Assembly (NCBI GenBank): GCA_003151235.1
Contig: PLWZ01000058.1
Span: forward strand, 1-64,000
Direction: 5' to 3'
Length of the DNA: 64,000 bases
Source of the DNA: Acidimicrobiaceae bacterium
GTDB taxonomy: Bacteria > Actinomycetota > Acidimicrobiia > Acidimicrobiales > RAAP-2
Part shown: in pieces, positions 1 to 64,000 of the stretch
Layout: each line of letters starts with the position of its first letter
Numbering within the stretch: the first letter of the stretch is position 1
Program-made: the position numbers and the translations under genes
Notes under the pieces: model-generated
Told to the model about the DNA's origin: nothing
What the model saw: the letters and a program-made list of their open reading frames with translations, nothing else
Databases searched by the model: none

Positions 1-167
1 TCGAGTTCTTCGCACCTCGGGGCTAGGACGGGTGGAGTATCCGACTGCTCTACCAACACTGCACACTGCGAGGCTCACTTGTTCCGAGCACCTCGTCGGT
101 GAAACTCCCAAGACACACTCAGAGCTGTTCGATAGATTGACTGGCCTCTTAGGGGAGGGGAAGTCCA

Positions 168-1598
168 ATGACCGATTCACTCGAGTCGTGGCAGCCCGCC
201 CGCCTATTTCCCATTACCGGCATCGGGGGAGCGCCCGAGCAAGAGCGCCGAGCTGCTTCAGCATTTCTTGCGGTTCTCCAAGCGGTATACGAGTTTGGCC
301 GGACCCTGACGATGAGGCTGGGAGCGCCGGCGGCATCGACCATTGAGACTTTCATCGAGGTCCCGTTCAAATACGGCGGAAAGCTATACCGTCCCGACGG
401 GCTCATTCGAGTGACCCGCGGTCGACGGGAATGGAGCGTGCTCGTCGAGTTCAAGACTGGACACAACCGGCTCCAAGTCGACCAGGTATCCACGTACCTC
501 GACATCGCCCGGGAGATGGAGTTCGACGGCGTCCTGACCGTCAGCCACGAGATTCCGACGACCCCCGGTGTTCACCCGGTCCAGGTTGACGGACGCAAAC
601 TGAAGAAGGTCCAGCTCCACCACCTCTCCTGGGGTCAGATCCACACTGAGGCCCTCATCGAGCAGTTCAATCAATCGGTCGCGGACCCAGACCAGGCATG
701 GATCCTCTCGGAGTTCATCCGCTACCTCGAAGAGCCAAAATCTGGGGCACTCGACTTCGACGACATGGGGCCGTCGTGGGTATCCGTCCGCGACGGCTCA
801 GCCCGCCAAACGCTGCGAGCGAACGACCAGGAAACCCTCGACGTGGTGGCCCGCTTTGACCAGCTCGTCTCGTTTTCCGGCATGGCTCTTTCGCGGCGGC
901 TTGGTGTTCTTGTTCGTCCTGTTCTCACCCCCAAGGAGCTCGCCGATCCACCCGGCCGACTCCAGGTGCAGGCCGCGCTGATCGCGAGGACCGGTCATCT
1001 CGAAGGCAGCTTGTTTGTTCCTCGGGCGGTTGCCCCCTTGGATCTCGTCGTCGATCTCCGAGCCAATCGGATTGACTGTTCTGTGACGATCGATGCTCCA
1101 CGCGAAGGTCGCGCCGCCACTCGCGTCAATTGGCTTCTCCGGCAGTTGAACGAGGCGTCCCCACAGCTTCAAGTCCGGGCAAACATGACCAGAACCAAGG
1201 TCGGCCCGAGCTTCTCGCTGAGCGATCTGGCAGTCAAAGATAAGAGTCTGGTATCCGAGCCAAATTTCGACATTCGAAGTTTCACGCTGACTCTGAGTCA
1301 ATCTGCGGGGACGAAGGGTGGTCAGCGGAAGGGGTCGTTCGTTGCATCGGTGACGGGACTGGTAGACCGCTTCTACGAGGAGGTCGTTCAACACCTCAAG
1401 TCGTGGATCGCTCCTCCGCTCAAGGTCAAGCCTTCAGAGGCAACCGAATTGGACGGATCATCGGAGAAGGTTGCGATCGACGGAGAGCGAGCGGCAGTCG
1501 CCGACGATCTGACGAGTAGCCCCACTCCGGCCACAGTCGCTGAGATCGTCTCGGTGCCATCGGTGGGCTCTGAGTCGTCGTCGCAGGACACGCGCTGA
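168..1598 (+). CDS. PD-(D/E)XK nuclease-like protein of unknown role
   Basis: A 476-residue protein whose first ~130 residues look like a PD-(D/E)XK nuclease core: a helix with PEQE near residue 25, then Asp77 in RPDGLI, then Glu94 and Lys96 in VEFKTG, and a following QVSTY motif near 106-110 that fits the usual motif IV glutamine. The middle and C-terminal parts match nothing I recognise; the last ~50 residues are Ser/Ala/Val-rich and probably disordered. ATG at 168 follows a strong purine-rich ribosome site (aggggaggggaag). It is followed one base after its stop by a small basic gene and then by a third overlapping gene, so the three are probably co-translated. The nuclease fold is inferred from motif spacing; the substrate is unknown. 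Defence or DNA repair are possible but unproven. Confidence 0.75.
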   Translation: MTDSLESWQPARLFPITGIGGAPEQERRAASAFLAVLQAVYEFGRTLTMRLGAPAASTIETFIEVPFKYGGKLYRPDGLIRVTRGRREWSVLVEFKTGHNRLQVDQVSTYLDIAREMEFDGVLTVSHEIPTTPGVHPVQVDGRKLKKVQLHHLSWGQIHTEALIEQFNQSVADPDQAWILSEFIRYLEEPKSGALDFDDMGPSWVSVRDGSARQTLRANDQETLDVVARFDQLVSFSGMALSRRLGVLVRPVLTPKELADPPGRLQVQAALIARTGHLEGSLFVPRAVAPLDLVVDLRANRIDCSVTIDAPREGRAATRVNWLLRQLNEASPQLQVRANMTRTKVGPSFSLSDLAVKDKSLVSEPNFDIRSFTLTLSQSAGTKGGQRKGSFVASVTGLVDRFYEEVVQHLKSWIAPPLKVKPSEATELDGSSEKVAIDGERAAVADDLTSSPTPATVAEIVSVPSVGSESSSQDTR

Positions 1599-1599
1599 G

Positions 1600-1779
1600 A
1601 TGGCCATCTTCCGCTGGTTCCTACCGCGCCCCGTCCGCCGGCTCATGCACCCGGTCAGGAGCACCAAGCGCCGACTGACGCCGAGGTCGGTTCGAGCGGT
1701 CAACTACGCGCGGCACCCGGTCGGTACGGCGACCTCGGCTGCGACGCGAAGGGCGATTCGAGCAAGGCGAGGACGTTGA
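1600..1779 (+). CDS. Small Arg-rich basic protein (59 aa)
   Basis: A 59-residue reading frame that starts with ATG one base after the stop of the nuclease-like gene and whose stop overlaps the start of the next gene by four bases (TTGA). The product begins MAIFRWFLPRPVRR, is extremely rich in arginine and ends in a poly-basic tail (RAIRARRGR), with no Cys and no membrane segment. The one-base spacing on the left and four-base overlap on the right are the main reasons to believe it. A nucleic-acid-binding or partner-binding peptide is plausible but not shown. It could be non-coding linker between the two neighbours. Confidence 0.5.
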   Translation: MAIFRWFLPRPVRRLMHPVRSTKRRLTPRSVRAVNYARHPVGTATSAATRRAIRARRGR

Positions 1780-2078
1780 CCCTGGTCGACAAATTCGACT
1801 CCGACCAAGATCCGGACTGGGCCTTTGGAGAGTTCAACATGGCAGGCGCAGGCCCTGATCAGGTGCTGGCGGAGATCTTCCAGCTCGTCGAGCATATGAA
1901 CAGCGAACTTAAGGACAAGACCCTCGACGCTGGGCTGATTGAGAAGTTGCGAAAATGGTTGGCCAAGATGGGCGACGAGCTCAAAAAACTCGGATCGGAG
2001 CTCGGCGCGGCTTCATACAGCCTCTCGATGGGCGTTCCGGGCGGCGTCTCGATCAGTCTGACATTTGCGCGGAGCTGA
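1776..2078 (+). CDS. Small amphipathic protein of unknown function (100 aa)
   Basis: A 100-residue protein. The TTG at 1776 overlaps the preceding stop by four bases, which favours it; ATG at 1839 (MAGAGPDQ) is the alternative start. Residues ~25-75 are predicted helical and amphipathic (LAEIFQLVEHMNSEL, KLRKWLAKMGDELKK). The end is a short strand-like segment rich in Gly/Ser/Val (GVPGGVSISLTF). No catalytic motif or signal peptide is visible. It is the last gene of a three-gene set with the PD-(D/E)XK-like protein and faces a convergent gene 45 bases downstream. Function not recognised. Confidence 0.65.
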   Translation: MTLVDKFDSDQDPDWAFGEFNMAGAGPDQVLAEIFQLVEHMNSELKDKTLDAGLIEKLRKWLAKMGDELKKLGSELGAASYSLSMGVPGGVSISLTFARS

Positions 2079-2122
2079 GCCCGCGGAGAGGCCCTGAACG
2101 AGGACGAACCGCGCAGCCTGGC

Positions 2123-2746
2123 TCACTGCTCGCGGAACCGTCGGAGCTCCCAACGGTCCGCTCTATTGGAAGGTTCCGGTGAAAGCCCTAGATCCTTGAC
2201 GAGTCCTTCGGCCTTCAGGTCATCTTCTAGATAGTCGTCCGCGTAGCCGTCCCGCGTCCTGCTCTGGAGTTCCCAGTCGACGATGATCACAATTCCCTCG
2301 CGGACCTGGCCCCATGCTCTGACCGGATCTGAGCGGTCGGCCAAAAGCAGGCAGGCTCGGAGGATGATGGCGAGCTCGGGCGGCTCTCGATGGGAGTCGT
2401 GGCCCCTGAGCAGACTCTCGATCGTCTTCTCGGCGATCCACGCGAGGCTTTGCAAACCGAGCGCCTCAAGGCGGAGCTCCAGCTCTTCGAAGTCCGCCTG
2501 GCGCTTGCTCTGGGCGAGACGGTGGTAGGTGGCGACCTGGAAGATCGCTCTTTCCAACAGGATGACAAGGTGCGGCGGTCCTTTGGAGAGAACCGCCTCG
2601 AGAGCGTCGATCCTCGCCTCGGGCGGCGTGAGCACGGCGGCAACCACCCGGTCGAGGTACTGGCGCTCACGGGTTGACAACGGCCGCCGACGCCGATCGT
2701 TCGCCGGCGCCTTCGCGGGACCTCGCGTGGTCACACCGTTGGTCAC
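2123..2746 (-). CDS. Conserved-looking helical protein, unknown function
   Basis: A 207-residue, mostly helical protein with a basic N-terminus (RRRRPLSTRERQYLDRVV) and an acidic C-terminal third (YADDYLEDDLKAEGL). It has no Cys, no signal peptide and no recognised domain. GTG at 2746 is the first usable start; the ATG a few bases upstream runs into a stop, and no good ribosome site is visible, so the start is uncertain. It is transcribed toward the nuclease-like gene cluster. Its first codons lie inside a 22-base direct repeat that recurs ~210 bases further on, next to a tRNA-like remnant, so it sits at the edge of what looks like an old insertion. Confidence 0.6.
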   Translation of the reverse strand: MTNGVTTRGPAKAPANDRRRRPLSTRERQYLDRVVAAVLTPPEARIDALEAVLSKGPPHLVILLERAIFQVATYHRLAQSKRQADFEELELRLEALGLQSLAWIAEKTIESLLRGHDSHREPPELAIILRACLLLADRSDPVRAWGQVREGIVIIVDWELQSRTRDGYADDYLEDDLKAEGLVKDLGLSPEPSNRADRWELRRFREQ

Positions 2747-2957
2747 AGACTGCTCATAACGGAGCCGGACTCGACATCACCGTCAACGTTATCCGGGGGC
2801 AGTAACACGCCGCCGACCTGCGAAAACCAGACTGACCCGGACGCGTCGGCATCGGCTTGACGGGAGTTCGAGTCCCGCTCCGGGCACTTTTCATACTTCC
2901 AGTTCGGTGGCCTACTGCCGCCCGCGAAACAGCCCTGTGGTCACAAGTTGGTCACAG
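2727..2957. repeat. Direct repeat pair flanking a tRNA-like remnant
   Basis: Two near-identical copies, 2727-2748 and 2937-2957, both of the form GTGGTCACA-nn(n)-TTGGTCACAG. They differ only in the short spacer (CCG against AG). Each copy itself contains GGTCACA twice. The first overlaps the 5' end of the 2123-2746 gene; the second lies in non-coding sequence beyond the tRNA-like remnant. The arrangement recalls arm-type sites or duplicated ends around an integration site. That interpretation is inference. Confidence 0.5.
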
Positions 2958-3199
2958 CGGCTGTTCTGACCATTCCGACCGCTCCGATCGAGATAAAAGA
3001 ATCACCTATATGGGTTCCCATGCCTCGAAGGGCAGATCGCCTTGTACGGCCTGACCTGGACCAGGGCTGATCGGAAAGGACAGCTGTCTCGGGGGGTTGG
3101 ATGACGCCGGGTACAAGTGCTGTGCTCGGGTCGCTCAGTCAGTAGCGGCAGAGCGTCTTCGCCGCCAGGCCGATGCTGGCGGCGCGTGAACGGCGCTAG
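2749..3199. other. Non-coding stretch at possible island edge
   Basis: No convincing gene. It contains a collapsed tRNA-like sequence (2833-2886), the second copy of the GGTCACA direct repeat (2937-2957), and a short AT-richer patch around 2990-3010. Reading frames here lack codon bias typical of the flanks and have no ribosome sites. Confidence 0.5.
2833..2886 (+). pseudogene. tRNA 3'-end remnant (possible attachment site)
   Basis: Positions 2861-2886 resemble a tRNA T-arm plus acceptor 3' strand: GAGTTCGAGTCCC with a self-pairing CGGGA/TCCCG stem, then TCCGGGCA. ACCCGGA at 2833-2839 can pair with six of seven bases of that acceptor strand, but the distance (54 bases in all) is about 20 short of a tRNA, the loop starts with G rather than T, and no anticodon arm can be drawn. 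A non-functional tRNA 3' end of this type is what integrases commonly leave behind. Confidence 0.4.
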
Positions 3200-3376
3200 C
3201 GCGGTCGTCACTCACGGGTCTTTGGGTTCGCTCTGATTGCCCTTGTCGCACTTGGCGGGTGGGCGGTTCCGGTCAGTGCGGCCTCCAAATACACGGTCCA
3301 CGGAACCTTGCAGCTCGACGGGTCTAGCGTTGGCACATGCCACCAAGTGGCGGACCGTCCTTCCTTCAGGGCGTGA
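3200..3376 (+). pseudogene. Start-less signal-peptide fragment of a secreted protein
   Basis: After an in-frame TAG at 3197 this frame reads a good signal peptide (RHSRVFGFALIALVALGG, then WAVPVSA-A as a cleavage-like site) followed by SKYTVHGTLQLDGSSVGTC, a beta-strand-like mature start, and stops at 3376. No ATG, GTG or TTG precedes the hydrophobic core, and only ~30 mature residues remain. I read it as the 5' part of a decayed secreted-protein gene, partly overlapped by the next gene in another frame. A CTG start is an unlikely alternative. Confidence 0.35.
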
Positions 3377-3573
3377 TTAATCGCTGGCTACACAGCCCAT
3401 CCCTTCCCTGGGTCCGCGTGTTCGGTGGCCTGCTGCTCGTCCTAGCCGGCGTGTGGGTCGTCGTCGCCGGCCCGCTCTTCCATCGCCTGTGGCTGGACCT
3501 CATCGGGGCGGTCATGCTCGTGCTCGGCGGCTATGTCTTTCACCTGGGATTGACGGGTGTGCGGGCACGGTGA
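3337..3573 (+). CDS. Small two-helix membrane protein
   Basis: A 78-residue protein with two hydrophobic segments (about residues 27-46, VFGGLLLVLAGVWVVVAG, and 52-70, LWLDLIGAVMLVLGGYVF), so probably a helical hairpin in the inner membrane with short basic ends. ATG at 3337 has no clear ribosome site; GTG at 3373 (VINRW) is an alternative that avoids overlapping the upstream signal-peptide fragment. Function unknown. A strong hairpin lies 80 bases downstream between it and the convergent secreted-protein gene. Confidence 0.5.
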   Translation: MPPSGGPSFLQGVINRWLHSPSLPWVRVFGGLLLVLAGVWVVVAGPLFHRLWLDLIGAVMLVLGGYVFHLGLTGVRAR

Positions 3574-3654
3574 TTGTGCCTGGGCTCAGGTTCACCGCTA
3601 GGGACTACTACACCGAAGCCGTCGACTCCGAGCCCGGCCGGGGGGACACCCAGT

Positions 3655-3698
3655 TCAGACACCAGCCGACAGTGGTGAGACTGGCGGCTGGTGTCTGA
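3655..3698. terminator. 14-bp hairpin between convergent genes
   Basis: Perfect inverted repeat: arms 3655-3668 (TCAGACACCAGCCG) and 3685-3698, with a 16-base loop. It lies between the end of the 78-residue membrane protein (+) and the end of the secreted protein (-), which fits a bidirectional terminator. There is no T-run on either side, so it is not a classic intrinsic terminator. Confidence 0.55.
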
Positions 3699-3769
3699 GC
3701 CCTGGTGCACTGACGCTCGATCGGCTAGTCCCGGTTGGCCCAGGGTGCCGGAGGCACGGGCGGTTCAGC

Positions 3770-4270
3770 TCAGTGGTTGGCGCACGACCAATGGGCCGTG
3801 TATTCCAGGAATCCCCCGGCATCGTTGTTGCCGATCTCTTCGGCCTGCGCATGGATCGACATGGTCAGGTTGAATGCCCCGTGGGCCGACAGCTGAGCGT
3901 TGAGGAAGCCCCCGAGGACGCTCCCGGAACCGAAGTCGCTCTCACCCGACCCGGACTCACCGCCGTTCACGCAGCCGCCGAAACTGCCCTCAATTTCACC
4001 CGTGCCGTGGAATTGGAACTGGCCGGTGTACGGGTTGACTTGGGCGATTCCTTCTTCCGAGAAGCCCCCCGATACGGCCCCGCCAAACTCCGCTTCGAAC
4101 TCGTAGAGGAACGTCGTCGAGCCCACTTGGTCGATCGCAAGCTCGAACTCACCGGAGCCGCCTCCTGCCTGAGCCTTGATGACCCCTGCCGAGGCGGGTC
4201 CGGCCAAAAGGCCACCTCCCCCGAGCGCCAGGGCCATAGTGAGCGCGCCGGCAATTGCGAGCCTCTTCAT
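3770..4270 (-). CDS. Secreted Gly/Ser-rich protein
   Basis: A 166-residue protein with a clear Sec signal peptide (MKRLAIAGALTMALALGGGG, cleavage near GPASA-G at ~28). The mature part is Gly/Ser/Phe-rich with alternating strand-like segments and two cysteines (FGGCVNGG and HWSCANH), which could form a disulfide. ATG at 4270 follows a strong GAGGGGAGGGGAG ribosome site. No catalytic motif is visible; an exported beta-rich surface or structural protein is the best reading. It stands alone, convergent with the small membrane protein and 88 bases downstream of the VOC gene's stop. Confidence 0.75.
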   Translation of the reverse strand: MKRLAIAGALTMALALGGGGLLAGPASAGVIKAQAGGGSGEFELAIDQVGSTTFLYEFEAEFGGAVSGGFSEEGIAQVNPYTGQFQFHGTGEIEGSFGGCVNGGESGSGESDFGSGSVLGGFLNAQLSAHGAFNLTMSIHAQAEEIGNNDAGGFLEYTAHWSCANH

Positions 4271-4357
4271 GTATCCGCTCCCCTCCCCTCAAGCGTGGCC
4301 TTCTTGTCCACTGACCCGTTCCTAGCACGCCCGCCCGTCGCGGGTAGGCACCATTGG

Positions 4358-4861
4358 TCAGTCGGGCCGGCGTAACGGCGACCCGAAGCGGATGATGTTT
4401 CCGTCGGGATCGATGTGCGAACCCTCGCGCTTGCCGTAGTCCTTATCCTTGGGTCCGTTTACCTTAAGGCCGGCCTTACGCCACTCGTCTGCGACCTGAT
4501 CGGCGTCGTGGCAGTGGATGTAGAGGGATCCGGTGGTGGGCGGGTCGCCGGCAACGGCGAGGACCAGATGGATCGTGAGGTCCTTGTCGCGGTGAGCGAA
4601 CGCGTAGGTCTCGTCGTGGTGGGAGGTGTCAAAGCCCATCTTTTGGTAGTGGTCGAGCGCGCGCTCGACGCCGCTGACGGTGGAGATCGGTTCAAACCCG
4701 GCGACCGTCCAGCCACCGCCGTGCGCCTTGACATGCCTGTCGCGGGTCGCGTTCAGCCAATCGAGGCAGCGGTAACAGATTTTGATGTCGCGACGGGAGT
4801 GAAGCTGGACGGTCTCTCCGCCGGATTGGCCGCAACACGTGCAGGTGGCCGCCACCGCCAC
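4358..4861 (-). CDS. VOC (glyoxalase/bleomycin-resistance fold) protein with N-terminal zinc ribbon
   Basis: A 167-residue protein. Residues 7-32 hold a zinc-ribbon-like module (Cys7/Cys10 and Cys29-x2-Cys32, in ICYRC). From ~54 a single VOC domain follows: STVSGVERALDHYQKMGF, then LTIHLVLAVAG, and DPDGNIIRFGSP at the end, which is the typical last strand with a metal-site acidic neighbourhood. VOC proteins include glyoxalases, dioxygenases and drug-binding proteins; the reaction here cannot be told. GTG at 4861 is required to keep the cysteines. It ends the aldo/keto reductase-nitrilase run. Confidence 0.75.
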   Translation of the reverse strand: MAVAATCTCCGQSGGETVQLHSRRDIKICYRCLDWLNATRDRHVKAHGGGWTVAGFEPISTVSGVERALDHYQKMGFDTSHHDETYAFAHRDKDLTIHLVLAVAGDPPTTGSLYIHCHDADQVADEWRKAGLKVNGPKDKDYGKREGSHIDPDGNIIRFGSPLRRPD

Positions 4862-4876
4862 CAGACTATTGGCGGG

Positions 4877-5824
4877 TCAGTTCCGGGGCCTGGCGATGTT
4901 CGCCAGCCGCTCCAGCCGACCCTCGTCCAAGCGGTCGAGGAGCTCGACCCCCTCGCAGTTCTGGACGACCTGCTCGGGCCTTGTCGCGCCGAACAGCACC
5001 GAGGCGACGGCCGGCTTGGCCAGAGCGAACGCGATCGCCAACGCCCCCGGAGCGGTGTCCCACTCGATCGCCAACGCCAAGAGATCCTCGACGGTCTCTG
5101 CCGACGCCCGAAGCACCGCGCTGCCTCGGTCATCGGCGGTGAGGCGACCCGACCCACCCTGTGCGTACTTCCCGGTGAGCGCCCCGCCGGCCAGCACCGC
5201 CGAGGCGACAACCGACGCGCCGGTGCGCTCGAGGGCCCGACGCATCTCGGGGCCCTCCAGCCAGTCGCGCCGGAGCAGGTTGTAGGGAAGCTGGGCCGCG
5301 CACGGTTGCGGCACCCCCGCCGACTCGCATAGGTCTCCGGCCCGCTCCAACGTCGCGCCGGGCCAGTTGACGATGGCCCAGTGGCGGGCCCTACCCGAGT
5401 CGATCAGTCCACCGATCGAGTCGACGACCTCCTCGAGCGCCAGGTCGTCGGGGAGCGTCGACGAGTAGATGATGTCGAGGTAGTCGAAACCCATCCGCGC
5501 GAGCGATCCGTCGACCTCCTCCGCCGCGCTCTCGTTCGGCCAGAACTCCCACCACAGCTTGTTGGACACGATCGCTTCGGCACGCTCGTAGCCCGAACGG
5601 GCGAAGAGCTCGCCGAAGACGACCTCGGAGTACCCCGATGCGATCGGGGCGGTCTTCGTCTCGTCGTCATAGCGGGCGTCGTCGAGGAACGTGATACCCG
5701 ACTCGCGGGCGGCCTCCATGACGGCGAGACCCTCGTCGCGATCGATCTGCTCGAAGGTCCGCCACGAGCCGAGCGACAACGCGCTGACCTCGAGCGACGA
5801 GCGACCGAGGGGCCGTGAGCGCAC
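4877..5824 (-). CDS. Aldo/keto reductase family protein, atypical active site
   Basis: A 315-residue TIM-barrel protein, counted from GTG 5824 (VRSRPLGRSSLEVSALSLGSW), which opens like the family's first strand. Asp in GITFLDDARYDD (residues 48-49), Tyr52 and Lys89 in IVSNKLWW match three of the four catalytic tetrad positions. The usual His after strand 4 (xxxH-x-PD) is replaced: the segment reads DIIYSSTLPDD. The C-terminal cofactor region is present (SVLFGATRPEQVVQN). Family members reduce carbonyls with NADPH; with the His missing, activity may be altered, or it may act like channel beta-subunit relatives. It is 10 bases downstream of the nitrilase and probably co-transcribed with it. Confidence 0.8.
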   Translation of the reverse strand: MRSRPLGRSSLEVSALSLGSWRTFEQIDRDEGLAVMEAARESGITFLDDARYDDETKTAPIASGYSEVVFGELFARSGYERAEAIVSNKLWWEFWPNESAAEEVDGSLARMGFDYLDIIYSSTLPDDLALEEVVDSIGGLIDSGRARHWAIVNWPGATLERAGDLCESAGVPQPCAAQLPYNLLRRDWLEGPEMRRALERTGASVVASAVLAGGALTGKYAQGGSGRLTADDRGSAVLRASAETVEDLLALAIEWDTAPGALAIAFALAKPAVASVLFGATRPEQVVQNCEGVELLDRLDEGRLERLANIARPRN

Positions 5825-5834
5825 GGGCGGTGCT

Positions 5835-6671
5835 TCAGGCCCGGGATGGCGCCGCTGTGGCGCGCCCGGTGAGGGAGAACCGGCGATTGGCCAGCACCGG
5901 GAGCGCCCGGCGCACCTCGTCCACCCGGCCGGCATCGAGCTCCGCAACCACGAGCGCGCTCGACCCGGCGCCGTCGTCGGGGCCGAGCTCGCCGATCACC
6001 ACTCCCATGGGGTCGAGGATCACCGAGCACCCCGTGTAGGCGGGGCCGGGCTGCGCCGCCGCGACGACGTACGCGGTGTTCTCGATGGCCCGCGCGCCGA
6101 GGAGGGTCCTCCAGTGCGCCACCTTGTGCTCTCCCGCGACCCACGCCGCGGGGACTAAGAGCACGGTCGCGCCCCCGTCGACCAGCTGGCGGGCCGACTC
6201 GGGGAATCGGAGGTCGTAACAGGTCATGACGCCCATCGAGAGCTCGCCGAGCGGGACGACCGGCGCGTTCGAAGGATCGGCCTCCCCCGCCTGGACACGG
6301 TCGGACTCGCACCAACCGAGGGCATCGTAGAGATGGACCTTGCGGTAGCTGGCCACCAATCCGCCGGGGCCGACGATCGCGACGGTGTTGAAGACACGGG
6401 TCTCCGCCGGCGCGGGTTCGAACATCCCGGCGACAATCGTGAGCCCGGTCTGGGCGGCCACGCTCGCCAACGCGCTGACGAACGCCCCGTCGAGTGGCTC
6501 CGCGAACTCGGACAGATCGGTGCGAGGGTTGCCGAACCCGCACATCGACGCCTCGGGAAGCACGACGACCGTCGCCCCGCGGTCGGCCGCCGCTCGAACG
6601 GCGCCGACAGCAGTGGCCCGGTTGGCGTCTTTGTCGAGGTCGGTAGCGAATTGCGCAGCGGCGACCTTCAC
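5835..6671 (-). CDS. Carbon-nitrogen hydrolase (nitrilase superfamily)
   Basis: A 278-residue enzyme from GTG 6671 (VKVAAAQFATDL). The catalytic triad is visible: Glu40 in VVVLPEASM, Lys111 in SYRKVHLYD, Cys151 in VMTCYDLRFPE. The YRKxHLYD and TCYDLRFPE motifs fit the branch that includes omega-amidase and Nit1-type enzymes acting on deaminated glutathione or small amides; the substrate is inferred only. Length is normal for the superfamily. It is divergent from fabD with a 142-base gap and leads the run into the aldo/keto reductase. Confidence 0.88.
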   Translation of the reverse strand: MKVAAAQFATDLDKDANRATAVGAVRAAADRGATVVVLPEASMCGFGNPRTDLSEFAEPLDGAFVSALASVAAQTGLTIVAGMFEPAPAETRVFNTVAIVGPGGLVASYRKVHLYDALGWCESDRVQAGEADPSNAPVVPLGELSMGVMTCYDLRFPESARQLVDGGATVLLVPAAWVAGEHKVAHWRTLLGARAIENTAYVVAAAQPGPAYTGCSVILDPMGVVIGELGPDDGAGSSALVVAELDAGRVDEVRRALPVLANRRFSLTGRATAAPSRA

Positions 6672-6813
6672 GGGTTCGACGCTACCAACACCGCTCGCGC
6701 GACCGGTCGGACCTGCGCGTCCGGCCGCCCCATGGCACACTGGGACCCGCGGTCGGCCCTGGTCGACCGGGTCGGCGGAGCGCCCGTGGCCACGGCAGCC
6801 AACGGAGAGAGCG

Positions 6814-8037
6814 GTGCTGGTATTCACGTTCCCCGGGCAGGGATCGCAGCGGTCCGGCATGGGGGCGCCGTGGGTCGACCACCCGTCCTTCGAGGTCGTC
6901 GCTGAGGCGTCGAACGCGGCCGGACGCGATCTCTCCACACTGGTGCTCGACGCGCCCATGGAGGAGCTCACCGCAACCGCCAACGCCCAACTGGCCACGT
7001 TCGTCCAGAGCCTGGTCGTGCTCGACGCCGTCGAGCGACTCGGGCTCTCCCCCGGCGCCTGCGCCGGCCACAGCCTCGGTGAGTACACCGCCCTGGTGGC
7101 CAGTGGCGCCATGTCCTTCGAGGACGGCGTGCAGCTCGTCGTCGCGAGAGGCGATGCGATGGGACGGGCCGGTGAGGACGCGCCGGGCACCATGGCCGCG
7201 CTCTTGGGCATCACCGACGACGACGCCGAGGCGGCGTGCCAGCGGGCCGAGGGCGACGTCTGGGTGGCCAACTACAACGCCCCCGGGCAGGTGGTGATCG
7301 CGGGAACCACCGAGGCCGTGAAGCGAGCGAGCGACCTGGCCAAGGATCTCGGTGCCCGGCGTGTCCTGCCCATCCCGGTGTCGGGCGCGTTCCACACCCC
7401 GCTCATGGCGGCCGCCCGTTCCGCGTTGCGCAAGGCGCTCGGCGACACGGTGTTCCGCTCGCCCGAGGTGCCGGTCATCGCAAACGTCGACGCACGCATC
7501 CACAGTGACCCCTCCGAGTGGCCGGGACTCCTGTCGGCGCAGCTGTGCAGCCCGGTGCGGTGGCGACAGTCGTTGGAGACGCTGGCCTCGCTTGGCGGGA
7601 CGACGTTCGTCGAGATCGGTCCGGGCGGGGTGCTGAGCGGTCTGGCCCGGCGCTCGGTCGCCGATGTCGAGACCGTCTCGGTCGCCGAGCCCGACGACCT
7701 CGACCGGCTGATGGACCTCGTCGCCAAGCCGGAGCGTGCCGAGACCCACATCGGCGAGCACCTGTACATGTCCGAACGGGTCGTGGTGAGCCCGGGCGGC
7801 GGCATCTTCTTCCCCGAGCAGACCCTGTCGGCGCCGGGCGCCGGGCTGCTGCCCGGCACGATCGCGGCAGGCCAAGCGACCTCGGGCATCTCGGTCGGTG
7901 ACCTGGTCGGCCGGGTCGGCACGATCGAGGTGCGCACGCCGTTCGGCGGCGCGGTCGTGCGCTGGTTGGCCACCGCCGGCGAGCGGGTGCAGGAGGGACA
8001 GCCGCTCCTGTGGCTGCGGGTGGCCGGCGACCTGTGA
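6814..8037 (+). CDS. fabD: Malonyl-CoA:ACP transacylase with C-terminal biotinyl/lipoyl-like domain
   Basis: Residues 1-300 are a complete FabD: FPGQGSQ at 6-12, the nucleophile Ser87 in GHSLGEY, His194 in GAFHTPL. It moves malonyl from CoA to acyl carrier protein to feed chain elongation. The start is GTG 6814 behind GGAGAG. At 407 residues it is ~100 longer than usual. Residues ~322-403 form an extra domain (VVVSPGGGIFFPE ... IEVRTPFGGAVVRWLATAGERVQEGQPLLWL) that resembles the paired beta-hairpins of biotin-carrier/lipoyl domains, but the lysine-bearing EAMKM turn is replaced by RVGTIEV and no lysine is present there. It is probably a non-modified structural or docking domain. fabG follows with a GTGA overlap. 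Confidence 0.9.
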   Translation: MLVFTFPGQGSQRSGMGAPWVDHPSFEVVAEASNAAGRDLSTLVLDAPMEELTATANAQLATFVQSLVVLDAVERLGLSPGACAGHSLGEYTALVASGAMSFEDGVQLVVARGDAMGRAGEDAPGTMAALLGITDDDAEAACQRAEGDVWVANYNAPGQVVIAGTTEAVKRASDLAKDLGARRVLPIPVSGAFHTPLMAAARSALRKALGDTVFRSPEVPVIANVDARIHSDPSEWPGLLSAQLCSPVRWRQSLETLASLGGTTFVEIGPGGVLSGLARRSVADVETVSVAEPDDLDRLMDLVAKPERAETHIGEHLYMSERVVVSPGGGIFFPEQTLSAPGAGLLPGTIAAGQATSGISVGDLVGRVGTIEVRTPFGGAVVRWLATAGERVQEGQPLLWLRVAGDL

Positions 8038-8777
8038 GCGACGAGGAGCCGTCGAGCACCGAGGGATCCCGGGTGGTCCTCATCACCGGCGGGTCCCGCG
8101 GCATCGGCGCCGCGTGCGTCTCGTGGTTCGTGAACAACGGGGACCGGGTCGCCTTCACGGCCCGCGGGGAGCAGGCCGGCCAGCGGTCCGACGGTGCGCT
8201 GGCGATCCAGTGCGACGTCACCCGGCCCGACCAGGTCGAGGCGGCCTTCACTGCGATCGAGGAGCACTTCGGGCCGGTCGAGATCCTGGTGGCCAACGCC
8301 GGCATCACCCGGGACACGCTCATCGTCCGGATGAGCGAGGAGGCGTGGTCAGAGGTAATCGAGACCAACCTGACCGGCGCCTACCGGGTGGCCCGCCGGG
8401 CCATGGCCAAGATGCTCCGGCTGCACCGGGGCCGGGTGATCTTCATCTCGTCGGTCGGCGCGTTCGTGGGGCTGCCCGGCCAGGCCAACTACGCGGCCTC
8501 CAAGGCCGGGATGGTGGGGATGGCCCGAGCACTCGCCCGGGAGGTGGCCAGCCGTGCGATCACCGTCAACGTGGTCGCGCCGGGCCTGGTGGCCACCGAT
8601 ATGATCGAAGCGCTCGGCAACGACAGGATCGAGCAGATGACTGGCCTCGTCCCCTTGGGGAGGACCGCCACGCCCGACGAGATCGCCGACGCGGTGGGCT
8701 TCCTCGCATCAGCGGGGGCCGGCTACATCACTGGCGCCGTCCTTCCGGTAGACGGTGGCATGGGTATGGGACTTTGA
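8034..8777 (+). CDS. fabG: 3-oxoacyl-ACP reductase
   Basis: A 247-residue short-chain dehydrogenase. It has TGGSRGIG at 18-25 for NADPH binding, NAG at 88-90, and the catalytic Ser140, Tyr153 and Lys157 (ISS...YAASK). The C-terminal LPVDGGMGMG is typical of FabG. It reduces the beta-ketoacyl-ACP made by FabF. GTG at 8034 overlaps the fabD stop by four bases; a start 24 bases upstream would lie inside fabD. Its place between fabD and acpP supports FabG rather than a generic reductase. Confidence 0.92.
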   Translation: MSDEEPSSTEGSRVVLITGGSRGIGAACVSWFVNNGDRVAFTARGEQAGQRSDGALAIQCDVTRPDQVEAAFTAIEEHFGPVEILVANAGITRDTLIVRMSEEAWSEVIETNLTGAYRVARRAMAKMLRLHRGRVIFISSVGAFVGLPGQANYAASKAGMVGMARALAREVASRAITVNVVAPGLVATDMIEALGNDRIEQMTGLVPLGRTATPDEIADAVGFLASAGAGYITGAVLPVDGGMGMGL

Positions 8778-8825
8778 CCGACCGGTGAGTGCTCGACACT
8801 CATAAGCCCAAGGAGCCAAGGAACA

Positions 8826-9065
8826 GTGGAAAGCGAAGCAGCGTTCGAGAAGTTCCGGGAGTGTGCCGTGGAGGTCCTTCAGGTGCCCGCGGACAAGGTA
8901 ACCAAGGAAGCCCGCTTCGCCGACGATCTCGACGCGGACAGTCTCGACCTCGTCGAGCTGATCATGGCGCTTGAGGAGTCCTTCGACATCACCGTCGAGG
9001 AGACCGAGCTCGAGGACATCGAGACGGTCGGCCAAGCCTTCGATCTGGTCTCCTCCAAGCTCTGA
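8826..9065 (+). CDS. acpP: Acyl carrier protein
   Basis: A 79-residue acidic protein with the 4'-phosphopantetheine attachment Ser39 in the DADSLDLVEL motif and the four-helix ACP pattern. It carries the growing acyl chain for FabD, FabG and FabF. GTG at 8826 is preceded by an AAGGAGCCAAGGAA purine-rich stretch. It lies 48 bases after fabG and its stop overlaps the fabF start by one base. Confidence 0.95.
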   Translation: MESEAAFEKFRECAVEVLQVPADKVTKEARFADDLDADSLDLVELIMALEESFDITVEETELEDIETVGQAFDLVSSKL

Positions 9066-10264
9066 TGTTGCTCGGTCGGGGCGCTGACGGCCCGATCGTC
9101 GGGCGGACGGTCGCCATCACCGGAGTCGGGGCGGTCACCTGCTGCGGCGTCGGCGCCGACAAGCTGTGGGACCAGCTCCTCCACCCGACGGTGTCGGGCG
9201 AGCGCAGCGTCCCCGACTTCGACCCCTCGGTCTGGTTCGGACCGAAGGAGGCCCGCCGCCTCGACCGGTTCGCCCAGATGAGCGTGGCCGCAGCGGAGCT
9301 GGCCAAGACCGACGCCGGCGAGCTCGGGGCCGACCCCGACCGCGCCGGGGTCATCTTCGCGAGCGGCGTGGGTGGGTTCCACACCCTGGTCGAGCAGGTC
9401 CTCGTCTGCGACAAGAAGGGCCCCGGGCGCGTGTCGCCGTTCCTCGTGCCGATGATGATGGCCAACGCAGGGGCGGCCAATGTGTCGATGCGCTTCGGCT
9501 GGCACGGCCCGTCCGAGACCATCGCGACCGCATGCGCCGCCGGGACCCACGCCGTCACGGCGGCGGCGCGACTGGTCGCGTCGGGCCGCTGTGACGTCGC
9601 CATCGGTGGTGGCGCCGAGGCCGCCATCCAGGAGGTGGCGGTGGGCGCGTTCGTCAACATGACCGCGCTGTCGAACACCGGTGAGTCAAGGCCCTTCGAC
9701 GCCCGGCGCGACGGATTCGTCATCGCCGAAGGTGCGGCGGCCCTCGTCCTCGAGGACAAGGAGCGGGCCGTCGCCCGCGGGGCACGCATCTACGCCGAGA
9801 TCGCCGGCGGCGCGTCGACGGCCGACGCCCACCACATCACCGCCCCCGAGCCCGAGGGCACCGGCGCGGTCGCGTGCATGGAGCTGGCCCTCGAAGACGC
9901 AGGCCTCACACCGGCCGATGTCGGCCACGTCAACGCGCACGGGACCTCCACCCCGCTCAACGACCTCGCCGAGTCGCGAGCGATCCACAAGGTGTTCGGC
10001 GAGCCGGGACCCCCGGTCACCTCGGCCAAGGGCCTGACCGGGCACAGCCTCGGCGCGGCCGGCGCCATCGAGGCGGTGGCATCGGCGCTCACCATCTTCC
10101 ACGGGCTGATCCCGCCGACCGCGGGGCTCGAGCAGCTCGACCCCGAGATCAACCTCGACGTCGTGCGGGGCGAACCGCGGCCGTGGACGCCCGGGCCGGT
10201 GCTGTCGAACTCGTTCGGGTTCGGCGGCCACAACGGCTGCCTCGTCATCGTCCCGGCCGGCTGA
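9065..10264 (+). CDS. fabF: Beta-ketoacyl-ACP synthase II
   Basis: A 399-residue condensing enzyme with the Cys-His-His triad: Cys157 in ATACAAGTH, His292 in VNAHGTST, His327 in KGLTGHSLGAAG. This matches the KAS I/II type and not FabH. It elongates acyl-ACP by decarboxylative condensation with malonyl-ACP. ATG at 9065 shares one base with the acpP stop. It ends the fab operon and is convergent with trpA, only seven bases apart, with no hairpin between them. fabH and fabI/inhA are not in the window. Confidence 0.93.
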   Translation: MLLGRGADGPIVGRTVAITGVGAVTCCGVGADKLWDQLLHPTVSGERSVPDFDPSVWFGPKEARRLDRFAQMSVAAAELAKTDAGELGADPDRAGVIFASGVGGFHTLVEQVLVCDKKGPGRVSPFLVPMMMANAGAANVSMRFGWHGPSETIATACAAGTHAVTAAARLVASGRCDVAIGGGAEAAIQEVAVGAFVNMTALSNTGESRPFDARRDGFVIAEGAAALVLEDKERAVARGARIYAEIAGGASTADAHHITAPEPEGTGAVACMELALEDAGLTPADVGHVNAHGTSTPLNDLAESRAIHKVFGEPGPPVTSAKGLTGHSLGAAGAIEAVASALTIFHGLIPPTAGLEQLDPEINLDVVRGEPRPWTPGPVLSNSFGFGGHNGCLVIVPAG

Positions 10265-10271
10265 GCCGGCC

Positions 10272-11072
10272 CTAACCCCCGAGCGCTCCTCGGAGCTCGC
10301 CCACGAACTCGGCCGCCCCCTCGGGACCGACGCCGTCGAGCAGCCGCCGGACCAGGGCCGAGCCCACCACCACCCCGTCGGCGACCTCGCATACCTCGCG
10401 GGCCTGCTCCGGGGTCGAGATCCCGATGCCGGCGCAGATCGGCAGGTCGCTCACCGCCCGGGCCCGTTCGACGACCCCCGCTGCGGCGTCGCCCAACGCG
10501 GCGCGCTCCCCGGTCACCCCCATCCGGGTGATCGCGTAGAGGAAACCCCGGGAGCGGGTCGCGATCGCCGCCACCCGTGCCGGCGGCGTGGACGGCGCCA
10601 CCATCAGCACCGTCTCGATCCCCCCGGCATCGGCCGCGGCTGCCCACGGGTCCAACTCTTCGAGGGGCAGATCGGGCACGATCGCCGCGCTCACCCCGGC
10701 CGCGACGAGCGACGCCGCGAAGCGGCGGTGGCCGAACCGGAAGACGAGGTTGTAATAGGTCATGACGGCGACCGGGATGCCCAGCTCGGCGATGGCCAGC
10801 TGGTCGAGGAGTCCCTGGATCGTCGGATGCCGTTCGAACGCCGCCAGCCCGGCGGCCTGGACGACCGGCCCGTCGATCATCGGGTCGGAGAACGGCAGGC
10901 CGACCTCGATCGCGTCGGCGCCCGCCGAAGCGATCGCCTGGAGCACCTCGATCCAGTCGTCGGTCATGCCGGCCATCACGTAGGGGATAAGGAGCTTGGC
11001 GCCGCCGTCGCGCCGGGCCCGCAAAGCCGCCTCCAACCCGCCCGGGCGGGCCGTGACCGAGGTGTCCGGCAT
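10272..11072 (-). CDS. trpA: Tryptophan synthase alpha chain
   Basis: A 266-residue TIM barrel that splits indole-3-glycerol phosphate into indole and glyceraldehyde 3-phosphate. The family motifs are present: LIPYVMAGMTDDW near the N-terminus, EVGLPFSDPMIDGPVVQ with the catalytic acidic residues, and GVVVGSALVRRL for phosphate binding at the C-terminus. ATG at 11072 lies two bases after the trpB stop. It is the last gene of the trp operon. Confidence 0.95.
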   Translation of the reverse strand: MPDTSVTARPGGLEAALRARRDGGAKLLIPYVMAGMTDDWIEVLQAIASAGADAIEVGLPFSDPMIDGPVVQAAGLAAFERHPTIQGLLDQLAIAELGIPVAVMTYYNLVFRFGHRRFAASLVAAGVSAAIVPDLPLEELDPWAAAADAGGIETVLMVAPSTPPARVAAIATRSRGFLYAITRMGVTGERAALGDAAAGVVERARAVSDLPICAGIGISTPEQAREVCEVADGVVVGSALVRRLLDGVGPEGAAEFVGELRGALGG

Positions 11073-11074
11073 CG

Positions 11075-12282
<1,208 letters not shown>

Positions 12283-12286
<4 letters not shown>

Positions 12287-12978
12287 CGGTCGGTCAGCCA
12301 GTCGTAGGGGGCGTCGTCCGCGTCGTCATCGCCGGCCGCTCCCGGATGCTCGGCCGCCACGAGCGCCGCCCCGCGACGGACCGCCGCGACGAATGCGGCC
12401 AGCTTGGCCGGGTCCTTCTCCCCCGGCGCGCGCTCGACTCCCGTCGCGACGTCAACCCCGTGAGGATGCAGCCGGACGACGGCGTCGGCGACGTTGGCGG
12501 AGTTGAGGCCGCCCGAGACGAACAACCGACCGTGGTCGACCACGCCTTCGGCGAGCCGCCAGTCGAACACCTCGCCCGAGCCGGGACTGGTGCCGTCGAC
12601 CAGGAGGTAGGCGCAACCGAACTCCTCGAAACGGATGATCGCCGGGTCGCCGGCACTGAACGCCTTGATCGTGCAGGGAACGCGCGCCGCGACCCACTGG
12701 GTGTCCTCGATCGACTCGTGCCCGTGCAACTGCACCGCGCCCAACCCGACCGTGTTGGCGATCTCGACCACCCGGCGCGCCGACTCGTCGCGGAACACGC
12801 CGACCGTCAGCACCTCGGCCGGCAGGCGCTTCACGATGTCCGAGACGGCACCGGCGGTCATCTGTCTCGGTGAGGGGGCGAAGATGAACCCCAGCGCATC
12901 CGCGCCCAACCCGACGGCCAGCAGAGCGTCGGCCTCGGTCGTGATCCCGCAGATCTTGATGACCGGCTCAGCGGCCAT
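12283..12978 (-). CDS. trpF: Phosphoribosylanthranilate isomerase
   Basis: A 231-residue barrel counted from ATG 12978 ([18 protein letters not shown]); KICGIT with its catalytic Cys, [17 protein letters not shown] and the LSGG-type SGGLNSANV are the family signatures, and the C-terminal [12 protein letters not shown] is typical. It isomerises phosphoribosylanthranilate to CdRP. Its start overlaps the trpC end by 11 bases. Many actinobacteria lack trpF and use the bifunctional PriA for both pathways; here a separate hisA also exists. Confidence 0.93.
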
Positions 12979-13879
12979 CACGGCCCCATCGCGCTCGGAT
13001 GCTCCGGCGGACCGATCCGATGGCCGACCCCGGTCCCGCTCTCCCTCCCGAGGCCCATGCGGCCGGTTTGGGCCCGGCGACATTGCGCCGGCCGACCGGG
13101 TGGCCGTCCATGGCCTTCACCGCCAGCGTCCGATCGGGGGCGCGGACCAGGGTCTCGCCGACCAGCACGGCCTGGTAGCCCGCCGCCGCGAGCCGGGCGG
13201 CGTCGGCCGCATCGCGCACGCCGGACTCGGCCACGGCCACGACATGGGCCGGGAGCTTCGCGACCATGCGCTCGGCGCGCTCGTGGTCGACCTCGAAGGT
13301 GTGCAGGTCCCGCTGGTTGACCCCGACGAACCGCGCCCCGGCGGTGATGGCCCGGTCCAGCTCCGCGTCGTCGTGGACCTCGACCAGCGCCGAGAGCCCG
13401 AGGACGGCCGACAGCCCGAGCATCTCGATGAGCTCGCCGTCGTCGAGTGCCGCCACGATCAGGAGCACCGCGTCGGCTCCCATGAGGCGGGCGTCGCACA
13501 CGTCGGCGCGGCTGACCGTGAAGTCCTTGCGCAGCACCGGGAGCCCGCTGGCCGCCTTCGCCGCGACCAGGTCGTCGCTCGAGCCTCCGAAGTTGGGGCC
13601 GTCGGTGAGCACCGACAGGCAGGTGGCCCCGCCGGCGGCGTAGTCACGGGCGAGGTCGGCCGGATCGAGGTCGAGGTCGAGGTCGCCCCTCGACGGCGAG
13701 CGCCGCTTGATCTCCGCGATCACGGCCAAACCGTGGGCCGACCGGGCCGCCAGGGCCTCGGCAAACCCGAGGGTCGGGGGCAGCCGGACCGCTTTGGCGA
13801 TCAGCTCGTCGACGTCGCGCTCATCCGAGTCGGCGGCAACCCGATGGGCAGCCACGATCTCGGACAAATAGTTCGCCAT
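12968..13879 (-). CDS. trpC: Indole-3-glycerol phosphate synthase
   Basis: A 303-residue protein. The core has AVIAEIKRRSPSRGD, PVLRKDFTVSRADV, LVEVHDDAEL, VGVNQRDL and VAESGVRDAADA, all typical of TrpC, with the catalytic Lys and Glu residues in place. It closes CdRP to indole-3-glycerol phosphate. It carries a ~40-residue Gly/Arg-rich tail beyond the usual end, which overlaps the trpF start. ATG at 13879 has only a weak ribosome site. Confidence 0.94.
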   Translation of the reverse strand: MANYLSEIVAAHRVAADSDERDVDELIAKAVRLPPTLGFAEALAARSAHGLAVIAEIKRRSPSRGDLDLDLDPADLARDYAAGGATCLSVLTDGPNFGGSSDDLVAAKAASGLPVLRKDFTVSRADVCDARLMGADAVLLIVAALDDGELIEMLGLSAVLGLSALVEVHDDAELDRAITAGARFVGVNQRDLHTFEVDHERAERMVAKLPAHVVAVAESGVRDAADAARLAAAGYQAVLVGETLVRAPDRTLAVKAMDGHPVGRRNVAGPKPAAWASGGRAGPGSAIGSVRRSIRARWGRDGR

Positions 13880-13951
13880 TGCCGGACCAGCGTAGTTGGG
13901 GCACCGCAGCGCACCCCGACGGTGAGGCCCCGGTGGGCCGCTTCTCGACGT

Positions 13952-14860
13952 TCAGTCGGACAGGTGCCCCGAGAGCCAGGAACCCAGCTTGTCGACCGAG
14001 GAGTCGGACTCGGGCACGTTCCCGGCCGCGATCTGGAAGACGTGCTGCATCTTTGGCCACACCTCGATGGTGACGTCACACCCGGCCGCGGACGCCCGCT
14101 CGGCGACCCGCGTCGAGTCGTCGAGGAGCAGCTCGGATCCGCCGACGTGGACGATGAAGGGCGGAAAGCCGCCGAAGTCCGCGTACAGCGGGGAGATCAG
14201 CGGGTTCTTGACGTCGTTGTCGCCGGCGTACCAGCCGATGCCCGGCGAGTCCTCCTCGACCCGGCGCAACAAGAGGTCCTTGCCGACGTTGGAGGTGATC
14301 GAGTCGCCCGTCGTCGCGAGGTCCGTCCACGGCGACAGGAGGACGAGGCCTCCCGGCGCGGGCAAGCCGCGCTCGCGCAGCGCCAGGGCCGTCGCCATGG
14401 CCAGCCCACCACCGGCGGAGTCGCCGCCGATGCCGATGTGCCCGGCCTCGATCCCCTGCCCGAGCAGCCATGCGAAGACCGTAACGGCATCGTCCAGGCC
14501 GGCCGGGAACGGGTTCTCGGGAGCCAGGCGGTATTCGACCGAGAGTCCGCGCATCCCGGCCGCCTTGGCCAGGTGGCCGACCAGCTTGCGGTGCGAGGCG
14601 ATCGACCCGACGGTGTAGCCGCCCCCGTGGAGATACAGCAGCACTCGATCGGGGTCGGCACCGGCCGGGGTGGTCCACTCCGCCGCGACGCCGTCGGCGT
14701 CGACCGGCTCGTAGGCCACGCCCTCGGGTTCGCCCGTGGCGATGGCCCAGGCCTCACTGGCGACTCGGGAGGCTATGACCGACTCCTTTGTCGGCGTCGT
14801 GTCGACGACCGGAACTGCGGCGAGGAGCTCGTGAAACTGCTTGGCGGCGTCGCTGATCAT
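13952..14860 (-). CDS. Alpha/beta hydrolase, hormone-sensitive lipase family
   Basis: A 302-residue esterase-like protein with HGGGY for the oxyanion hole, the nucleophile in GIGGDSAGGGL, the family's SPWTDL, the acid in VHVGGSELLLDDS and a C-terminal His in MQHVFQ. These enzymes hydrolyse short acyl esters. It sits inside the trp operon between ygfZ and trpC; an unrelated passenger gene in this slot is also seen in other actinobacterial trp operons. No link to tryptophan synthesis is evident from sequence. Confidence 0.88.
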   Translation of the reverse strand: MISDAAKQFHELLAAVPVVDTTPTKESVIASRVASEAWAIATGEPEGVAYEPVDADGVAAEWTTPAGADPDRVLLYLHGGGYTVGSIASHRKLVGHLAKAAGMRGLSVEYRLAPENPFPAGLDDAVTVFAWLLGQGIEAGHIGIGGDSAGGGLAMATALALRERGLPAPGGLVLLSPWTDLATTGDSITSNVGKDLLLRRVEEDSPGIGWYAGDNDVKNPLISPLYADFGGFPPFIVHVGGSELLLDDSTRVAERASAAGCDVTIEVWPKMQHVFQIAAGNVPESDSSVDKLGSWLSGHLSD

Positions 14861-14910
14861 GACGCCACGCTATCGCCGCGAGCCGGGCGCGTTTTTTGGG
14901 AAGTGCCGGG

Positions 14911-15834
14911 TCAGACCAACGGCAGCGGCCGCACCGACGCGGCCACCGCCTCGCCCGGGCCCCCGCCCGCACGCCGCACGCCGACATCGGCCTCGGCGTC
15001 CACGCTTCGATGCACGTACGCGAGTGCGCACACCGCCCCCACCCCCGGGCACCAGGCCGCGGACGTCACCCGCCCGACCGGCTTCTCCTTCTCGGGCACG
15101 ACGAGCTCGGCGTCCACGAGCTCGGCCGGGTCGATCTCCCCGGCCAGCACCAGCCCGGCCAGGCGGTGGGGCACGGCGGCACCCCGTGAGTCGATGCGGG
15201 CGACGAGCTCCTGGCCGGTGAAGCACCCCTTGGTGAAGCTGACGGCCCGCCCCACCGTCCCGGTCTCGGCCGGGATCACGCGGTCGGTGAGCTCCCGGCC
15301 CATCGCCGGGATCCCGGACTCGATCCGGGCCGCCTCCCACGCCTCGTCCGAGCACCATGGCATGTCGTCGGGCACCTCGATCGAGGCCGGCGGGCCGAGC
15401 AGGTCGACCCCTTCGAACCCGTTCCAGGCGAACGGGGCCACCGCGGGGGCGTCCAGGCCCGCGGCCGTCAAGGCCCGGGGGCCCCGCAGCGCGACGCACG
15501 ACCAGTCGATCTGGCTGAGCTCGAAGCGCGACCGGAGCTTGAAGCGGGCCAGCCGCTCGAAGACGACGCCCCCGAAGCCGCCGTCGACGTCGAGATGGAA
15601 CACCTCGTCGTCGAGGCGCAGCACCCGGGCCAGCGCGTTGATCTTGCCGTCGGGGGCGAGGAGCAGCGTGTCCACCGTCGCTCCGACCGCGAGCGGGTCG
15701 AGATCCTGGCTGCACTGGCCCTGCAGGTACGAGGCCGCATCGGGGCCCTCGAGTCGGACGACGTCGCGGCCGAGGTGGTACGCCGCAACCTCGGTGCGCA
15801 GCAGCCGATAGTCCTCTTCGAGGGCGCCGGTCAT
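14911..15834 (-). CDS. ygfZ: YgfZ/GcvT-like folate-binding protein for Fe-S enzyme maintenance
   Basis: A 307-residue GcvT-fold protein from ATG 15834, which overlaps the trpE stop (ATGA). The diagnostic YgfZ motif KGCFTGQELVAR is present, together with the early LQGQCSQDL segment and a LAPDGKI motif. YgfZ proteins bind tetrahydrofolate and help assemble or repair Fe-S clusters. Overlap with trpE means co-expression with tryptophan synthesis; the functional reason is not apparent. Confidence 0.88.
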   Translation of the reverse strand: MTGALEEDYRLLRTEVAAYHLGRDVVRLEGPDAASYLQGQCSQDLDPLAVGATVDTLLLAPDGKINALARVLRLDDEVFHLDVDGGFGGVVFERLARFKLRSRFELSQIDWSCVALRGPRALTAAGLDAPAVAPFAWNGFEGVDLLGPPASIEVPDDMPWCSDEAWEAARIESGIPAMGRELTDRVIPAETGTVGRAVSFTKGCFTGQELVARIDSRGAAVPHRLAGLVLAGEIDPAELVDAELVVPEKEKPVGRVTSAAWCPGVGAVCALAYVHRSVDAEADVGVRRAGGGPGEAVAASVRPLPLV

Positions 15835-17444
15835 GACGGCTCTCGGTCGCGTCGGGCCCGGGCCATGTGCCGGGCCGCCGCCAGCGCGGCCAGCAGGGCG
15901 GCCGCCTTGTGCATGCACTCGGCGTCCTCGGTCTCGGGATCGCTGTCGGCGACGATGCCCGCCCCCGCCTGCACCGAGGCGCGCCCGTCGGGCCCGATGA
16001 TCATCGTGCGGATCGCGATGGCCGTGTCGAGGTTGCCCGAGAAGTCGAGATAGCCGATCACGCCCCCGTAGATGCCGCGCTTGGTCGGCTCGAGCTCGTC
16101 GATGATCTGCATCGCCCTGACCTTCGGGGCGCCCGAGAGGGTCCCCGCGGGCAGCGTCGCACGCAACACGTCGATCGGGCCCCGGTCGGCGCGCAGCGTC
16201 CCGATCACCTGCGAGGTCAGGTGCATGATGTGGCTGTAGCGCTCGACGGTCATGAACTCGTCGACCTTCTCGGTCCCGAATTCGACCACCCGTCCGACGT
16301 CGTTGCGGGCCAGGTCGACGAGCATGACGTGCTCGGCCAGCTCCTTCGGGTCCTCGATCAGTTGCCCGGCGGCCAGCTCGTCCTCGCTCGCCGAGCGACC
16401 CCGGGGCCGCGACCCCGCGATCGGCCGGGAGATGACCACCCCGTCGCGCAGGCGCACCATCGGCTCGGGCGAGGACCCGACCACGGTCACCTCGTCGAAC
16501 CGCAGGAAGTACAGATACGGGCTCGGGTTGAGGAGTCGAAGGCACCGGTAGATCTCGAAGGGATCGGCCTCGAGCTCGACGTCGTAGCGCTGCGACAGCA
16601 CGACCTGGAAGATGTCGCCGGCCTCGATGTACTCCTTGGCCACCGCGACGGCGTCCTGGAACTGCCGGCTCGTCATCGTTCGCCCGATGTCCTCGACCGG
16701 CGCCTGGCCGTCGGGTGGCGCGATCGGGAACGACGCCGTCGGTTGCATGCAATCGGCGGCCAACCGTTCGACCCGTCGGCAGGCGTTTCGATAGGCGTCC
16801 TCGGTTTGCGCAGATGTCCAGGCGGGGTCGACCACCACGTTGTCGACCAGCACGATGCGTTGTCGCCAGTGGTCGAATGCGCAGAGCTGGCCGATGACGG
16901 CCAGCCCGGCGTCGGGGAACCCCTGGTCGTCGGTCGGCACGTCGGGCAGGTGCTCCACCTCGCGCACGACGTCGTAGCCGAGATAGCCGACCACGCCGGC
17001 GAACAACGGCGGCAGGCCCTCGATGGTGGGCGAGCGGTAGGTGTCGAGCAGGGACTCGAGAGCAGCCAGCACCCCACCGTCGCCGAGCGGCAGGGCCAGC
17101 GGGCCGGACGCGGTCACGTCGGTCCCTCGCGCGACGAGCGTCGCCAGGGGGGCCCGACCGACGAAGCTGAAACGGCCCCAGCGCTCCCCTCCCTCGACCG
17201 ATTCGAGGAGGAACCCGGGCCCGTCCCCGACCACGTTGAGGAAAGCCGCCACCGGCGTGAGGGTGTCGGCAACGACCTCGCTCCAGACCGGGACCATGTG
17301 GTGGTCGCCGGCCAGGCGTTGGAACTCGCCGAGTGTTGGCGAGAACGGCAAACCACCGGGCGCGTCGGCGCCGCTCGGGTTGGGCTCCTCGCCGACCGCG
17401 ACGCTCAAGCGAAGATGGCCGAGCCTGCGCGCGGCGTCGGCCAT
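15831..17444 (-). CDS. trpE: Anthranilate synthase component I
   Basis: A chorismate-utilising enzyme, 537 residues from ATG 17444 (MADAARRLGHL). The catalytic half contains DIFQVVLSQRYDVEL, NPSPYLYFLRF, PIAGSRPRGRS, DLARNDVGRV, the catalytic-domain KVDEFMTVERYSH and GIYGGVIGYLDFSGN. It makes anthranilate with a TrpG glutaminase partner, which is absent from this window. The N-terminal half has a feedback-site-like LLESVEGGERWGRFSF, suggesting tryptophan inhibition. It is followed by ygfZ, esterase and trpCFBA, supporting TrpE over PabB. Confidence 0.93.
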   Translation of the reverse strand: MADAARRLGHLRLSVAVGEEPNPSGADAPGGLPFSPTLGEFQRLAGDHHMVPVWSEVVADTLTPVAAFLNVVGDGPGFLLESVEGGERWGRFSFVGRAPLATLVARGTDVTASGPLALPLGDGGVLAALESLLDTYRSPTIEGLPPLFAGVVGYLGYDVVREVEHLPDVPTDDQGFPDAGLAVIGQLCAFDHWRQRIVLVDNVVVDPAWTSAQTEDAYRNACRRVERLAADCMQPTASFPIAPPDGQAPVEDIGRTMTSRQFQDAVAVAKEYIEAGDIFQVVLSQRYDVELEADPFEIYRCLRLLNPSPYLYFLRFDEVTVVGSSPEPMVRLRDGVVISRPIAGSRPRGRSASEDELAAGQLIEDPKELAEHVMLVDLARNDVGRVVEFGTEKVDEFMTVERYSHIMHLTSQVIGTLRADRGPIDVLRATLPAGTLSGAPKVRAMQIIDELEPTKRGIYGGVIGYLDFSGNLDTAIAIRTMIIGPDGRASVQAGAGIVADSDPETEDAECMHKAAALLAALAAARHMARARRDREPS

Positions 17445-17487
17445 GGGAGCTCCGATCGGCCGGGCGACCGGTGGCCCTGGGTCGCGC

Positions 17488-17832
17488 TCACAGATACAGC
17501 CCGGTCCCACTGTCGTTGCGTTCGGACGCCACCGCGTGGATGTCCCGCTCCCGCAGGATCACGAACTCCTCGCCTTGAACCTCGACCTCGAAACGGTCCT
17601 CGGGGTTGAACAGGACCTTGTCACCGATCTTTACGGCCCGGACGTGGGGGCCGACGGCGACCGTCTCGGCCCATACCAGCCGCCTCGAAACCTGTGCGGT
17701 CGCGGGGATCAGGATGCCCGCCCGCGACCGGCGTTCCCCATCGGACTGGGTCACCTGCACGAGCACGCGGTCGAACAGGACGGTGATGGGTTGCTTCGAG
17801 TCTCCCGGCCCGTTCACCTCCGATGGTCCCAT
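17488..17832 (-). CDS. GroES/Cpn10-like protein without a GroEL partner nearby
   Basis: A ~114-residue protein matching the Cpn10 layout: PITVLFDRVLVQV at the N-terminus, a mobile-loop region (SRAGILIPATAQ), VAVGPHVRAVKIGDKVLF, and GEEFVILRERDIHAV near the end. Canonical GroES is ~97 residues; this has short extra ends and lacks the usual GGI tripeptide in the mobile loop (AGILI instead). ATG at 17832 was chosen; GTG 17856 and ATG 17850 are possible. No groEL is adjacent. It lies 43 bases upstream of trpE on the same strand, so it may share its transcript. Confidence 0.75.
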   Translation of the reverse strand: MGPSEVNGPGDSKQPITVLFDRVLVQVTQSDGERRSRAGILIPATAQVSRRLVWAETVAVGPHVRAVKIGDKVLFNPEDRFEVEVQGEEFVILRERDIHAVASERNDSGTGLYL

Positions 17833-17877
17833 AGGGGCAACGTACCGCATCCCCACCCGGGCTCAACCGGACCAAGG

Positions 17878-18687
17878 TCAACCGGCCAGGGCGTCCGTCA
17901 CGATCTGTGCGACGGTCGCCGGGTCCTCCAAGTACGGCAGATGGGCCATGCCGTGAAGGACCCGGTGCTCGCCACGCGGCAGTCGATCAGCCAGCTCTCG
18001 GGCGCGCGCAACCAGGAACGGCACATCGAGGTCGCCCCAGGCCGTGATGGCCGGGACGTCGATCTCGCCGATCCGGGCCCACGCGTCGATGCCCGAGTCC
18101 CCGGCGTCCTCGGGGACGCCGTTGGCCAGGACGACCCGATTCATCTCGAGCGAGAGCTCCCGGGCCGGGCCCGACACCCGCCCCTCTGGCGCGTTGGGCC
18201 CGTCGAGCCACAGCCACGTCTCGAGCCGGTTGACCTCGTCGAGGTCACCGCGCTCGGCGGCCTCGCCTGCCGCCTCGAACATCGCCATGGTGACGAAGTC
18301 GATGGTCGGCTCGGGCGTGCCGCTGACCGCCGGGGCCAGCAGCACCAAACCGGCGACCCGGGCCGGTGCACTGAGCGCGGTGTCGAGCGCCAACCCACCG
18401 CCCATCGAGCTGCCGACGAGCCACACCGCCTGCTGCCCGATCTCGTCGAGTACCGCCAGCAGGTCGCCCACGTGGGTGAACGTGTCGACCGACGGCGCGG
18501 TCTCCCCGTAGCCGCGGCGGTCGTATGCGACGACCGCGATATCACTCGGCAGCCCGTCAATCACCCCGCGCCAGCTCCGGCGGTCCGAAACACCGGAGTG
18601 CAGGAGCACGACGGTCGGTGAAGATCCGGATCGAAACTCACCCATGATACGGGTCGAGCCCGCCATCACGACGAGCGGTTCACTCAT
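17878..18687 (-). CDS. Alpha/beta hydrolase
   Basis: A 269-residue alpha/beta-hydrolase with LLHSGVSDRRSW in place of the oxyanion loop, YDRRGYGET, a nucleophile elbow GSSMGGGLAL, the acid in TAWGDLDVPF and the final His in LHGMAHLPYLE. It looks complete and soluble. The substrate cannot be inferred. It is upstream of the GroES-like gene on the same strand, with 45 bases between them. Confidence 0.85.
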   Translation of the reverse strand: MSEPLVVMAGSTRIMGEFRSGSSPTVVLLHSGVSDRRSWRGVIDGLPSDIAVVAYDRRGYGETAPSVDTFTHVGDLLAVLDEIGQQAVWLVGSSMGGGLALDTALSAPARVAGLVLLAPAVSGTPEPTIDFVTMAMFEAAGEAAERGDLDEVNRLETWLWLDGPNAPEGRVSGPARELSLEMNRVVLANGVPEDAGDSGIDAWARIGEIDVPAITAWGDLDVPFLVARARELADRLPRGEHRVLHGMAHLPYLEDPATVAQIVTDALAG

Positions 18688-18777
18688 GGGCGTTGTGGAC
18701 GGGCAATGAACGTCTACCCGCGGATGTGGATCGAGCCGTCCTCGGCGAGCCCAAATTGACCCACCACCGACACCCGA

Positions 18778-19662
18778 TCAGTGAGCCTGTTTGGCGTTGG
18801 CGACGATGGCGGCGATCACCTCGGGCCAGAGCAACTCGGGCAAGTCGTGGCCCATCCCTTCGATGACCAAGAGTTCGGCACCGGGCACGGCCTTGGCGGT
18901 GGCCTCCCCACCCGTCGGTGTGACGAGCGGGTCGGCATCGCCGTGAATCACGAGGGTTGGCACATGCACCTCGCCGAGGGCCGTGGACCGGTCCGCGGCA
19001 GCGAGGATGGCTGCGATTTGCCGAACCGGGCCTTGCGGGTAGTAGGAGCGGTCGTAGGCGAGCGCCGCGCCCGCCCGGAGGTCAGCCTCGTCGGTCGGAT
19101 AGCCCGGCGAACCGATGACCCGAGATCCGCGCACGCTGGCCTCGATGACCTCGGCCCGGGTCGCGGGTGGCGGCTGGAGAAGTACCGCCATGGCCTCGGG
19201 GGTCGGCTGGCCGACCGAGGTGTCGCCGGTGGTCGACATGATCGAGCACAGCGAGCGAACCGCGTCGGGGTGCCGGATCACCATCTCCTGAACGATCATG
19301 CCGCCCATCGACGCCCCGACGATGTGGGCAGGTGAAAGACCGAGCCCCTCGATCAGTGCGATGCCATCGTCGGCCATGTCACCGAGCGTGTAGGGCGGCG
19401 TCACCGTGTCACCACCACCGAGGACACCCAAGATCGCAGCAAGATCCGGGGTGCCGGCTTCCTCGAACTTCTGGCTCAGGCCGACGTCGCGGTTGTCGTA
19501 GCGGACGACGGCGAAGCCATGGTCGGCCAGCTGCGCGCAGAAGGCGTCGGGCCAGCCGATGAGCTGACCTCCGAGGCCCATCACGAGGAGGAGCGCCGGA
19601 TCGGCGATGTCCCCGATGATCTCGTACTCGATGGTGATGTGATTCGCGGTGGTGTTTGGCAC
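18778..19662 (-). CDS. Alpha/beta hydrolase
   Basis: A 294-residue hydrolase from GTG 19662 (VPNTTANHITIEYEIIG). It has LLLVMGLGGQLIGWPD, YDNRDVGLS, the elbow GASMGGMIVQEM, IHGDADPLV for the acid and GMGHDLPELLWP for the His. This is the pattern of the family that includes lipases and aclacinomycin methylesterase-type enzymes. The upstream in-frame sequence lacks bias, so a longer start is unlikely. It is divergent from the cupin gene and is followed by the other hydrolase on the same strand. Confidence 0.85.
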   Translation of the reverse strand: MPNTTANHITIEYEIIGDIADPALLLVMGLGGQLIGWPDAFCAQLADHGFAVVRYDNRDVGLSQKFEEAGTPDLAAILGVLGGGDTVTPPYTLGDMADDGIALIEGLGLSPAHIVGASMGGMIVQEMVIRHPDAVRSLCSIMSTTGDTSVGQPTPEAMAVLLQPPPATRAEVIEASVRGSRVIGSPGYPTDEADLRAGAALAYDRSYYPQGPVRQIAAILAAADRSTALGEVHVPTLVIHGDADPLVTPTGGEATAKAVPGAELLVIEGMGHDLPELLWPEVIAAIVANAKQAH

Positions 19663-19890
19663 AGCGATGATGCTGCACCCCAGTCGAGCACGGGTCAAGC
19701 GGCTCGGGGTTCGCCGTCGACGGTTGCTCATGGGACAACTGACACTTGGACGGCCCGGTCGGCGAGGTTCGGTCATGCCACGCTGTCCCACGTCTCCAAT
19801 GTGGGCTTTACCCCGACAAGGCGGTTGCGAAGGTCCAACGATGGGACTAGGAAACTCGTCAGCACATTCGTTCACGACGAGGAGGCATGC

Positions 19891-20253
19891 ATGGCTGGAC
19901 TCGAGCGAAAGCGATTCGACGAAGCGGACGAAACGCGGTCGTTTCAAGGAAACGGGGGCGTAGAACTCGTCAATATCGGCGGTGGCGTAGTGGGCCGCGC
20001 GACCTTTGAGGCAGGGTGGCGGTGGTCCGACCATGTGAAGCCGATCGTCGGCGGTGACAGCTGCCAGGCCGCCCACGTCGGCTACGTGGTCTCAGGTCGC
20101 CAAATGATCCACATGGATGACGGGACCGAGCTTGAGATCGGGCCCGGCGACGTCGTGTCCATACCGGCCGGACATGACGGCTGGACGGTCGGCGACGAGC
20201 CCTGTGTGGTGTTGGATTTTGCCGGTATGGCCAACTACGCGAAACCAGGCTGA
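19891..20253 (+). CDS. Small cupin-domain protein
   Basis: A 120-residue single cupin barrel from ATG 19891, preceded by a textbook GGAGG at 19881. The cupin motifs read SDHVKPIVGGDSCQAAHVGYVVSG and later GDVVSIPAGHDGWTVGDEP, with His residues (HVK, AHV, AGH) that could form the metal site. Such proteins include small dioxygenases, isomerases and ligand-binding regulators; the role here is unknown. It stands alone between a divergent hydrolase and the convergent GAF gene. Confidence 0.82.
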   Translation: MAGLERKRFDEADETRSFQGNGGVELVNIGGGVVGRATFEAGWRWSDHVKPIVGGDSCQAAHVGYVVSGRQMIHMDDGTELEIGPGDVVSIPAGHDGWTVGDEPCVVLDFAGMANYAKPG

Positions 20254-20282
20254 GTCGGACGATACGCAGGGCAAAAGCGGCC

Positions 20283-21326
20283 TTAGACGAAGCTCCTCGT
20301 CTTGGCAGTGGGACCTTCCAGGACGGCATATCCGTCGCGGAGCTTCACGCCTGACTGGGCCCTTTCGACCAGCAGGGCTGCGGCGGAGTCGGCAAGCATC
20401 TCGAGCGGCTCGATGTCATCGCCGCTCACTCGAAGTGGCTTCGAATGAGCAAAGATCAGGGTCCCAAGCCGTTGACGCCGCGCCCAGAGCGGGAGCACAG
20501 CCACTGCCCGAGCCCCAGCGCTTCGGAGTGAATCGGCCCCGACGAACCCCCGACCCGACGTGTCTCCGGCCGTGTAGCAGGACCGGATGTCACCGACGAG
20601 GGATGACATAGCTTCGAGCTCGTCGACCGAAAGGCTCCGGAGTTGTGCGGCTAGTTGTCCGACCGCCACTTTCACTTTCGGCCCATCGGGCGAGTCCAGG
20701 ACCAGACACGCTGAGTCCATCCCCGAGGCCTCGCGAAGACACCCGAGAAGCTTGTCAAACATGAGTGCTCCGCTGACCAGGCCCGACAGCGACATGGATG
20801 CCCGTGCAGCACGTTGCCACGATGTCGTGCTGTGCCGATCGCCGATCTCTCGCAAACGATCAGACAGAAGCCGAGCGCACTCAACCAGTAGGTCGAGCAG
20901 GTCGCTCGGCAACGGGCTCAGCGACTCCACGTTGAGCGCGCCGACCGGTCTGCCTTCGATGATCACCGGCACACACAGCTCGGCGACAACACCCGGGACG
21001 GCCTCGAGGTAATCGGCGTCCTCGGCGACATTGTCAGCGATAACGGGCCGGCCCTCTTTCCATGCCTTCCCAGTGATCCCGACCGAGCCAGGCATGCCGT
21101 CGAGGACCTGCCACAGGCCTCGCTGGGCGACGCATCGCAGGTATCCGCGCGCCTCGAGGTACAGGCTTGGCAGGAGCTGACCCCTCCGGAACAGGTATTC
21201 GACAACCACCGAGCAAGCGGCGGTTCGATCTGTTGACTTTGCCAACGCGTCGCGCAGGTGATCGAGACCTGCTCGGTCGTTGCGAGTACTGCGGGGCCCG
21301 AACTCGCCAATCTTCTCGATCGACAC
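20283..21326 (-). CDS. Tandem GAF-domain protein (frame-shifted from an EAL-like N-terminus)
   Basis: 347 residues from GTG 21326. It contains two GAF domains: one around residues 35-160 (LYLEARGYLRCVAQRGLWQV, VGITGKAWKEGRPVIADN, VAELCVPVIIEGRPVGALNVES) and a second around 185-330 (DSACLVLDSPDGPKVKVAVG, AVAVLPLWARRQRLGTLIFAH). GAF domains bind small molecules or tetrapyrroles and usually control attached outputs; no output domain follows. The upstream codons belong to an EAL-like fragment in another frame whose useful part ends at ~21331, so the intact ancestor was probably EAL-GAF-GAF. Confidence 0.7.
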   Translation of the reverse strand: MSIEKIGEFGPRSTRNDRAGLDHLRDALAKSTDRTAACSVVVEYLFRRGQLLPSLYLEARGYLRCVAQRGLWQVLDGMPGSVGITGKAWKEGRPVIADNVAEDADYLEAVPGVVAELCVPVIIEGRPVGALNVESLSPLPSDLLDLLVECARLLSDRLREIGDRHSTTSWQRAARASMSLSGLVSGALMFDKLLGCLREASGMDSACLVLDSPDGPKVKVAVGQLAAQLRSLSVDELEAMSSLVGDIRSCYTAGDTSGRGFVGADSLRSAGARAVAVLPLWARRQRLGTLIFAHSKPLRVSGDDIEPLEMLADSAAALLVERAQSGVKLRDGYAVLEGPTAKTRSFV

Positions 21327-21330
21327 GCTG

Positions 21331-21555
21331 GGCCAAGGCTCGCTCCAGCCACCAGTTCGGCGGCTGGAGCGGTTCAACCGACATCCGAGCCAACGCCTCG
21401 TAGCCGAGGACCAGGCCATCGGATGTCCGTACGATCGGCTGGACGACCGAACGGATCCGGCCTGGCTCGCAGAGTCGCTTGAGGCTCGTCTTCAGTGCCG
21501 GCATGACCGTTGGCTCCCCGACAGCAGTGACTGGCCCAATGTCGTGTTCAGGCAC
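21331..21555 (-). pseudogene. EAL-domain N-terminal fragment
   Basis: About 75 residues from ATG 21555 match only the beginning of an EAL (c-di-GMP phosphodiesterase) domain: SVVQPIVRTSDGLVLGYEALAR, followed by PPNWWLERALAQ. The frame stays open to 21034 but then reads Arg/Pro-rich nonsense, while the adjacent frame becomes the GAF protein at exactly this point. The catalytic half of EAL is absent, so no phosphodiesterase activity is expected even if the frameshift were repaired. Confidence 0.55.
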
Positions 21556-21606
21556 GGTAACGCCCTGAATCAGGCGATCGGCGGATCCCTCAGGTGATTG
21601 CCACTC

Positions 21607-22068
21607 TCACCTTGGCCCGGCGTCGGGCCGACCGTCATCGAGCCCGGCGAACCCAACGCAGAACTCGTTGCCTTCGGGGTCGGCCATCACCATGTGGTGC
21701 TTCGGGAACGGAACGAGGATCCGGCCCCCCGCTTCGACCAGCAGGCCGGCGAAGGCCGTCAGTCGGCTCCAACGCTCGTCGTCGTCGCCCGCGCCCGACA
21801 CCCGAACATCCATGTGGAGCCGGTTCTTCGCGACCTTGGCCTCGGGCACCGGCAGGATCGACAGGCGCGGGCCGATGCCGTCGGGGTCACAGAGCCAGGC
21901 TCCCGTGTCCCACTCCTCCTCGGGCACCCCGTGGCTCGCGAGCCACTCGCCGCGAGTCGTGAACGGGGCCGGAGCCGGCTCGTCGATGTAGCCGAGGGCG
22001 AGCTTCCAAAAGGCCGCCATCACCGGCGCATCGGCGCAATCGAATGTCAGATCGATCGGTCGCTCCAT
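21607..22068 (-). CDS. VOC / glyoxalase-like protein
   Basis: A 153-residue protein of the glyoxalase-like (VOC) family: MERPIDLTFDCADAPVMAAFWKLALGY, the PRLSILPVPEAKVAKNRLHMDV segment and HHMVMADPEGNEFCV with the terminal acidic/His pattern. This subgroup is common in actinobacteria and is usually of unknown substrate. The start at ATG 22068 is well placed. It follows hisF by 29 bases on the same strand and may be the last gene of that transcript. Confidence 0.85.
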   Translation of the reverse strand: MERPIDLTFDCADAPVMAAFWKLALGYIDEPAPAPFTTRGEWLASHGVPEEEWDTGAWLCDPDGIGPRLSILPVPEAKVAKNRLHMDVRVSGAGDDDERWSRLTAFAGLLVEAGGRILVPFPKHHMVMADPEGNEFCVGFAGLDDGRPDAGPR

Positions 22069-22097
22069 GACCCTCCCCGAGGCAGCCGAACGCGACC

Positions 22098-22880
22098 TCA
22101 GCGCTCGAAGCCAGAGGTGATCGGACGCACGGCCACGCCGTGCTCGGCCATGTACGCCTTCGCCTCGGCCACCGTGTATTGCCCGGTGTGGAAGATCGAC
22201 GCGGCGAGCACCGCGTCGGCCTTCCCGGCCGTCGCACCCTCGACGAGGTGTGCGAGAGTGCCCACTCCCCCGGACGCGATCACCGGGACACCGACCGAGT
22301 CCGAGATCGCAGCGGTCAGCTCCAGGTCGTACCCGTCACGGGTGCCGTCGCGGTCCATGGACGTGACCATGAGCTCGCCGGCCCCGAGCCCGGCCGCCCG
22401 TGTCGACCACTCGAGCGCGTCGATCCCGGTCGGCCGGCGACCGCCGTGGGTGTAGACCTCCCACCCATCGCCATTCTCGCGGCGACGGGCGTCCACCGAG
22501 ACGACGACGCACTGCACCCCGAACTCGTCGGCGAGGCGCCGGATGACGTCGGGATCGTCGATGGCGGCGGTGTTGACCCCGACCTTCTCGGCACCGGCGC
22601 GAAGAAGGCGGCGGCCGTCCTCGGCGCTGCGCACACCGCCGCCGACGGTGAGCGGGATGAACACCTGCTCGGCCGTGCGCGCGACGACCTCCACCATGGT
22701 GTCGCGCTCCTCGTGCGACGCCGTGATGTCGAGGAAGGTGAGCTCGTCCGCTCCCTCGAGGTCGTAGCGGGCCGCCAGTTCGACCGGATCCCCGGCGTCG
22801 ACCAGGTCGAGGAACCGCACGCCCTTCACCACCCGGCCGGCGGTGACGTCGAGGCACGGGATCACCCGGATGGAGTGCAC
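22098..22880 (-). CDS. hisF: Imidazole glycerol phosphate synthase, cyclase subunit
   Basis: A 260-residue barrel from GTG 22880. It has [17 protein letters not shown] with the catalytic Asp, FLDITAS, the phosphate site [19 protein letters not shown] with the second catalytic Asp and [10 protein letters not shown]. It joins HisH to make IGP and AICAR. The start overlaps hisA by 19 bases, so the two are coupled. Confidence 0.95.
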
Positions 22881-23617
22881 GCCGCCACCGCCTCTCGCAC
22901 GCCGAAGGACCCGTCGACCAACGCCCTCCCGACGACGACGCCGTCGGGTGCCCGCCCACGCTCGGGTGAACGAAGGGACGCCAGCGCCTCGAGGTGCTCG
23001 AGAGATCCGACACCCCCCGACGCGACCAGCGAGTGGTCGGTCGCATCGAGGACGTCGCTCAGCGCTTCGAGGTCCGGACCCGAGCCCGTCCCGTCGCGAT
23101 CGATCGACGTCATCACGATCGCCGCGATCGGCTCGGCGCCCCACGCCTCGAGCACCTCGGACATCGTGACGCCGCCACCCTCGACCCAGCCCGACGCTGC
23201 CGGTTCGAGCACGCCGTCTTCGCGGCGCCGGTAGTCAAGACCGAGCACCAGGTGACCGGGGAACCGGGCGGGCCATTTGTGGGCCAACTCGGGATCCTTC
23301 AGCGCGACCGTCCCGATGACCACCCGGTCGGCCCCCATGGCCACCAGTTCCGCGACATCGTCGTCGCTCCGAGCCCCTCCACCAACCTGCACCGGGACCG
23401 AGACCCGGTCGATGATCGCCCGGACGACGCCACGGTTCACCGGCTGACCGGTCAGCGCGGCGTCGAGGTCGACCACGTGCAGCCGCATGGCCCCGTCCGC
23501 GACGTATCGGTCGGCCAGCTCCAGCGGGTCACCGAACCCCTGTTCCCTGCCGAAGTCGCCCTGGACCAGCCGGACAGCTCGACCGCCGCGCAGGTCGATC
23601 GCGCAGAACAGCTCCAT
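22862..23617 (-). CDS. hisA: ProFAR isomerase
   Basis: A 251-residue barrel: [20 protein letters not shown] with the catalytic Asp, [42 protein letters not shown] and [15 protein letters not shown]. It isomerises ProFAR in histidine synthesis. In many actinobacteria this protein is PriA, which also does the TrpF step; because trpF is present here, a dedicated HisA is expected. ATG at 23617 is the clear start. Confidence 0.94.
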
Positions 23618-23665
23618 CAGATGAGCTTAGGGCCGCCCCCAGGGAGTCCCACGAGTGGTCATCTG

Positions 23666-23694
23666 CACACCGGACCGACCGTCGGTCCGGTGTG
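23666..23694. terminator. Perfect 13-bp hairpin between divergent genes
   Basis: Arms 23666-23678 (CACACCGGACCGA) and 23682-23694 with a three-base loop, followed on the + strand by GCTTTCTT. The shape is that of an intrinsic terminator for + strand transcription, but no + gene ends upstream; it lies between the hisA start (-) and a + strand gene start. It may stop read-through antisense to hisA or be a leftover of inserted DNA. Confidence 0.55.
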
Positions 23695-23765
23695 GCTTTC
23701 TTGGCGCATGAGACGGCAACTCTGTGCTACGACGGTCCAGCGTCACACCGGTTCGGAGGTGAACC

Positions 23766-24302
23766 ATGCGGAAGGGACTACGGCGTCTGCTCGTTGTCTC
23801 GGTCCTCGGGTTTGTCGCCGCCGTGGTCACCGGCGCCATCGGGTATGCGCTCGTGCCGAGATCTTCGATGCCCTCCCGCATCGCTTCGGCGGATACCCAG
23901 CGCTCCATCTCGATATCCGACATCGAGGTGTGTGGCCTCCTCACCTCCGATGAGGTCCAGCGACTCTTGAATTTTGCATCGTCGATCGGCCCGGGAACGC
24001 CGCAGCCGTACGTCGCCGGGGGCGCCTGTGCGTGGGGGACGGGGCTCGGAGAGTCATTTGAGTTGACCGTCATGGCGCACCAGTTGGGTCCCGTCGTCAA
24101 CCCATGTGCCCGCATCGCCGGAAACGAAATCCACGTCGGCGGGTGGGTGGGATGCAGCCGCCTGGTATTTGGTCCGGGCAACGTACTGACAGCATCCAAG
24201 GGCGCCTACACCGTCTCCATCGAGACGAACGTCATCGGGTTCCCATACGAGTCGGCTGAGGAATCGACGGTCAGCCACGTGTTCGGAGAACTTCACGCCT
24301 GA
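23766..24302 (+). CDS. Membrane-anchored DUF3558-like protein
   Basis: A 178-residue protein with one N-terminal membrane anchor (residues ~8-30, LLVVSVLGFVAAVVTGAIGYAL). The exported part fits the DUF3558 pattern of actinobacterial lipoproteins: DIEVCGLLTSDEVQRLL, then a GACAWGTG motif and NPCARI/VGCSRL cysteines, which suggests two disulfides. There is no lipobox Cys, so it is anchored by the helix itself. ATG at 23766 follows GGAGGTGAACC. It sits on the opposite strand within the histidine operon. Function unknown. Confidence 0.75.
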   Translation: MRKGLRRLLVVSVLGFVAAVVTGAIGYALVPRSSMPSRIASADTQRSISISDIEVCGLLTSDEVQRLLNFASSIGPGTPQPYVAGGACAWGTGLGESFELTVMAHQLGPVVNPCARIAGNEIHVGGWVGCSRLVFGPGNVLTASKGAYTVSIETNVIGFPYESAEESTVSHVFGELHA

Positions 24303-24350
24303 GCCCTGGCCTGGCAACGACCGACGACGAAGGCCGGCTATCGGACGGTG

Positions 24351-24758
24351 CTACTCCCAGGTCGTTGTCGACCCTTTGGCGAACGATCTGGCGGTTTTTC
24401 CTCCCGGCCTCGGCGGTTCATCGTCACCGACGCCGCCGGCGCTCCGATCTCCGATCTCCGAGGCCGGAGGGTGCTGTTGTCGCATCTGCGCCTCTGCGCC
24501 CGTGGTGCGCGAACTAGACAGTCCCCGGCGAAAGGGAACTGCCGAGTCGACGCGGCGGGCTACCAGCTGAGCAGCACCTCGCAGGTTGTCCCTTGACCAC
24601 GCGTCGGATGCGCAATACGGGTGCCCGTGGGGCACGCTGCTGCCAAAGCCGTATCCGTAGCCGTAGCCTGTGGCGCCAGCGGTCGCGGCACCGAGGCCGA
24701 CGCCCAAACCGGCGACGATACCGAGCGCCGCGAGGCCCCGGATTAGACGAGTCTTCAT
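24351..24758 (-). CDS. Secreted Gly/Tyr-repeat small protein
   Basis: From ATG 24758, behind GAGGGAGGGTG, the product starts with a clear signal peptide (MKTRLIRGLAALGIVAGLGV, cleavage near AGATG at ~30) and then a short GYGYGYGFGSS repeat and PHGHPYCASDAW. The remaining ~80 residues are Arg/Ser/Pro-rich and do not look like a natural mature domain, so the real protein may be shorter and the 3' part frameshifted. It is on the same strand as the his genes, between hisH and hisA. Confidence 0.5.
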   Translation of the reverse strand: MKTRLIRGLAALGIVAGLGVGLGAATAGATGYGYGYGFGSSVPHGHPYCASDAWSRDNLRGAAQLVARRVDSAVPFRRGLSSSRTTGAEAQMRQQHPPASEIGDRSAGGVGDDEPPRPGGKTARSFAKGSTTTWE

Positions 24759-24908
24759 GAAATCACCCTCCCTCGCATCGACCAACGTCCAACAGGGGTC
24801 CGTCAGCCCTCTGGAGCTCATTCCGGGCGCCAGTGGTGCGCTTGGTGGAGAGTCCACCAAGAACCCGGCTCTCGAAGGCGGTGGGGACCCGTCGTCGAAA
24901 CAGGTCCA

Positions 24909-25550
24909 TCAGGGCTCGGTCGCACCGCGGCTCGAGCCGGTCCGTGCGACAAAGTTCGCCAGCACGGCGAGGCCCAGTGTCCCCGACTTCTCCGGGTGGA
25001 ACTGGGTCCCCCAGATGTGGTCACGCTCGATGGCGGCGTTGATGTCGCCGCCGTAGTCACAGGTGGCCACGGTGTCGGGTCCGATCGGGGGGACGAAGGA
25101 ATGCACGAAGTACATCCACGGGTCCGCGGGCAGCCCGGCCAGGATCGCCGACGGTCGAGCACCCACCGCGCGGAGCGGGTTCCACTGGATCTGGGGACAC
25201 TTCTCCCCCGCCGGCAACCTCCCGACGGTGCCGGGAATGGCACCGAGCCCTGCTGTGCCCGGGCTCTCCTCCGACCCCTCGTAGAGGAGTTGGAACCCGA
25301 CGCAGATACCGAGGAACGGGACGGCGTTGTCCAACGCGTGGCGGGCCACCTTGTCGAGGCCGCTGTCCGCGAGCGCCTCGGCGCACCGGCCGAACGCGCC
25401 CACACCCGGGAGCACCACGCCCGCCGCACCATCGGCGTCGCCCGCCTCTTGGACCAGCCGCGCGTCGGCGCCCAGGTGGACGAGGGCGCGATGCGCCGAG
25501 GCCAGGTTGCCGATGCCGTAGTCGAGGACGGCGATCGTCCCGGCGCTCAC
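24909..25550 (-). CDS. hisH: Imidazole glycerol phosphate synthase, glutaminase subunit
   Basis: A 213-residue class I glutaminase. VLDYGIGNL opens it; the nucleophile Cys is in LGICVGFQLLYEGSEE; the His and Glu of the triad are in TQFHPEKSG. It delivers ammonia to HisF. GTG at 25550 overlaps the hisB stop (GTGA). It is the last gene before a 1.3-kb interruption of the operon. Confidence 0.95.
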   Translation of the reverse strand: MSAGTIAVLDYGIGNLASAHRALVHLGADARLVQEAGDADGAAGVVLPGVGAFGRCAEALADSGLDKVARHALDNAVPFLGICVGFQLLYEGSEESPGTAGLGAIPGTVGRLPAGEKCPQIQWNPLRAVGARPSAILAGLPADPWMYFVHSFVPPIGPDTVATCDYGGDINAAIERDHIWGTQFHPEKSGTLGLAVLANFVARTGSSRGATEP

Positions 25551-26146
25551 AAGGAGCCCTTGGTCGAGGGGACGCCGCCTCCCTCCATACGCGCGGCGTC
25601 GCGCAGCGCCCGTGCGACGCCCTTGAACGACGCCTCGAGCACGTGGTGGGTGTTGCGCCCCTGGCGCAGGCCGACGTGCATGGTGATCCCGGCCGCGGTG
25701 ACAAAGGCCCGCCAGAACTCCTCGGCGAGCTGGGGGTCGAACGGCGGCGAGCCGAGCCCGGGCGTGTCCGGCGCGAACGGGACCTCGTAGGCCAGGAACG
25801 CCCGGCCGGACAGGTCGAGGACCACCTCGACCAGCGCCTCGTCGAGCGGGATCAGCGCCGAGGCGAACCGGCGGACGCCGACCTTGGGCCCGAGCGCCTC
25901 GGCCAACGCCTGGCCGATCACGATCCCGACATCCTCCACGCTGTGGTGCGCGTCGACCTCGAGGTCGCCCTTGGCCTCGACGGCCATGTCGAAGCCTCCG
26001 TGCCGGCCGAGCTGCTCGAGCATGTGGTTGAAGAACGGCAGGCCGGTCGACACCGCCACCTGGCCGGTCCCGTCGACCACGAGGGTCACCGTGACCTCGG
26101 TCTCCTTGGTCGACCGGGTGACCGTGGCTTGACGGGGATCGCTCAT
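25547..26146 (-). CDS. hisB: Imidazoleglycerol-phosphate dehydratase
   Basis: A 199-residue single-domain HisB (no phosphatase domain). It has the two metal-binding motifs, DAHHSVEDVGIVIGQA and GRNTHHVLEASFK, and the early FFNHMLEQLGRHGGFD. It makes imidazole-acetol phosphate. ATG at 26146 overlaps the hisC stop (ATGA). The separate histidinol-phosphatase is not in the window. Confidence 0.95.
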   Translation of the reverse strand: MSDPRQATVTRSTKETEVTVTLVVDGTGQVAVSTGLPFFNHMLEQLGRHGGFDMAVEAKGDLEVDAHHSVEDVGIVIGQALAEALGPKVGVRRFASALIPLDEALVEVVLDLSGRAFLAYEVPFAPDTPGLGSPPFDPQLAEEFWRAFVTAAGITMHVGLRQGRNTHHVLEASFKGVARALRDAARMEGGGVPSTKGSL

Positions 26147-27213
26147 CGCAGACACTCCTCGAGCGCGCATAGGAACCGATCGTTCTCGGCCGCGGTGCCG
26201 ATCGTGACTCGGAGGCAGTCGGCCAGTTCGGGGCGTCCCGAGACGTCCCGGATCAGGATCGACCGGTCGACCAGGCCCTGCCAGACGACGGCGGCCGGGT
26301 GGGTCAACGGGCGGAACAGGATGAAGTTGGCATCCGACGGCCAGGTCTCGATGTCCAGCTCCCCGAGGGCGGTGGCCACCCGGCCCCGTTCTTCGCTCAC
26401 GAGCGCCACCCGCTCCTCCATCTCGGCTTGGAACTCCAGAGCGGCCAGCCCGGCCGCCTGGGTGTACGCGGACAAATGGTACGGGAGGGCCACGGAATCG
26501 CACGCCTCGACGACCGCCGGGTCGGCGAGCAGGTAGCCGAGCCGGGCCGCCGCGAGCGCCCAGGTCTTGGAGAACGTCCGGACGACGACCAGGCCCTCGG
26601 CGCCGGGTCGGCCGCGGAACCTGGTGGCCGACGCCGGCGCGAACTGCCCGTAGGCCTCGTCGACGACGACCAGGCCCGGTGCCTCGGCGATGACGTGCTC
26701 GGTCAGCTCGATCGGGTCGGCGTTGCCGGTCGGGTTGTTGGGCGAGCACAGGAAGGTGATCACCGGTCGGTGCTCGGCCATCAGCGCCCGCACGACATCG
26801 AGCTCGACCTCGAAGCGCTCGTTCCGGCTCCCGCTCACGACCGGGGTCCCGGTCAGCCGGGCGATGAACGCGTGGAGCGCGTAGGTCGGCTCGAAGGTCG
26901 CGACCACCCGCCCGGCCCCCCCGAACGCGAGGAGCAGGCACTGCAGCACCTCGTTCGAGCCGTTGGCGCAGAACACCTCGGCCGGGTCGACGCCATGGAG
27001 CTCGGCGAGCGCGGAGCGAAGCGCGACCGCACCCCGGTCGGGGTAGCGGTTCGCCTCGACCCTCGCGATCTCGGACGCGAAGGCCTCGGGCCACGCAGCG
27101 GGAGGCGGCAACGGAGATTCGTTGGTGTTGAGACGGACCTCCGCGGCCACCTGGGGCGAGTGGTAGCCGTCGAGGGACGCGAGGTCGTCGCGCTTCGGGA
27201 CGAGCGGGCTCAC
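26143..27213 (-). CDS. hisC: Histidinol-phosphate aminotransferase
   Basis: A 356-residue class II PLP aminotransferase: LNTNESPLPPP, ANGSNEVLQCLLLAF, LCSPNNPTGN, VVDEAYGQFA with the Asp that contacts PLP nitrogen, and the PLP lysine in TFSKTWALAAARLGY. It converts imidazole-acetol phosphate to histidinol phosphate with glutamate. It starts four bases inside the end of hisD (coupled). Confidence 0.94.
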   Translation of the reverse strand: MSPLVPKRDDLASLDGYHSPQVAAEVRLNTNESPLPPPAAWPEAFASEIARVEANRYPDRGAVALRSALAELHGVDPAEVFCANGSNEVLQCLLLAFGGAGRVVATFEPTYALHAFIARLTGTPVVSGSRNERFEVELDVVRALMAEHRPVITFLCSPNNPTGNADPIELTEHVIAEAPGLVVVDEAYGQFAPASATRFRGRPGAEGLVVVRTFSKTWALAAARLGYLLADPAVVEACDSVALPYHLSAYTQAAGLAALEFQAEMEERVALVSEERGRVATALGELDIETWPSDANFILFRPLTHPAAVVWQGLVDRSILIRDVSGRPELADCLRVTIGTAAENDRFLCALEECLR

Positions 27214-28490
27214 CGCCGGGCCTCGATCGACGCCGCGTGCGCGGCCAGGCCCTCCGTCGAGGCCAGCGCGATCACGTGGGGGCCCAGCAGCTCGATGGCC
27301 GCCCGGTCGGCCTCGACCGCGTGGATGTGGCGGCGGAAGTCGCGAGCCGACAACGCGGAGGCGAAACGGGCCGAGCGGTTCGTCGGCAGCACGTGGTTGG
27401 GTCCGGCCACGTAGTCACCCAGGCTGGCCGGCGACCACGGCCCGAGGAACACCGCGCCGGCCGCCTGCACGAACGGCAGCAGCCGGCGTGCGTCGTCGAT
27501 CAAGAGCTCGAGGTGCTCGGGCGCGACGACGTTTGCGACCGCGATGGCCTCCTCGGGCCCCTCGACCAGGCAGGCGTAGCCCCCCGACGACAGCGTGGCC
27601 TCGAGCTCGGCCCGCCGCGGCGACTCGGCCACGATCCGGTCAAGCGCCGCGTCGACCTCGTCCAACTTCTCCTGCGACCAGGTGACGAGCCACGAGAGCC
27701 CGTCGGGCCCGTGCTCGGCCTGCACGGCCAGGTCGATGGCGGCCAGGTCGGTCGGCGTGTCGGGGCCGGCCACGACCACGACCTCGGAGGGCCCGGCGAA
27801 GGCGGCCGGGATCCCGACGGCACCGGAGACCTGGCGCATCGCCTCGGCCACGTAGCGGTTCCCGGGGCCGACGATCACGTCGACCCGCCGGATCGACTCG
27901 GTCCCGTAGGCCATGGCCGCTATGGCCTGGGCCCCGCCGACCCGGTAGACCTCGTCGACCCCCGCGATGGCAGCTGCGGCCAAGGTCGCATCGTCGAGGT
28001 TGCCATCCGGAGCCGGCGGGACGCAGAGCACGACCTCTTCGACCCCGGCCACCCGGGCCGGCGCCGCGCACATGAGCACGGTCGAGGGATAGCGGGCCCG
28101 CCCGCCCGGTGCGTAACACCCGGCGCGCCGCACCGGCCGGACGAGCTCGGTGACCCGGACCCCCTCGGTGACGAAGTCGTGCGGTTCGTCGGTGTCCCGG
28201 CGGTGGTAGGCGACGATGCGGCGGTGGGCCACCTCGAGGGCCTCGCGCAGCTGGTCGGGGACCCGGGCCAGGGCGGCGGCGAGATCGTCGGGGGTCAGCG
28301 CGATCGAGGCGATCTCCACCTTGTCGAAGCGGGCCGTCAGCGCGACCAGCGCGGCGTCACCATCCCGGCGCACCTCGGCGATGATCGAAGCCACCGCCTC
28401 GCGGACGTCGGAGTCGACCGTTCCGGGTCGCGGCAGCACCTCCTCGAGCCGGTCTCCCTGACCGCGGACGTCGAGACGAGCGAGGGGCAT
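27210..28490 (-). CDS. hisD: Histidinol dehydrogenase
   Basis: A 426-residue enzyme for the last two oxidations to histidine. YAPGGRARYPSTVLM, IDVIVGPGNRYVAEA, the AGPSEVVVVAG Ser-Glu motif, QAEHGPDG with the catalytic Glu-His pair, and GPNHVLPTNRSARFAS (zinc ligand region) are present. It leads the his operon; a start at 28490 is preceded by a 208-base gap to the divergent cyclase, where the operon promoter should lie. hisG and hisE are absent from this locus. Confidence 0.95.
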   Translation of the reverse strand: MPLARLDVRGQGDRLEEVLPRPGTVDSDVREAVASIIAEVRRDGDAALVALTARFDKVEIASIALTPDDLAAALARVPDQLREALEVAHRRIVAYHRRDTDEPHDFVTEGVRVTELVRPVRRAGCYAPGGRARYPSTVLMCAAPARVAGVEEVVLCVPPAPDGNLDDATLAAAAIAGVDEVYRVGGAQAIAAMAYGTESIRRVDVIVGPGNRYVAEAMRQVSGAVGIPAAFAGPSEVVVVAGPDTPTDLAAIDLAVQAEHGPDGLSWLVTWSQEKLDEVDAALDRIVAESPRRAELEATLSSGGYACLVEGPEEAIAVANVVAPEHLELLIDDARRLLPFVQAAGAVFLGPWSPASLGDYVAGPNHVLPTNRSARFASALSARDFRRHIHAVEADRAAIELLGPHVIALASTEGLAAHAASIEARR

Positions 28491-28519
28491 AACTTCTCGA
28501 TGCTACCTGGGGGTTTGTG

Positions 28520-28610
28520 AGGCTCCCGGCCCGGCCTCGGCCGTTTCCGTGCTCGACGCCGTCATTTCCTCGTCGGGATCCATCGATCGGTCGGCCGTGG
28601 CCGGGAGCCT
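28520..28610. repeat. 11-bp inverted repeat in the hisD-cyclase intergenic gap
   Basis: Arms 28520-28530 (AGGCTCCCGGC) and 28600-28610 are perfectly complementary, 69 bases apart. They lie in the divergent promoter region of hisD and the cyclase. It could shape a leader RNA or bind a regulator; no clear his leader peptide rich in histidine codons is visible. Confidence 0.3.
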
Positions 28611-28698
28611 AAACGTGGCCCTTCGCTCGGAGCGGGGGACGTCGTCGCACCCGCGTTGTCCCGGGCGGGCCGCCCCGGTGTCGTGGAACGATGAGCCG

Positions 28699-29826
28699 GT
28701 GAACACCGAGGCCTGGGAGGGTGCCGGCATCTACGAGCCGGACGCCCCGAACGCCGCCGAGCGCCTCGCCCTTCTCGAGTACCTGAGCGCCCGGGGCGCC
28801 ACCCTCGAGCAGCTGGTGGAGGGCGACCGCCTCACGAGCCTTCCCGCCGTCGCAGGCGACCTTGTGCTGACCAGGAACCGGTCGATGGTTTCGGTCGAGG
28901 AGCTGGCCGCCCGATGCGGCGTCCCGGTCGAGACTATCGAGCGGGTGCTGCTGGCGGCGGGCTTGGCGGCCGGCCCCCACAGCAAACTTCCCGAGGGACT
29001 GGACGCGCTGATCGCGGCGTTCCTCCAAGGGGCCAGTCTGATGGGCGAGGAGTCGATCCTGGCCTTCACCCGCGTGCTCGGCTCGGCCGCGACCACCATC
29101 GCCGAGGCCGCGGTGGCCCTCTTCTACGCGGAGCTCGGTCCCGGCACCGAGCGCGAGGGGTGGGACGAGCTGGCCCGGGCCCACATATCGGAGCGGGCCG
29201 TGATGGCCTTCACCTCCATCCCCGAGGTCCTGTCGCGGGTCCTCCTCGCCCAGTTCGACCGGGCCACACACCGAGCCACCCTCGTGCGGGGCTGGGAGGC
29301 GCCGGAGGGGGGCGACGGTCCGAGCGAAATCGTCGCGCTTGGCTTCGTCGACCTGGTCGGGTCGACCGCGTGGGCCGAGACCTTGAGCCTGCGGGACCAG
29401 AGCCTGGCGCTCTCGCGGTTCGAGTCCGCCGCGTGGTCGGCCACGGTCCTCACCGGCGGGCGCGTGGTGAAGATGATCGGCGACGAGGCGTTCTTCGCCG
29501 CCCCATCGGTGGACGACGCGTGTCGGATCGGCACCGAGATGTGCCAGATGGCGGCGGACGACCCGGTTCTCCCACCCGCCCGGGCGGCCGTCGGCTTCGG
29601 ATCGGCGACGCCACGGGAGGGTGACTACTTCGGCCCGCTCGTCAACACGGTTTCGCGCCTCGTGAAGGTCGCGGCGCCGGGCGAGCTCGTTGCGACCGAA
29701 GAGGCCGTTTCGCAACTGCGAGAGGACCGCTGGGACCTGAGGGAGCTTGATCCCCAACAACTGCGGGGGGTGGACCGCGACGTCAGAGCCTTCGCAGTCA
29801 GCGGTCCGGGTTCTCGCACCCCGTAG
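28699..29826 (+). CDS. Class III nucleotidyl cyclase with N-terminal regulatory domain
   Basis: 375 residues from GTG 28699. The catalytic domain (~208-370) shows the first metal Asp218 in GFVDLVGSTAW, Lys258 and the second metal Asp262 in KMIGDEAFF, and the transition-state Asn316/Arg320 in YFGPLVNTVSRLVK. These support adenylate cyclase activity. The first ~190 residues, with LEYLSARGATLEQL and an HTH-like EELAARCGVPVETIE, resemble the autoinhibitory, pH-sensing half of the mycobacterial Rv1264 type. No membrane segment, so it is cytosolic and likely a dimer. A small coiled-coil gene follows. Confidence 0.85.
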   Translation: MNTEAWEGAGIYEPDAPNAAERLALLEYLSARGATLEQLVEGDRLTSLPAVAGDLVLTRNRSMVSVEELAARCGVPVETIERVLLAAGLAAGPHSKLPEGLDALIAAFLQGASLMGEESILAFTRVLGSAATTIAEAAVALFYAELGPGTEREGWDELARAHISERAVMAFTSIPEVLSRVLLAQFDRATHRATLVRGWEAPEGGDGPSEIVALGFVDLVGSTAWAETLSLRDQSLALSRFESAAWSATVLTGGRVVKMIGDEAFFAAPSVDDACRIGTEMCQMAADDPVLPPARAAVGFGSATPREGDYFGPLVNTVSRLVKVAAPGELVATEEAVSQLREDRWDLRELDPQQLRGVDRDVRAFAVSGPGSRTP

Positions 29827-29837
29827 CCGCACCGAGA

Positions 29838-29859
29838 AGCCGACGCGGACGCGTCGGCT
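29838..29859. promoter_or_regulatory. 22-bp palindrome between cyclase and small gene
   Basis: Arms 29838-29847 and 29850-29859 (AGCCGACGCG and its complement) flank two central bases. It begins 12 bases after the cyclase stop and ends 18 bases before the start of the 60-residue gene. The tight two-base centre suits a dimeric repressor site better than an RNA hairpin, but a terminator role is not excluded. Confidence 0.4.
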
Positions 29860-29876
29860 GAGCCATCATCAGGGGC

Positions 29877-30059
29877 ATGGCTACCAGCGCGGAAATCGGC
29901 TCCCTCGCCACGACCCTCGACGAGTTGACGCGGCGCGTGAGTGCACTGGCGGAGGCCGCCGAGGCCGCTGAGGACGAGTCGGCGACCGAGCTGTTCGGCG
30001 TCGAGCGCTCGCTCGCGGGAGCGTTGCGGCGGCTGCGCAGGCTCGCCGAACCCCAATAG
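29877..30059 (+). CDS. Small coiled-coil protein (60 aa)
   Basis: ATG 29877 behind AGGGGC encodes a 60-residue, Ala/Leu/Glu-rich, fully helical peptide (LATTLDELTRRVSALAEAAEAAEDE, ELFGVERSLAGALRRLRRLAEP) with heptad spacing. No Cys, no membrane segment. Composition and codon use match coding sequence. It is too small for an enzyme and may be an adaptor or dimerising peptide. It is separated from the cyclase by 50 bases containing a palindrome, and is convergent with the PIN gene. Confidence 0.65.
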   Translation: MATSAEIGSLATTLDELTRRVSALAEAAEAAEDESATELFGVERSLAGALRRLRRLAEPQ

Positions 30060-30087
30060 AACCGACGCCCCGGCCGGGTCGTCGGGC

Positions 30088-30483
30088 TCAGACTGCGTGC
30101 AGGACCAGCTTGTGGCCGAGGAGTCCGGACGCAGACGTCAGCGCGTTCTGGCGCGACGCGACCACGGCACAGTTCCTCCGGGCCGCCGTCTCGGCGACGC
30201 TGGCCGCGACGAGGTCGGTCGTCGACGCCTTCACGGCCAGCTCCCCGACCCTCCGAGCCCCTTCGGCGTCCATCACCTCGATCTCGGAGCCGTCGAGCAT
30301 GTCCTGGATCCGGTCGCTGCGGGCCTCGGTCCGGAACCCCTCGGCGATGACCGAGACCGGCACGACCGGCACGATCCCGTGGGCGAGGGCGGCCCGGTGC
30401 ACGGCCCAGAAGATCCGGTCGCCGCGCGACGCGGCGCGCAGCGCGCCGACCCCGTAGACGAGGCCGACCCGGGTGACCGCCAT
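30088..30483 (-). CDS. PIN-domain toxin-like protein with degraded active site
   Basis: A 131-residue PIN-fold protein like the VapC partners of actinobacteria: GLVYGVGALRAASRGDR at the start, WAVHRAALAHGIVPVVPVSVIAE in the middle. The acidic site is damaged: the usual YDxGAL Asp is Gly11, the DVVDA pair is D90 plus Ala93, and the VVTSD Asp is Arg111. Glu48 remains. Such a protein should bind RNA or its antitoxin poorly or be inactive as an RNase. It starts on the last base of the antitoxin gene, the usual TA order. Confidence 0.8.
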   Translation of the reverse strand: MAVTRVGLVYGVGALRAASRGDRIFWAVHRAALAHGIVPVVPVSVIAEGFRTEARSDRIQDMLDGSEIEVMDAEGARRVGELAVKASTTDLVAASVAETAARRNCAVVASRQNALTSASGLLGHKLVLHAV

Positions 30484-30749
30484 CAGCGGCGCCGCACCCG
30501 GGACGCCATGCCGGAAACGCCGGAGAGCAAGCGGGCCAGCAGGGCCTCACCGGCGGCGATCTCCTCGTCGGTCAGCCCGCCGGCCTCGGACTCCCAGGCC
30601 GCCACGCCCCGCAGGCCCTGGCGAACCCGGAGCTGGCGTTCCGCAGCCGCCGACAGCCAGGCACTGAACGACATGTTGTCCTCGCGGGCGGCGACCTCCA
30701 CGGCCGAGGCGACCTCGTCGTTCAGGGAGACCGAGCGCTTCACAACCAC
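30483..30749 (-). CDS. VapB-like antitoxin
   Basis: An 88-residue protein with a ribbon-helix-helix-like N-terminus (RSVSLNDEVASAVEVAAREDNMSFSAWLSAAAERQLR) and a flexible acidic C-terminal part (GGLTDEEIAAGEALLARLL) that would wrap the PIN partner. It is upstream of and sharing one base with the toxin-like gene. GTG at 30749 lies ten bases from a GTAACACC direct repeat that is a good autoregulatory operator candidate. Confidence 0.8.
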   Translation of the reverse strand: MVVKRSVSLNDEVASAVEVAAREDNMSFSAWLSAAAERQLRVRQGLRGVAAWESEAGGLTDEEIAAGEALLARLLSGVSGMASRVRRR

Positions 30750-30758
30750 GCTTCGAGG

Positions 30759-30778
30759 GTAACACCGAAAGTAACACC
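30759..30778. promoter_or_regulatory. Direct-repeat operator candidate of the antitoxin
   Basis: GTAACACC occurs twice, 30759-30766 and 30771-30778, with 12-base periodicity, immediately upstream of the antitoxin start and downstream of the nth stop. Repeated half-sites about one helical turn apart suit binding of two ribbon-helix-helix dimers. Confidence 0.5.
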
Positions 30779-30788
30779 TTTCCAGGGT

Positions 30789-31493
30789 TCAGCCCGAGGC
30801 GGTACGAGGCCCGGTGCTCCTCGCCGGTGCCCCGAGACTCGATGACGGGCAGAGGTCGCTCAAGAGGCAGTCGGCACATTTGGGCCGCCGGGCGATGCAG
30901 ATCGCCCGGCCGTGCAGGATGAGCCGGAGGCTCAGCGCCCCCAGCTCCTCGGGCGCGACCATCTTCGAGACCTCGAACTCGACCTTGACCGGGTCGGTCT
31001 CCTTGGTCAGACCCAACAGTCGGGTGAGGCGGCCGACATGGGTGTCGACCGGCAGCCCCGGCAGCCCCCAGGCCACGCTGCGCAGGACGTTGGCCGTCTT
31101 GCGGCCCACCCCCGGAAGGGTGACCAGGTCCTCCATCTCCGTCGGCACCTCGCCGTCGAACCGTTCGACGACCGCGGCGGCCATGCCGATGAGGCTCTTG
31201 GTCTTGGCCCGGAAGAACCCGGTCGACCGGACGATGGCCTCGACCGCCTCGGGGTCTGCGCCGGCCAGGCTGGCCGGGTCCGGGTAGGCGGCGAACAGCT
31301 CCGGCGTGACCATGTTCACCCGGACATCGGTGCTCTGCGCGGACAGGATCGTGGCCGCGAGCAGCTGGAACGGGGTCTCGAACTCGAGTGCGCACAGCTC
31401 GCGGGCGGTGCCGGGGTATTCGTCGGCCAGGCGTTGCGCGATCGACGCCGCCTTGGCCTTGAGCGCGCCGGCACTGGGTTCTCGAGGTGCCAT
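30789..31493 (-). CDS. nth: Endonuclease III (DNA glycosylase/AP lyase)
   Basis: A 234-residue base-excision repair enzyme for oxidised pyrimidines. It has LLAATILSAQSTDVRVN, the HhH motif LPGVGRKTANV with the catalytic Lys, VDTHVGRL with the catalytic Asp, and the C-terminal [4Fe-4S] ligands in CIARRPKCADCLLSDLC (Cys-x6-Cys-x2-Cys-x5-Cys). Start ATG 31493. It lies upstream of the TA pair on the same strand and is divergent from mshD. Confidence 0.95.
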   Translation of the reverse strand: MAPREPSAGALKAKAASIAQRLADEYPGTARELCALEFETPFQLLAATILSAQSTDVRVNMVTPELFAAYPDPASLAGADPEAVEAIVRSTGFFRAKTKSLIGMAAAVVERFDGEVPTEMEDLVTLPGVGRKTANVLRSVAWGLPGLPVDTHVGRLTRLLGLTKETDPVKVEFEVSKMVAPEELGALSLRLILHGRAICIARRPKCADCLLSDLCPSSSLGAPARSTGPRTASG

Positions 31494-31564
31494 CCGCGTC
31501 GAAGGCTATCGGCGGGCTCCGGCACCAAGGTCGGCCCTCTCCGGCGGCCGCGTAGGGTTTCGAG

Positions 31565-32485
31565 GTGGCACCAACCGACCCGTCCGATTCGGTCGCGGCG
31601 TTCGATCCCCTCGACGCCGCGACGCGAAGCGAGGTCGAGGCGCTGTTGGAGCGGGCCGAGCGATCGACCGGCCACCCACCCCTTTCCGAACCCAGCCGAT
31701 TGGCCTGGGCCGGCGTGGGAGGCGACTTCGTCGGCCTGGTCCTAAGGTCCGCCGGAAGGGTGGCCGGGTACGCCCACCTGTCATGGCGCGACCGGTCGTG
31801 GACCATCGAGCTCGCTCTCGACCCGTCCGAGGGCCCCGCGGCCATGCCCCGGCGCCGACTCCTCGAGGCCGCTACGGCGGAGGCCGACGAACGCGGTGCG
31901 AGCGAGGTCCGATGCTGGGTCACCCAGCACACCGATGACGATGAAGCCGAGGTCGAGGCGCTCGGTTTCCGGATCGAGCGCGATCTCGTGCAGATGCGGG
32001 TCCCGCTCCCCCTGAAGGTCACCGCTCCCCCGCTGAACGAGGGGTTCTCGTTGCGCTCGTTCCGACCCGGTCACGACGAGGCGGTGTGGCTGGAGGTCAA
32101 CAACCGAGCGTTCGCGGCGCACCCCGAGCAGAGCCACTGGGACCTCACAACCTTGGTCGCGCGCGAACTGACCGGCTGGTTCGACCCGGCGGGATTCCTG
32201 CTCTGCGAGTCCGGCGGGCGGCTGGCCGGCTCGTGCTGGACCAAGGTCCACGCCGACCGCGCACCGGCGTTGGGCGAGATCTACGTCGTCTCGGTCGACC
32301 CGGACTTCCAGCGTCTCGGGCTGGGCAAGGTGCTCACCGTGGCCGGGCTCGACTGGCTGGCCGAGCGGGTATCGATCGGGATGCTCTACGTCGAGGCGGC
32401 CAACGAACCGGCGGTCGAGCTCTACCGCTCACTCGGGTTCACGGTCGATCACATCGACCGCTGCTATCTCCTCGGGCGTCCCTAG
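31565..32485 (+). CDS. mshD: Mycothiol synthase
   Basis: A 306-residue protein of two GNAT domains. The second carries NRAFAAHPEQSHWDL, TGWFDPAGF, CWTKVHADRAPALGEIYVVSVDP, the acetyl-CoA loop QRLGLGKVL, and LYVEAANEPAVELYRSLGF, closely matching MshD. It acetylates Cys-GlcN-Ins in the last step of mycothiol synthesis. GTG 31565 is the first good start. Mycothiol is largely confined to actinobacteria, so this gene is a lineage marker. Confidence 0.88.
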   Translation: MAPTDPSDSVAAFDPLDAATRSEVEALLERAERSTGHPPLSEPSRLAWAGVGGDFVGLVLRSAGRVAGYAHLSWRDRSWTIELALDPSEGPAAMPRRRLLEAATAEADERGASEVRCWVTQHTDDDEAEVEALGFRIERDLVQMRVPLPLKVTAPPLNEGFSLRSFRPGHDEAVWLEVNNRAFAAHPEQSHWDLTTLVARELTGWFDPAGFLLCESGGRLAGSCWTKVHADRAPALGEIYVVSVDPDFQRLGLGKVLTVAGLDWLAERVSIGMLYVEAANEPAVELYRSLGFTVDHIDRCYLLGRP

Positions 32486-32493
32486 CGCGGACG

Positions 32494-33240
32494 CTACGTC
32501 CCCGTGCCGAGCCCCACGGCTCGGCCGATGCCGAAGGTGACGCTCGCCGCGACCGCGGCCACCACCACCTGGCGCAGCGCGCTGCGCCACCTTGATCGGC
32601 CGGTCATGCGGCCGAGGAACCACCCGACGACCGCAGCCGTCACGACCCCGATCACGACCGATGCGATGGCCGCCGCGGTACCCGAACCGACCAGCCACGG
32701 GATGAGGGGCAGCACCGCACCGAGGGCGAAGGCGAAGAACGAGGACACCGACGCCTTGACCGGGGAACCGATGGAGCGGGGGTCGAAGCCGAGCTCCTCG
32801 CGGGCGTGTGTCGCGAGGGCCAGCTCCGGGTCGCTCATCACCTCGGCGACAAGCTGCTCGGCGACGTCGTGATCGATGCCACGGGCCTCGTAGATGGCGA
32901 TGAGCTCGTCTCGTTCGGCCAACGGCGCGCGCCGGAGCGCCAGGCGCTCCACGTCCAGCTCGCGCTGCATGAGCTCGGTCTGGGCCCGCATCGACACGAA
33001 TTCGCCCGCCGCCATCGAGAACGCGCCCGCCACCAGCCCGGCCACCCCGGCCAACCGCACGAACGCCCCGCCGGGATGGGCTCCCGCGACGCCGAGGATG
33101 AGCGAGACATTGGTGACCAGGCCGTCGCTCAGCCCGAAGACCGCGGCCCTGATCCCACCGCTCGAGACATCCCGGTGTTTGTGCTCGTTCGAGTCCTCCG
33201 GCAGTTTCGCCGGCTCCGCCTCCTCCATCACCCTCCTCAC
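32494..33240 (-). CDS. VIT1/CCC1-family membrane transporter
   Basis: A 248-residue protein with a soluble acidic N-terminus and about five membrane helices: AAVFGLSDGLVTNVSLILGVAGA, LAGVAGLVAGAFSMAAGEFVSM, then a long cytosolic helical insert (ELMQRELDVERLALRRA...EQLVAEVM), and three C-terminal helices (FFAFALGAVLPLIPWL, VVIGVVTAAVVGWFLG, VVVAAVAASVTFGIG). These are the features of the vacuolar iron transporter family, which exports Fe2+ or Mn2+. It is convergent with mshD, nine bases away. Confidence 0.88.
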   Translation of the reverse strand: MRRVMEEAEPAKLPEDSNEHKHRDVSSGGIRAAVFGLSDGLVTNVSLILGVAGAHPGGAFVRLAGVAGLVAGAFSMAAGEFVSMRAQTELMQRELDVERLALRRAPLAERDELIAIYEARGIDHDVAEQLVAEVMSDPELALATHAREELGFDPRSIGSPVKASVSSFFAFALGAVLPLIPWLVGSGTAAAIASVVIGVVTAAVVGWFLGRMTGRSRWRSALRQVVVAAVAASVTFGIGRAVGLGTGT

Positions 33241-33300
33241 GCGACGACGCCGAATCGTACGCGACCTGCGTTCCCGGCCGTGCGCTGGCAGACTCCACGG

Positions 33301-33660
33301 GTGGCGTCGACACCGAGGAAGTGGTTCGACCAGAGTCAGCCCCAGACGCTCCAGGCCGCCGTCCTGCTCTGCTACCTCAACGCTGCGCTCGCGATCTTGT
33401 ACCTGATCACGTTCGGCGCCACGCTCCCCCTGATCCTCCTGGTGGCGGCCGTCGGAGCCAACGGGGTCGCCAACGAGAAGCGCTGGGGCTATTGGGTCGC
33501 GGTGGTCGCCGCGTCCCTCTACGTGGTCGTCCAGTTGATCGCCTTCGTCTCGTTCTCAAAGAGCCTGTCCTCGGTGCTCAACCTGGCTTTCGCAGTGCTG
33601 CTGGTGGTCCTGCTCCTGCACCCCGAAAGCCGCCGCTACCAGCGCATCTGGTTCCGCTAA
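33301..33660 (+). CDS. Small integral membrane protein
   Basis: 119 residues from GTG 33301, with about three or four hydrophobic helices (AAVLLCYLNAALAILYLITF, LILLVAAVGANGVA, WVAVVAASLYVVVQLIAFVSF, LNLAFAVLLVVLLLH) and a positively charged C-terminal end (RRYQRIWFR). It resembles generic conserved actinobacterial membrane proteins. No functional motif seen. Divergent from the VIT gene. Confidence 0.72.
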   Translation: MASTPRKWFDQSQPQTLQAAVLLCYLNAALAILYLITFGATLPLILLVAAVGANGVANEKRWGYWVAVVAASLYVVVQLIAFVSFSKSLSSVLNLAFAVLLVVLLLHPESRRYQRIWFR

Positions 33661-33769
33661 GCAAGCTCGGCCAACCATTCGGCCCGAGATCTCGTTTAGG
33701 GGACGCCCGCACCCGTGATCTAACGTGCCTAGGGCCCCCCGGGCCGAGCTGACGTGACCAGGAGCAGGC

Positions 33770-34222
33770 ATGACCACCGTCATCGACATCACCGACCTGC
33801 CATCCAAGGTCGGCGAGCACATCGGATATAGCGGATGGCACACGGTCACCCAGGAACAGGTCAACCTGTTCGCCGACGCGACGGGCGACCACCAGTGGAT
33901 CCATGTGGATCCCGAACGGGCGAAGAGCGGTCCCTTCGGCGGGCCGATCGCCCACGGGTACCTGACCCTGTCACTGATCCCGGCGCTGCTCCCCGAGGTG
34001 CTGGCCGTCTCGGGGATCACGATGGGGGTCAACTACGGGACCAACAAGGTCCGCTTCCCCTCCCCTGTCCCGGTCGGATCCGAGCTGCGGCTCGGCCTCA
34101 CCCTCGCGGCGGTCGAAGAGGTCCAGGGCGGCGTGCAAGTCACCCTGGACGTGGTCCTCGAGGTGAAGGACGCCCCCAAGCCATCCTGCGCGGCCCAGGT
34201 GGTCTTCCGCTACTACCGCTGA
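33770..34222 (+). CDS. MaoC-like (R)-specific enoyl-CoA hydratase
   Basis: A 150-residue hot-dog-fold protein. The catalytic Asp/His motif is FADATGDHQWIHVDPERAK and the following IAHGYLTLSLIP is the typical hydratase motif; NYGTNKVRFPSPVPVG is conserved in the family. It hydrates enoyl-CoA, as in fatty-acid degradation or PHA supply, but the acyl substrate is not inferable. ATG 33770 is 16 bases after GACCAGGAGCAGGC. It precedes menG by 16 bases. Confidence 0.9.
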   Translation: MTTVIDITDLPSKVGEHIGYSGWHTVTQEQVNLFADATGDHQWIHVDPERAKSGPFGGPIAHGYLTLSLIPALLPEVLAVSGITMGVNYGTNKVRFPSPVPVGSELRLGLTLAAVEEVQGGVQVTLDVVLEVKDAPKPSCAAQVVFRYYR

Positions 34223-34238
34223 GCGCGTCGGTGATCCG

Positions 34239-34982
34239 GTGATCCGAACGATAGGGGCCACTGCGCCGGACAACGCCGACCTGCCGACGGGACCCGCCAA
34301 GACGGCGCAGGTACGCGAGATGTTCGACGCCATCGCGCCGCGCTATGACCTCGTGAACCGCGTCATCACCTTCGGGCTCGACCGGCGCTGGCGGGCCCGG
34401 ACCTTCGACGCGCTAGGTCTCCCGGCCGGCTCGACCGTGCTCGACCTGGCCTGTGGGACCGGCGACTTCGCGGCGCTCGTCTTGAAGAGGGGCTGTCGCG
34501 TCGTGGGCACGGATCTGTCCAAGGGCATGCTGTCGGCCCGCCACCACGACTTCCCGGCGGTGCAGTCGGACGCGCTCGGGTTGCCGTTCGCCGACGGCAC
34601 GTTCGACGGGGTCGTGTGCGGCTACGCGCTGCGCAACTTCACCGACCTCGCGTCGTCGCTCACCGAGGCCGCCCGGGTGCTCCGGGCCGGCGGGCGGCTG
34701 GCCGTGCTCGAGGTGGCCTCCCCCGACGGCGCGCTCATGCGCCGTGGCTTCGACTTCTGGTTCGGCACCTGCGTGCCCGCGATCGGCGGCGCACTCTCCG
34801 ACGGCGCCGCTTACCGGTACCTGCCCCGGTCGACCGCCTACCTCCCCGAGCCCGACGCGCTCCGCCGGATGCTCGGAGAGTCCGGGTTCGCGACCGTCGG
34901 CCGGCAACTCCTGCACGGCGGGCTGAGCCAGATCCTCACCGCGACCCGGAGTGGCATGCCGGCATGCGATGGGACGCCGTGA
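34239..34982 (+). CDS. menG: Demethylmenaquinone methyltransferase
   Basis: A 247-residue SAM methyltransferase of the UbiE/MenG type: VREMFDAIAPRYDLVNRVITFGLDRRWR, the SAM loop VLDLACGTGDFA, then GYALRNFTDL and LEVASPDGALMR. It makes the final C-methylation of menaquinone. GTG 34239 is a likely start. menF starts inside its last codons (GTGA), confirming a menaquinone unit. No ubiquinone genes are present. Confidence 0.9.
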   Translation: MIRTIGATAPDNADLPTGPAKTAQVREMFDAIAPRYDLVNRVITFGLDRRWRARTFDALGLPAGSTVLDLACGTGDFAALVLKRGCRVVGTDLSKGMLSARHHDFPAVQSDALGLPFADGTFDGVVCGYALRNFTDLASSLTEAARVLRAGGRLAVLEVASPDGALMRRGFDFWFGTCVPAIGGALSDGAAYRYLPRSTAYLPEPDALRRMLGESGFATVGRQLLHGGLSQILTATRSGMPACDGTP

Positions 34983-36268
34983 GGGCGCTCACCCGGCTGC
35001 TCGCGCCCGGGCCCCCCATCGACGCTCGGGCGATCGCGGGCGACGCCGGCGTCTACTTCGGCAACGACGACCTCGTGCTGGCCGGCCGGGGCCGCGCCGC
35101 GGTGCTCCCGCTCGCCGGCGGGTTGATCGACCCGGCCGGCTGCCAAGCCGCGGTCGCGTGGCTGGCCGCGCTCGAGTCGGACAACCCGGTCGGGCTTCCC
35201 GGCACCGGCCCCGTCGCGTTCGGCGCGCTCCCGTTCGAGATCGACGCACCGAGTGCGTTGATCGTGCCCTCGGTCCTCTACGGGCGGACCGCCGAGGGGT
35301 CAGAGTGGGTCACCGTCATCGCCGACGACCCGCTGCCGGTTCCGTCGCGCCAGTGGCTCCGCGACGAGATCATGAGCCCGCGTCGGCTGGAGCACATCAG
35401 CATGCCGAGGATCGCCGCGCCGGACCCGACCGACTACCGGGATGCGGTCGCCCGGGCGATCGCCGTCATCGACGACGGTCGGCTGAGAAAGGTCGCGCTG
35501 GCCCGACGCATCATCGTCGGGACCGACAGCGCCATCGTGGCCTCGGCAATGCTCGAACGCCTGGCCGGTGACGAGCCGTCGGCGACCGCATTCCTGCTCG
35601 GACGGGGCGAGGACGCGTTCGTGGGTGCCTCGCCCGAGGTGCTCGTGTCACGCCGGAACCGCTCGGTGCTCTCCCATCCCCTGGCCGGCACGATCGCGCT
35701 CGAGGCCGCCGCCGACTCGATCGAGCAGGGCGACCGCCTGCTCGGATCGGCGAAGGACCTCGAGGAGCACGAGCTGGTGGTGGCCGACATCGCCGGTGTC
35801 CTCGACCCTCTCTGCAGCGAGCTGGTCGTCCCCGGCGAGCCGTCGCTGGTGCCGCTCCGCACGATGGCCCATCTCGGGACCCGCATCGAGGGCCGGCTCA
35901 TCGCGGAGGACGGCCGGGTGCCGAGCGCGCTCGAGCTCGTCTCCGCGCTGCACCCGACGCCGGCCGTCGGCGGCGTACCCCGGCCCGAGGCCCTGCGCCT
36001 GATCGCCGAGCTCGAGCCGGGCCCGCGGGGTCCGTGGGCCGGCCCGGTCGGGTGGGTCGACGCGTCCGGCGACGGCGACTGGATGGTCGGGCTGCGCTCG
36101 GCCACGGTGTCGGACACCACCGCCACCATCTGGGCCGGCGCGGGCATCGTGGCCGCCTCTGACCCCGAGGCGGAGCTGGCCGAGACGACGGTGAAGCTGG
36201 CCGTGGTGCTCGAAGGGCTGGCCCCCGGCGCCTCGGCGCTCCTCGAGGGCTACGCGATCAAGTACTGA
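34979..36268 (+). CDS. menF: Isochorismate synthase
   Basis: A 429-residue chorismate-binding enzyme. It has LRKVALARRIIVGTD with the general-base lysine, FVGASPEVLVSR, HPLAGTIA, SAKDLEEHELVVADI, HLGTRIEG and GPWAGPVGWVDASGDGDWMVGLRSA. The KVALAR and AGTIA motifs place it with isochorismate synthases rather than TrpE. It commits chorismate to menaquinone. GTG 34979 overlaps the menG stop; ATG 34964 is also possible. Its 3' end overlaps the histidine kinase gene by 11 bases. Confidence 0.88.
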   Translation: MRALTRLLAPGPPIDARAIAGDAGVYFGNDDLVLAGRGRAAVLPLAGGLIDPAGCQAAVAWLAALESDNPVGLPGTGPVAFGALPFEIDAPSALIVPSVLYGRTAEGSEWVTVIADDPLPVPSRQWLRDEIMSPRRLEHISMPRIAAPDPTDYRDAVARAIAVIDDGRLRKVALARRIIVGTDSAIVASAMLERLAGDEPSATAFLLGRGEDAFVGASPEVLVSRRNRSVLSHPLAGTIALEAAADSIEQGDRLLGSAKDLEEHELVVADIAGVLDPLCSELVVPGEPSLVPLRTMAHLGTRIEGRLIAEDGRVPSALELVSALHPTPAVGGVPRPEALRLIAELEPGPRGPWAGPVGWVDASGDGDWMVGLRSATVSDTTATIWAGAGIVAASDPEAELAETTVKLAVVLEGLAPGASALLEGYAIKY

Positions 36269-37766
36269 CGCGTTGAGGCCGCTCGCTCCGCGACGCGCCA
36301 CCGCTGGCCGGGACCGCGGCGCCCCCGGCCAGCGGGATCGCCACCTCGAAGGTGGCCCCGTGACCGAGCACCGATCGGACGGTGGCCGAGCCACCCAGCA
36401 TCTCGGCGATCGCGCTGACGATCGAGAGCCCGAGGCCCGTTCCGCCGCCCGTCCTCGCAGCGTCGTCCCGCCAGAACCGGTCGAACACCCGGCTCTTCGC
36501 CTCGTCGCTCAGACCCGGCCCCTGGTCGGTCACGCTCAGGTAGCCGGTCGTGGCGTCCGAGCGGACCTCGACGCGGACGGGCGTCGCCGGCGGTGTGTGG
36601 GCGAGCGCGTTGCGGACGAGGTTGTGGGCCACCTGACCCAACCGGTCCCGGTCGCCGAGCACGATCACCGGCCCGGCGGCCACCAGGTCGACCGGGCGCT
36701 CCGGGTCGACCGCCCGGGCGTCGGCCACCGCGTCCGCACCCACCCGGCTGAGGTCGACCGGCACCTGGTCGAGGGGCCGGCCCTGATCGAGGCGTGCCAG
36801 CAGCAACAGGTCGGCGACCAGCAGGCCCATCCGCCCGGCCTCGCGCTCGACCCGCTGGAGCGCCCGGTCCTGGCTCTCGTCGTCGGTGAAGGCCCCCTTG
36901 CGGAGAAGTTCGGTGTAGCCGCGGATCGAGGTGAGCGGCGTCCGGAGCTCGTGGGATGCGTCGGCGACGAACTGGCGCAGCCGCGCCTCTGAGACCGACT
37001 TCTCGCGGAACGCCTCCTCGATCCGGCCGAGCATCGCGTTCAGGGCCTGTCCGAGCCGGTCGACCTCGCTCGACGCATGGGACATGGAGACGCGCCTCGT
37101 GAGGTCACCGGCCGCGATGGCGTCGGTGGTTTCGGCCATCGTCTCCAACGGGCGCAACCCCCGTCGCAGTGTGAACAGCACCAGGCCGCACAGCACGGCC
37201 AGGATGGCCAGTGATGCGACGATCTGCACGCGGAGCAGTGACGACAAGGTGTCGGTGGTCGAGTTCAACGACTCGGCCACCACGAGCACGCCTTGGGGCA
37301 CGTCGACCGCCGACTCTTCGTAGCGCGTCCCCGACGTGCCGACGCTCCCGACAACGGTGCTGTTGGGGTCGGCGCGGTAGGCCCCGCCCAGGGCACCGAA
37401 GTGATGCGAGTGGGGGACCGGGTCGGGGCGCAGCGACGCCGGCACGAGCGGTTGCGGGTCCGGTGCTTTGGGCGGCCCGGACGGGACGGGAAAGATCACA
37501 TGGCCGGAATGGGAGACGAGGAGCACGTAGATGTCGGGGCTCACTCGGTCGTCCAGCGAGTGAGCGAGCCGGGTCGGAGACTGGATGTCGTGCCGGTTGG
37601 CCACGATCAGGAAGTTGTACGCCTTGAGCTGAGCGCCGTCGATCTGGTCGTCGAGCCGGCCGTAGAGGAAGGACCGCAGCGAGCTGTAGGTCACTAGGTT
37701 CGCGACGGCCAGGGCGACGACGAGGACGATCGCCATCGTGAGTGTGAGCCGGCGACGCAGACTCAC
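36258..37766 (-). CDS. Membrane sensor histidine kinase
   Basis: 502 residues: a membrane helix at ~9-30, an extracytoplasmic sensor (~31-178), a second helix at ~180-202, a HAMP linker (~205-257), HisKA with phospho-acceptor His272 in DASHELRTPLTSIRGY, and the ATPase with NLVRNALAHTP, DQGPGLSD, FDRFWR and GTGLGLSIV. It resembles MtrB/TcrY-like kinases in layout. It lies 42 bases downstream of its response regulator and should phosphorylate it. The signal is unknown; the sensor contains a HSHHFG His cluster. Confidence 0.9.
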   Translation of the reverse strand: MSLRRRLTLTMAIVLVVALAVANLVTYSSLRSFLYGRLDDQIDGAQLKAYNFLIVANRHDIQSPTRLAHSLDDRVSPDIYVLLVSHSGHVIFPVPSGPPKAPDPQPLVPASLRPDPVPHSHHFGALGGAYRADPNSTVVGSVGTSGTRYEESAVDVPQGVLVVAESLNSTTDTLSSLLRVQIVASLAILAVLCGLVLFTLRRGLRPLETMAETTDAIAAGDLTRRVSMSHASSEVDRLGQALNAMLGRIEEAFREKSVSEARLRQFVADASHELRTPLTSIRGYTELLRKGAFTDDESQDRALQRVEREAGRMGLLVADLLLLARLDQGRPLDQVPVDLSRVGADAVADARAVDPERPVDLVAAGPVIVLGDRDRLGQVAHNLVRNALAHTPPATPVRVEVRSDATTGYLSVTDQGPGLSDEAKSRVFDRFWRDDAARTGGGTGLGLSIVSAIAEMLGGSATVRSVLGHGATFEVAIPLAGGAAVPASGGASRSERPQRVST

Positions 37767-37808
37767 CGGTTCAGCCCCGCCGTCGCCAGTGCCGGTCGCG
37801 TGCCGAGG

Positions 37809-38495
37809 TCACGGTCGCGGCAGCCGGAGCGTGTAGCCGACCCGCCGCAGCGTGTGGATCAGGGGCGGGTCGAACTCGTCGACCTTTTTGCGCAGGTAAC
37901 TGATGTAGGTCTCGACGATGTTCGGATCGCCCTCGAACCCGTATCCCCACACCTGGTCCAGGATCTCGAACTTCGACACGACGCGCCGGGCGTTCTCGAG
38001 CAGGTACTGCAAGAGGTTGAACTCCGTCGCAGTGAGGTCGATGAGGACCCCCTGGCGCCACACCTCGTGGGACTCGATGTCCATGATCAGGTCGGCGAAC
38101 CGCAGCGGCCCGTCGCCCGACTCGTCGCGGCTGCGCCGCAGCACCGCCCGGATCCGGGCCACCACCTCGGAGAGGGAGAACGGCTTGGTCACGTAGTCGT
38201 CGCCGAGCGCCAGCCCGACCAGCTTGTCGTCGGTCGCGTCGCGCGCGGTCAGGAACAGCACCGGGACGGCCTCGCCCTCCTCGCGCCACCGGCGGCACAC
38301 GTCGATGCCTTCGATGTCGGGGAGCATGACGTCCAAGAGGACGAGATCGGGCCGGGTCGCCCGGACCTTCTGCATGGCCTCGGTGCCGGTCGAGGCCACC
38401 TCGACGGCGAACCCCTCGAATTCCAGGCCCGTGGAAAGGAGGTCGGTGATGTACGGCTCGTCGTCGACGACCAGGATCCGGTCCTTCTGCAGCAC
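37809..38495 (-). CDS. OmpR-family response regulator
   Basis: 228 residues: a receiver domain with acidic DDE at 11-13, phospho-acceptor Asp55 in LVLLDVMLPD, Thr in FLTARD and Lys in VTKPFSLSEV, followed by a winged-helix domain (~130-228; LTATEFNLLQYLLENARRVVSKFEILDQVWGY, VETYISYLRKK, IHTLRRVGYTL). It binds DNA as a phosphorylated dimer. The cognate kinase follows. Targets are unknown. Confidence 0.93.
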   Translation of the reverse strand: MLQKDRILVVDDEPYITDLLSTGLEFEGFAVEVASTGTEAMQKVRATRPDLVLLDVMLPDIEGIDVCRRWREEGEAVPVLFLTARDATDDKLVGLALGDDYVTKPFSLSEVVARIRAVLRRSRDESGDGPLRFADLIMDIESHEVWRQGVLIDLTATEFNLLQYLLENARRVVSKFEILDQVWGYGFEGDPNIVETYISYLRKKVDEFDPPLIHTLRRVGYTLRLPRP

Positions 38496-38547
38496 GCCTC
38501 CATGATCGCAGATGGCCGCGAACCGGACCGTTCGCGGAGTCCCCGGC

Positions 38548-39321
38548 TCAGCTCGGCGGGACCGGGACCCGGGCTTGGGTGCCTCGGCGGCTCCTGGCCA
38601 GGCGGGCCGCTCCCCGGAGAAACCGGCCGAGGCCCCACCAGGTGACGAGCCCGAGCGCCTCGATGACGATCGCCGAGGACATCTTCGACTCCCCCACCTC
38701 GCGGTCGATGAAGCGGATCGGGACCTCGACGATCGAGGCCCCGGCCTGCTTGGCCCGGTAGGTCATCTCGATCTGGAACCCGTAGCCCTCCGCCTTCACG
38801 TCGTTCAAGGAGATGCGGGACAACACGGTGGCCGCGTAGGCCCGGAACCCGGCCGTCGAGTCGGCCACCCCGAGGCCGAGGACCGCCGACGCGTACCGGT
38901 TGCCCCCGCGCGAGAGGAGGTGCCGGTGGAACTTCCATTTCGGGATCGAGCCACCGGGCACGTAGCGGGACCCGATCGACACCTCGTAGCCCTCGCCGAT
39001 CGGGGCGACCAGCTCGGGCAGCGCGCCGGGATCGTGGGAGAGGTCGGCGTCCATCTCGACCATGACTTCGTAGCCCCGCTCGAGGCCCCAGGCGAACCCG
39101 GCCCGGTAGGCGCTGCCGAGGCCCGATTTGACCGCCCGCCGCATGAGGTTGAGCTCGGGCAGGCCCGAACGGAGGCCGTCCACCCGGTCGGCGGTGCCGT
39201 CGGGACTCCCGTCGTCGACGACCAGGATCCCCGCCTCGGGCAGGGTGGCGCCGATCTTCTCGATCACCCGGGCGATGTTGTCGATCTCGTTGTAGGTCGG
39301 AACGATGACCAGCACCCGCAC
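38548..39321 (-). CDS. Polyprenol-phosphate mannosyltransferase (DPM1-like)
   Basis: A 257-residue GT2 glycosyltransferase: VLVIVPTYNEIDNI, ILVVDDGSPDGTADRV, GLGSAYRAGFAWGLE, the DxD-like EMDADLSHDP and GSRYVPGGSIPKWKFHR. It lacks a large membrane domain, as in Ppm1's catalytic half. It loads mannose (or another sugar) onto polyprenyl phosphate for lipoglycans or protein mannosylation. It is divergent from a flippase-like gene, a plausible partner. Confidence 0.88.
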   Translation of the reverse strand: MRVLVIVPTYNEIDNIARVIEKIGATLPEAGILVVDDGSPDGTADRVDGLRSGLPELNLMRRAVKSGLGSAYRAGFAWGLERGYEVMVEMDADLSHDPGALPELVAPIGEGYEVSIGSRYVPGGSIPKWKFHRHLLSRGGNRYASAVLGLGVADSTAGFRAYAATVLSRISLNDVKAEGYGFQIEMTYRAKQAGASIVEVPIRFIDREVGESKMSSAIVIEALGLVTWWGLGRFLRGAARLARSRRGTQARVPVPPS

Positions 39322-39394
39322 GGCGGGCAGCTTACGAGCACCGTCGGAGGTCCCCCAATCGTAGTTGTGGGGCCACGCGTGCCAGCATTAGGGG

Positions 39395-40465
39395 ATGACC
39401 GAACCGGCGCGGCGGCGGTTCCGCCTCCCGAAGGTTCGTCGCGAGGTTCGCTGGACGATCACGGTCTTCGTCCTCTTCTTCGTCTTCGAGTACCTGCTCC
39501 TGCCGGAGATCGCGAGCGCCCGAAAGTCGGTCCACCTGCTCGGCCGCGTGAACGTGGCGTACCTGGTGCTCGGCGTGGGGCTCGAGTTCCTGGCCTTGGG
39601 CGCCTACGCCGAGCTCACCCACACCGTCTTGTCCCCCGAGGCGCCGAGTCGGTGGCGGCTCCTGCGGGTCAACATGGCCAGCCTGGCCGTGAGCCACGTG
39701 GTCCCGGGTGGCGCGGCGCCCGGCGGCGCGGTCGGCTACAGGTTGCTGACCGAGTCCGGCGTCTCGGGCGCCACGGCCGGGTTCGGACTGGCCACCCAGG
39801 GCGTCGGCTCGGCGGTGGTGCTCAACGCCATCTTCTGGCTGGCCCTCGTCATCTCGATCCCCCTTCGGGGCTTCAACCCCCTCTACGGCATCGCGGCGGC
39901 GGCCGGAGTGCTCCTCCTCGGGGCCTTCGCCGGCACGGTCCTGCTCATCACCCGCGGCCAGACCCGGGCGATGAAGTGGATCGAGGCGCTGGCCCAGCGC
40001 ATGCCGTTCGTCAACCCCGAGACTGTATCGAAGCTCCTCCAGAAGCTGGCCGACCGCTTGCACGTCCTCCTCCGTGACCGGGCGCTCCTGCGCCACGCCA
40101 TCATCTGGGCGGCCGCCAACTGGCTGCTGGACGCCGGCTCGCTCTGGGTGTTCCTGTTCGCCTTCGGCAAGGCCGTGCTCCCGGTCGACCTGCTCGTCGC
40201 CTACGGCCTCGCCAACATCCTGGCGGTGATCCCGCTCACGCCGTCGGGCCTGGGCGTCGTCGAGGGTGTGCTGATCCCGACGCTGGTCGGGTTCCACGTG
40301 CCAAAGGCGACCGCGATCCTTGGCGTCATCGGCTGGCGGTTGGTGAACTTCTGGCTGCCCATCCCGGTTGGCGGGGCCGCATACCTCTCGCTCCGCTGGC
40401 GTGGCCCCCCGAGGGCCCAACTCACCGCCGGTCCGACTGCGTCCGAGGGCCCGCTCGTCCACTGA
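39395..40465 (+). CDS. Flippase-like membrane protein (UPF0104 / LPG synthase TM family)
   Basis: A 356-residue protein with about eight membrane helices (WTITVFVLFFVFEYLLL, VAYLVLGVGLEFLALGAYAEL, AVVLNAIFWLALVISIPL, IAAAAGVLLLGAFAGTVLLI and others). The family motif is the polar SHVVPGGAAPGGAVGYRLL segment, and IPLTPSGLGVVEGV near the C-terminus. Relatives move lipid-linked sugars or synthesise lysyl-PG; this one lacks the LPG synthase domain. ATG 39395 lies behind AGGGG. Divergent from the mannosyltransferase, which suggests shared lipid-sugar work. Confidence 0.85.
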   Translation: MTEPARRRFRLPKVRREVRWTITVFVLFFVFEYLLLPEIASARKSVHLLGRVNVAYLVLGVGLEFLALGAYAELTHTVLSPEAPSRWRLLRVNMASLAVSHVVPGGAAPGGAVGYRLLTESGVSGATAGFGLATQGVGSAVVLNAIFWLALVISIPLRGFNPLYGIAAAAGVLLLGAFAGTVLLITRGQTRAMKWIEALAQRMPFVNPETVSKLLQKLADRLHVLLRDRALLRHAIIWAAANWLLDAGSLWVFLFAFGKAVLPVDLLVAYGLANILAVIPLTPSGLGVVEGVLIPTLVGFHVPKATAILGVIGWRLVNFWLPIPVGGAAYLSLRWRGPPRAQLTAGPTASEGPLVH

Positions 40466-40492
40466 ACCGGGTGGCTCAGCCGCCGCCCGTCC

Positions 40493-40633
40493 TCAGCCCA
40501 GCCGGACCTCGAGCCGCCGGCGGATCTCCGGCCACTCCGAGCGCACGACGGCGTACATGGCCGTGTCCCGGAGCTCGGACTCCTCGCCGGCGACGAGCGA
40601 CGGCTGCCACTTCCGCAGCACCAGTTGGGGGTT
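40493..40633 (-). pseudogene. GNAT acetyltransferase C-terminal remnant
   Basis: Between the ppk1 stop and 40493 one frame reads NPQLVLRKWQPSL, then ELRDTAMYAVVRSEWPEIRRRLE. This is the recognisable tail of RimJ/RimL-type GNAT acetyltransferases (LRDTxMYxxxxxEWP). It has no start codon or acetyl-CoA domain; the upstream part has been replaced by ppk1. Probably a decayed gene end. Confidence 0.5.
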
Positions 40634-42930
40634 CAGGCGCCGGGTGCGGCCGGCGCCGCCGGCTGCGCCCGGGTGTCGAGGTCGCGGCGACGCCGGGCCC
40701 GACCGAGGGCCAGCTCCTTCAACCGCTCCTGGAGGTTCAACGATCTCGTGGTCGGGACCCGGTGCCAGGTACCGTCCAACCCGAGCTCCCACGAGTTGGT
40801 GTCGTCGTCGAGGACGAGGTCGAGCACCTCGAGCAGCCGCTCGATCAGCTTGCGGTCGCGCACCGGCGCCAGCACCTCGATTCGGCGGTCCAGGTTGCGA
40901 CGCATGAGGTCCGACGAGCCGATCAGGATCCGCAACGGTGGCCGCCGGTCGCTCTCGGTCATGTTCCGATCGTCCTCTGAGGAATGCCCATCGCCCCCGC
41001 CGAATTGGAAGATCCGGGAGTGCTCCAGGAACTGGCCGACCACCGAGCGCACTTTGATGGTCTCGGAGAGCCCGGGGACGCCGGCCCGGATGCAGCAGAG
41101 CCCCCGGATGATGAGGTCGATGGGCACGCCGGCCATCGACGCGCCGTAGAGCGAGTCGATGACCGCCGGGTCGGTCAGTCCGTTCAGCTTGAAGACGATG
41201 CGGCCCGACGGGCCGGCGGCGGTCTGCTCGTCGATCAGCTCGATCACCCGGTCCCGCATGGTGACCGGCGAGACCAGGATCTGGCGATAGTCGGTGTGCC
41301 GGCTGAACCCGGTCAGGTGGTTGAAGAGGTCGCCCAGGTCGGTGCCGATGTCCTCGTCCGCCGTGAGGAGGCCCAGGTCCTCGTAGATGCGGGCGGTCTT
41401 CGAGTTGTAGTTGCCCGTGCCGATGTGGCAGTAGCGGCGGATGCCGTCCTCCTCGCGCCGGACGACGAGGCAGGTCTTCGAGTGGGTCTTCAACCCGACC
41501 AGGCCGTAGACGACGTGGACCCCGGCCTCCTCCAGTTGCTTGGCCCAGCCGATGTTGGCCTGCTCGTCGAAGCGGGCCCGCAGCTCCACAACCGCCGCGA
41601 CCTGCTTTCCGAGCTCGGCCGCACGGATGAGCGAGGCCACGATCGGGCTGTCCCCCGACGTCCGGTAAAGCGTCATCTTGATCCCGATGACGTCGGGGTC
41701 GAGCGCGGCCTGTTCGACGAACACCTCGACGGACGTCGCGAACGAGTCGTAGGGGTGGTGCACGAGGACGTCGCGTTCGCGCAGCACCGCGAAGATGTCG
41801 ACCGGTTCCCCGGCCGCCGACGCGAGGGGCGGCGCCGTCACCGGGGTCCAGCTCTCCTCGTGGAGCTCAGGGCGGTCGAGCGCGAAGACGGCCCACAGCC
41901 CGTCGAGGCCGATCGGGGCCTCGATCGAGTAGACGTTGTCGCTCGCGACCTGCAGCTGGGCCGCCAGCAGGTCGCGCACCGAGGCCTCGGCGCCGGACGC
42001 GATCTCGAGGCGAACCGCCCGCCCGAAGCGCCGCTGCCGGAGCTCCATCTCGATGGCCATCATCAGGTCGTCGGTGTCCTCTTCGAACGTGAGGTCGGCG
42101 TTGCGAGTGACCCTGAACACGTCGTGGCGGCCGATGGTCATGCCCGGGAACAGCGTGTCGAGGTGGGCCGCGATGACCTGCTCCAAGGGAACGACGCGCT
42201 CGCCGTCGGGCATGACCACAAAGCGGGGCAGCACGGGCGGCACCTTCACCCGGGCGATGCGGCGCTCCCCGGTCACGGGATCCCCGACCTCGACGACCAG
42301 GTTGAGCGACAGGTTCGAGATGTAGGGGAACGGGTGGCTCGGGTCGACCGCGAGCGGGGTGAGCACGGGGTACATCTCGCGCTGGAACACCTCGACCAGG
42401 TAGCGCCGGTCGTCGTCGTCAAGCGACGACCAGTCCGACAGCCGGATCCCCACCTCGGCCAGCTGGGGCACCAAGAGGTCGAGGAAGATCCGGTCCTGGC
42501 GGCCCACGAGCTCTTCGACCCGCACCCTGATCCCGCGCAGCTGTTCGGTCGGCCGCAGCCCGTCGTCCGAGCGGCCGGTCACCGACGCGGCCACCTTGTC
42601 CTCCAGTCCCGACACTCGGACCTGGAAGAACTCGTCGAGCATCTCGGCGAAGATCGCCATGAACTTCAGCCGCTCGAGCAGCGGCACCCGGCCGTCCTCG
42701 GCCAGGTCCAAGAGCCGGGCCCCGAAGTCGAGGCGGGACAGCTCCCGGTTCGTGAACCGCGCCGGACCGATGGCCTCGATGGCCTCCTTGCGGTCCTTGC
42801 GCCGGGCCCGTTCGGCGTAATCGTCGGTCTCGGGGTCCAGCTCAAATGGCCGCGGCGCGCCCAAGGGCTCGTGGGCGCGCGGAGGGTGGGCGCCGGGAAG
42901 GATGTCGAAACCAGGGGGGTCGGTCGTCAT
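40633..42930 (-). CDS. ppk1: Polyphosphate kinase 1
   Basis: A 765-residue PPK1. Signatures: RFTNRELSRLDFGARLLDLAED, FFQVRVSGLEDKV, KVPPVLPRFV, VLVHHPYDSFATSVEVF, KMTLYRTSGDSPIV, ARFDEQANIGWAKQLEEAGVHVVYGLVGLKTHSK, then CHIGTGNYNSKTARIYEDLGLLTAD, with the phospho-acceptor His in CHIGTGN. It makes long-chain polyphosphate from ATP. It has an Arg/Ala-rich C-terminal tail. It is divergent from the SEDS gene by 55 bases. Confidence 0.95.
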   Translation of the reverse strand: MTTDPPGFDILPGAHPPRAHEPLGAPRPFELDPETDDYAERARRKDRKEAIEAIGPARFTNRELSRLDFGARLLDLAEDGRVPLLERLKFMAIFAEMLDEFFQVRVSGLEDKVAASVTGRSDDGLRPTEQLRGIRVRVEELVGRQDRIFLDLLVPQLAEVGIRLSDWSSLDDDDRRYLVEVFQREMYPVLTPLAVDPSHPFPYISNLSLNLVVEVGDPVTGERRIARVKVPPVLPRFVVMPDGERVVPLEQVIAAHLDTLFPGMTIGRHDVFRVTRNADLTFEEDTDDLMMAIEMELRQRRFGRAVRLEIASGAEASVRDLLAAQLQVASDNVYSIEAPIGLDGLWAVFALDRPELHEESWTPVTAPPLASAAGEPVDIFAVLRERDVLVHHPYDSFATSVEVFVEQAALDPDVIGIKMTLYRTSGDSPIVASLIRAAELGKQVAAVVELRARFDEQANIGWAKQLEEAGVHVVYGLVGLKTHSKTCLVVRREEDGIRRYCHIGTGNYNSKTARIYEDLGLLTADEDIGTDLGDLFNHLTGFSRHTDYRQILVSPVTMRDRVIELIDEQTAAGPSGRIVFKLNGLTDPAVIDSLYGASMAGVPIDLIIRGLCCIRAGVPGLSETIKVRSVVGQFLEHSRIFQFGGGDGHSSEDDRNMTESDRRPPLRILIGSSDLMRRNLDRRIEVLAPVRDRKLIERLLEVLDLVLDDDTNSWELGLDGTWHRVPTTRSLNLQERLKELALGRARRRRDLDTRAQPAAPAAPGA

Positions 42931-42985
42931 ATGGGGGGTCTCCCACGTCGATTCTACTGCCCGCCACTACGATCCCTTGGTGGTC

Positions 42986-44446
42986 ATGACCACCAGCAGC
43001 GGGCCGGCCCGCTACCACCGGGTCCCCCGCTACCAGTTCGGCCCCAAGCCGAAGCGCCGGACCGAACTCGGTCTGCTCGTCTTCGGGTGGGTGATCATCA
43101 CCGGGCTGTACGTCTTGGCCTCCATGGCCCATTCGTCCAAGATCCCCGCCCACCTCGGGCCGTTCCTGGCCATCCTGTTCGCCCTGACGGTCGTTGCACA
43201 CATGACCAACCGGTGGCTGGTCCCGAACGCCCATCCGGTGGTCCTGCCGATCGTGGTGCTGCTGAACGGCATGGGCTACGTCGTCATCGCGCGTTACAAC
43301 CCGACGTTCGCGGCAGCCCAGGCCGGGTGGACGGCGCTCGGGGTGTTCTTCTACGTCGGCACCCTGCTCGCGATCCGCAGGACGAGGGACCTCGACCGCT
43401 ACCGGTACCTGCTGCTGCTCCTGGCCGGGATCCTGATCCTGTTGCCCCTGTCCCCACTCGGCAACACATTCGCCAACAGCAACGGTGCACGCCTCTGGAT
43501 CCATTTCGGCTCGTTGGAATTCCAACCCGTCGAGGTCGGGAAGGTCCTGTTGTGCATCTTCTTCGCGTCGTACTTCGCGGAGAAAAAGGAGCTGCTGACC
43601 ATCCCGACGGCCCGCATCGGCAATCGCCTCGTCCTCGACCCCCGACCGCTGATCCCGATCCTGGCCGCATTCGGGTTCGCAATGCTCGTGATCGCGAAGG
43701 AGTCCGACATCGGCTTCGCGCTCTTGATCTTCACCCTCTTCATCACCCTGCTCTGGATCACCACCGGCCGGGTCGGCTACATCGTCTTCGGTCTGCTCCT
43801 GTTCGCCGTCGGCGCGTTTGGAGCCGCGCACCTGTTCTCCCAGTTCCACGAGCGCGTCACCCTGTGGCTGGATCCTTGGAGCTACACCTCCATCCAACAG
43901 GTCTGCCAGGCGGCACACCGCCCCGCTGCGTGCCTGGGTGGCGACCAGCTGGCCAACGGCTGGTACGCGCTCGGCCTCGGTGGGGTCGGCGGCGTCGGCA
44001 TCGGCCTCGGCCACGCCAGCGCGGTCAGCGCCGCTCCGGGCGTCCTGTTCATCTACGCGCTGACGAGCGACATGATCTTCGCCGCCATCGGCTACCAGTT
44101 CGGACTGATGGGCACGACCGCCATTGCGATCGGCTTCCTGTTGCTCGTCGGGACCGGGCTCCGCATCGCCCAGACCGCCCGGTCGGACTTCGCACGGCTG
44201 GTCGCGGTCGGGCTCACCGCGCTGATCGGCTTCCAGGCCTTCTTCATCATGGCCGGCGTGACCCGGCTCTTACCACTGACCGGCATCACCCTGCCCTTCA
44301 TGGCCTACGGCGGGTCGTCGCTCATCACCAACTACGTGCTGGTGGCCCTCTTGATGCGGGTCTCCGAAGAAGGCAGCGCGACCCTGGCCGAGCGCAGCTC
44401 GGGCATCAAGCAACCCGGCGAGCGCGCCTTCACCACGGGCAACTAG
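42986..44446 (+). CDS. SEDS-family peptidoglycan polymerase (FtsW/RodA-like)
   Basis: A 486-residue polytopic protein. The C-terminal core has the SEDS motifs GNTFANSNGARLWIHFGSLEFQPVEVGKVLL, KESDIGFALLIF with the catalytic Asp, GLGHASAVSAAPGVLFIYALTSDMIFAAIGYQFG, and GITLPFMAYGGSSLI. An extra N-terminal membrane region of ~120 residues fits the actinobacterial Rv0017c-like RodA branch. It polymerises lipid II glycan strands with a PBP partner not found here. ATG 42986 chosen; GTG 42980 possible. Confidence 0.88.
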   Translation: MTTSSGPARYHRVPRYQFGPKPKRRTELGLLVFGWVIITGLYVLASMAHSSKIPAHLGPFLAILFALTVVAHMTNRWLVPNAHPVVLPIVVLLNGMGYVVIARYNPTFAAAQAGWTALGVFFYVGTLLAIRRTRDLDRYRYLLLLLAGILILLPLSPLGNTFANSNGARLWIHFGSLEFQPVEVGKVLLCIFFASYFAEKKELLTIPTARIGNRLVLDPRPLIPILAAFGFAMLVIAKESDIGFALLIFTLFITLLWITTGRVGYIVFGLLLFAVGAFGAAHLFSQFHERVTLWLDPWSYTSIQQVCQAAHRPAACLGGDQLANGWYALGLGGVGGVGIGLGHASAVSAAPGVLFIYALTSDMIFAAIGYQFGLMGTTAIAIGFLLLVGTGLRIAQTARSDFARLVAVGLTALIGFQAFFIMAGVTRLLPLTGITLPFMAYGGSSLITNYVLVALLMRVSEEGSATLAERSSGIKQPGERAFTTGN

Positions 44447-44466
44447 GTCTTCACCACGGAAATTAG
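44428..44466. repeat. Duplicated 3' tail of the SEDS gene
   Basis: CTTCACCACGG followed by an A-C/T-TAG end occurs at 44428-44446 and again at 44449-44466 with 21-base spacing, so the last codons and stop of the SEDS gene were partly duplicated. The second copy runs into the stop of the convergent gene. Confidence 0.45.
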
Positions 44467-45050
44467 AAGGAAACCGCTCCCCTCGGTTCGACGTCGCCCT
44501 CGACGTCGAACAGGCGCGGGTCGACCAGGATCGGGGCCGGCACCCCCTGGCGGATGGCGAGGGTGAGGCAGTCGGTGGGGCGGGCCGACACAACCTCTCG
44601 CCCCCGGGGGCTGCTGATCTCGATCTCGGCGAGGACCACCCCGGCGTGGCGGCCGGTGAGCCGCACCGCGTCGATGGTGGCGCCGAGGCGGGTGAGCACG
44701 TCGCTGAACAGTTCGTGGGTGACCGGCCGGAGCGTCGGCACGCCCCGCCAGGCCAGGGCGAGGGCCGTGCCCTCGGGTTGGCCGATCGGGATGACGAGCA
44801 GCCGGTGCGGGGCGTCCACCTCCCGGAGCGTCAGGAGCGCATGGGGCGTCGGCAGCTCGACTGTGATGTCGAACACCAGCATCACGGCGAGGGGGTCGGG
44901 CCGGCTCTCTTGCACCTCGACCGGAGCAGCATCGGCCTCGGCCGGTTGGTTCTCGTCGGTGGGAGCATCGGCCGCGCCGACGGTCGCAAGATCCGCCGGG
45001 TCGCTCGCCTGTTGCGGTTCGGTGTCGCTCGCCGTGCCCTCAGAAGGCAT
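44463..45050 (-). CDS. Bifunctional nuclease (BFN) domain protein
   Basis: 195 residues. The first ~50 are low complexity, Ala/Asp/Glu/Pro-rich. The rest is a BFN (DUF151) domain: DITVELPTPHALLTLREVD, RLLVIPIGQPEGTALALAWRGV, RPVTHELFSDVLTRLGATIDAVRLTG, and RPTDCLTLAIRQGVPAPILVDP. Members can have RNase/DNase activity; the actinobacterial ones are uncharacterised. Its start overlaps the end of rodA by 11 bases. Confidence 0.88.
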   Translation of the reverse strand: MPSEGTASDTEPQQASDPADLATVGAADAPTDENQPAEADAAPVEVQESRPDPLAVMLVFDITVELPTPHALLTLREVDAPHRLLVIPIGQPEGTALALAWRGVPTLRPVTHELFSDVLTRLGATIDAVRLTGRHAGVVLAEIEISSPRGREVVSARPTDCLTLAIRQGVPAPILVDPRLFDVEGDVEPRGAVSF

Positions 45051-46206
45051 GGCGCCGGCCCTTGTGGCGGCGCACGCTGAGTGCGATGCCGACCACTGCG
45101 AAGAAGCAGATGGTGGCCGAGCCGCCGTAGCTGATGAACGGCAGCGGCACGCCGGTCACCGGCATGATGCCCATCGCCATGCCGGCGTTCTGGAAGGTGC
45201 TGTAGGCGATGAAGGCGAAGAAGCCCGCGCACAGCATCCGGCCGAAGGTGTCCCGGGCCAGCTGCGCGGCCCGCAGGACCCGCCATGCGATCGTGCCGAG
45301 CATCAGCAGCACGAGCGTCGAGCCGAAGAAGCCGAGCTGCTCGCCGACGGCACTGAAGATGAAGTCGGTCTGCTGCTCGGGAACGTAACCGAGGTTGGTC
45401 TGGACCCCGTGGCCGATCCCGCGCCCGAACGCGCCGCCGTTCGAGATCGCGATCTTGGATTGCACCACGTTGTAGATGGAGTGCTGGATGCTCCGCTTGT
45501 GCGAGTCCTGTTGGAGGAAGCTCCCGAGTCGCGAGAACTGGTAGCCATGGAGCAGGCCGACCCTCGGGCCGATCTTGATGGCCAGGAAGAACATGATCCC
45601 GGCTCCGAACATGAGCAGGAGGAGGGTCCGCACCGGCAGGCCGGCCACGGCCAGCATCACGACGAGGATGATCGCCATGATGATGGCGGTCCCGAGGTCG
45701 GGCTGGATCATCACGAGGACGATCGGCAAGCCGGCCATTGCCAGCATCCGGGCCAGGTCCTGCCAGCTGAGCCCGTCGATGCGCCGGGCGACGAACGTCG
45801 AGAGGGCGACGATCAGCCCGACGATGGCGAACTCGGACGGCTGGACCTCGATCGGCCCGACGTTGATCCACCGGCCCGCCCCCTGGGCGCTGTGACCGAT
45901 CAGGAAAACCCCGAGCAGCCCGGCGATGGACAGGCCGTAGATGACCATGCCGACGAGCTCGATGCGCCGGTAGTCGATGGAGGCCAGCGCCCCCATGACG
46001 CCGATGCCCAGGAAGACGAAGAGGATCTGGCGGTTCAAGAAGTAGTGCGACGAGATCCCGGCCGACGCGGCCGTGCCACGGGAGCCCGTGTAGACCATCA
46101 CGATCCCGAGGATGGCCGTGGCCACGGTGGTCACCACCAGCGCCAGATCGAAGTCGACAACTCTCCTGGTGGTTCGCGAGTCGCTCAAACTGATGGCAGC
46201 ACGCAT
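45040..46206 (-). CDS. rodA: RodA-type SEDS peptidoglycan polymerase
   Basis: A 388-residue protein with ten predicted membrane helices. Motifs: GAGRWINVGPIEVQPSEFA, MIQPDLGTAIIMAI with the catalytic Asp, AISNGGAFGRGIGHGVQTNLGYVPEQQTDFIFSAVGEQLGF and GVPLPFISYGGSATI. It polymerises glycan strands during elongation. ATG 46206 was chosen, 54 bases inside the open frame. It has no adjacent class B PBP. It is the second SEDS gene within 3 kb. Confidence 0.9.
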   Translation of the reverse strand: MRAAISLSDSRTTRRVVDFDLALVVTTVATAILGIVMVYTGSRGTAASAGISSHYFLNRQILFVFLGIGVMGALASIDYRRIELVGMVIYGLSIAGLLGVFLIGHSAQGAGRWINVGPIEVQPSEFAIVGLIVALSTFVARRIDGLSWQDLARMLAMAGLPIVLVMIQPDLGTAIIMAIILVVMLAVAGLPVRTLLLLMFGAGIMFFLAIKIGPRVGLLHGYQFSRLGSFLQQDSHKRSIQHSIYNVVQSKIAISNGGAFGRGIGHGVQTNLGYVPEQQTDFIFSAVGEQLGFFGSTLVLLMLGTIAWRVLRAAQLARDTFGRMLCAGFFAFIAYSTFQNAGMAMGIMPVTGVPLPFISYGGSATICFFAVVGIALSVRRHKGRRHAF

Positions 46207-46226
46207 CGCAGGACAGAATAACGGGC

Positions 46227-47180
46227 ATGACCCTCTTGCCCCGGGCGCTCCCGACACCACACCTGAGCTGGGTCATCCCACCACCGGCCGCGATCGGGGG
46301 CAGCGGAGGCTGGTTCTACGACCTCCTGCGCAAGCTCGGAGTCTCCCGCTCGGTCTCCCACACGCTGGTCGAATTCGTCCTGCGACCCCTCGAAATCGTC
46401 CTCGTGGTGGCGGTCGCATGGCTCATCGCCCGGTTGGGCGCACGGGCCGTCCGCCGGCTGGTGGAGAAGATGGGGTCGCCGGCCAGCCATCGCGGGACAT
46501 CGCCGCGGGCCGCCTCGCGGGTGACGACCAACGCCGCTGTCATGGCCAACGTGTGGCGATTCGCCATCGCAATCGGCGCTATCGGGATCATCCTCGAGAT
46601 GCTCGGCATCAACCTCACACCGCTGCTCGCGAGCGCGACGGTCATCGGCGCCACCCTCGGCTTCGGCGCGCAGTCGCTCGTGCGCGACTACCTGTCGGGG
46701 TTCCTCCTCACCATCGAGGACCAGTTCGTCATCGGCGACTCGATCTCGGTCAACAACGTGACCGGCACCGTCGAGGACCTCAGCCTGCGGGTCACCCGGG
46801 TCCGGGTCGCCGACGGCTCGCTCGTCTATGTCCCTAACGGCGACATCCGCCAGCTGGCCAACGCGTCGCGCGGCTGGGCCAAGGCGGTCGTCGAGGTGGC
46901 CGTGCCGATCGAGTCCGCCGCCGAGCTCGCCCGGGCAACCGAGGTGGTCACCGAGGCGGCCGACCGGATCGCGAACGACGCGCCGGCGGCAGCCGGCTGC
47001 ACCCAACCCGCCGAGGTGCTGGGGTTGGTCGCGACCGACGGCAACAACGGCACCCTCCGGGTGATGCTGCGGACCAACCACGGCCACCGCGCCACCATCG
47101 AGCGGACGCTCCGCGGCGCCATCGTCGGGGCACTCGCCGATGCCGGGTTGTTGACCCCGCCGGCCGACCCCGCGACCTGA
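46227..47180 (+). CDS. MscS-family mechanosensitive channel
   Basis: 317 residues with a membrane helix at ~50-70, helices at ~108-130 and the pore helix TPLLASATVIGATLGFGAQSLVRDYLSGFLL with the usual Ala/Gly packing. The beta domain reads DQFVIGDSISVNNVTGTVEDLSLRVTRVRVADGSLVYVPNG. It releases solutes under hypo-osmotic shock. Divergent from rodA with a 20-base gap and convergent with aroE seven bases away. Confidence 0.9.
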   Translation: MTLLPRALPTPHLSWVIPPPAAIGGSGGWFYDLLRKLGVSRSVSHTLVEFVLRPLEIVLVVAVAWLIARLGARAVRRLVEKMGSPASHRGTSPRAASRVTTNAAVMANVWRFAIAIGAIGIILEMLGINLTPLLASATVIGATLGFGAQSLVRDYLSGFLLTIEDQFVIGDSISVNNVTGTVEDLSLRVTRVRVADGSLVYVPNGDIRQLANASRGWAKAVVEVAVPIESAAELARATEVVTEAADRIANDAPAAAGCTQPAEVLGLVATDGNNGTLRVMLRTNHGHRATIERTLRGAIVGALADAGLLTPPADPAT

Positions 47181-47187
47181 CCGCTGC

Positions 47188-48072
47188 TCAGGCGCCGCCC
47201 GGCCGGCCGGCCTCGGCGGCGACCCACATGGCCTCGACCGGCGGGTCGACGCCGGTCCACAACTTGAGCTGCGCGGCCGCTTGGTGCACCAGCATCCCGA
47301 GGCCGCCCAACACGATGGCCCCCTGGCGGGCCGCACCCGCCATCCACTCGGTCTCGGCCGGCTCGTAGACGAGGTCGACGACGACCTGGCCTTCGACAAG
47401 GGCCTCCGCCGGTACGACGGGGGTGTGGGTCACGGTCCCGTCCCCGACCATGCCGACCGGCGTGGCGTTGACGATGAGGTCGGTGCCCGGAGCATCGCGG
47501 GCCGAGCCCACGCGGCCGGCCGACCCAGCGAGGGTCGCTGCCGCCGCAGCCGCCTCCGGCTTCCGGGCCACGACGACAATCTCGGCGGCTCCGGACTCGG
47601 CCAGGGCCAGCACCACCGCCCGAGCGGCGCCCCCCGCACCGATCACGACACACCGTTTGTTCGCGGGGTCGAACCCGGTGCCCCGCCTCAACGACTCGAC
47701 GAATCCCTGCCCATCGGTGTTCGTCCCGATGAGCTTCCCGTTCACTATTCGCACGCAGTTGACGGCGCCCAGGCGTTGCGCAATCTCGGTCCGATCGTCG
47801 ACCGCTTCGGCCGCCGCCGCCTTGTGGGGCATCGTGACCGACAGGCCGGCAAGGCCGAGCGCTCGGGCGCCCTCGAGGGCCGCCGGGGCTGACCCGGCCG
47901 TCACCCGAAAGCCCACCGACACCCAGTCCAAGCCGAGTTCTGCAAAGGCCGTGTTGTGCAGGAGGGGCGACAACGAGTGGTCGACGGGATCGCCGATCAC
48001 GGCCACCACCTCCGACGCCGCCGACGGCCAGGAGCCCGGCCGCGGGTCTCCAAGAGCGCGTGACGCGGTCAT
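47188..48072 (-). CDS. aroE: Shikimate dehydrogenase
   Basis: 294 residues. VIGDPVDHSLSPLLHNTAFAELG, the catalytic Lys in VTMPHKAAAAEAVD, GTNTDGQGFVESL, the NADP loop VIGAGGAARAVVLAL, and VNATPVGM are all present. It reduces 3-dehydroshikimate in the shikimate pathway that supplies TrpE and MenF. It sits in the mltG/ruvX neighbourhood, a typical actinobacterial order. Confidence 0.93.
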   Translation of the reverse strand: MTASRALGDPRPGSWPSAASEVVAVIGDPVDHSLSPLLHNTAFAELGLDWVSVGFRVTAGSAPAALEGARALGLAGLSVTMPHKAAAAEAVDDRTEIAQRLGAVNCVRIVNGKLIGTNTDGQGFVESLRRGTGFDPANKRCVVIGAGGAARAVVLALAESGAAEIVVVARKPEAAAAAATLAGSAGRVGSARDAPGTDLIVNATPVGMVGDGTVTHTPVVPAEALVEGQVVVDLVYEPAETEWMAGAARQGAIVLGGLGMLVHQAAAQLKLWTGVDPPVEAMWVAAEAGRPGGA

Positions 48073-48082
48073 CTCGGAAGCC

Positions 48083-48205
48083 TCACCATCTCGATGTATC
48101 CAACCAGGTTGCGAACCCGGTGGCTAACAACACGAATCGAGTTCCCCTGACCGGATGGATCTGTGCCAGATCGACAAGCCACACCTCACCCTGGCTGCGC
48201 CGGGG
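48083..48205 (-). pseudogene. MazF-type toxin remnant
   Basis: Immediately after the antitoxin stop, in the same frame, the sequence reads PRRSQGEVWLVDLAQIHPVRG, a close match to the start of actinobacterial MazF toxins (GEVWLVDL...PVRG). It has no start codon and, after ~23 residues, runs into unrelated residues and a stop at 48083. The rest of the toxin is missing. Its position matches the usual antitoxin-toxin order. Confidence 0.5.
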
Positions 48206-48469
48206 TCACGAGGGTTGGTCGCCGTACAGCGCTTCCCAATCGGTGTCGCCAGCGAGATCGCTCGCGTCTGCGCGGAATCCGAGTTCGACTGCGGCCTCAT
48301 TCGGGGGCTCCCGGCGATAGGCGACGATGTCAGCCCTGCGGTTCTCGACGCGGATCAGGTGGTCCAACGCCATGTCGACCACCTCGGACAGCGATCCGGC
48401 ACCGACCAGCGAACGGGCCTCGCCGGCCTTCGATCGATCCAAGCTGATGGTCGTCTTCTCTCTTGTCAT
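48206..48469 (-). CDS. Ribbon-helix-helix antitoxin, orphan
   Basis: An 87-residue protein from ATG 48469: TTISLDRSKAGEARSLVGAGSLSEVVDMALDHLIRVENRR is a ribbon-helix-helix-type DNA-binding start, and the C-terminal part (ELGFRADASDLAGDTDWEALYGDQ) is the acidic toxin-wrapping tail seen in MazE-like antitoxins. The toxin downstream is broken, so it now stands alone. The upstream region (48478-48500) is AT-richer and holds the probable promoter. Confidence 0.7.
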   Translation of the reverse strand: MTREKTTISLDRSKAGEARSLVGAGSLSEVVDMALDHLIRVENRRADIVAYRREPPNEAAVELGFRADASDLAGDTDWEALYGDQPS

Positions 48470-48543
48470 TCTCTTGATGTTACGAATAGGTAGTATCTGA
48501 GGCTCTCGCGGCTCGCCACGCACAATGGTCGAACGGGACCGGT

Positions 48544-49644
48544 CTACGGGAGGCCTCGGGACTTGGCCAGGGCCTCGGCGGCCAGCTGCTCGGCGAAGGT
48601 GTCCGAGAACTGCTCGGTCCCGTCCTTCGACACCAGCTCGAAGTAGAGCCATTGGCCCGGGGTCGGGTGGGCGGCCGAGCTGAGCGCCGCCTTCGACGGG
48701 GTGCAGATGGGTGTGGGCGGCAACCCGGTGTGCAGATATGTGTTGTACGGGGTGTTGATCTTGAGGTCGGCCGCGGTCACGGTCCCGCCGTCCTGGCCCA
48801 ACGAGTACAGGATCGTCGAGTCCATCTGGAGCGGGCTCCCCTTGGCCAGCCGGTTGTAGATGACCCGGGACACCTTGCCCATGTTCTCCACGAACTCCCC
48901 CTCCTTCTCGACGATCGACGCGACCACCACGAGCTGGGCCGGGGTGATCCCCAATGCCGAGGCGGCCGAGTCCAGGTGGAGCGCCTTCGCCTGCTTCGTG
49001 AACCGGTCGACCATCTGGGCCAACAGCGTCGTCGCCTTCTCCCGGGGTAGGACGAGGTACTGGCCCGTCGCGATGACCCCCTCCAGGGGCTCGGAACCCC
49101 CCGACGAGTACGGCGAGGTCACGGCACCGCTGGTCAGCGCCTGCGCAAACGAGCCCGACACCGGGATCGGCAGGTCGTTCACCCGCGCTGTCACCTCGGC
49201 GAGGGTGAAGCCCTCCGGGACGTCCATCGGGAAGACGTTCGGGCCGCCCGAAAAGATGCTCCGCACGGTCGAGAACGACTCGTTCTTATGGAACAGGTAC
49301 GAGCCCGGCGCGATGGTCGGGGTGCCGTGCACGAACTCGGATAGCCGGAACGCGAACGCGCTTCCGACGACACCGTCCTTGGCCAGCGTGTCGATCGCGG
49401 CCCCGGTCGACTCGTTGTTCTGCACGGTGAGCACGACCTGGCGCCCCGGTCCACCGAACGGGTGGGCCTCGATCTCGTAGAAGGCGACCAGACCGACCAC
49501 CACCAGGACAAAGATGCCCAGCACAGAGAGCACGATCCGGCGCCGGCGGCGCCGGCGGTTCCGGCGGTCGCCGCCGCGCGGCGCGGCGGTGGGGACGGGC
49601 GGCTCCGGATCTGCCGGCGGCGGGAACTGGTCGAACCCGCTCAC
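48544..49644 (-). CDS. mltG: Endolytic murein transglycosylase
   Basis: 366 residues from GTG 49644, overlapping the ruvX stop. It has an Arg-rich cytoplasmic start, one membrane anchor (~38-58), a LysM-like region (SYLFHKNESF), then the YceG domain with catalytic Glu in VASIVEKEGEF, SRVIYNRLAKGSPLQMDSTILYSLG, and NTPYNTYLHTGLPPTPICTP. It cleaves nascent glycan strands. Its place next to ruvX and aroE is typical. Confidence 0.93.
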   Translation of the reverse strand: MSGFDQFPPPADPEPPVPTAAPRGGDRRNRRRRRRRIVLSVLGIFVLVVVGLVAFYEIEAHPFGGPGRQVVLTVQNNESTGAAIDTLAKDGVVGSAFAFRLSEFVHGTPTIAPGSYLFHKNESFSTVRSIFSGGPNVFPMDVPEGFTLAEVTARVNDLPIPVSGSFAQALTSGAVTSPYSSGGSEPLEGVIATGQYLVLPREKATTLLAQMVDRFTKQAKALHLDSAASALGITPAQLVVVASIVEKEGEFVENMGKVSRVIYNRLAKGSPLQMDSTILYSLGQDGGTVTAADLKINTPYNTYLHTGLPPTPICTPSKAALSSAAHPTPGQWLYFELVSKDGTEQFSDTFAEQLAAEALAKSRGLP

Positions 49645-50093
49645 CCGGCTGGCCGCCCTGCATCGAGCCACGACTGCAGGAGCACGGCCGCGGCGGCACT
49701 GTCGACGACCGTACGCTGGTCGCGTCCCTTTCGGCCGGCCGCGGTGAGCGCGGCCTGTGCGGAAACCGTCGTGAGCCGTTCATCGAACAGCACCACGCTC
49801 GTGCCCTGCAGCACGTCGGCCAGCTCGCTTGCCTGGGCGCGGGCGGCCCGGGCGGCCGGACCGTCGGTGCCGTCGAGTGACAACGGCAACCCGACCACCA
49901 CCGTCGTGGCCCCCGTCTCCTCCACCGCCGCCGCGATCGCTGCCCGATCGGTGGCCGGATCTTCGGCGCGCTCGATCACCGAGTGGGGGAAGGCCATCGA
50001 TCCGGCCCGATCCGACACGGCCAGACCGATCCGCCGGCCTCCGAGATCGATCGCCAACGCCTTGTTCTCGGACCGGTGGCCCGCGTCGCTCAC
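49641..50093 (-). CDS. ruvX: Putative Holliday junction resolvase (YqgF/RuvX)
   Basis: 150 residues of RNase H fold: ALAIDLGGRRIGLAVSD with the first acidic residue, VVVGLPLSLDGTDG, LFDERLTT and the final acidic VDSAAAAVLLQSWLD. YqgF proteins process Holliday junctions or pre-rRNA. GTG 50093 overlaps the alaS stop (GTGA). Placed between alaS and mltG. Confidence 0.9.
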   Translation of the reverse strand: MSDAGHRSENKALAIDLGGRRIGLAVSDRAGSMAFPHSVIERAEDPATDRAAIAAAVEETGATTVVVGLPLSLDGTDGPAARAARAQASELADVLQGTSVVLFDERLTTVSAQAALTAAGRKGRDQRTVVDSAAAAVLLQSWLDAGRPAG

Positions 50094-52657
50094 GTCGAGC
50101 GCAGCGCCTGGCGTGCCGCTTCCAGGGCGTCATCGAGGCGTGACGGGTCGCGCCCACCGGCGACAGCGAGCTCCGGCGTCCCGCCGCCCGAACCCCCCAC
50201 CATTTCGCCGAGCTCCTTCACCAGGGCCTTCGCGTCGGGCGAGCCGCCCGTGGCCGCGGCCAGCGACACCTTGTTGTCGTTCACGCCCCCGATCACGGCG
50301 GCCCGCACCCCGTCCATGGCCGCGACCGCCTGGGCCAGGCCCCGCAGCTCGTCGGCGCCGAGGCCGTCACGACGGGCCACGACCGCACCGGCGTCGGCGG
50401 CAGCGGCCAGCTGGGCCGCCTCTTGTGAAAGCGCGCCACGGCGGAGGCTCTGCAACGACTTCTCGGCTTCCCGCTGCCGGTCGAGCAGCCGTTCGAGGGC
50501 GTCGATCACCCCGTCGGGCTCGGTGCGGAGTAGCCGCGCCGCGTCCTCGATCTGGCGCTGCCTGGTCAGGTTTCGCGCGAGCGCGACCTCGCCCGTCACG
50601 GCCTCGATCCGCCGGGTGTTGGCGCCGATGGAGCTCTCGCTGACGATGTTGATCGGCCCGATCTGGCCCAGCGCGTGCACGTGGGTGCCGCCGCACAGCT
50701 CGAGCGAGTGGGGTCCCGCCCGGACCATGCGCACGACGTCTCCGTACTTGTCGCCGAAGAAGGCCATGGCCCCCTCGGCCTCGGCATTGGCCACTGTCGT
50801 CTCGACGGTGAGGACCTCGGCGTCGCCGATCACGTCCCGGTTGACCATCTCGGTGACGGCGACCAGCTCCTCGGGGGCCGGCTGGTGGTGGTGGCTGAAG
50901 TCGAACCGCAGGTGGTCCGGCGCCACCATCGAGCTCTGCTGGTGCACGTGGTCGCCCAGCACCGAGCGGAGTGCCGCGTGGAGGAGGTGGGTCCCGGTGT
51001 GGTTGCGCCGGGTGCCCTCCCGGCGGGGCACGTCGATGGTCGCGAGGGCGTCCTGGTTGGCGAAGATCTCGCCGGTCACCTTGGCCCGGTGGGCGCTCAA
51101 CCCGGGCATCGGAGAGACGGTGTCGAACACCTCCGCCCTCCCCGTCTCGGTGACGATCGTCCCCTTGTCGCCGACCTGGCCGCCGCCCTCGGCGTAGAAG
51201 GGGGTCCGGTCCAAGAAGATCTCGGCCGTCCCCTCCTTCTCCCCCGCAAGCACGCCCACGATCCGGGCCGGCACCGCGTACGAATCCGGGCTCCGGCCGA
51301 TGAAGGCGGTCTCCCCCTCGGTCTCGAGCAGGGCCCGGTAGGCCGGCTCGTCGGCCACCGCCGGCGTGCGGGCGGCGGTGCGGGCCCGGTCCCGCTGGGC
51401 CGTCATGGCCGAGTCGAACGCGGCCCGCTCCACGCCGAAGCCGGCCTCAGCGGCCAGCTCCTCGGTCAACTCGATCGGGAACCCGTGGGTGTCGTGCAGC
51501 TTGAACGCGGCGTCGCCGTCCAGGGTGTCCCGGTCGGCCGCCCGGGCCGCGGCGAGCTCAGCGTCCAGGAGCCCGAGCCCGGCCTTGAGCGTTCGGTCGA
51601 ACGACACCTCCTCGCTCTCCAACACGGAGCGGGCGAGGTCGAGGCGGTCCGGGAGATTCGGGTAGGCCTCCTTCATCAGCTCGACGGTCGTCTCGGCGAG
51701 CGGGCCGGTGACCCCGGCGTCGACATCGAGCCGACGCGCCGCCAGGATGGCCCGGCGGATGAGGCGCCGGAGCACGTAGCCCCGGCCGTCGTTGGACGGC
51801 AGCACCCCGTCCGCGATCAGCATCGTCATGGCCCGCCCATGGTCGGCCAGCCGTCGGATGGCGATGTCGGTCGGGAGCGCCGCCCCGTAGCGGGCGCCGA
51901 GGATCCGCTCGGCCGTCTCGATGAGCGGGGTGAAGGCGTCGGTGTCGAAGATCGTGTCGACCCCCTGGAGCACCGCCAGCGTGCGCTCCAGCCCCATGCC
52001 GGTATCGATGTTCTTCTTCGGGAGGTCGACGAGGGAACCGTCGGCCAGCCGGCTGTACTGCATGAAGACCAGGTTCCAGAACTCGAGGTAGCGCTCCTCG
52101 TTGCCGTCCTTCGGCCCGCCGTCGGACCCGAACTCGGGGCCCTTGTCGTAGAAGAGCTCCGAGCACGGACCGCATGGCCCGGTCTCGCCCATCTTCCAGA
52201 AGTTGGGTTCGTCCAGCCGCTGGATGCGCTCGGCCGGGACACCGCTCGAACCGAGCCACAGCTCGGCGGCCTCGTCGTCGGACTCGTGCACGGTGATCCA
52301 CAGCCGGTCGGTGTCGATGCCGAGCACCTCGGTGACGAACTCCCATGCGAGGGGAATCGCCCGCTCCTTGAAGTAGTCGCCGAAGCTGAAGTTCCCGAGC
52401 ATCTCGAAGAAGGTGTCGTGGCGCGCCGAGGCGCCGACGTTGTCGATGTCGACGGTGCGGAAGCACTTCTGGACGGCGGTCGCCCGGGCCCACGGGGCCT
52501 GGTTCTCGCCGGTGAAGTACGGCTTGAACGGCACCATGCCTGCGATCGTGAAGAGCACCGACGGGTCCCTCGGGACCAGGCTCGCCGATGGCACCAGCTC
52601 GTGGTCCCGCTCGGTGAAGAACCCGAGGAAGGACGCGCGCAGCTGGTTGGCGTCCAT
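50090..52657 (-). CDS. alaS: Alanyl-tRNA synthetase
   Basis: 855 residues from ATG 52657 (MDANQLRASFLGFFTERDH). Class II motifs in LVPRDPSVLFTIAGMVPFKPYF and RHDTFFEMLGNFSFGDYFKERAI; then GPCGPCSELFYD, DTGMGLERTLAVLQG, the editing-domain HTGTHLLHAALR and CGGTHVHALGQIG zinc motifs, and a C-terminal DHHA1 domain. It charges tRNA-Ala. A 223-base gap precedes it, so it probably has its own promoter. Confidence 0.96.
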   Translation of the reverse strand: MDANQLRASFLGFFTERDHELVPSASLVPRDPSVLFTIAGMVPFKPYFTGENQAPWARATAVQKCFRTVDIDNVGASARHDTFFEMLGNFSFGDYFKERAIPLAWEFVTEVLGIDTDRLWITVHESDDEAAELWLGSSGVPAERIQRLDEPNFWKMGETGPCGPCSELFYDKGPEFGSDGGPKDGNEERYLEFWNLVFMQYSRLADGSLVDLPKKNIDTGMGLERTLAVLQGVDTIFDTDAFTPLIETAERILGARYGAALPTDIAIRRLADHGRAMTMLIADGVLPSNDGRGYVLRRLIRRAILAARRLDVDAGVTGPLAETTVELMKEAYPNLPDRLDLARSVLESEEVSFDRTLKAGLGLLDAELAAARAADRDTLDGDAAFKLHDTHGFPIELTEELAAEAGFGVERAAFDSAMTAQRDRARTAARTPAVADEPAYRALLETEGETAFIGRSPDSYAVPARIVGVLAGEKEGTAEIFLDRTPFYAEGGGQVGDKGTIVTETGRAEVFDTVSPMPGLSAHRAKVTGEIFANQDALATIDVPRREGTRRNHTGTHLLHAALRSVLGDHVHQQSSMVAPDHLRFDFSHHHQPAPEELVAVTEMVNRDVIGDAEVLTVETTVANAEAEGAMAFFGDKYGDVVRMVRAGPHSLELCGGTHVHALGQIGPINIVSESSIGANTRRIEAVTGEVALARNLTRQRQIEDAARLLRTEPDGVIDALERLLDRQREAEKSLQSLRRGALSQEAAQLAAAADAGAVVARRDGLGADELRGLAQAVAAMDGVRAAVIGGVNDNKVSLAAATGGSPDAKALVKELGEMVGGSGGGTPELAVAGGRDPSRLDDALEAARQALRST

Positions 52658-52880
52658 CAACGGGCCCTCACGAGTGTGCACCTTCCAATGGGTAGTGGGT
52701 CATTTTCAACCCTCCGCGCACATTGAGCTTTACGTCGGAAGCTCCGGAGAGCAGTTTCACGCCCCCTCCTACCGAGGGACCGACGGTTGCTGCTGAGACA
52801 GAGCCTGGATTGCGGTTGTGACAAATCAAGTTGACCAATACCCTCAAATATGCCCCCGGGCTCGGGAACGTGCGCCGAGC
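52658..52880. other. Intergenic region upstream of alaS
   Basis: 223 bases of lower GC than the flanks. A 7-bp hairpin (52859-52865 with 52875-52881) touches the rarA stop and may end that transcript. A 30-codon minus-strand frame near 52661-52750 (ending KMTHYPLEGAHS) has no support. No T-box consensus was seen before alaS. The region probably holds the alaS promoter. Confidence 0.35.
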
Positions 52881-54209
52881 CTAATGGCGGGGGGTATCGC
52901 CTCCGGGGCGTCGGTGCAGGCGCTCGCCGATCTCGGCCTCAGCGCCGTGGGCGGACGGCTCGTAGTAGACGTGGCCCTCGAGCTCGTCGGGCCGGTACTG
53001 CTGGTCGACCCAACCCTCGGGATCGTCGTGCGGGTACCGGTAGGTGGACCCGCCGAGCCGTGCCGCGGCGTTCGGAGAATGGCCGTCACGGAGGTGGTTC
53101 GGGACCTCGCCGCGCGTGCCGGCGCGGACGTCGTCGCGAGCCCGGCCGAGGGCGACCGTGACCCGGTTCGACTTCGGCGCCGTGGCCAGATACACGACGC
53201 ACTGGGCCAGGTTGAGCGCGGCCTCGGGCAGCCCGACCACCTCGAGGGCCCGGGAGGCCGCGTCCGCCACCACCAGGGCCAGCGGGTCGGCCATGCCCAC
53301 GTCCTCGCTGGCCAGGACGACGAGGCGCCGGGCCAGGTAGCGGGGGTCCTCGCCGGCCTCGAGCATGCGGGCGAACCAGTACAACCCGGCGTCGGGGTCC
53401 GAGCCCCGGATGCTCTTGATCAGCGCGCTGATCTGGTCGTAGTGCTCGTCGACACCCTGGTGGAAGATCCGCCGGTCCCGGGCCGCCACCACCTCGTCGA
53501 CGCCCACCCGGACACCGGTCTCGCCGGCCACCCCGCTCTTCGTCCGGGCGAGGGAGACCGCAACCTCGAGCGTGTTGAGCGCGCTGCGGGCGTCGCCGCC
53601 CGACGCCGCGCACAGCGCGTCGACGGCGTCGTCATCCGCACTCGCACCCTCGGCCACGAGCCCCCGCGCCACGATGACCGAGAGCTCGTCGTCGGTGAGG
53701 GGCTCCAGGCGCCACAGCGTCGAGCGGCTCATGAGCGGCGCGTTCACCTCGAAGTACGGGTTCTCGGTGGTCGCCCCGATGAGCACGACCAGGCCGTCCT
53801 CGACCGCGGGCAGCAGCACGTCCTGTTGGGCCTTGTTGAACCGGTGGACCTCGTCGATGAACAGCACCGTGCCCTCGCCGCGCTCGCCCAGGCGTCGCTT
53901 GGCGTCGTCGATGGCGGCGCGGACCTCCTTCACGCCCGACGCGGTGGCCGATAACGGCACGAACACCTTCTCGCTGCTCTCGGCGAGGATCCGGGCGAGC
54001 GTCGTCTTGCCGGTGCCCGGTGGACCCCACAGCACCGCCGAGCCGAGCCGGTCCGCCTCGGCCAGCGCCCGGAGCGGGCCCCGCGGGCCGACCAGGTGGT
54101 TCTGGCCGACGACCTCGTCGAGCGAGCGCGGCCGGAGGCGGGCTGCGAGCGGCGCCCGTTGCGCCAGCGCCTTGTCGGCGGCGGCGTCGAACAGGTCGTC
54201 CGGGGTCAC
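52881..54209 (-). CDS. rarA: Replication-associated recombination ATPase RarA (MgsA)
   Basis: 442 residues of AAA+ type from GTG 54209. Walker A WGPPGTGKTTLARIL, Walker B TVLFIDEVHRFNKAQQD, sensor IGATTENPYFEVN and the C-terminal RIFHQGVDEHYDQISALIKSIRGSDPDAGLYWFARMLEAGEDP. It acts at stalled forks. GTG overlaps the aspS stop. The C-terminal ~25 residues are extended and acidic. Confidence 0.94.
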   Translation of the reverse strand: MTPDDLFDAAADKALAQRAPLAARLRPRSLDEVVGQNHLVGPRGPLRALAEADRLGSAVLWGPPGTGKTTLARILAESSEKVFVPLSATASGVKEVRAAIDDAKRRLGERGEGTVLFIDEVHRFNKAQQDVLLPAVEDGLVVLIGATTENPYFEVNAPLMSRSTLWRLEPLTDDELSVIVARGLVAEGASADDDAVDALCAASGGDARSALNTLEVAVSLARTKSGVAGETGVRVGVDEVVAARDRRIFHQGVDEHYDQISALIKSIRGSDPDAGLYWFARMLEAGEDPRYLARRLVVLASEDVGMADPLALVVADAASRALEVVGLPEAALNLAQCVVYLATAPKSNRVTVALGRARDDVRAGTRGEVPNHLRDGHSPNAAARLGGSTYRYPHDDPEGWVDQQYRPDELEGHVYYEPSAHGAEAEIGERLHRRPGGDTPRH

Positions 54210-55969
54210 TTTTCGGGCACAACGGTGCGGATCCCGAGCTCCTTCAACGCACTGTCGGCCAGCGCCTTGGGCGCCCCGGTCAGGGGATCCGATCCGGATT
54301 GGGTCTTCGGGAACGCGATGACCTCCCGGATGTTCTCCTCGCCACAGAAGATCGCGACGAGCCGGTCCAGTCCGACCGCGAACCCGGCGTGCGGCGGCGC
54401 GCCGTAGCGGAAGGCGCCGAGCAGGAACCCGAACCGCGCCTCGGCGTCCTCGACCGAGATGCCGAGCGCTCTGAATACCGCGCTCTGGATGTCGGCCCGG
54501 TGGATCCGGACGCTGCCCGACCCGAGCTCCCACCCGTTCAAGACGAGGTCGTAGGACTGCGAGCGAGCCGACAGCGGGTCGGTGCCGAGGAGGGCGACGT
54601 CGTCGGGGTGGGGCATGGTGAACGGGTGGTGCGCCGCGATCGGGTGGCCCTCATCGTCCAGTCCCTCGAACATCGGGAACTCGACCACCCAGACGAAGCG
54701 GTGGGGGCCGTCCCCGACCGCCTGGCCGCCCAGATGCACGCGTAGGTTCCCGAGCACCGTGCAGGCCAGGCGGTGCTCGGCGGCCACGACCAACACCAGG
54801 TCGCCCGCCGTTGCCCCCGTCGCGGCGAGCAGCCCGTCGCGCTCGGTGTCGCTCAGGTGGGCGGCCAGGGGGGACTCGAGCGACAGCCCGCCACCCTCGC
54901 CCTCTCCGATTCGGAACCAGGCCAGCCCCGCCGCGCCGAGGCCCATGGCCCGGTCGACCAACGCGTCGATGCGGCCCCGGCCGAGCGTGCCGCCCTCCGC
55001 GAGCACGATCGCCTTCACCACCGGTGCCGAGAACGCGCGCACGCCCGTCCCCTCGAACACCGCGCTCAGGTCGATGAGCTCCATCCCGAACCGCAGGTCG
55101 GGCTTGTCGGTGCCGAACCGGTTGAGGGCGTCGGTCCAGGTCATGCGCTCGACGCTGTCGGGGCGCTTGCCGGTGACCGCCTCGGAGGCGTCGGCGACGG
55201 CGTCGCTCACGATCTCGATGATGTCGTCCTGGCCGACGAAGGACGCCTCGAGATCGAGTTGGGTGAACTCGAACTGGCGGTCCGCCCTCGGGTCCTCGTC
55301 GCGCAGGCACCGGGCGATCTGGTAGTAGCGGTCGAGCCCGCCGACCATCAGCAGCTGCTTGGCCAGCTGCGGGCTCTGCGGCAGGACGTAGAACGAGCCG
55401 CGCTGGAGGCGCGACGGCACTGCGAACTCGCGGGCCCCCTCGGGGGTCGGCGACCAGAGCAGCGGGGTCTCGACCTCGCAGAAGCCGTGGCGCTCCATGG
55501 CCCGGCGCAGAGACGAGTTGATGGTGGAGCGGATGCGCATGTTCCGCTGCATATGCGGACGGCGCAGGTCGAGGTAGCGGTACCGGAGCCGCACCGACTC
55601 GTCGGCCTCCACCCGGTCGTCCACCGAGACGGGCGGGGGCTCGGCGGCCGCTAGCACCTCGACGGTGCAGTCGTGGATCTCGATCTCGCCGGTGGCCAGC
55701 TTGTCGTTGACCGTCCCCTCGGGGCGGCGCTTCACGACGCCCTCGACGGAGATCACGTACTCGCTGCGGACGTCGACTGCCCCGTCGACCACGCACTGGA
55801 CGAGCCCGGTGTGGTCGCGCAGGTCGATGAAGGCCAGGTGCTCGCCGTGCTCGCGCCGGCGGGCGACCCAGCCGCACAGGCGGACCCGCTCCTCGACGTC
55901 GTCGGTCCCGACCCGCCCGCACAGGCTCGTCCGCATCGATGTCGCCCTGTCGGCGTCCTCGGTGCTCAC
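54206..55969 (-). CDS. aspS: Aspartyl-tRNA synthetase
   Basis: 587 residues from GTG 55969, overlapping the hisS stop. OB-fold at the N-terminus (RLCGWVARRREHGEHLAFIDLRDHTG), class II core YRYLDLRRPHMQRN, VETPLLWSPTPEGAREF, FYVLPQSPQLAKQLLMVGG, DRYYQIARCLRDEDPRADRQFEFTQLD, the bacterial insertion (GAD) domain, and GFAVGLDRLVAIFCGEENIREVIAFPK. It charges tRNA-Asp, perhaps also tRNA-Asn. MRTSLCG (55936) is another possible start. Confidence 0.96.
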   Translation of the reverse strand: MSTEDADRATSMRTSLCGRVGTDDVEERVRLCGWVARRREHGEHLAFIDLRDHTGLVQCVVDGAVDVRSEYVISVEGVVKRRPEGTVNDKLATGEIEIHDCTVEVLAAAEPPPVSVDDRVEADESVRLRYRYLDLRRPHMQRNMRIRSTINSSLRRAMERHGFCEVETPLLWSPTPEGAREFAVPSRLQRGSFYVLPQSPQLAKQLLMVGGLDRYYQIARCLRDEDPRADRQFEFTQLDLEASFVGQDDIIEIVSDAVADASEAVTGKRPDSVERMTWTDALNRFGTDKPDLRFGMELIDLSAVFEGTGVRAFSAPVVKAIVLAEGGTLGRGRIDALVDRAMGLGAAGLAWFRIGEGEGGGLSLESPLAAHLSDTERDGLLAATGATAGDLVLVVAAEHRLACTVLGNLRVHLGGQAVGDGPHRFVWVVEFPMFEGLDDEGHPIAAHHPFTMPHPDDVALLGTDPLSARSQSYDLVLNGWELGSGSVRIHRADIQSAVFRALGISVEDAEARFGFLLGAFRYGAPPHAGFAVGLDRLVAIFCGEENIREVIAFPKTQSGSDPLTGAPKALADSALKELGIRTVVPEK

Positions 55970-57252
55970 GACGTGTCCTTGCGCAACGCGCGCAGGGCGT
56001 CTGCGATCTCGGTTCTCGGCACGAGGCGCTGCTCCCCGTTGCCCCGCAGCGGCCGCAGCGACACCGAGTTCGCCGCGGCCTCGTCGGGCCCGATGATGAG
56101 CGCGGCCAGCGCGCCCGACCGATCCGCGCCCTTGAGCTGGGCCTTCAGGGAGCGCTGCTCGAACCCGCGATCGACCCGGAGCCCGGCGTCGCGCAGCTCC
56201 ACGCTCAGATCCCGGGCCGCGTTCCCGTCCACGAGGTCGACGACATAGGCATCGAGCGCCGCCGGGGAGGCGGGGAAGCAGTCGTCGCCGTCGCACGCGA
56301 TGAGCACCCGTTCGATCCCGATCCCGAAGCCGACGCCCGGCGTCGACGGGCCACCCATTGCCTCGGCCAGCCCGTCGTAGCGACCGCCCCCGCCGATCCC
56401 GTTCTGTGATGCCTCGATGGCGAGGGACCGGAACTCGAAGGTGGTGCGGGTGTAGTAGTCGAAGCCCCGCACCAGCCGGTGGTCGAGCATGGCCCCGATC
56501 CCGAGCGCCTCAAGCCCCTCCCTGACCCGGGCGAAGTGGGCGGCGCAGTCCTCGCACAGGTGATCGACGATGCGAGGCGCCTCCTCGGTCACCGAGACGC
56601 ACTCGGGCCGCTTGCAGTCGAGCACCCGCATCGGGTTGGCGTCGATCCTCTGGCGGTGGTCCTCACAGAGCTCGTCGGCGTGGGCCCGCAGGAACTCGCG
56701 GAGCGCCTCGATGTAGGCCGGGCGGCACGTCGCGTCGCCCATGGAGTTGATCGAGAGCGTGTAGTGGCTGAGGCCGAGGGTCGAGAAGAACCGGTCGGCC
56801 ACCCAGATCACCTCGACGTCGACGTCGGGGTCGACCGACCCCAGCACCTCGATGCCGACCTGGTGGTGCTGGCGGTACCGGCCGGCCTGGGGGCGCTCGT
56901 GACGGAACATCGGCGTCACGTACCAGGCCTTCCACGGCAACCTCGGGCGGTGCTGGAGATAGGCCCGGACGACCGACGCCGTGCCCTCGGGCCGCAACGC
57001 CAGCATGGAGCCGTCACGGTCCTCGAACTCGTACATCTCCTTGCCGACGACGTCGCTCGACTCGCCGATGCCCCGGCGGAAGACCGCCGCGTCCTCGATC
57101 ATCGGGGTCTGGACCCCTCCGTAGGCGGCCGACTCGACCAGCTCGGTGAACACCGAGACGAAGGCCTGCCAGCGGGCCGACTCGGGCCACAGCACGTCGT
57201 GGGTCCCCCTCGGGGCGCGCGGCGGCCCGGCCGGTGCCTCTTGCCGGCTCAC
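55966..57252 (-). CDS. hisS: Histidyl-tRNA synthetase
   Basis: 428 residues from GTG 57252, overlapping the rel stop. PRGTHDVLW, TPMIEDAAVFRRGIGESSDVVGKEMYEF, LRPEGTASVVRAYLQH, MFRHERPQAGRYRQHHQVGIEVLG, the histidine-specific GFDYYTRTTFEF and GGGGRYDGL are all present, followed by an anticodon-binding domain. It charges tRNA-His. Confidence 0.96.
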   Translation of the reverse strand: MSRQEAPAGPPRAPRGTHDVLWPESARWQAFVSVFTELVESAAYGGVQTPMIEDAAVFRRGIGESSDVVGKEMYEFEDRDGSMLALRPEGTASVVRAYLQHRPRLPWKAWYVTPMFRHERPQAGRYRQHHQVGIEVLGSVDPDVDVEVIWVADRFFSTLGLSHYTLSINSMGDATCRPAYIEALREFLRAHADELCEDHRQRIDANPMRVLDCKRPECVSVTEEAPRIVDHLCEDCAAHFARVREGLEALGIGAMLDHRLVRGFDYYTRTTFEFRSLAIEASQNGIGGGGRYDGLAEAMGGPSTPGVGFGIGIERVLIACDGDDCFPASPAALDAYVVDLVDGNAARDLSVELRDAGLRVDRGFEQRSLKAQLKGADRSGALAALIIGPDEAAANSVSLRPLRGNGEQRLVPRTEIADALRALRKDTS

Positions 57253-59468
57253 GGACGCTTGCCGGGGAGCTGCCGATAGGCGTCGAAGACGCCATCGAGG
57301 TACTTCAGCGAGCTGACGAGCGACTGCAGGTGGGTCGGGTCGGCCAGCTCCACGTCGAAGGCCATCCGGCTGACCCGGTCCGGGGTCGTGATGGTCCGGG
57401 CGGCCACGATGTTCAGGTGGTGCTCGGACACCACCCGGCTCACGTCGGCGAGCAGGCGGGAGCGGTCGAAGGCCAGCACCTCGACGGTGGCCAAGAAGAT
57501 GCCCTCGCTCCCCCGGTCCCACTCGACCTCGATGAGCCGCTCCTCGGAGCGCCGGCCGAGGGCCATGGCGTTCGAGCAGTCCGAGCGGTGCACCGACACG
57601 CCGCGGCCCTGGGTCACGAAGCCCACGATCTCGTCGCCCGGCACCGGGGTGCAGCACCGGGCCAGGTGCACCATGACGTCGTCGAGCCCCTCGACGTAGA
57701 CGCCCGCGGTCGACCGGTGACCCTCCCGGGGCCGACGCACGCCGAGCGCGGCGGTCGTCGGGAGCTGCTCCTCCTCGCCGCCCCGGAGCTCCCGGGCCAG
57801 CCGCTGGACGATCGACTGGGACGACACCTGGTGTTCGCCGATCGCCGCGTACAGCGCCTCGACGTCGGCGAGGTTCATCGACTCGGCGACGGCGGTGAGC
57901 GCGGCCGACCCGAGCACCTTCTGCAGCGGCATGCCGCCCCGGCGGAGCGCCTTGGTCAGGTCCTCGCGGCCGTTCTCGATCGCGTCCTCCCGGCGCTCCC
58001 GGCTGAACCACTGGCGGATCTTGTTGCGGGCCCGCGACGAGGCGACGATCTGGAGCCAGTCGCGCGACGGTCCGGCCGACGGCGACTTCGACGTGAAGAT
58101 CTCGACGGTGTCGGCGGAGGACAGCTGGGTGTCGAGCGGCACCAGCCGGCCGTTCACCCGGGCCCCGATGCAGCGGTGGCCAACATCGGTGTGGATGGCA
58201 TACGCGAAGTCGACCGGCGTCGACAGCGCGGGCAGCGAGATCACGCGGCCCTTGGGCGTGAAGATGTAGACCTCGTCTTGCTCGAGGTCGAACTTCAGCG
58301 CCTTCAAGAACTCGACCGGGTCGTTCGTCTCCTGGTCGACGTCGGCGATCCGCTGCATCCACGCGATCTCACCCGAGGAGTCGCCGTGCTCCTTGTAGCC
58401 CCAGTGAGCCGCGATCCCGTACTCGGCCCGGCGGTGCATCTCCTCGGTGCGCACCTGGACCTCGATCGGCTTGCCGTCGAGGCCGATGACCGTCGTGTGT
58501 AGAGACTGGTAGAGGTTGAACTTCGGGGTGTTGATGTAGTCCTTGAACCGGCCCTGGACGGGCGGCCAGATCGCGTGGATCGCACCCAACGCGGCCCAGC
58601 AGTCCTTCTCCGCCTCGACCACCACCCTGATGCCGACCAGGTCGTGGATGTCGTCGAACTCGTGGCCCCGGACGACCATCTTCTCGTAGATGCTCCAGAG
58701 GTGCTTCGGTCGCCCGGTCACCTCGACCGGCACGCCGGCGGCATCGAGGCGTTCGCGCACCGCCACCATCACCCGGGCGAGCAGGTCCTCGCGCTGGGGG
58801 GCCCGCGTCGCCACCATCTGCTCGATCTCGGCGTAGCGCTTCGGATAGAGCGTCGCGAAGGCCAGGTCCTCCAGCTGCCACTTCACCTGCTGGATCCCGA
58901 GCCGGTGGGCTAGGGGCGCGTAGACGTCGAGGGTCTCTTGGGCCGTGCGGCGCTGCTTCCACTCCGGCATCACGGCGAGGGTCTGCATGTTGTGCAAACG
59001 GTCGGCCAGCTTGATGAGGAGCACCCGCCAGTCGCTCGCCATCGCGATGAGCATCTTGCGGATGGTGGCGGCCTGCTGGGCTTCCTTCGAGTCGAACTGC
59101 AGCCGGTCGAGCTTGGTCACCCCGTCGACGACCCGGGCGACGGTCGGGCCGAACCGGTCCTCGATCGCCCGCAACGTCACATTGGTGTCCTCGACGGCGT
59201 CGTGGAGGAGCGCCGCCGCGACGGTGGGTGCGTCGAGGCCGAGCCGGGCGACGATCGTGGCGACGGCCACCGGGTGGGTGACGTAGGGCTCGCCGGACCG
59301 GCGGACCTGGGTGGCGTGGGCCTCGGCGGCCGTCCGGCCGGCGTCGATGACCAGGGCGACGTCCTCGTCGGGCCGGTGGACCGCGAGCGCCTCCAGCACG
59401 GGCGCGAGTAGCTCGTCGAGCGCCGCGGTTTCGGTGTCCGGGGCGGGAACCCGGGCCAGGCTCACCAT
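57249..59468 (-). CDS. rel: Bifunctional (p)ppGpp synthetase/hydrolase
   Basis: A 739-residue Rel. The HD hydrolase shows SGEPYVTHPVAVA and ALLHDAVEDTNV, with KLADRLHNMQTL; the synthetase has FDDIHDLVGIRVVV and RFKDYINTPKFNLYQSLHTTV and the EIQVRT-type EVQVRTEEMHRRAEYGIAAHW. TGS (EVYIFTPKGRVISLPALSTPVDFAYAIH) and a C-terminal ACT domain follow. It controls the stringent response. ATG 59468 precedes it with a 73-base gap to secF. Confidence 0.96.
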   Translation of the reverse strand: MVSLARVPAPDTETAALDELLAPVLEALAVHRPDEDVALVIDAGRTAAEAHATQVRRSGEPYVTHPVAVATIVARLGLDAPTVAAALLHDAVEDTNVTLRAIEDRFGPTVARVVDGVTKLDRLQFDSKEAQQAATIRKMLIAMASDWRVLLIKLADRLHNMQTLAVMPEWKQRRTAQETLDVYAPLAHRLGIQQVKWQLEDLAFATLYPKRYAEIEQMVATRAPQREDLLARVMVAVRERLDAAGVPVEVTGRPKHLWSIYEKMVVRGHEFDDIHDLVGIRVVVEAEKDCWAALGAIHAIWPPVQGRFKDYINTPKFNLYQSLHTTVIGLDGKPIEVQVRTEEMHRRAEYGIAAHWGYKEHGDSSGEIAWMQRIADVDQETNDPVEFLKALKFDLEQDEVYIFTPKGRVISLPALSTPVDFAYAIHTDVGHRCIGARVNGRLVPLDTQLSSADTVEIFTSKSPSAGPSRDWLQIVASSRARNKIRQWFSRERREDAIENGREDLTKALRRGGMPLQKVLGSAALTAVAESMNLADVEALYAAIGEHQVSSQSIVQRLARELRGGEEEQLPTTAALGVRRPREGHRSTAGVYVEGLDDVMVHLARCCTPVPGDEIVGFVTQGRGVSVHRSDCSNAMALGRRSEERLIEVEWDRGSEGIFLATVEVLAFDRSRLLADVSRVVSEHHLNIVAARTITTPDRVSRMAFDVELADPTHLQSLVSSLKYLDGVFDAYRQLPGKRP

Positions 59469-59541
59469 TTCCCTACGCTAGTCGACGCCCTCTCGCCCCA
59501 GACACTCCATCGAGGCCGCGAGCAGGGCCTTTTCGCCCCGG

Positions 59542-61029
59542 CTACCGCCGCTTGCCGCCCCGTTTGCCGCCTTTGCGCGCCCGCGGCGGCGGGCGTCGAG
59601 CCCCGCCCGGACCCGGTCGCGTCTGGCCCCCGGCCGTGGCAGTCCCGGCGCCGTCGACGGCCCCGGGTGCACGGCCCTGCGGTCCCCCGCCGGCCGTCGC
59701 CCTCGCTCGCGCCGCCCCCGGCCGGATCGGGCCCGGCCGCCCGGCTCGGCCCCCCGCGGCCTTCCTCGCCCCTCCGCTGGCCTGGCCGGCCAGCAGTGCG
59801 GCCGTGGCGGGCGTCAGCACGCCGCCGCGATCGGTGCGCGAGCTCAGCCGTTGACGGATCACCGTGTAGCGCGACTCGCGCTCTTTCATCATGGCCAAGA
59901 TCGGCGAGGCGATGAAGATCGACGAATAGGCACCGCTCAAGAGCCCGACGAACAGGGCCAGCCCGTAGTTCTGGAGTGTGACCGCACCAAGGAGCTCTGC
60001 GCCGATCAACAGGACCGCCAGCACCGGCAGGATGGCGACGAGCGACGTATTGATCGACCGGGCCAGGGTCTGGTTCATGGAGAGGTTGACCATCTCGGAG
60101 TACGTCATGCGACCCGACGCGCCGAGGCCCCGGGCGTTGTCCCGGACCCGGTCGAACACGACCACGGTGTCGTAGAGGGAGTACCCGAGGATGGTCAGGA
60201 TCGCGACGACGGTGTCGGGGGTCACCTGGAATCCGACCAACGAATAGACGCCCGCCGCGACGAGGAGGTCGTGCACGAGCGCGGCGAAGGCCGCCGCGGC
60301 CATCTTCGGTTCGAACCGGAGGCTGATGTAGATGCCCACGGTGATGAAGAACGCGATGAGTGCGATCAGCGCGTGCTCGGTCACCTGGCTGCCCCAGGTC
60401 GGCCCGACGGTGTCTCTCGATACCTCCTGACCCGGCCCGGCGAACTTCTGCAGTGCCGTAATGACCCGGCGTTCGATGGCCGTGCGGTCGCCCGCCGACC
60501 GCGAGTTGAGATCCGCCTGCACCTCGATCGTCTTGCCGCCCAGGATCTCCACGACCGGCTGGGTGAGGCCGGCCGCCTCGACCGCCTTCACCACGGTGGC
60601 CTGTGACACGCCGGTGGCGGACACCTCCCAGGACTCCCCGCCCTTGAAGTCGATGCCGAAGTTGAAACCCCGGAAGCCGAAGGAGATCAACCCGGCCACG
60701 ATGATCACGCTCGAGAGGAGGAACCACCACCGGCGCCGCCCGACGAAGTCGAACGAGGTCTGGCCCCGGTACAGGCGCAGCAGCGTCTTGAGCGGGGAGC
60801 CTCCGCCCGATCCGGACCCCGAGCCCGATGCCGCCCTCCGCTTCCCGGCGCGAACGTCGTCGTCCTCGAACTCACCCTCGTCCTCGAACTCGGTTTCGTC
60901 CTCGAACTCGTCCTCGAGCTCCCCAACGTCTTCGACCTCGAGGCCGTCGGGCTGGTCGCGGTCGTCGACCAGGCGGTTGGGGATCTCCACGTTCCGGAGG
61001 CGGTCGTCGCGCCGTTCGACGGGGCTCAC
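59542..61029 (-). CDS. secF: Protein translocase subunit SecF, extended at both ends
   Basis: 495 residues; SecF is usually ~300. The core (~95-400) has six membrane helices with FGIDFKGGESWEV, TVGPTWGSQVTEHALIAL, TILGYSLYDTVVVFDRVRDN and MNQTLARSINTSLVAILPVL. It works with SecD to drive export with the proton gradient. The N-terminus holds a Glu/Asp repeat (~37-58) and the C-terminal ~90 residues are Gly/Arg/Pro/Ala-rich and very basic. GTG 61029 overlaps the secD stop. Confidence 0.92.
   Translation of the reverse strand: MSPVERRDDRLRNVEIPNRLVDDRDQPDGLEVEDVGELEDEFEDETEFEDEGEFEDDDVRAGKRRAASGSGSGSGGGSPLKTLLRLYRGQTSFDFVGRRRWWFLLSSVIIVAGLISFGFRGFNFGIDFKGGESWEVSATGVSQATVVKAVEAAGLTQPVVEILGGKTIEVQADLNSRSAGDRTAIERRVITALQKFAGPGQEVSRDTVGPTWGSQVTEHALIALIAFFITVGIYISLRFEPKMAAAAFAALVHDLLVAAGVYSLVGFQVTPDTVVAILTILGYSLYDTVVVFDRVRDNARGLGASGRMTYSEMVNLSMNQTLARSINTSLVAILPVLAVLLIGAELLGAVTLQNYGLALFVGLLSGAYSSIFIASPILAMMKERESRYTVIRQRLSSRTDRGGVLTPATAALLAGQASGGARKAAGGRAGRPGPIRPGAARARATAGGGPQGRAPGAVDGAGTATAGGQTRPGPGGARRPPPRARKGGKRGGKRR
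60856..60921. repeat. 18-bp tandem repeat encoding an acidic stretch of SecF
   Basis: The + strand motif CGTCCTCGAACTC recurs at 18-base spacing three times, giving the repeat EFEDE-x in SecF residues ~37-58. It is a coding tandem repeat and could vary in copy number between strains. Confidence 0.6.
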
Positions 61030-62591
61030 GAGTCGGCCCCCGCCCCGATGGCCAGGCCGCGGGCGATGCCGATGCCGCGCGCCTGGGTCAGGCGCTCGCT
61101 ACGGCCGAGGAGGAAGACCAGCGGCCGGGTGAAGAAGTAGGTGACGCCGACGTCGAGGATCGTGGACAGCCCGAGGAAGAAGGCGAACCCCTTCACCTCG
61201 CCGACGGCCAGCCAGTAGAGGAGCACGGCCGCCAGCAACGACACGAAGTCCGCCGCCAGCACGGTTCGGAACGCGCTCTTGAATCCGCGGTCGACGCTCG
61301 TTCGCACGGTTCTGCCCGCGCGTGTCTCGTCTTTTAATCGTTCGAAATAGACGATGTACGAGTCGACGGTGATCCCGATCGACACGATGATGCCGGTGAC
61401 ACCGGCCAGGTCGAAGCTCGGCGCCGCGCTTGTGTGGCCGAGGGCCGAGATGATGGACCACAGCAGCGCACCGGTGACGGCGAGGCCGCTCACTACCACG
61501 ATGCCCAAGATCCGGTAATAGAAGATCGTGTACAAGAGGACCAGGATCAGCCCGGCCAGGCCGGCGCCGAGGCCGGCGTCGAGCGACGAGCGCCCGAGGG
61601 TCGGCGTGACGGTCTGGGTGGTCAGCTCGACCAGCCGGATCGGGAGCGTGCCGTAGTTGAGGGCGATGGCGAGGTTGTGGGCCGACTGGTCGGTGAACTT
61701 GCCCGAGATCTCGACGTTGTTGTTGAAACCCGTGAATGTGCTCTGGTTGGGCAGGGTCAACGGCGCCGACTGGACGACCCCGTCGAGTTCGATCGTGATG
61801 ATCTCGTGGAAGTACTTGGACGCCATGGTGTCCCACGCCTTCCCCCCGCTGCTGGTGAGGGCGACGTCGACCACCCATCCCTGGGTTGTCGAAAGGGTGG
61901 CTGTGGCCGACTTCACGATGTGCCCGGTCAACTGGGCCGGGCCGGCCAGGTAGCGCAGCCCGCCCGAGGCGGCGGTCCCGGGGAGGAGCACCACCTTGTT
62001 GGCGGCATCCTTTGCGGGCGTGGTCGACGGGTAGGCCGAGAGAACCGGATCGGGCTGCACGTTGTAGCTGACGCCGTTCGTGCTGGTGGCGCTCCCGACC
62101 AGGTTCGCGGTCACCAGCTGATACTGGGAGGTACACCCGGCCGGCAGCGGACCGGGGCTGATGATCTTCTTCGCCTTCTGCCCCTTCTTCTGTTCGGTCG
62201 CCTGCGCGTACGGCCCGGCGTAGCAGAGGGTCGGGCGGAACAGGAGCTGGGCCGTCTGGCCGATCGTCTTCAAGATCTCGTTGGGGTCCTTCACGCCGGG
62301 GACCTGGACGACGATCTGATCGCCCTGCGTCGCGACGGTGGCCCCGCTCACCCCGATGCCGTTGACCCGGTTGTCCAGGATCGAGACGGCCTCGTTGAGG
62401 TTGGCCTTGGTCGTCGGGTGGGACGGCTTGTAGACGACCGAGAACCCACCGGCCAGGTCGAGGCCGAGACGGGGCGACCAGCGGGCCACGAGCGTCCCGG
62501 CGAGCGCTCCGAAGGCGATGCCGACCACAAGGATGAGACTGACGACCAGGGCTCGCGGCCGTCGGGTCTGCGAGCGGGTCGGCGGGCTCAT
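61026..62591 (-). CDS. secD: Protein translocase subunit SecD
   Basis: 521 residues. First helix near 13-33, LGLDLAGGFSVVYKP, the periplasmic P1 domain with DNRVNGIGVSGATVATQGDQIVVQVPGVKDPNEIL, then the C-terminal channel region GLIVSIGITVDSYIVYFERLKDE-like (the sequence gives GIIVSIGITVDSYIVYFE) and DRGFKSAFRTVLAADFVSLLAAVLLYWLAVGEVKGFAFFLGL. It pulls proteins out on the periplasmic/extracytoplasmic side. ATG 62591 overlaps the yajC stop. Confidence 0.94.
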   Translation of the reverse strand: MSPPTRSQTRRPRALVVSLILVVGIAFGALAGTLVARWSPRLGLDLAGGFSVVYKPSHPTTKANLNEAVSILDNRVNGIGVSGATVATQGDQIVVQVPGVKDPNEILKTIGQTAQLLFRPTLCYAGPYAQATEQKKGQKAKKIISPGPLPAGCTSQYQLVTANLVGSATSTNGVSYNVQPDPVLSAYPSTTPAKDAANKVVLLPGTAASGGLRYLAGPAQLTGHIVKSATATLSTTQGWVVDVALTSSGGKAWDTMASKYFHEIITIELDGVVQSAPLTLPNQSTFTGFNNNVEISGKFTDQSAHNLAIALNYGTLPIRLVELTTQTVTPTLGRSSLDAGLGAGLAGLILVLLYTIFYYRILGIVVVSGLAVTGALLWSIISALGHTSAAPSFDLAGVTGIIVSIGITVDSYIVYFERLKDETRAGRTVRTSVDRGFKSAFRTVLAADFVSLLAAVLLYWLAVGEVKGFAFFLGLSTILDVGVTYFFTRPLVFLLGRSERLTQARGIGIARGLAIGAGADS

Positions 62592-63049
62592 GCCCCAGTT
62601 TCCCCCTCGGCCTTCCCGGTGTCCGAGGCGTCATCCGATTCGACGTGGTCGTGCTCGTCGTCGTCCTCATCGTCGTCGACCTCGGGCATGGGGGTCGGGT
62701 CGACCATCTTGCGGGCGATCGCCGTGCGCAACATCACGAGCCTGGTGGGCTGCTCGTCGACGTCCGCGTCGGCCGACGCGTTCCCGGTGAGCAGGACGAC
62801 ACGGTCGTTCTGCAGCTCCTCGATCCGGCCGACGATCCCGCCGATGGTCACCACCCGGTCACCGACCGCGATGCTGGAGTTGTCCTGGCGGGCCTTCTTG
62901 GCCTTCTGCTGGTTTGGTCGGAGGAACAAGAAATAGAGCGCGCCGACCACGATCACGATGAAGATCAAGAACGTCGCGCTGCTCGACGACTTCTTGGTCG
63001 TGGTGGTCGCGGCGAGCAGCGTCGTCGTCAGGCTGAGCAGGTGGTCCAC
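62588..63049 (-). CDS. yajC: Preprotein translocase accessory subunit YajC
   Basis: 153 residues from GTG 63049 (VDHLLSLTTTLLAATTTTKK). One membrane helix (FLIFIVIVVGALYFLFL, ~28-44), then RPNQQKAKKARQDNSSIAVGDRVVTIGGIVGRIEELQND, the family hallmark. The C-terminal ~45 residues are a highly acidic extension (DDDEDDDEHDHVES), about 50 longer than usual. It assists SecDF. It is the first gene of the secD-secF run. Confidence 0.92.
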   Translation of the reverse strand: MDHLLSLTTTLLAATTTTKKSSSSATFLIFIVIVVGALYFLFLRPNQQKAKKARQDNSSIAVGDRVVTIGGIVGRIEELQNDRVVLLTGNASADADVDEQPTRLVMLRTAIARKMVDPTPMPEVDDDEDDDEHDHVESDDASDTGKAEGETGA

Positions 63050-63243
63050 GTGTGGCGTCCTTGGTGTGCGTACCGGGTTCGGACCCGCGCAAAACGGCCA
63101 CCCTAGTCCAGGTCCCCGATCGGCCCTCGGTCGGGTCACCGGGTCTCGGACCATCGAGCCCTCGGCGCGGCCGTTCGGCACCGGCGGCGAAGGCGCTGGT
63201 CAACCGGGCCGGTCGCCATCGCGGGCAACCCCGGCGGGCCGCC

Positions 63244-64000
63244 TCAGAACAGGGCGGCCTCGTCGGCGATCAACCCGAGATGGGACCACGCCCGTTGGGT
63301 CGGGACACGACCCCGGGGCGTGCGCTGGATCAGGCCCTGCTGGAGGAGGAAGGGCTCGTAGGCGTCCTCCAAGGTGTCGGTCTCCTCCCCCACGCACTGG
63401 GCCAGGGTGGTCAGCCCGACCGGGCGACCGGCGAACCGGCGGCACAGCGCGTCGAGGATCGCCCGGTCCACCTTGTCCAGTCCGAGCTCGTCGATGCCGA
63501 AGAGGGCCAGCCCCCGCTCGGCGGTCTCCCCGGTGATCACCCCATCGCCGCGTACCTCGACGAAGTCGCGGACCCGGCGGAGCAGCCGGTTGGCGATGCG
63601 GGGCGTGCCCCGCGAGCGGCCGGCGATCCGCAACGCCCCGTCGGCATCGATGTCGACGCCGAGGATCCGGGCCGACCGGAGCACGATCGCCTCGAGATCC
63701 TGCGTCGCGTACAGGTCGAGGCGGCCGATGAAGCCGAATCGGTCCCGCAGCGGGCTCGACACCAGCCCCGTCCGCGTGGTCGCCCCGATGAGGGTGAAGT
63801 GGGGCACATCGAGGCGGATCGAGCGGGCGGTCGGACCCTTCCCGATCAAGAAGTCGAGCTTCGAGTCCTCCATGGCCGGATACAGGATCTCCTCGACCGA
63901 TCGGCTCATCCGGTGGATCTCGTCGATGAACAGGACATCGCCCTCGTGGAGATCGGTGAGCAGCGAGGCCAGGTCGCCCGCACGTACGAGCACCGGGCCC
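63244..64000 (-). CDS. ruvB: Holliday junction branch-migration helicase RuvB (partial)
   Basis: The C-terminal ~250 residues of RuvB; the 5' end, with Walker A, is off the window edge at 64000. Present: [26 protein letters not shown] (Walker B), [23 protein letters not shown] (sensor and arginine-finger region), [23 protein letters not shown] and the C-terminal winged helix [38 protein letters not shown]. It drives branch migration with RuvA. A 194-base non-coding gap separates it from yajC. Confidence 0.95.

Follow-up and report, generated by a model that had tools for sequence, protein, structure and literature searches.

The first gene of the window (the whole stretch of 64,000 nucleotides analyzed here) probably encodes a stand-alone member of an uncharacterized, mostly actinobacterial family of PD-(D/E)XK nucleases, and it appears to be accessory cargo close to one end of an element, or of what remains of one, that inserted at the 3′ end of a tRNA-Leu(CAA) gene. 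Two small genes packed closely behind it are probably co-transcribed passengers rather than regular partners. The significance of the locus rests on the joining of TerD domains to predicted nucleases in the gene 1 family and on tRNA-linked mobility, not on the trio of genes. The features are collected in Table 1. Position 1 of the window coincides with the start of contig C30 in a draft genome (3.57 Mb in 93 contigs), such that only 167 bases are visible 5′ of gene 1 and any upstream partner or integrase would lie beyond view.

Table 1. Features near the first base of the window
Feature	Position	Strand	Basis
Gene 1, 476-aa stand-alone protein of predicted PD-(D/E)XK fold	168..1598	+	Fold model, conserved motif
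Gene 2, 59-aa basic protein with dispersed relatives	1600..1779	+	Paralogues in the source genome
Gene 3, small protein, 100 aa (TTG 1776) or 79 aa (ATG 1839)	1776..2078	+	Codon usage
207-aa ORF without a family match, between the trio and the scar	2123..2746	-	
3′ end of tRNA-Leu(CAA), attachment-site scar	2867..2887	+	21 identical bases

Predicted fold and active site of gene 1

Gene 1 is judged to be complete and to stand alone because its ATG at position 168 is preceded by an in-frame stop codon (150-152) and by a purine-rich ribosome-binding stretch (151-163). Its status as a coding region is backed by protein homologues. An AlphaFold2 model built from 16 sequences (mean pLDDT 81.7, pTM 0.78) exhibits, in order, a helix at residues 22-39, strands at 58-63, 78-84, and 87-95, a helix at 104-116, and a strand at 121-126, which is the alpha-beta-beta-beta-alpha-beta order of the PD-(D/E)XK core. 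The residues D77, E94, and K96 and the segment Q106-V-S-T-Y110, which the sequence-only reading had singled out as signs of a nuclease, are located where that reading placed them. In the model, D77 immediately precedes the strand at 78-84, and E94-x-K96 lies at the end of the strand at 87-95. This core occupies residues of about 20-165 and is followed by a helical middle region (170-260), a C-terminal alpha/beta domain (262-420), and a disordered tail (424-476).

Fold comparisons with Foldseek point in the same direction. Among PDB structures, EcoT38I is the top match and BamHI and FokI are among the best, with probabilities of up to 0.98 (BamHI) and 0.90 (EcoT38I), although the best E value is only 0.026. 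Phage PD-(D/E)XK proteins lead the list from the viral library, with probabilities of up to 1.00. No match at E <= 0.001 was obtained in either the PDB or the viral library. When 36 members of the gene 1 family were compared with Pfam, the weak matches that recurred were VRR_NUC, Tox-REase-7, and TnsA, all of which have the PD-(D/E)XK fold. Gene 1 alone gave no match in family libraries or among PDB sequences, and these searches revealed no solved relative at the sequence level. Indeed, all three genes of the trio are without a match in Pfam, NCBIfam, PADLOC, and PHROGs, consistent with the earlier remark that no family could be named for any of them.

The putative active site is strongly conserved. 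In an alignment of 43 family sequences, whose numbering is shifted by +5 relative to gene 1, E94 and K96 are present in every sequence, Q106 and Y110 in 42, and D77 in 41. Because several individually weak lines combine, namely the order of the modeled core, the resemblance to restriction enzymes and phage nucleases, the recurrent weak Pfam matches, and the conserved D77, E94, and K96, the earlier proposal of a PD-(D/E)XK fold can be regarded as safe, and the prediction that gene 1 adopts this fold with a conserved D...(D/E)xK motif is supported. The superfamily includes inactive members, and gene 1 might conceivably retain the fold with a decayed active site and serve to bind nucleic acid without activity. 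However, D77, E94, K96, Q106, and Y110 belong to the best-conserved residues in the family, and we consider this reading very improbable. The gene 1 product is a predicted nuclease that would cut nucleic acid by metal-dependent hydrolysis at D77, E94, and K96. Perhaps its C-terminal alpha/beta domain recognizes a ligand or controls the nuclease.

The predicted core fold and the D...E-x-K motif are shared with other branches of the PD-(D/E)XK superfamily, such as BamHI, EcoT38I, VRR-NUC, and the N-terminal domain of TnsA. Unlike the named families, gene 1 lacks a significant sequence match and carries extra domains of its own, one helical and a C-terminal one of alpha/beta type.

Distribution of the family and its TerD-fused members

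The gene 1 family is a widespread, mostly actinobacterial, uncharacterized group of predicted PD-(D/E)XK nucleases. Fifteen relatives were found in the GTDB species set, including members from Kribbella, Allokutzneria, Kineosporia, Cellulomonas, and Dactylosporangium and from a few metagenome-assembled genomes, one of which is labelled Chloroflexi. With the source genome included in both counts, the family is present in 28 of 298 sampled genomes of the order (about 9%) and in 16 of 301 sampled genomes of the phylum (5%). No homologue was detected in the other 11 sampled genomes of the taxonomic family to which the source genome belongs. Relatives also reside on 11 plasmids. None was found among phage records, and a single partial viral contig was the only viral hit; an origin of gene 1 in phages or other viruses was rejected on these grounds.

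At ten of the loci examined, including those of Streptomyces and Rhodococcus, a TerD domain is encoded ahead of the nuclease part, while most members of the family, like gene 1, are without it. The Rhodococcus and Streptomyces plasmid fusions are annotated 'TerD family protein'. In such proteins of Streptomyces and Rhodococcus (for example, WP_159929459.1 and WP_206278598.1), gene 1 has its counterpart in the C-terminal 410-420 residues, with 35-39% identity and with the active-site motif included in the homology. These proteins start with the TerD domain, whereas gene 1 has no Pfam match to it (PF02342) and begins at its own start codon after the stop at 150-152. On a Rhodococcus plasmid (L063), the TerD-nuclease gene is overlapped at its 3′ end by a tRNA-Ser(ACT)-like call (9230-9315) on the opposite strand, which is possibly spurious.

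The TerD domain has been counted with the nucleotide-binding domains of conflict systems (PMC7159879). Because some members of the gene 1 family are fused to an N-terminal TerD domain, it seems reasonable to speculate that the family might act in stress or conflict. No publication that directly describes the gene 1 family or the TerD-nuclease fusion was found in the open literature searched. Ter-dependent stress response systems, treated by Anantharaman, Iyer and Aravind in 2012, reportedly connect TerD domains with DNA-processing functions. Gene 1 differs from these systems in that it is without TerD, and no ter genes are evident in the visible adjoining sequence.

The direct joining of TerD domains to a predicted nuclease suggests a connection, open to experiment, from the sensing of stress by Ter to the cleavage of DNA or RNA. 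Furthermore, a fold and an active site can now be assigned to a family that is present in roughly 5-9% of sampled genomes and whose TerD-fused members are labelled merely by their TerD domain.

A tRNA scar and the genomic surroundings of the family

The tRNA-like scar noted in the earlier reading proved to be genuine, in that its 21 bases are an exact copy of the 3′ end of tRNA-Leu(CAA). An intact tRNA-Leu(CAA) gene is located elsewhere in the source genome (G000:C89, about 29112-29196; L062 7113-7197), approximately 0.9 kb from the end of its contig. Because the scar matches this intact tRNA gene, the trio is probably cargo that sits close to one boundary of an integrated element. The orientation fits an element that would bridge C89 and C30 and have the trio close to its far end, a joining that we infer, since both contigs stop. 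Such an element would have inserted at the tRNA 3′ end and left the 21-base scar, and gene 1 would be accessory cargo toward one end of the element or its remnant. GC content is 60-65% across the first 5 kb of the window versus about 71% through most of the remainder, which favors the cargo reading; on the other side, the region of low GC extends approximately 2 kb past the scar.

Two other features of these sites deserve mention. Paired TGGTCACA direct repeats are located by the scar (window positions 2728-2747 and 2936-2955) and by the intact tRNA-Leu gene (L062, about 7245-7265). The spaced TGGTCACA pattern has one exact match in the source genome, and a variant follows the intact tRNA; these repeats are possibly recombinase sites. 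In addition, a fragment of an IS110-like transposase, recognized by eye only, follows the intact tRNA gene (L062 7470-7706).

A tendency to reside near tRNA genes is also observed among the homologues of gene 1. At 55 homologue loci, a count from which four Kribbella orthologues were left out, there are 14 tRNA genes within 3 kb (305 kb of sequence) versus 6 further out (509 kb; p=0.003). This test was devised after the first loci had been seen; the 14 later loci alone hold 4 near and 3 far tRNAs, which is in line with the trend and weak by itself. At four loci (L034, L047, L053, and L124), the relative of gene 1 lies less than 300 bases from a tRNA gene, and at one of these (L053) it is flanked by two copies of tRNA-Cys. 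At L035, a relative adjoins both tRNA-Ala and an integrase. Overall, the tRNA association of the family is moderate. Ordinary chromosomal genes make up most of the neighbors of its members, and the majority of loci are without a tRNA gene inside 3 kb, such that carriage as mobile cargo is not typical of the family.

The clustering of all neighbor genes uncovered no partner shared around gene 1 homologues beyond close relatives. A DUF4240 gene follows the homologue in five Kribbella species, and this adjacency reflects orthology of place. The sequence-only reading had also raised the prospect of a defence system, and a location of the family in defence islands was examined with PADLOC. There were 31 families matched among the 117 nearest neighbors versus 94 among 117 distal genes (4.5-10 kb away at the same loci), the latter figure being inflated, apparently by one methyltransferase that matches many models. 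Most matches are to generic methyltransferases and ATPases. Given that defence genes are no more common near gene 1 homologues than at a distance, the defence-island reading was rejected. The PADLOC 2023 models gave no match to gene 1, 2, or 3 and only one weak match (E=0.042) among 36 family members.

The absence of PADLOC enrichment is consistent with another possibility, which is that gene 1 serves the chromosome as a nuclease of stress response or repair, perhaps in a pathway linked to TerD, and that its position beside the scar is accidental. The TerD fusions at ten loci and the constant chromosomal place beside DUF4240 in Kribbella likewise favor such a role. However, it is difficult to reconcile with the patchy distribution of the family, including its absence from the sampled relatives within the taxonomic family of the source genome, with the tRNA proximity of homologues and their plasmid copies, and with the L035 relative that adjoins an integrase and a tRNA. 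We therefore regard a purely chromosomal role as unlikely and favor accessory cargo at the tRNA-Leu(CAA) site. A broader extension of the cargo reading is that an undescribed family of nuclease effectors, with and without a TerD sensor, inserts repeatedly beside actinobacterial tRNA genes, where the TerD form would be a sensor-coupled nuclease of conflict or stress and the window would hold the sensorless form. This extension is offered tentatively, and we consider it somewhat less likely than not.

The two small genes behind gene 1

All three open reading frames described earlier are present in the sequence, and they are as tightly packed as was claimed, with a 1-base gap between genes 1 and 2 and a TTGA overlap (1776-1779) between genes 2 and 3. 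This arrangement had suggested an accessory or defence system of three parts that might recur in other genomes. When genes 2 and 3 were sought by tblastn at 60 loci (958 kb; 59 with a scored gene 1 homologue), the best match reached only E=0.04. The three-gene order was found at none of the 59 homologue loci, which is the outcome that the sequence-only reading had itself named as a refutation, and paralogues of gene 2 reside beside unrelated genes. The trio was therefore rejected as a conserved system, and a false lead is removed in that close packing at this site does not imply a three-part system.

Perhaps the trio is instead a recent, lineage-specific system, such as a toxin-antitoxin-like or defence operon in which gene 1 cuts, the basic gene 2 product binds nucleic acid, and the gene 3 product acts as an inhibitor or switch of the nuclease. 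The junctions of 1 and -4 bases, the purifying selection on gene 2, the coding statistics of gene 3, and the location at an island edge, which is a frequent site of defence genes, are all compatible with this idea. Nevertheless, relatives of genes 2 and 3 adjoin none of the 59 gene 1 homologues, which evidently persist without them, and three gene 2 paralogues occur in the source genome with neither gene 1 nor gene 3 alongside. We consider such a system quite unlikely. Genes 2 and 3 probably ride along with gene 1 as part of the same transcript.

Evidence that gene 3 is coding comes from codon usage only, which contributes +30 bits from ATG 1839 onward and +14 bits for TTG 1776-1838. Two start codons compete: the ribosome-binding site favors ATG 1839, which is preceded by GGAGAG at 1827-1832 and is better served than TTG 1776, whereas codon usage favors TTG 1776. 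Structure prediction from the single sequence yields a pair of long helices followed by a beta hairpin at the C terminus (pLDDT 73), and a fold search with gene 3 returned nothing. No secure homologue was found in 298 genomes of the order, 396 genomes of the phylum, plasmids, or viral contigs. The best candidate, a 110-aa ORF in G355, resembles gene 3 in its C-terminal hairpin, and it was rejected as a relative since its per-genome E value of 0.003 is about what chance would produce over 396 genomes. A two-sequence profile found nothing further. A 102-aa ORF at a contig end (L107 4458-4763) carries a hairpin like that of gene 3 at its C terminus (GFSISAGFTGISVGLSF), a match no better than chance would give over so many genomes.

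Gene 2 belongs to a family dispersed through the source genome, where paralogues are found on contigs C70 (81%), C39 (76%), and C42 (65%, interrupted by a stop codon); copies lie at L095 4824-4994, L096 3370-3546, and L097 7752-7919. A whole-genome search revealed relatives also in G088, G297, G222, and G198, likewise in different surroundings. The DNA match starts at the ATG and stops at the end of the coding region, except for the C70 and C42 copies, which have in common an upstream lipoprotein-like gene. DNA differences from the paralogues are concentrated at third codon positions (against the C70 copy, for example, they number 11, 7, and 24 at codon positions 1, 2, and 3, respectively), and gene 2 is therefore taken to be a real gene. 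Its place behind gene 1 is one of four contexts in the source genome, the others being unrelated, which argues that genes 1 and 2 are not a fixed unit. The family pattern, PRPVRRxxHPVRxTKRRLTPKxVR, belongs to a protein that possibly binds nucleic acid. Three relatives (L099, L100, and L105) run on into an HGNC...HRS...C tail that might bind zinc.
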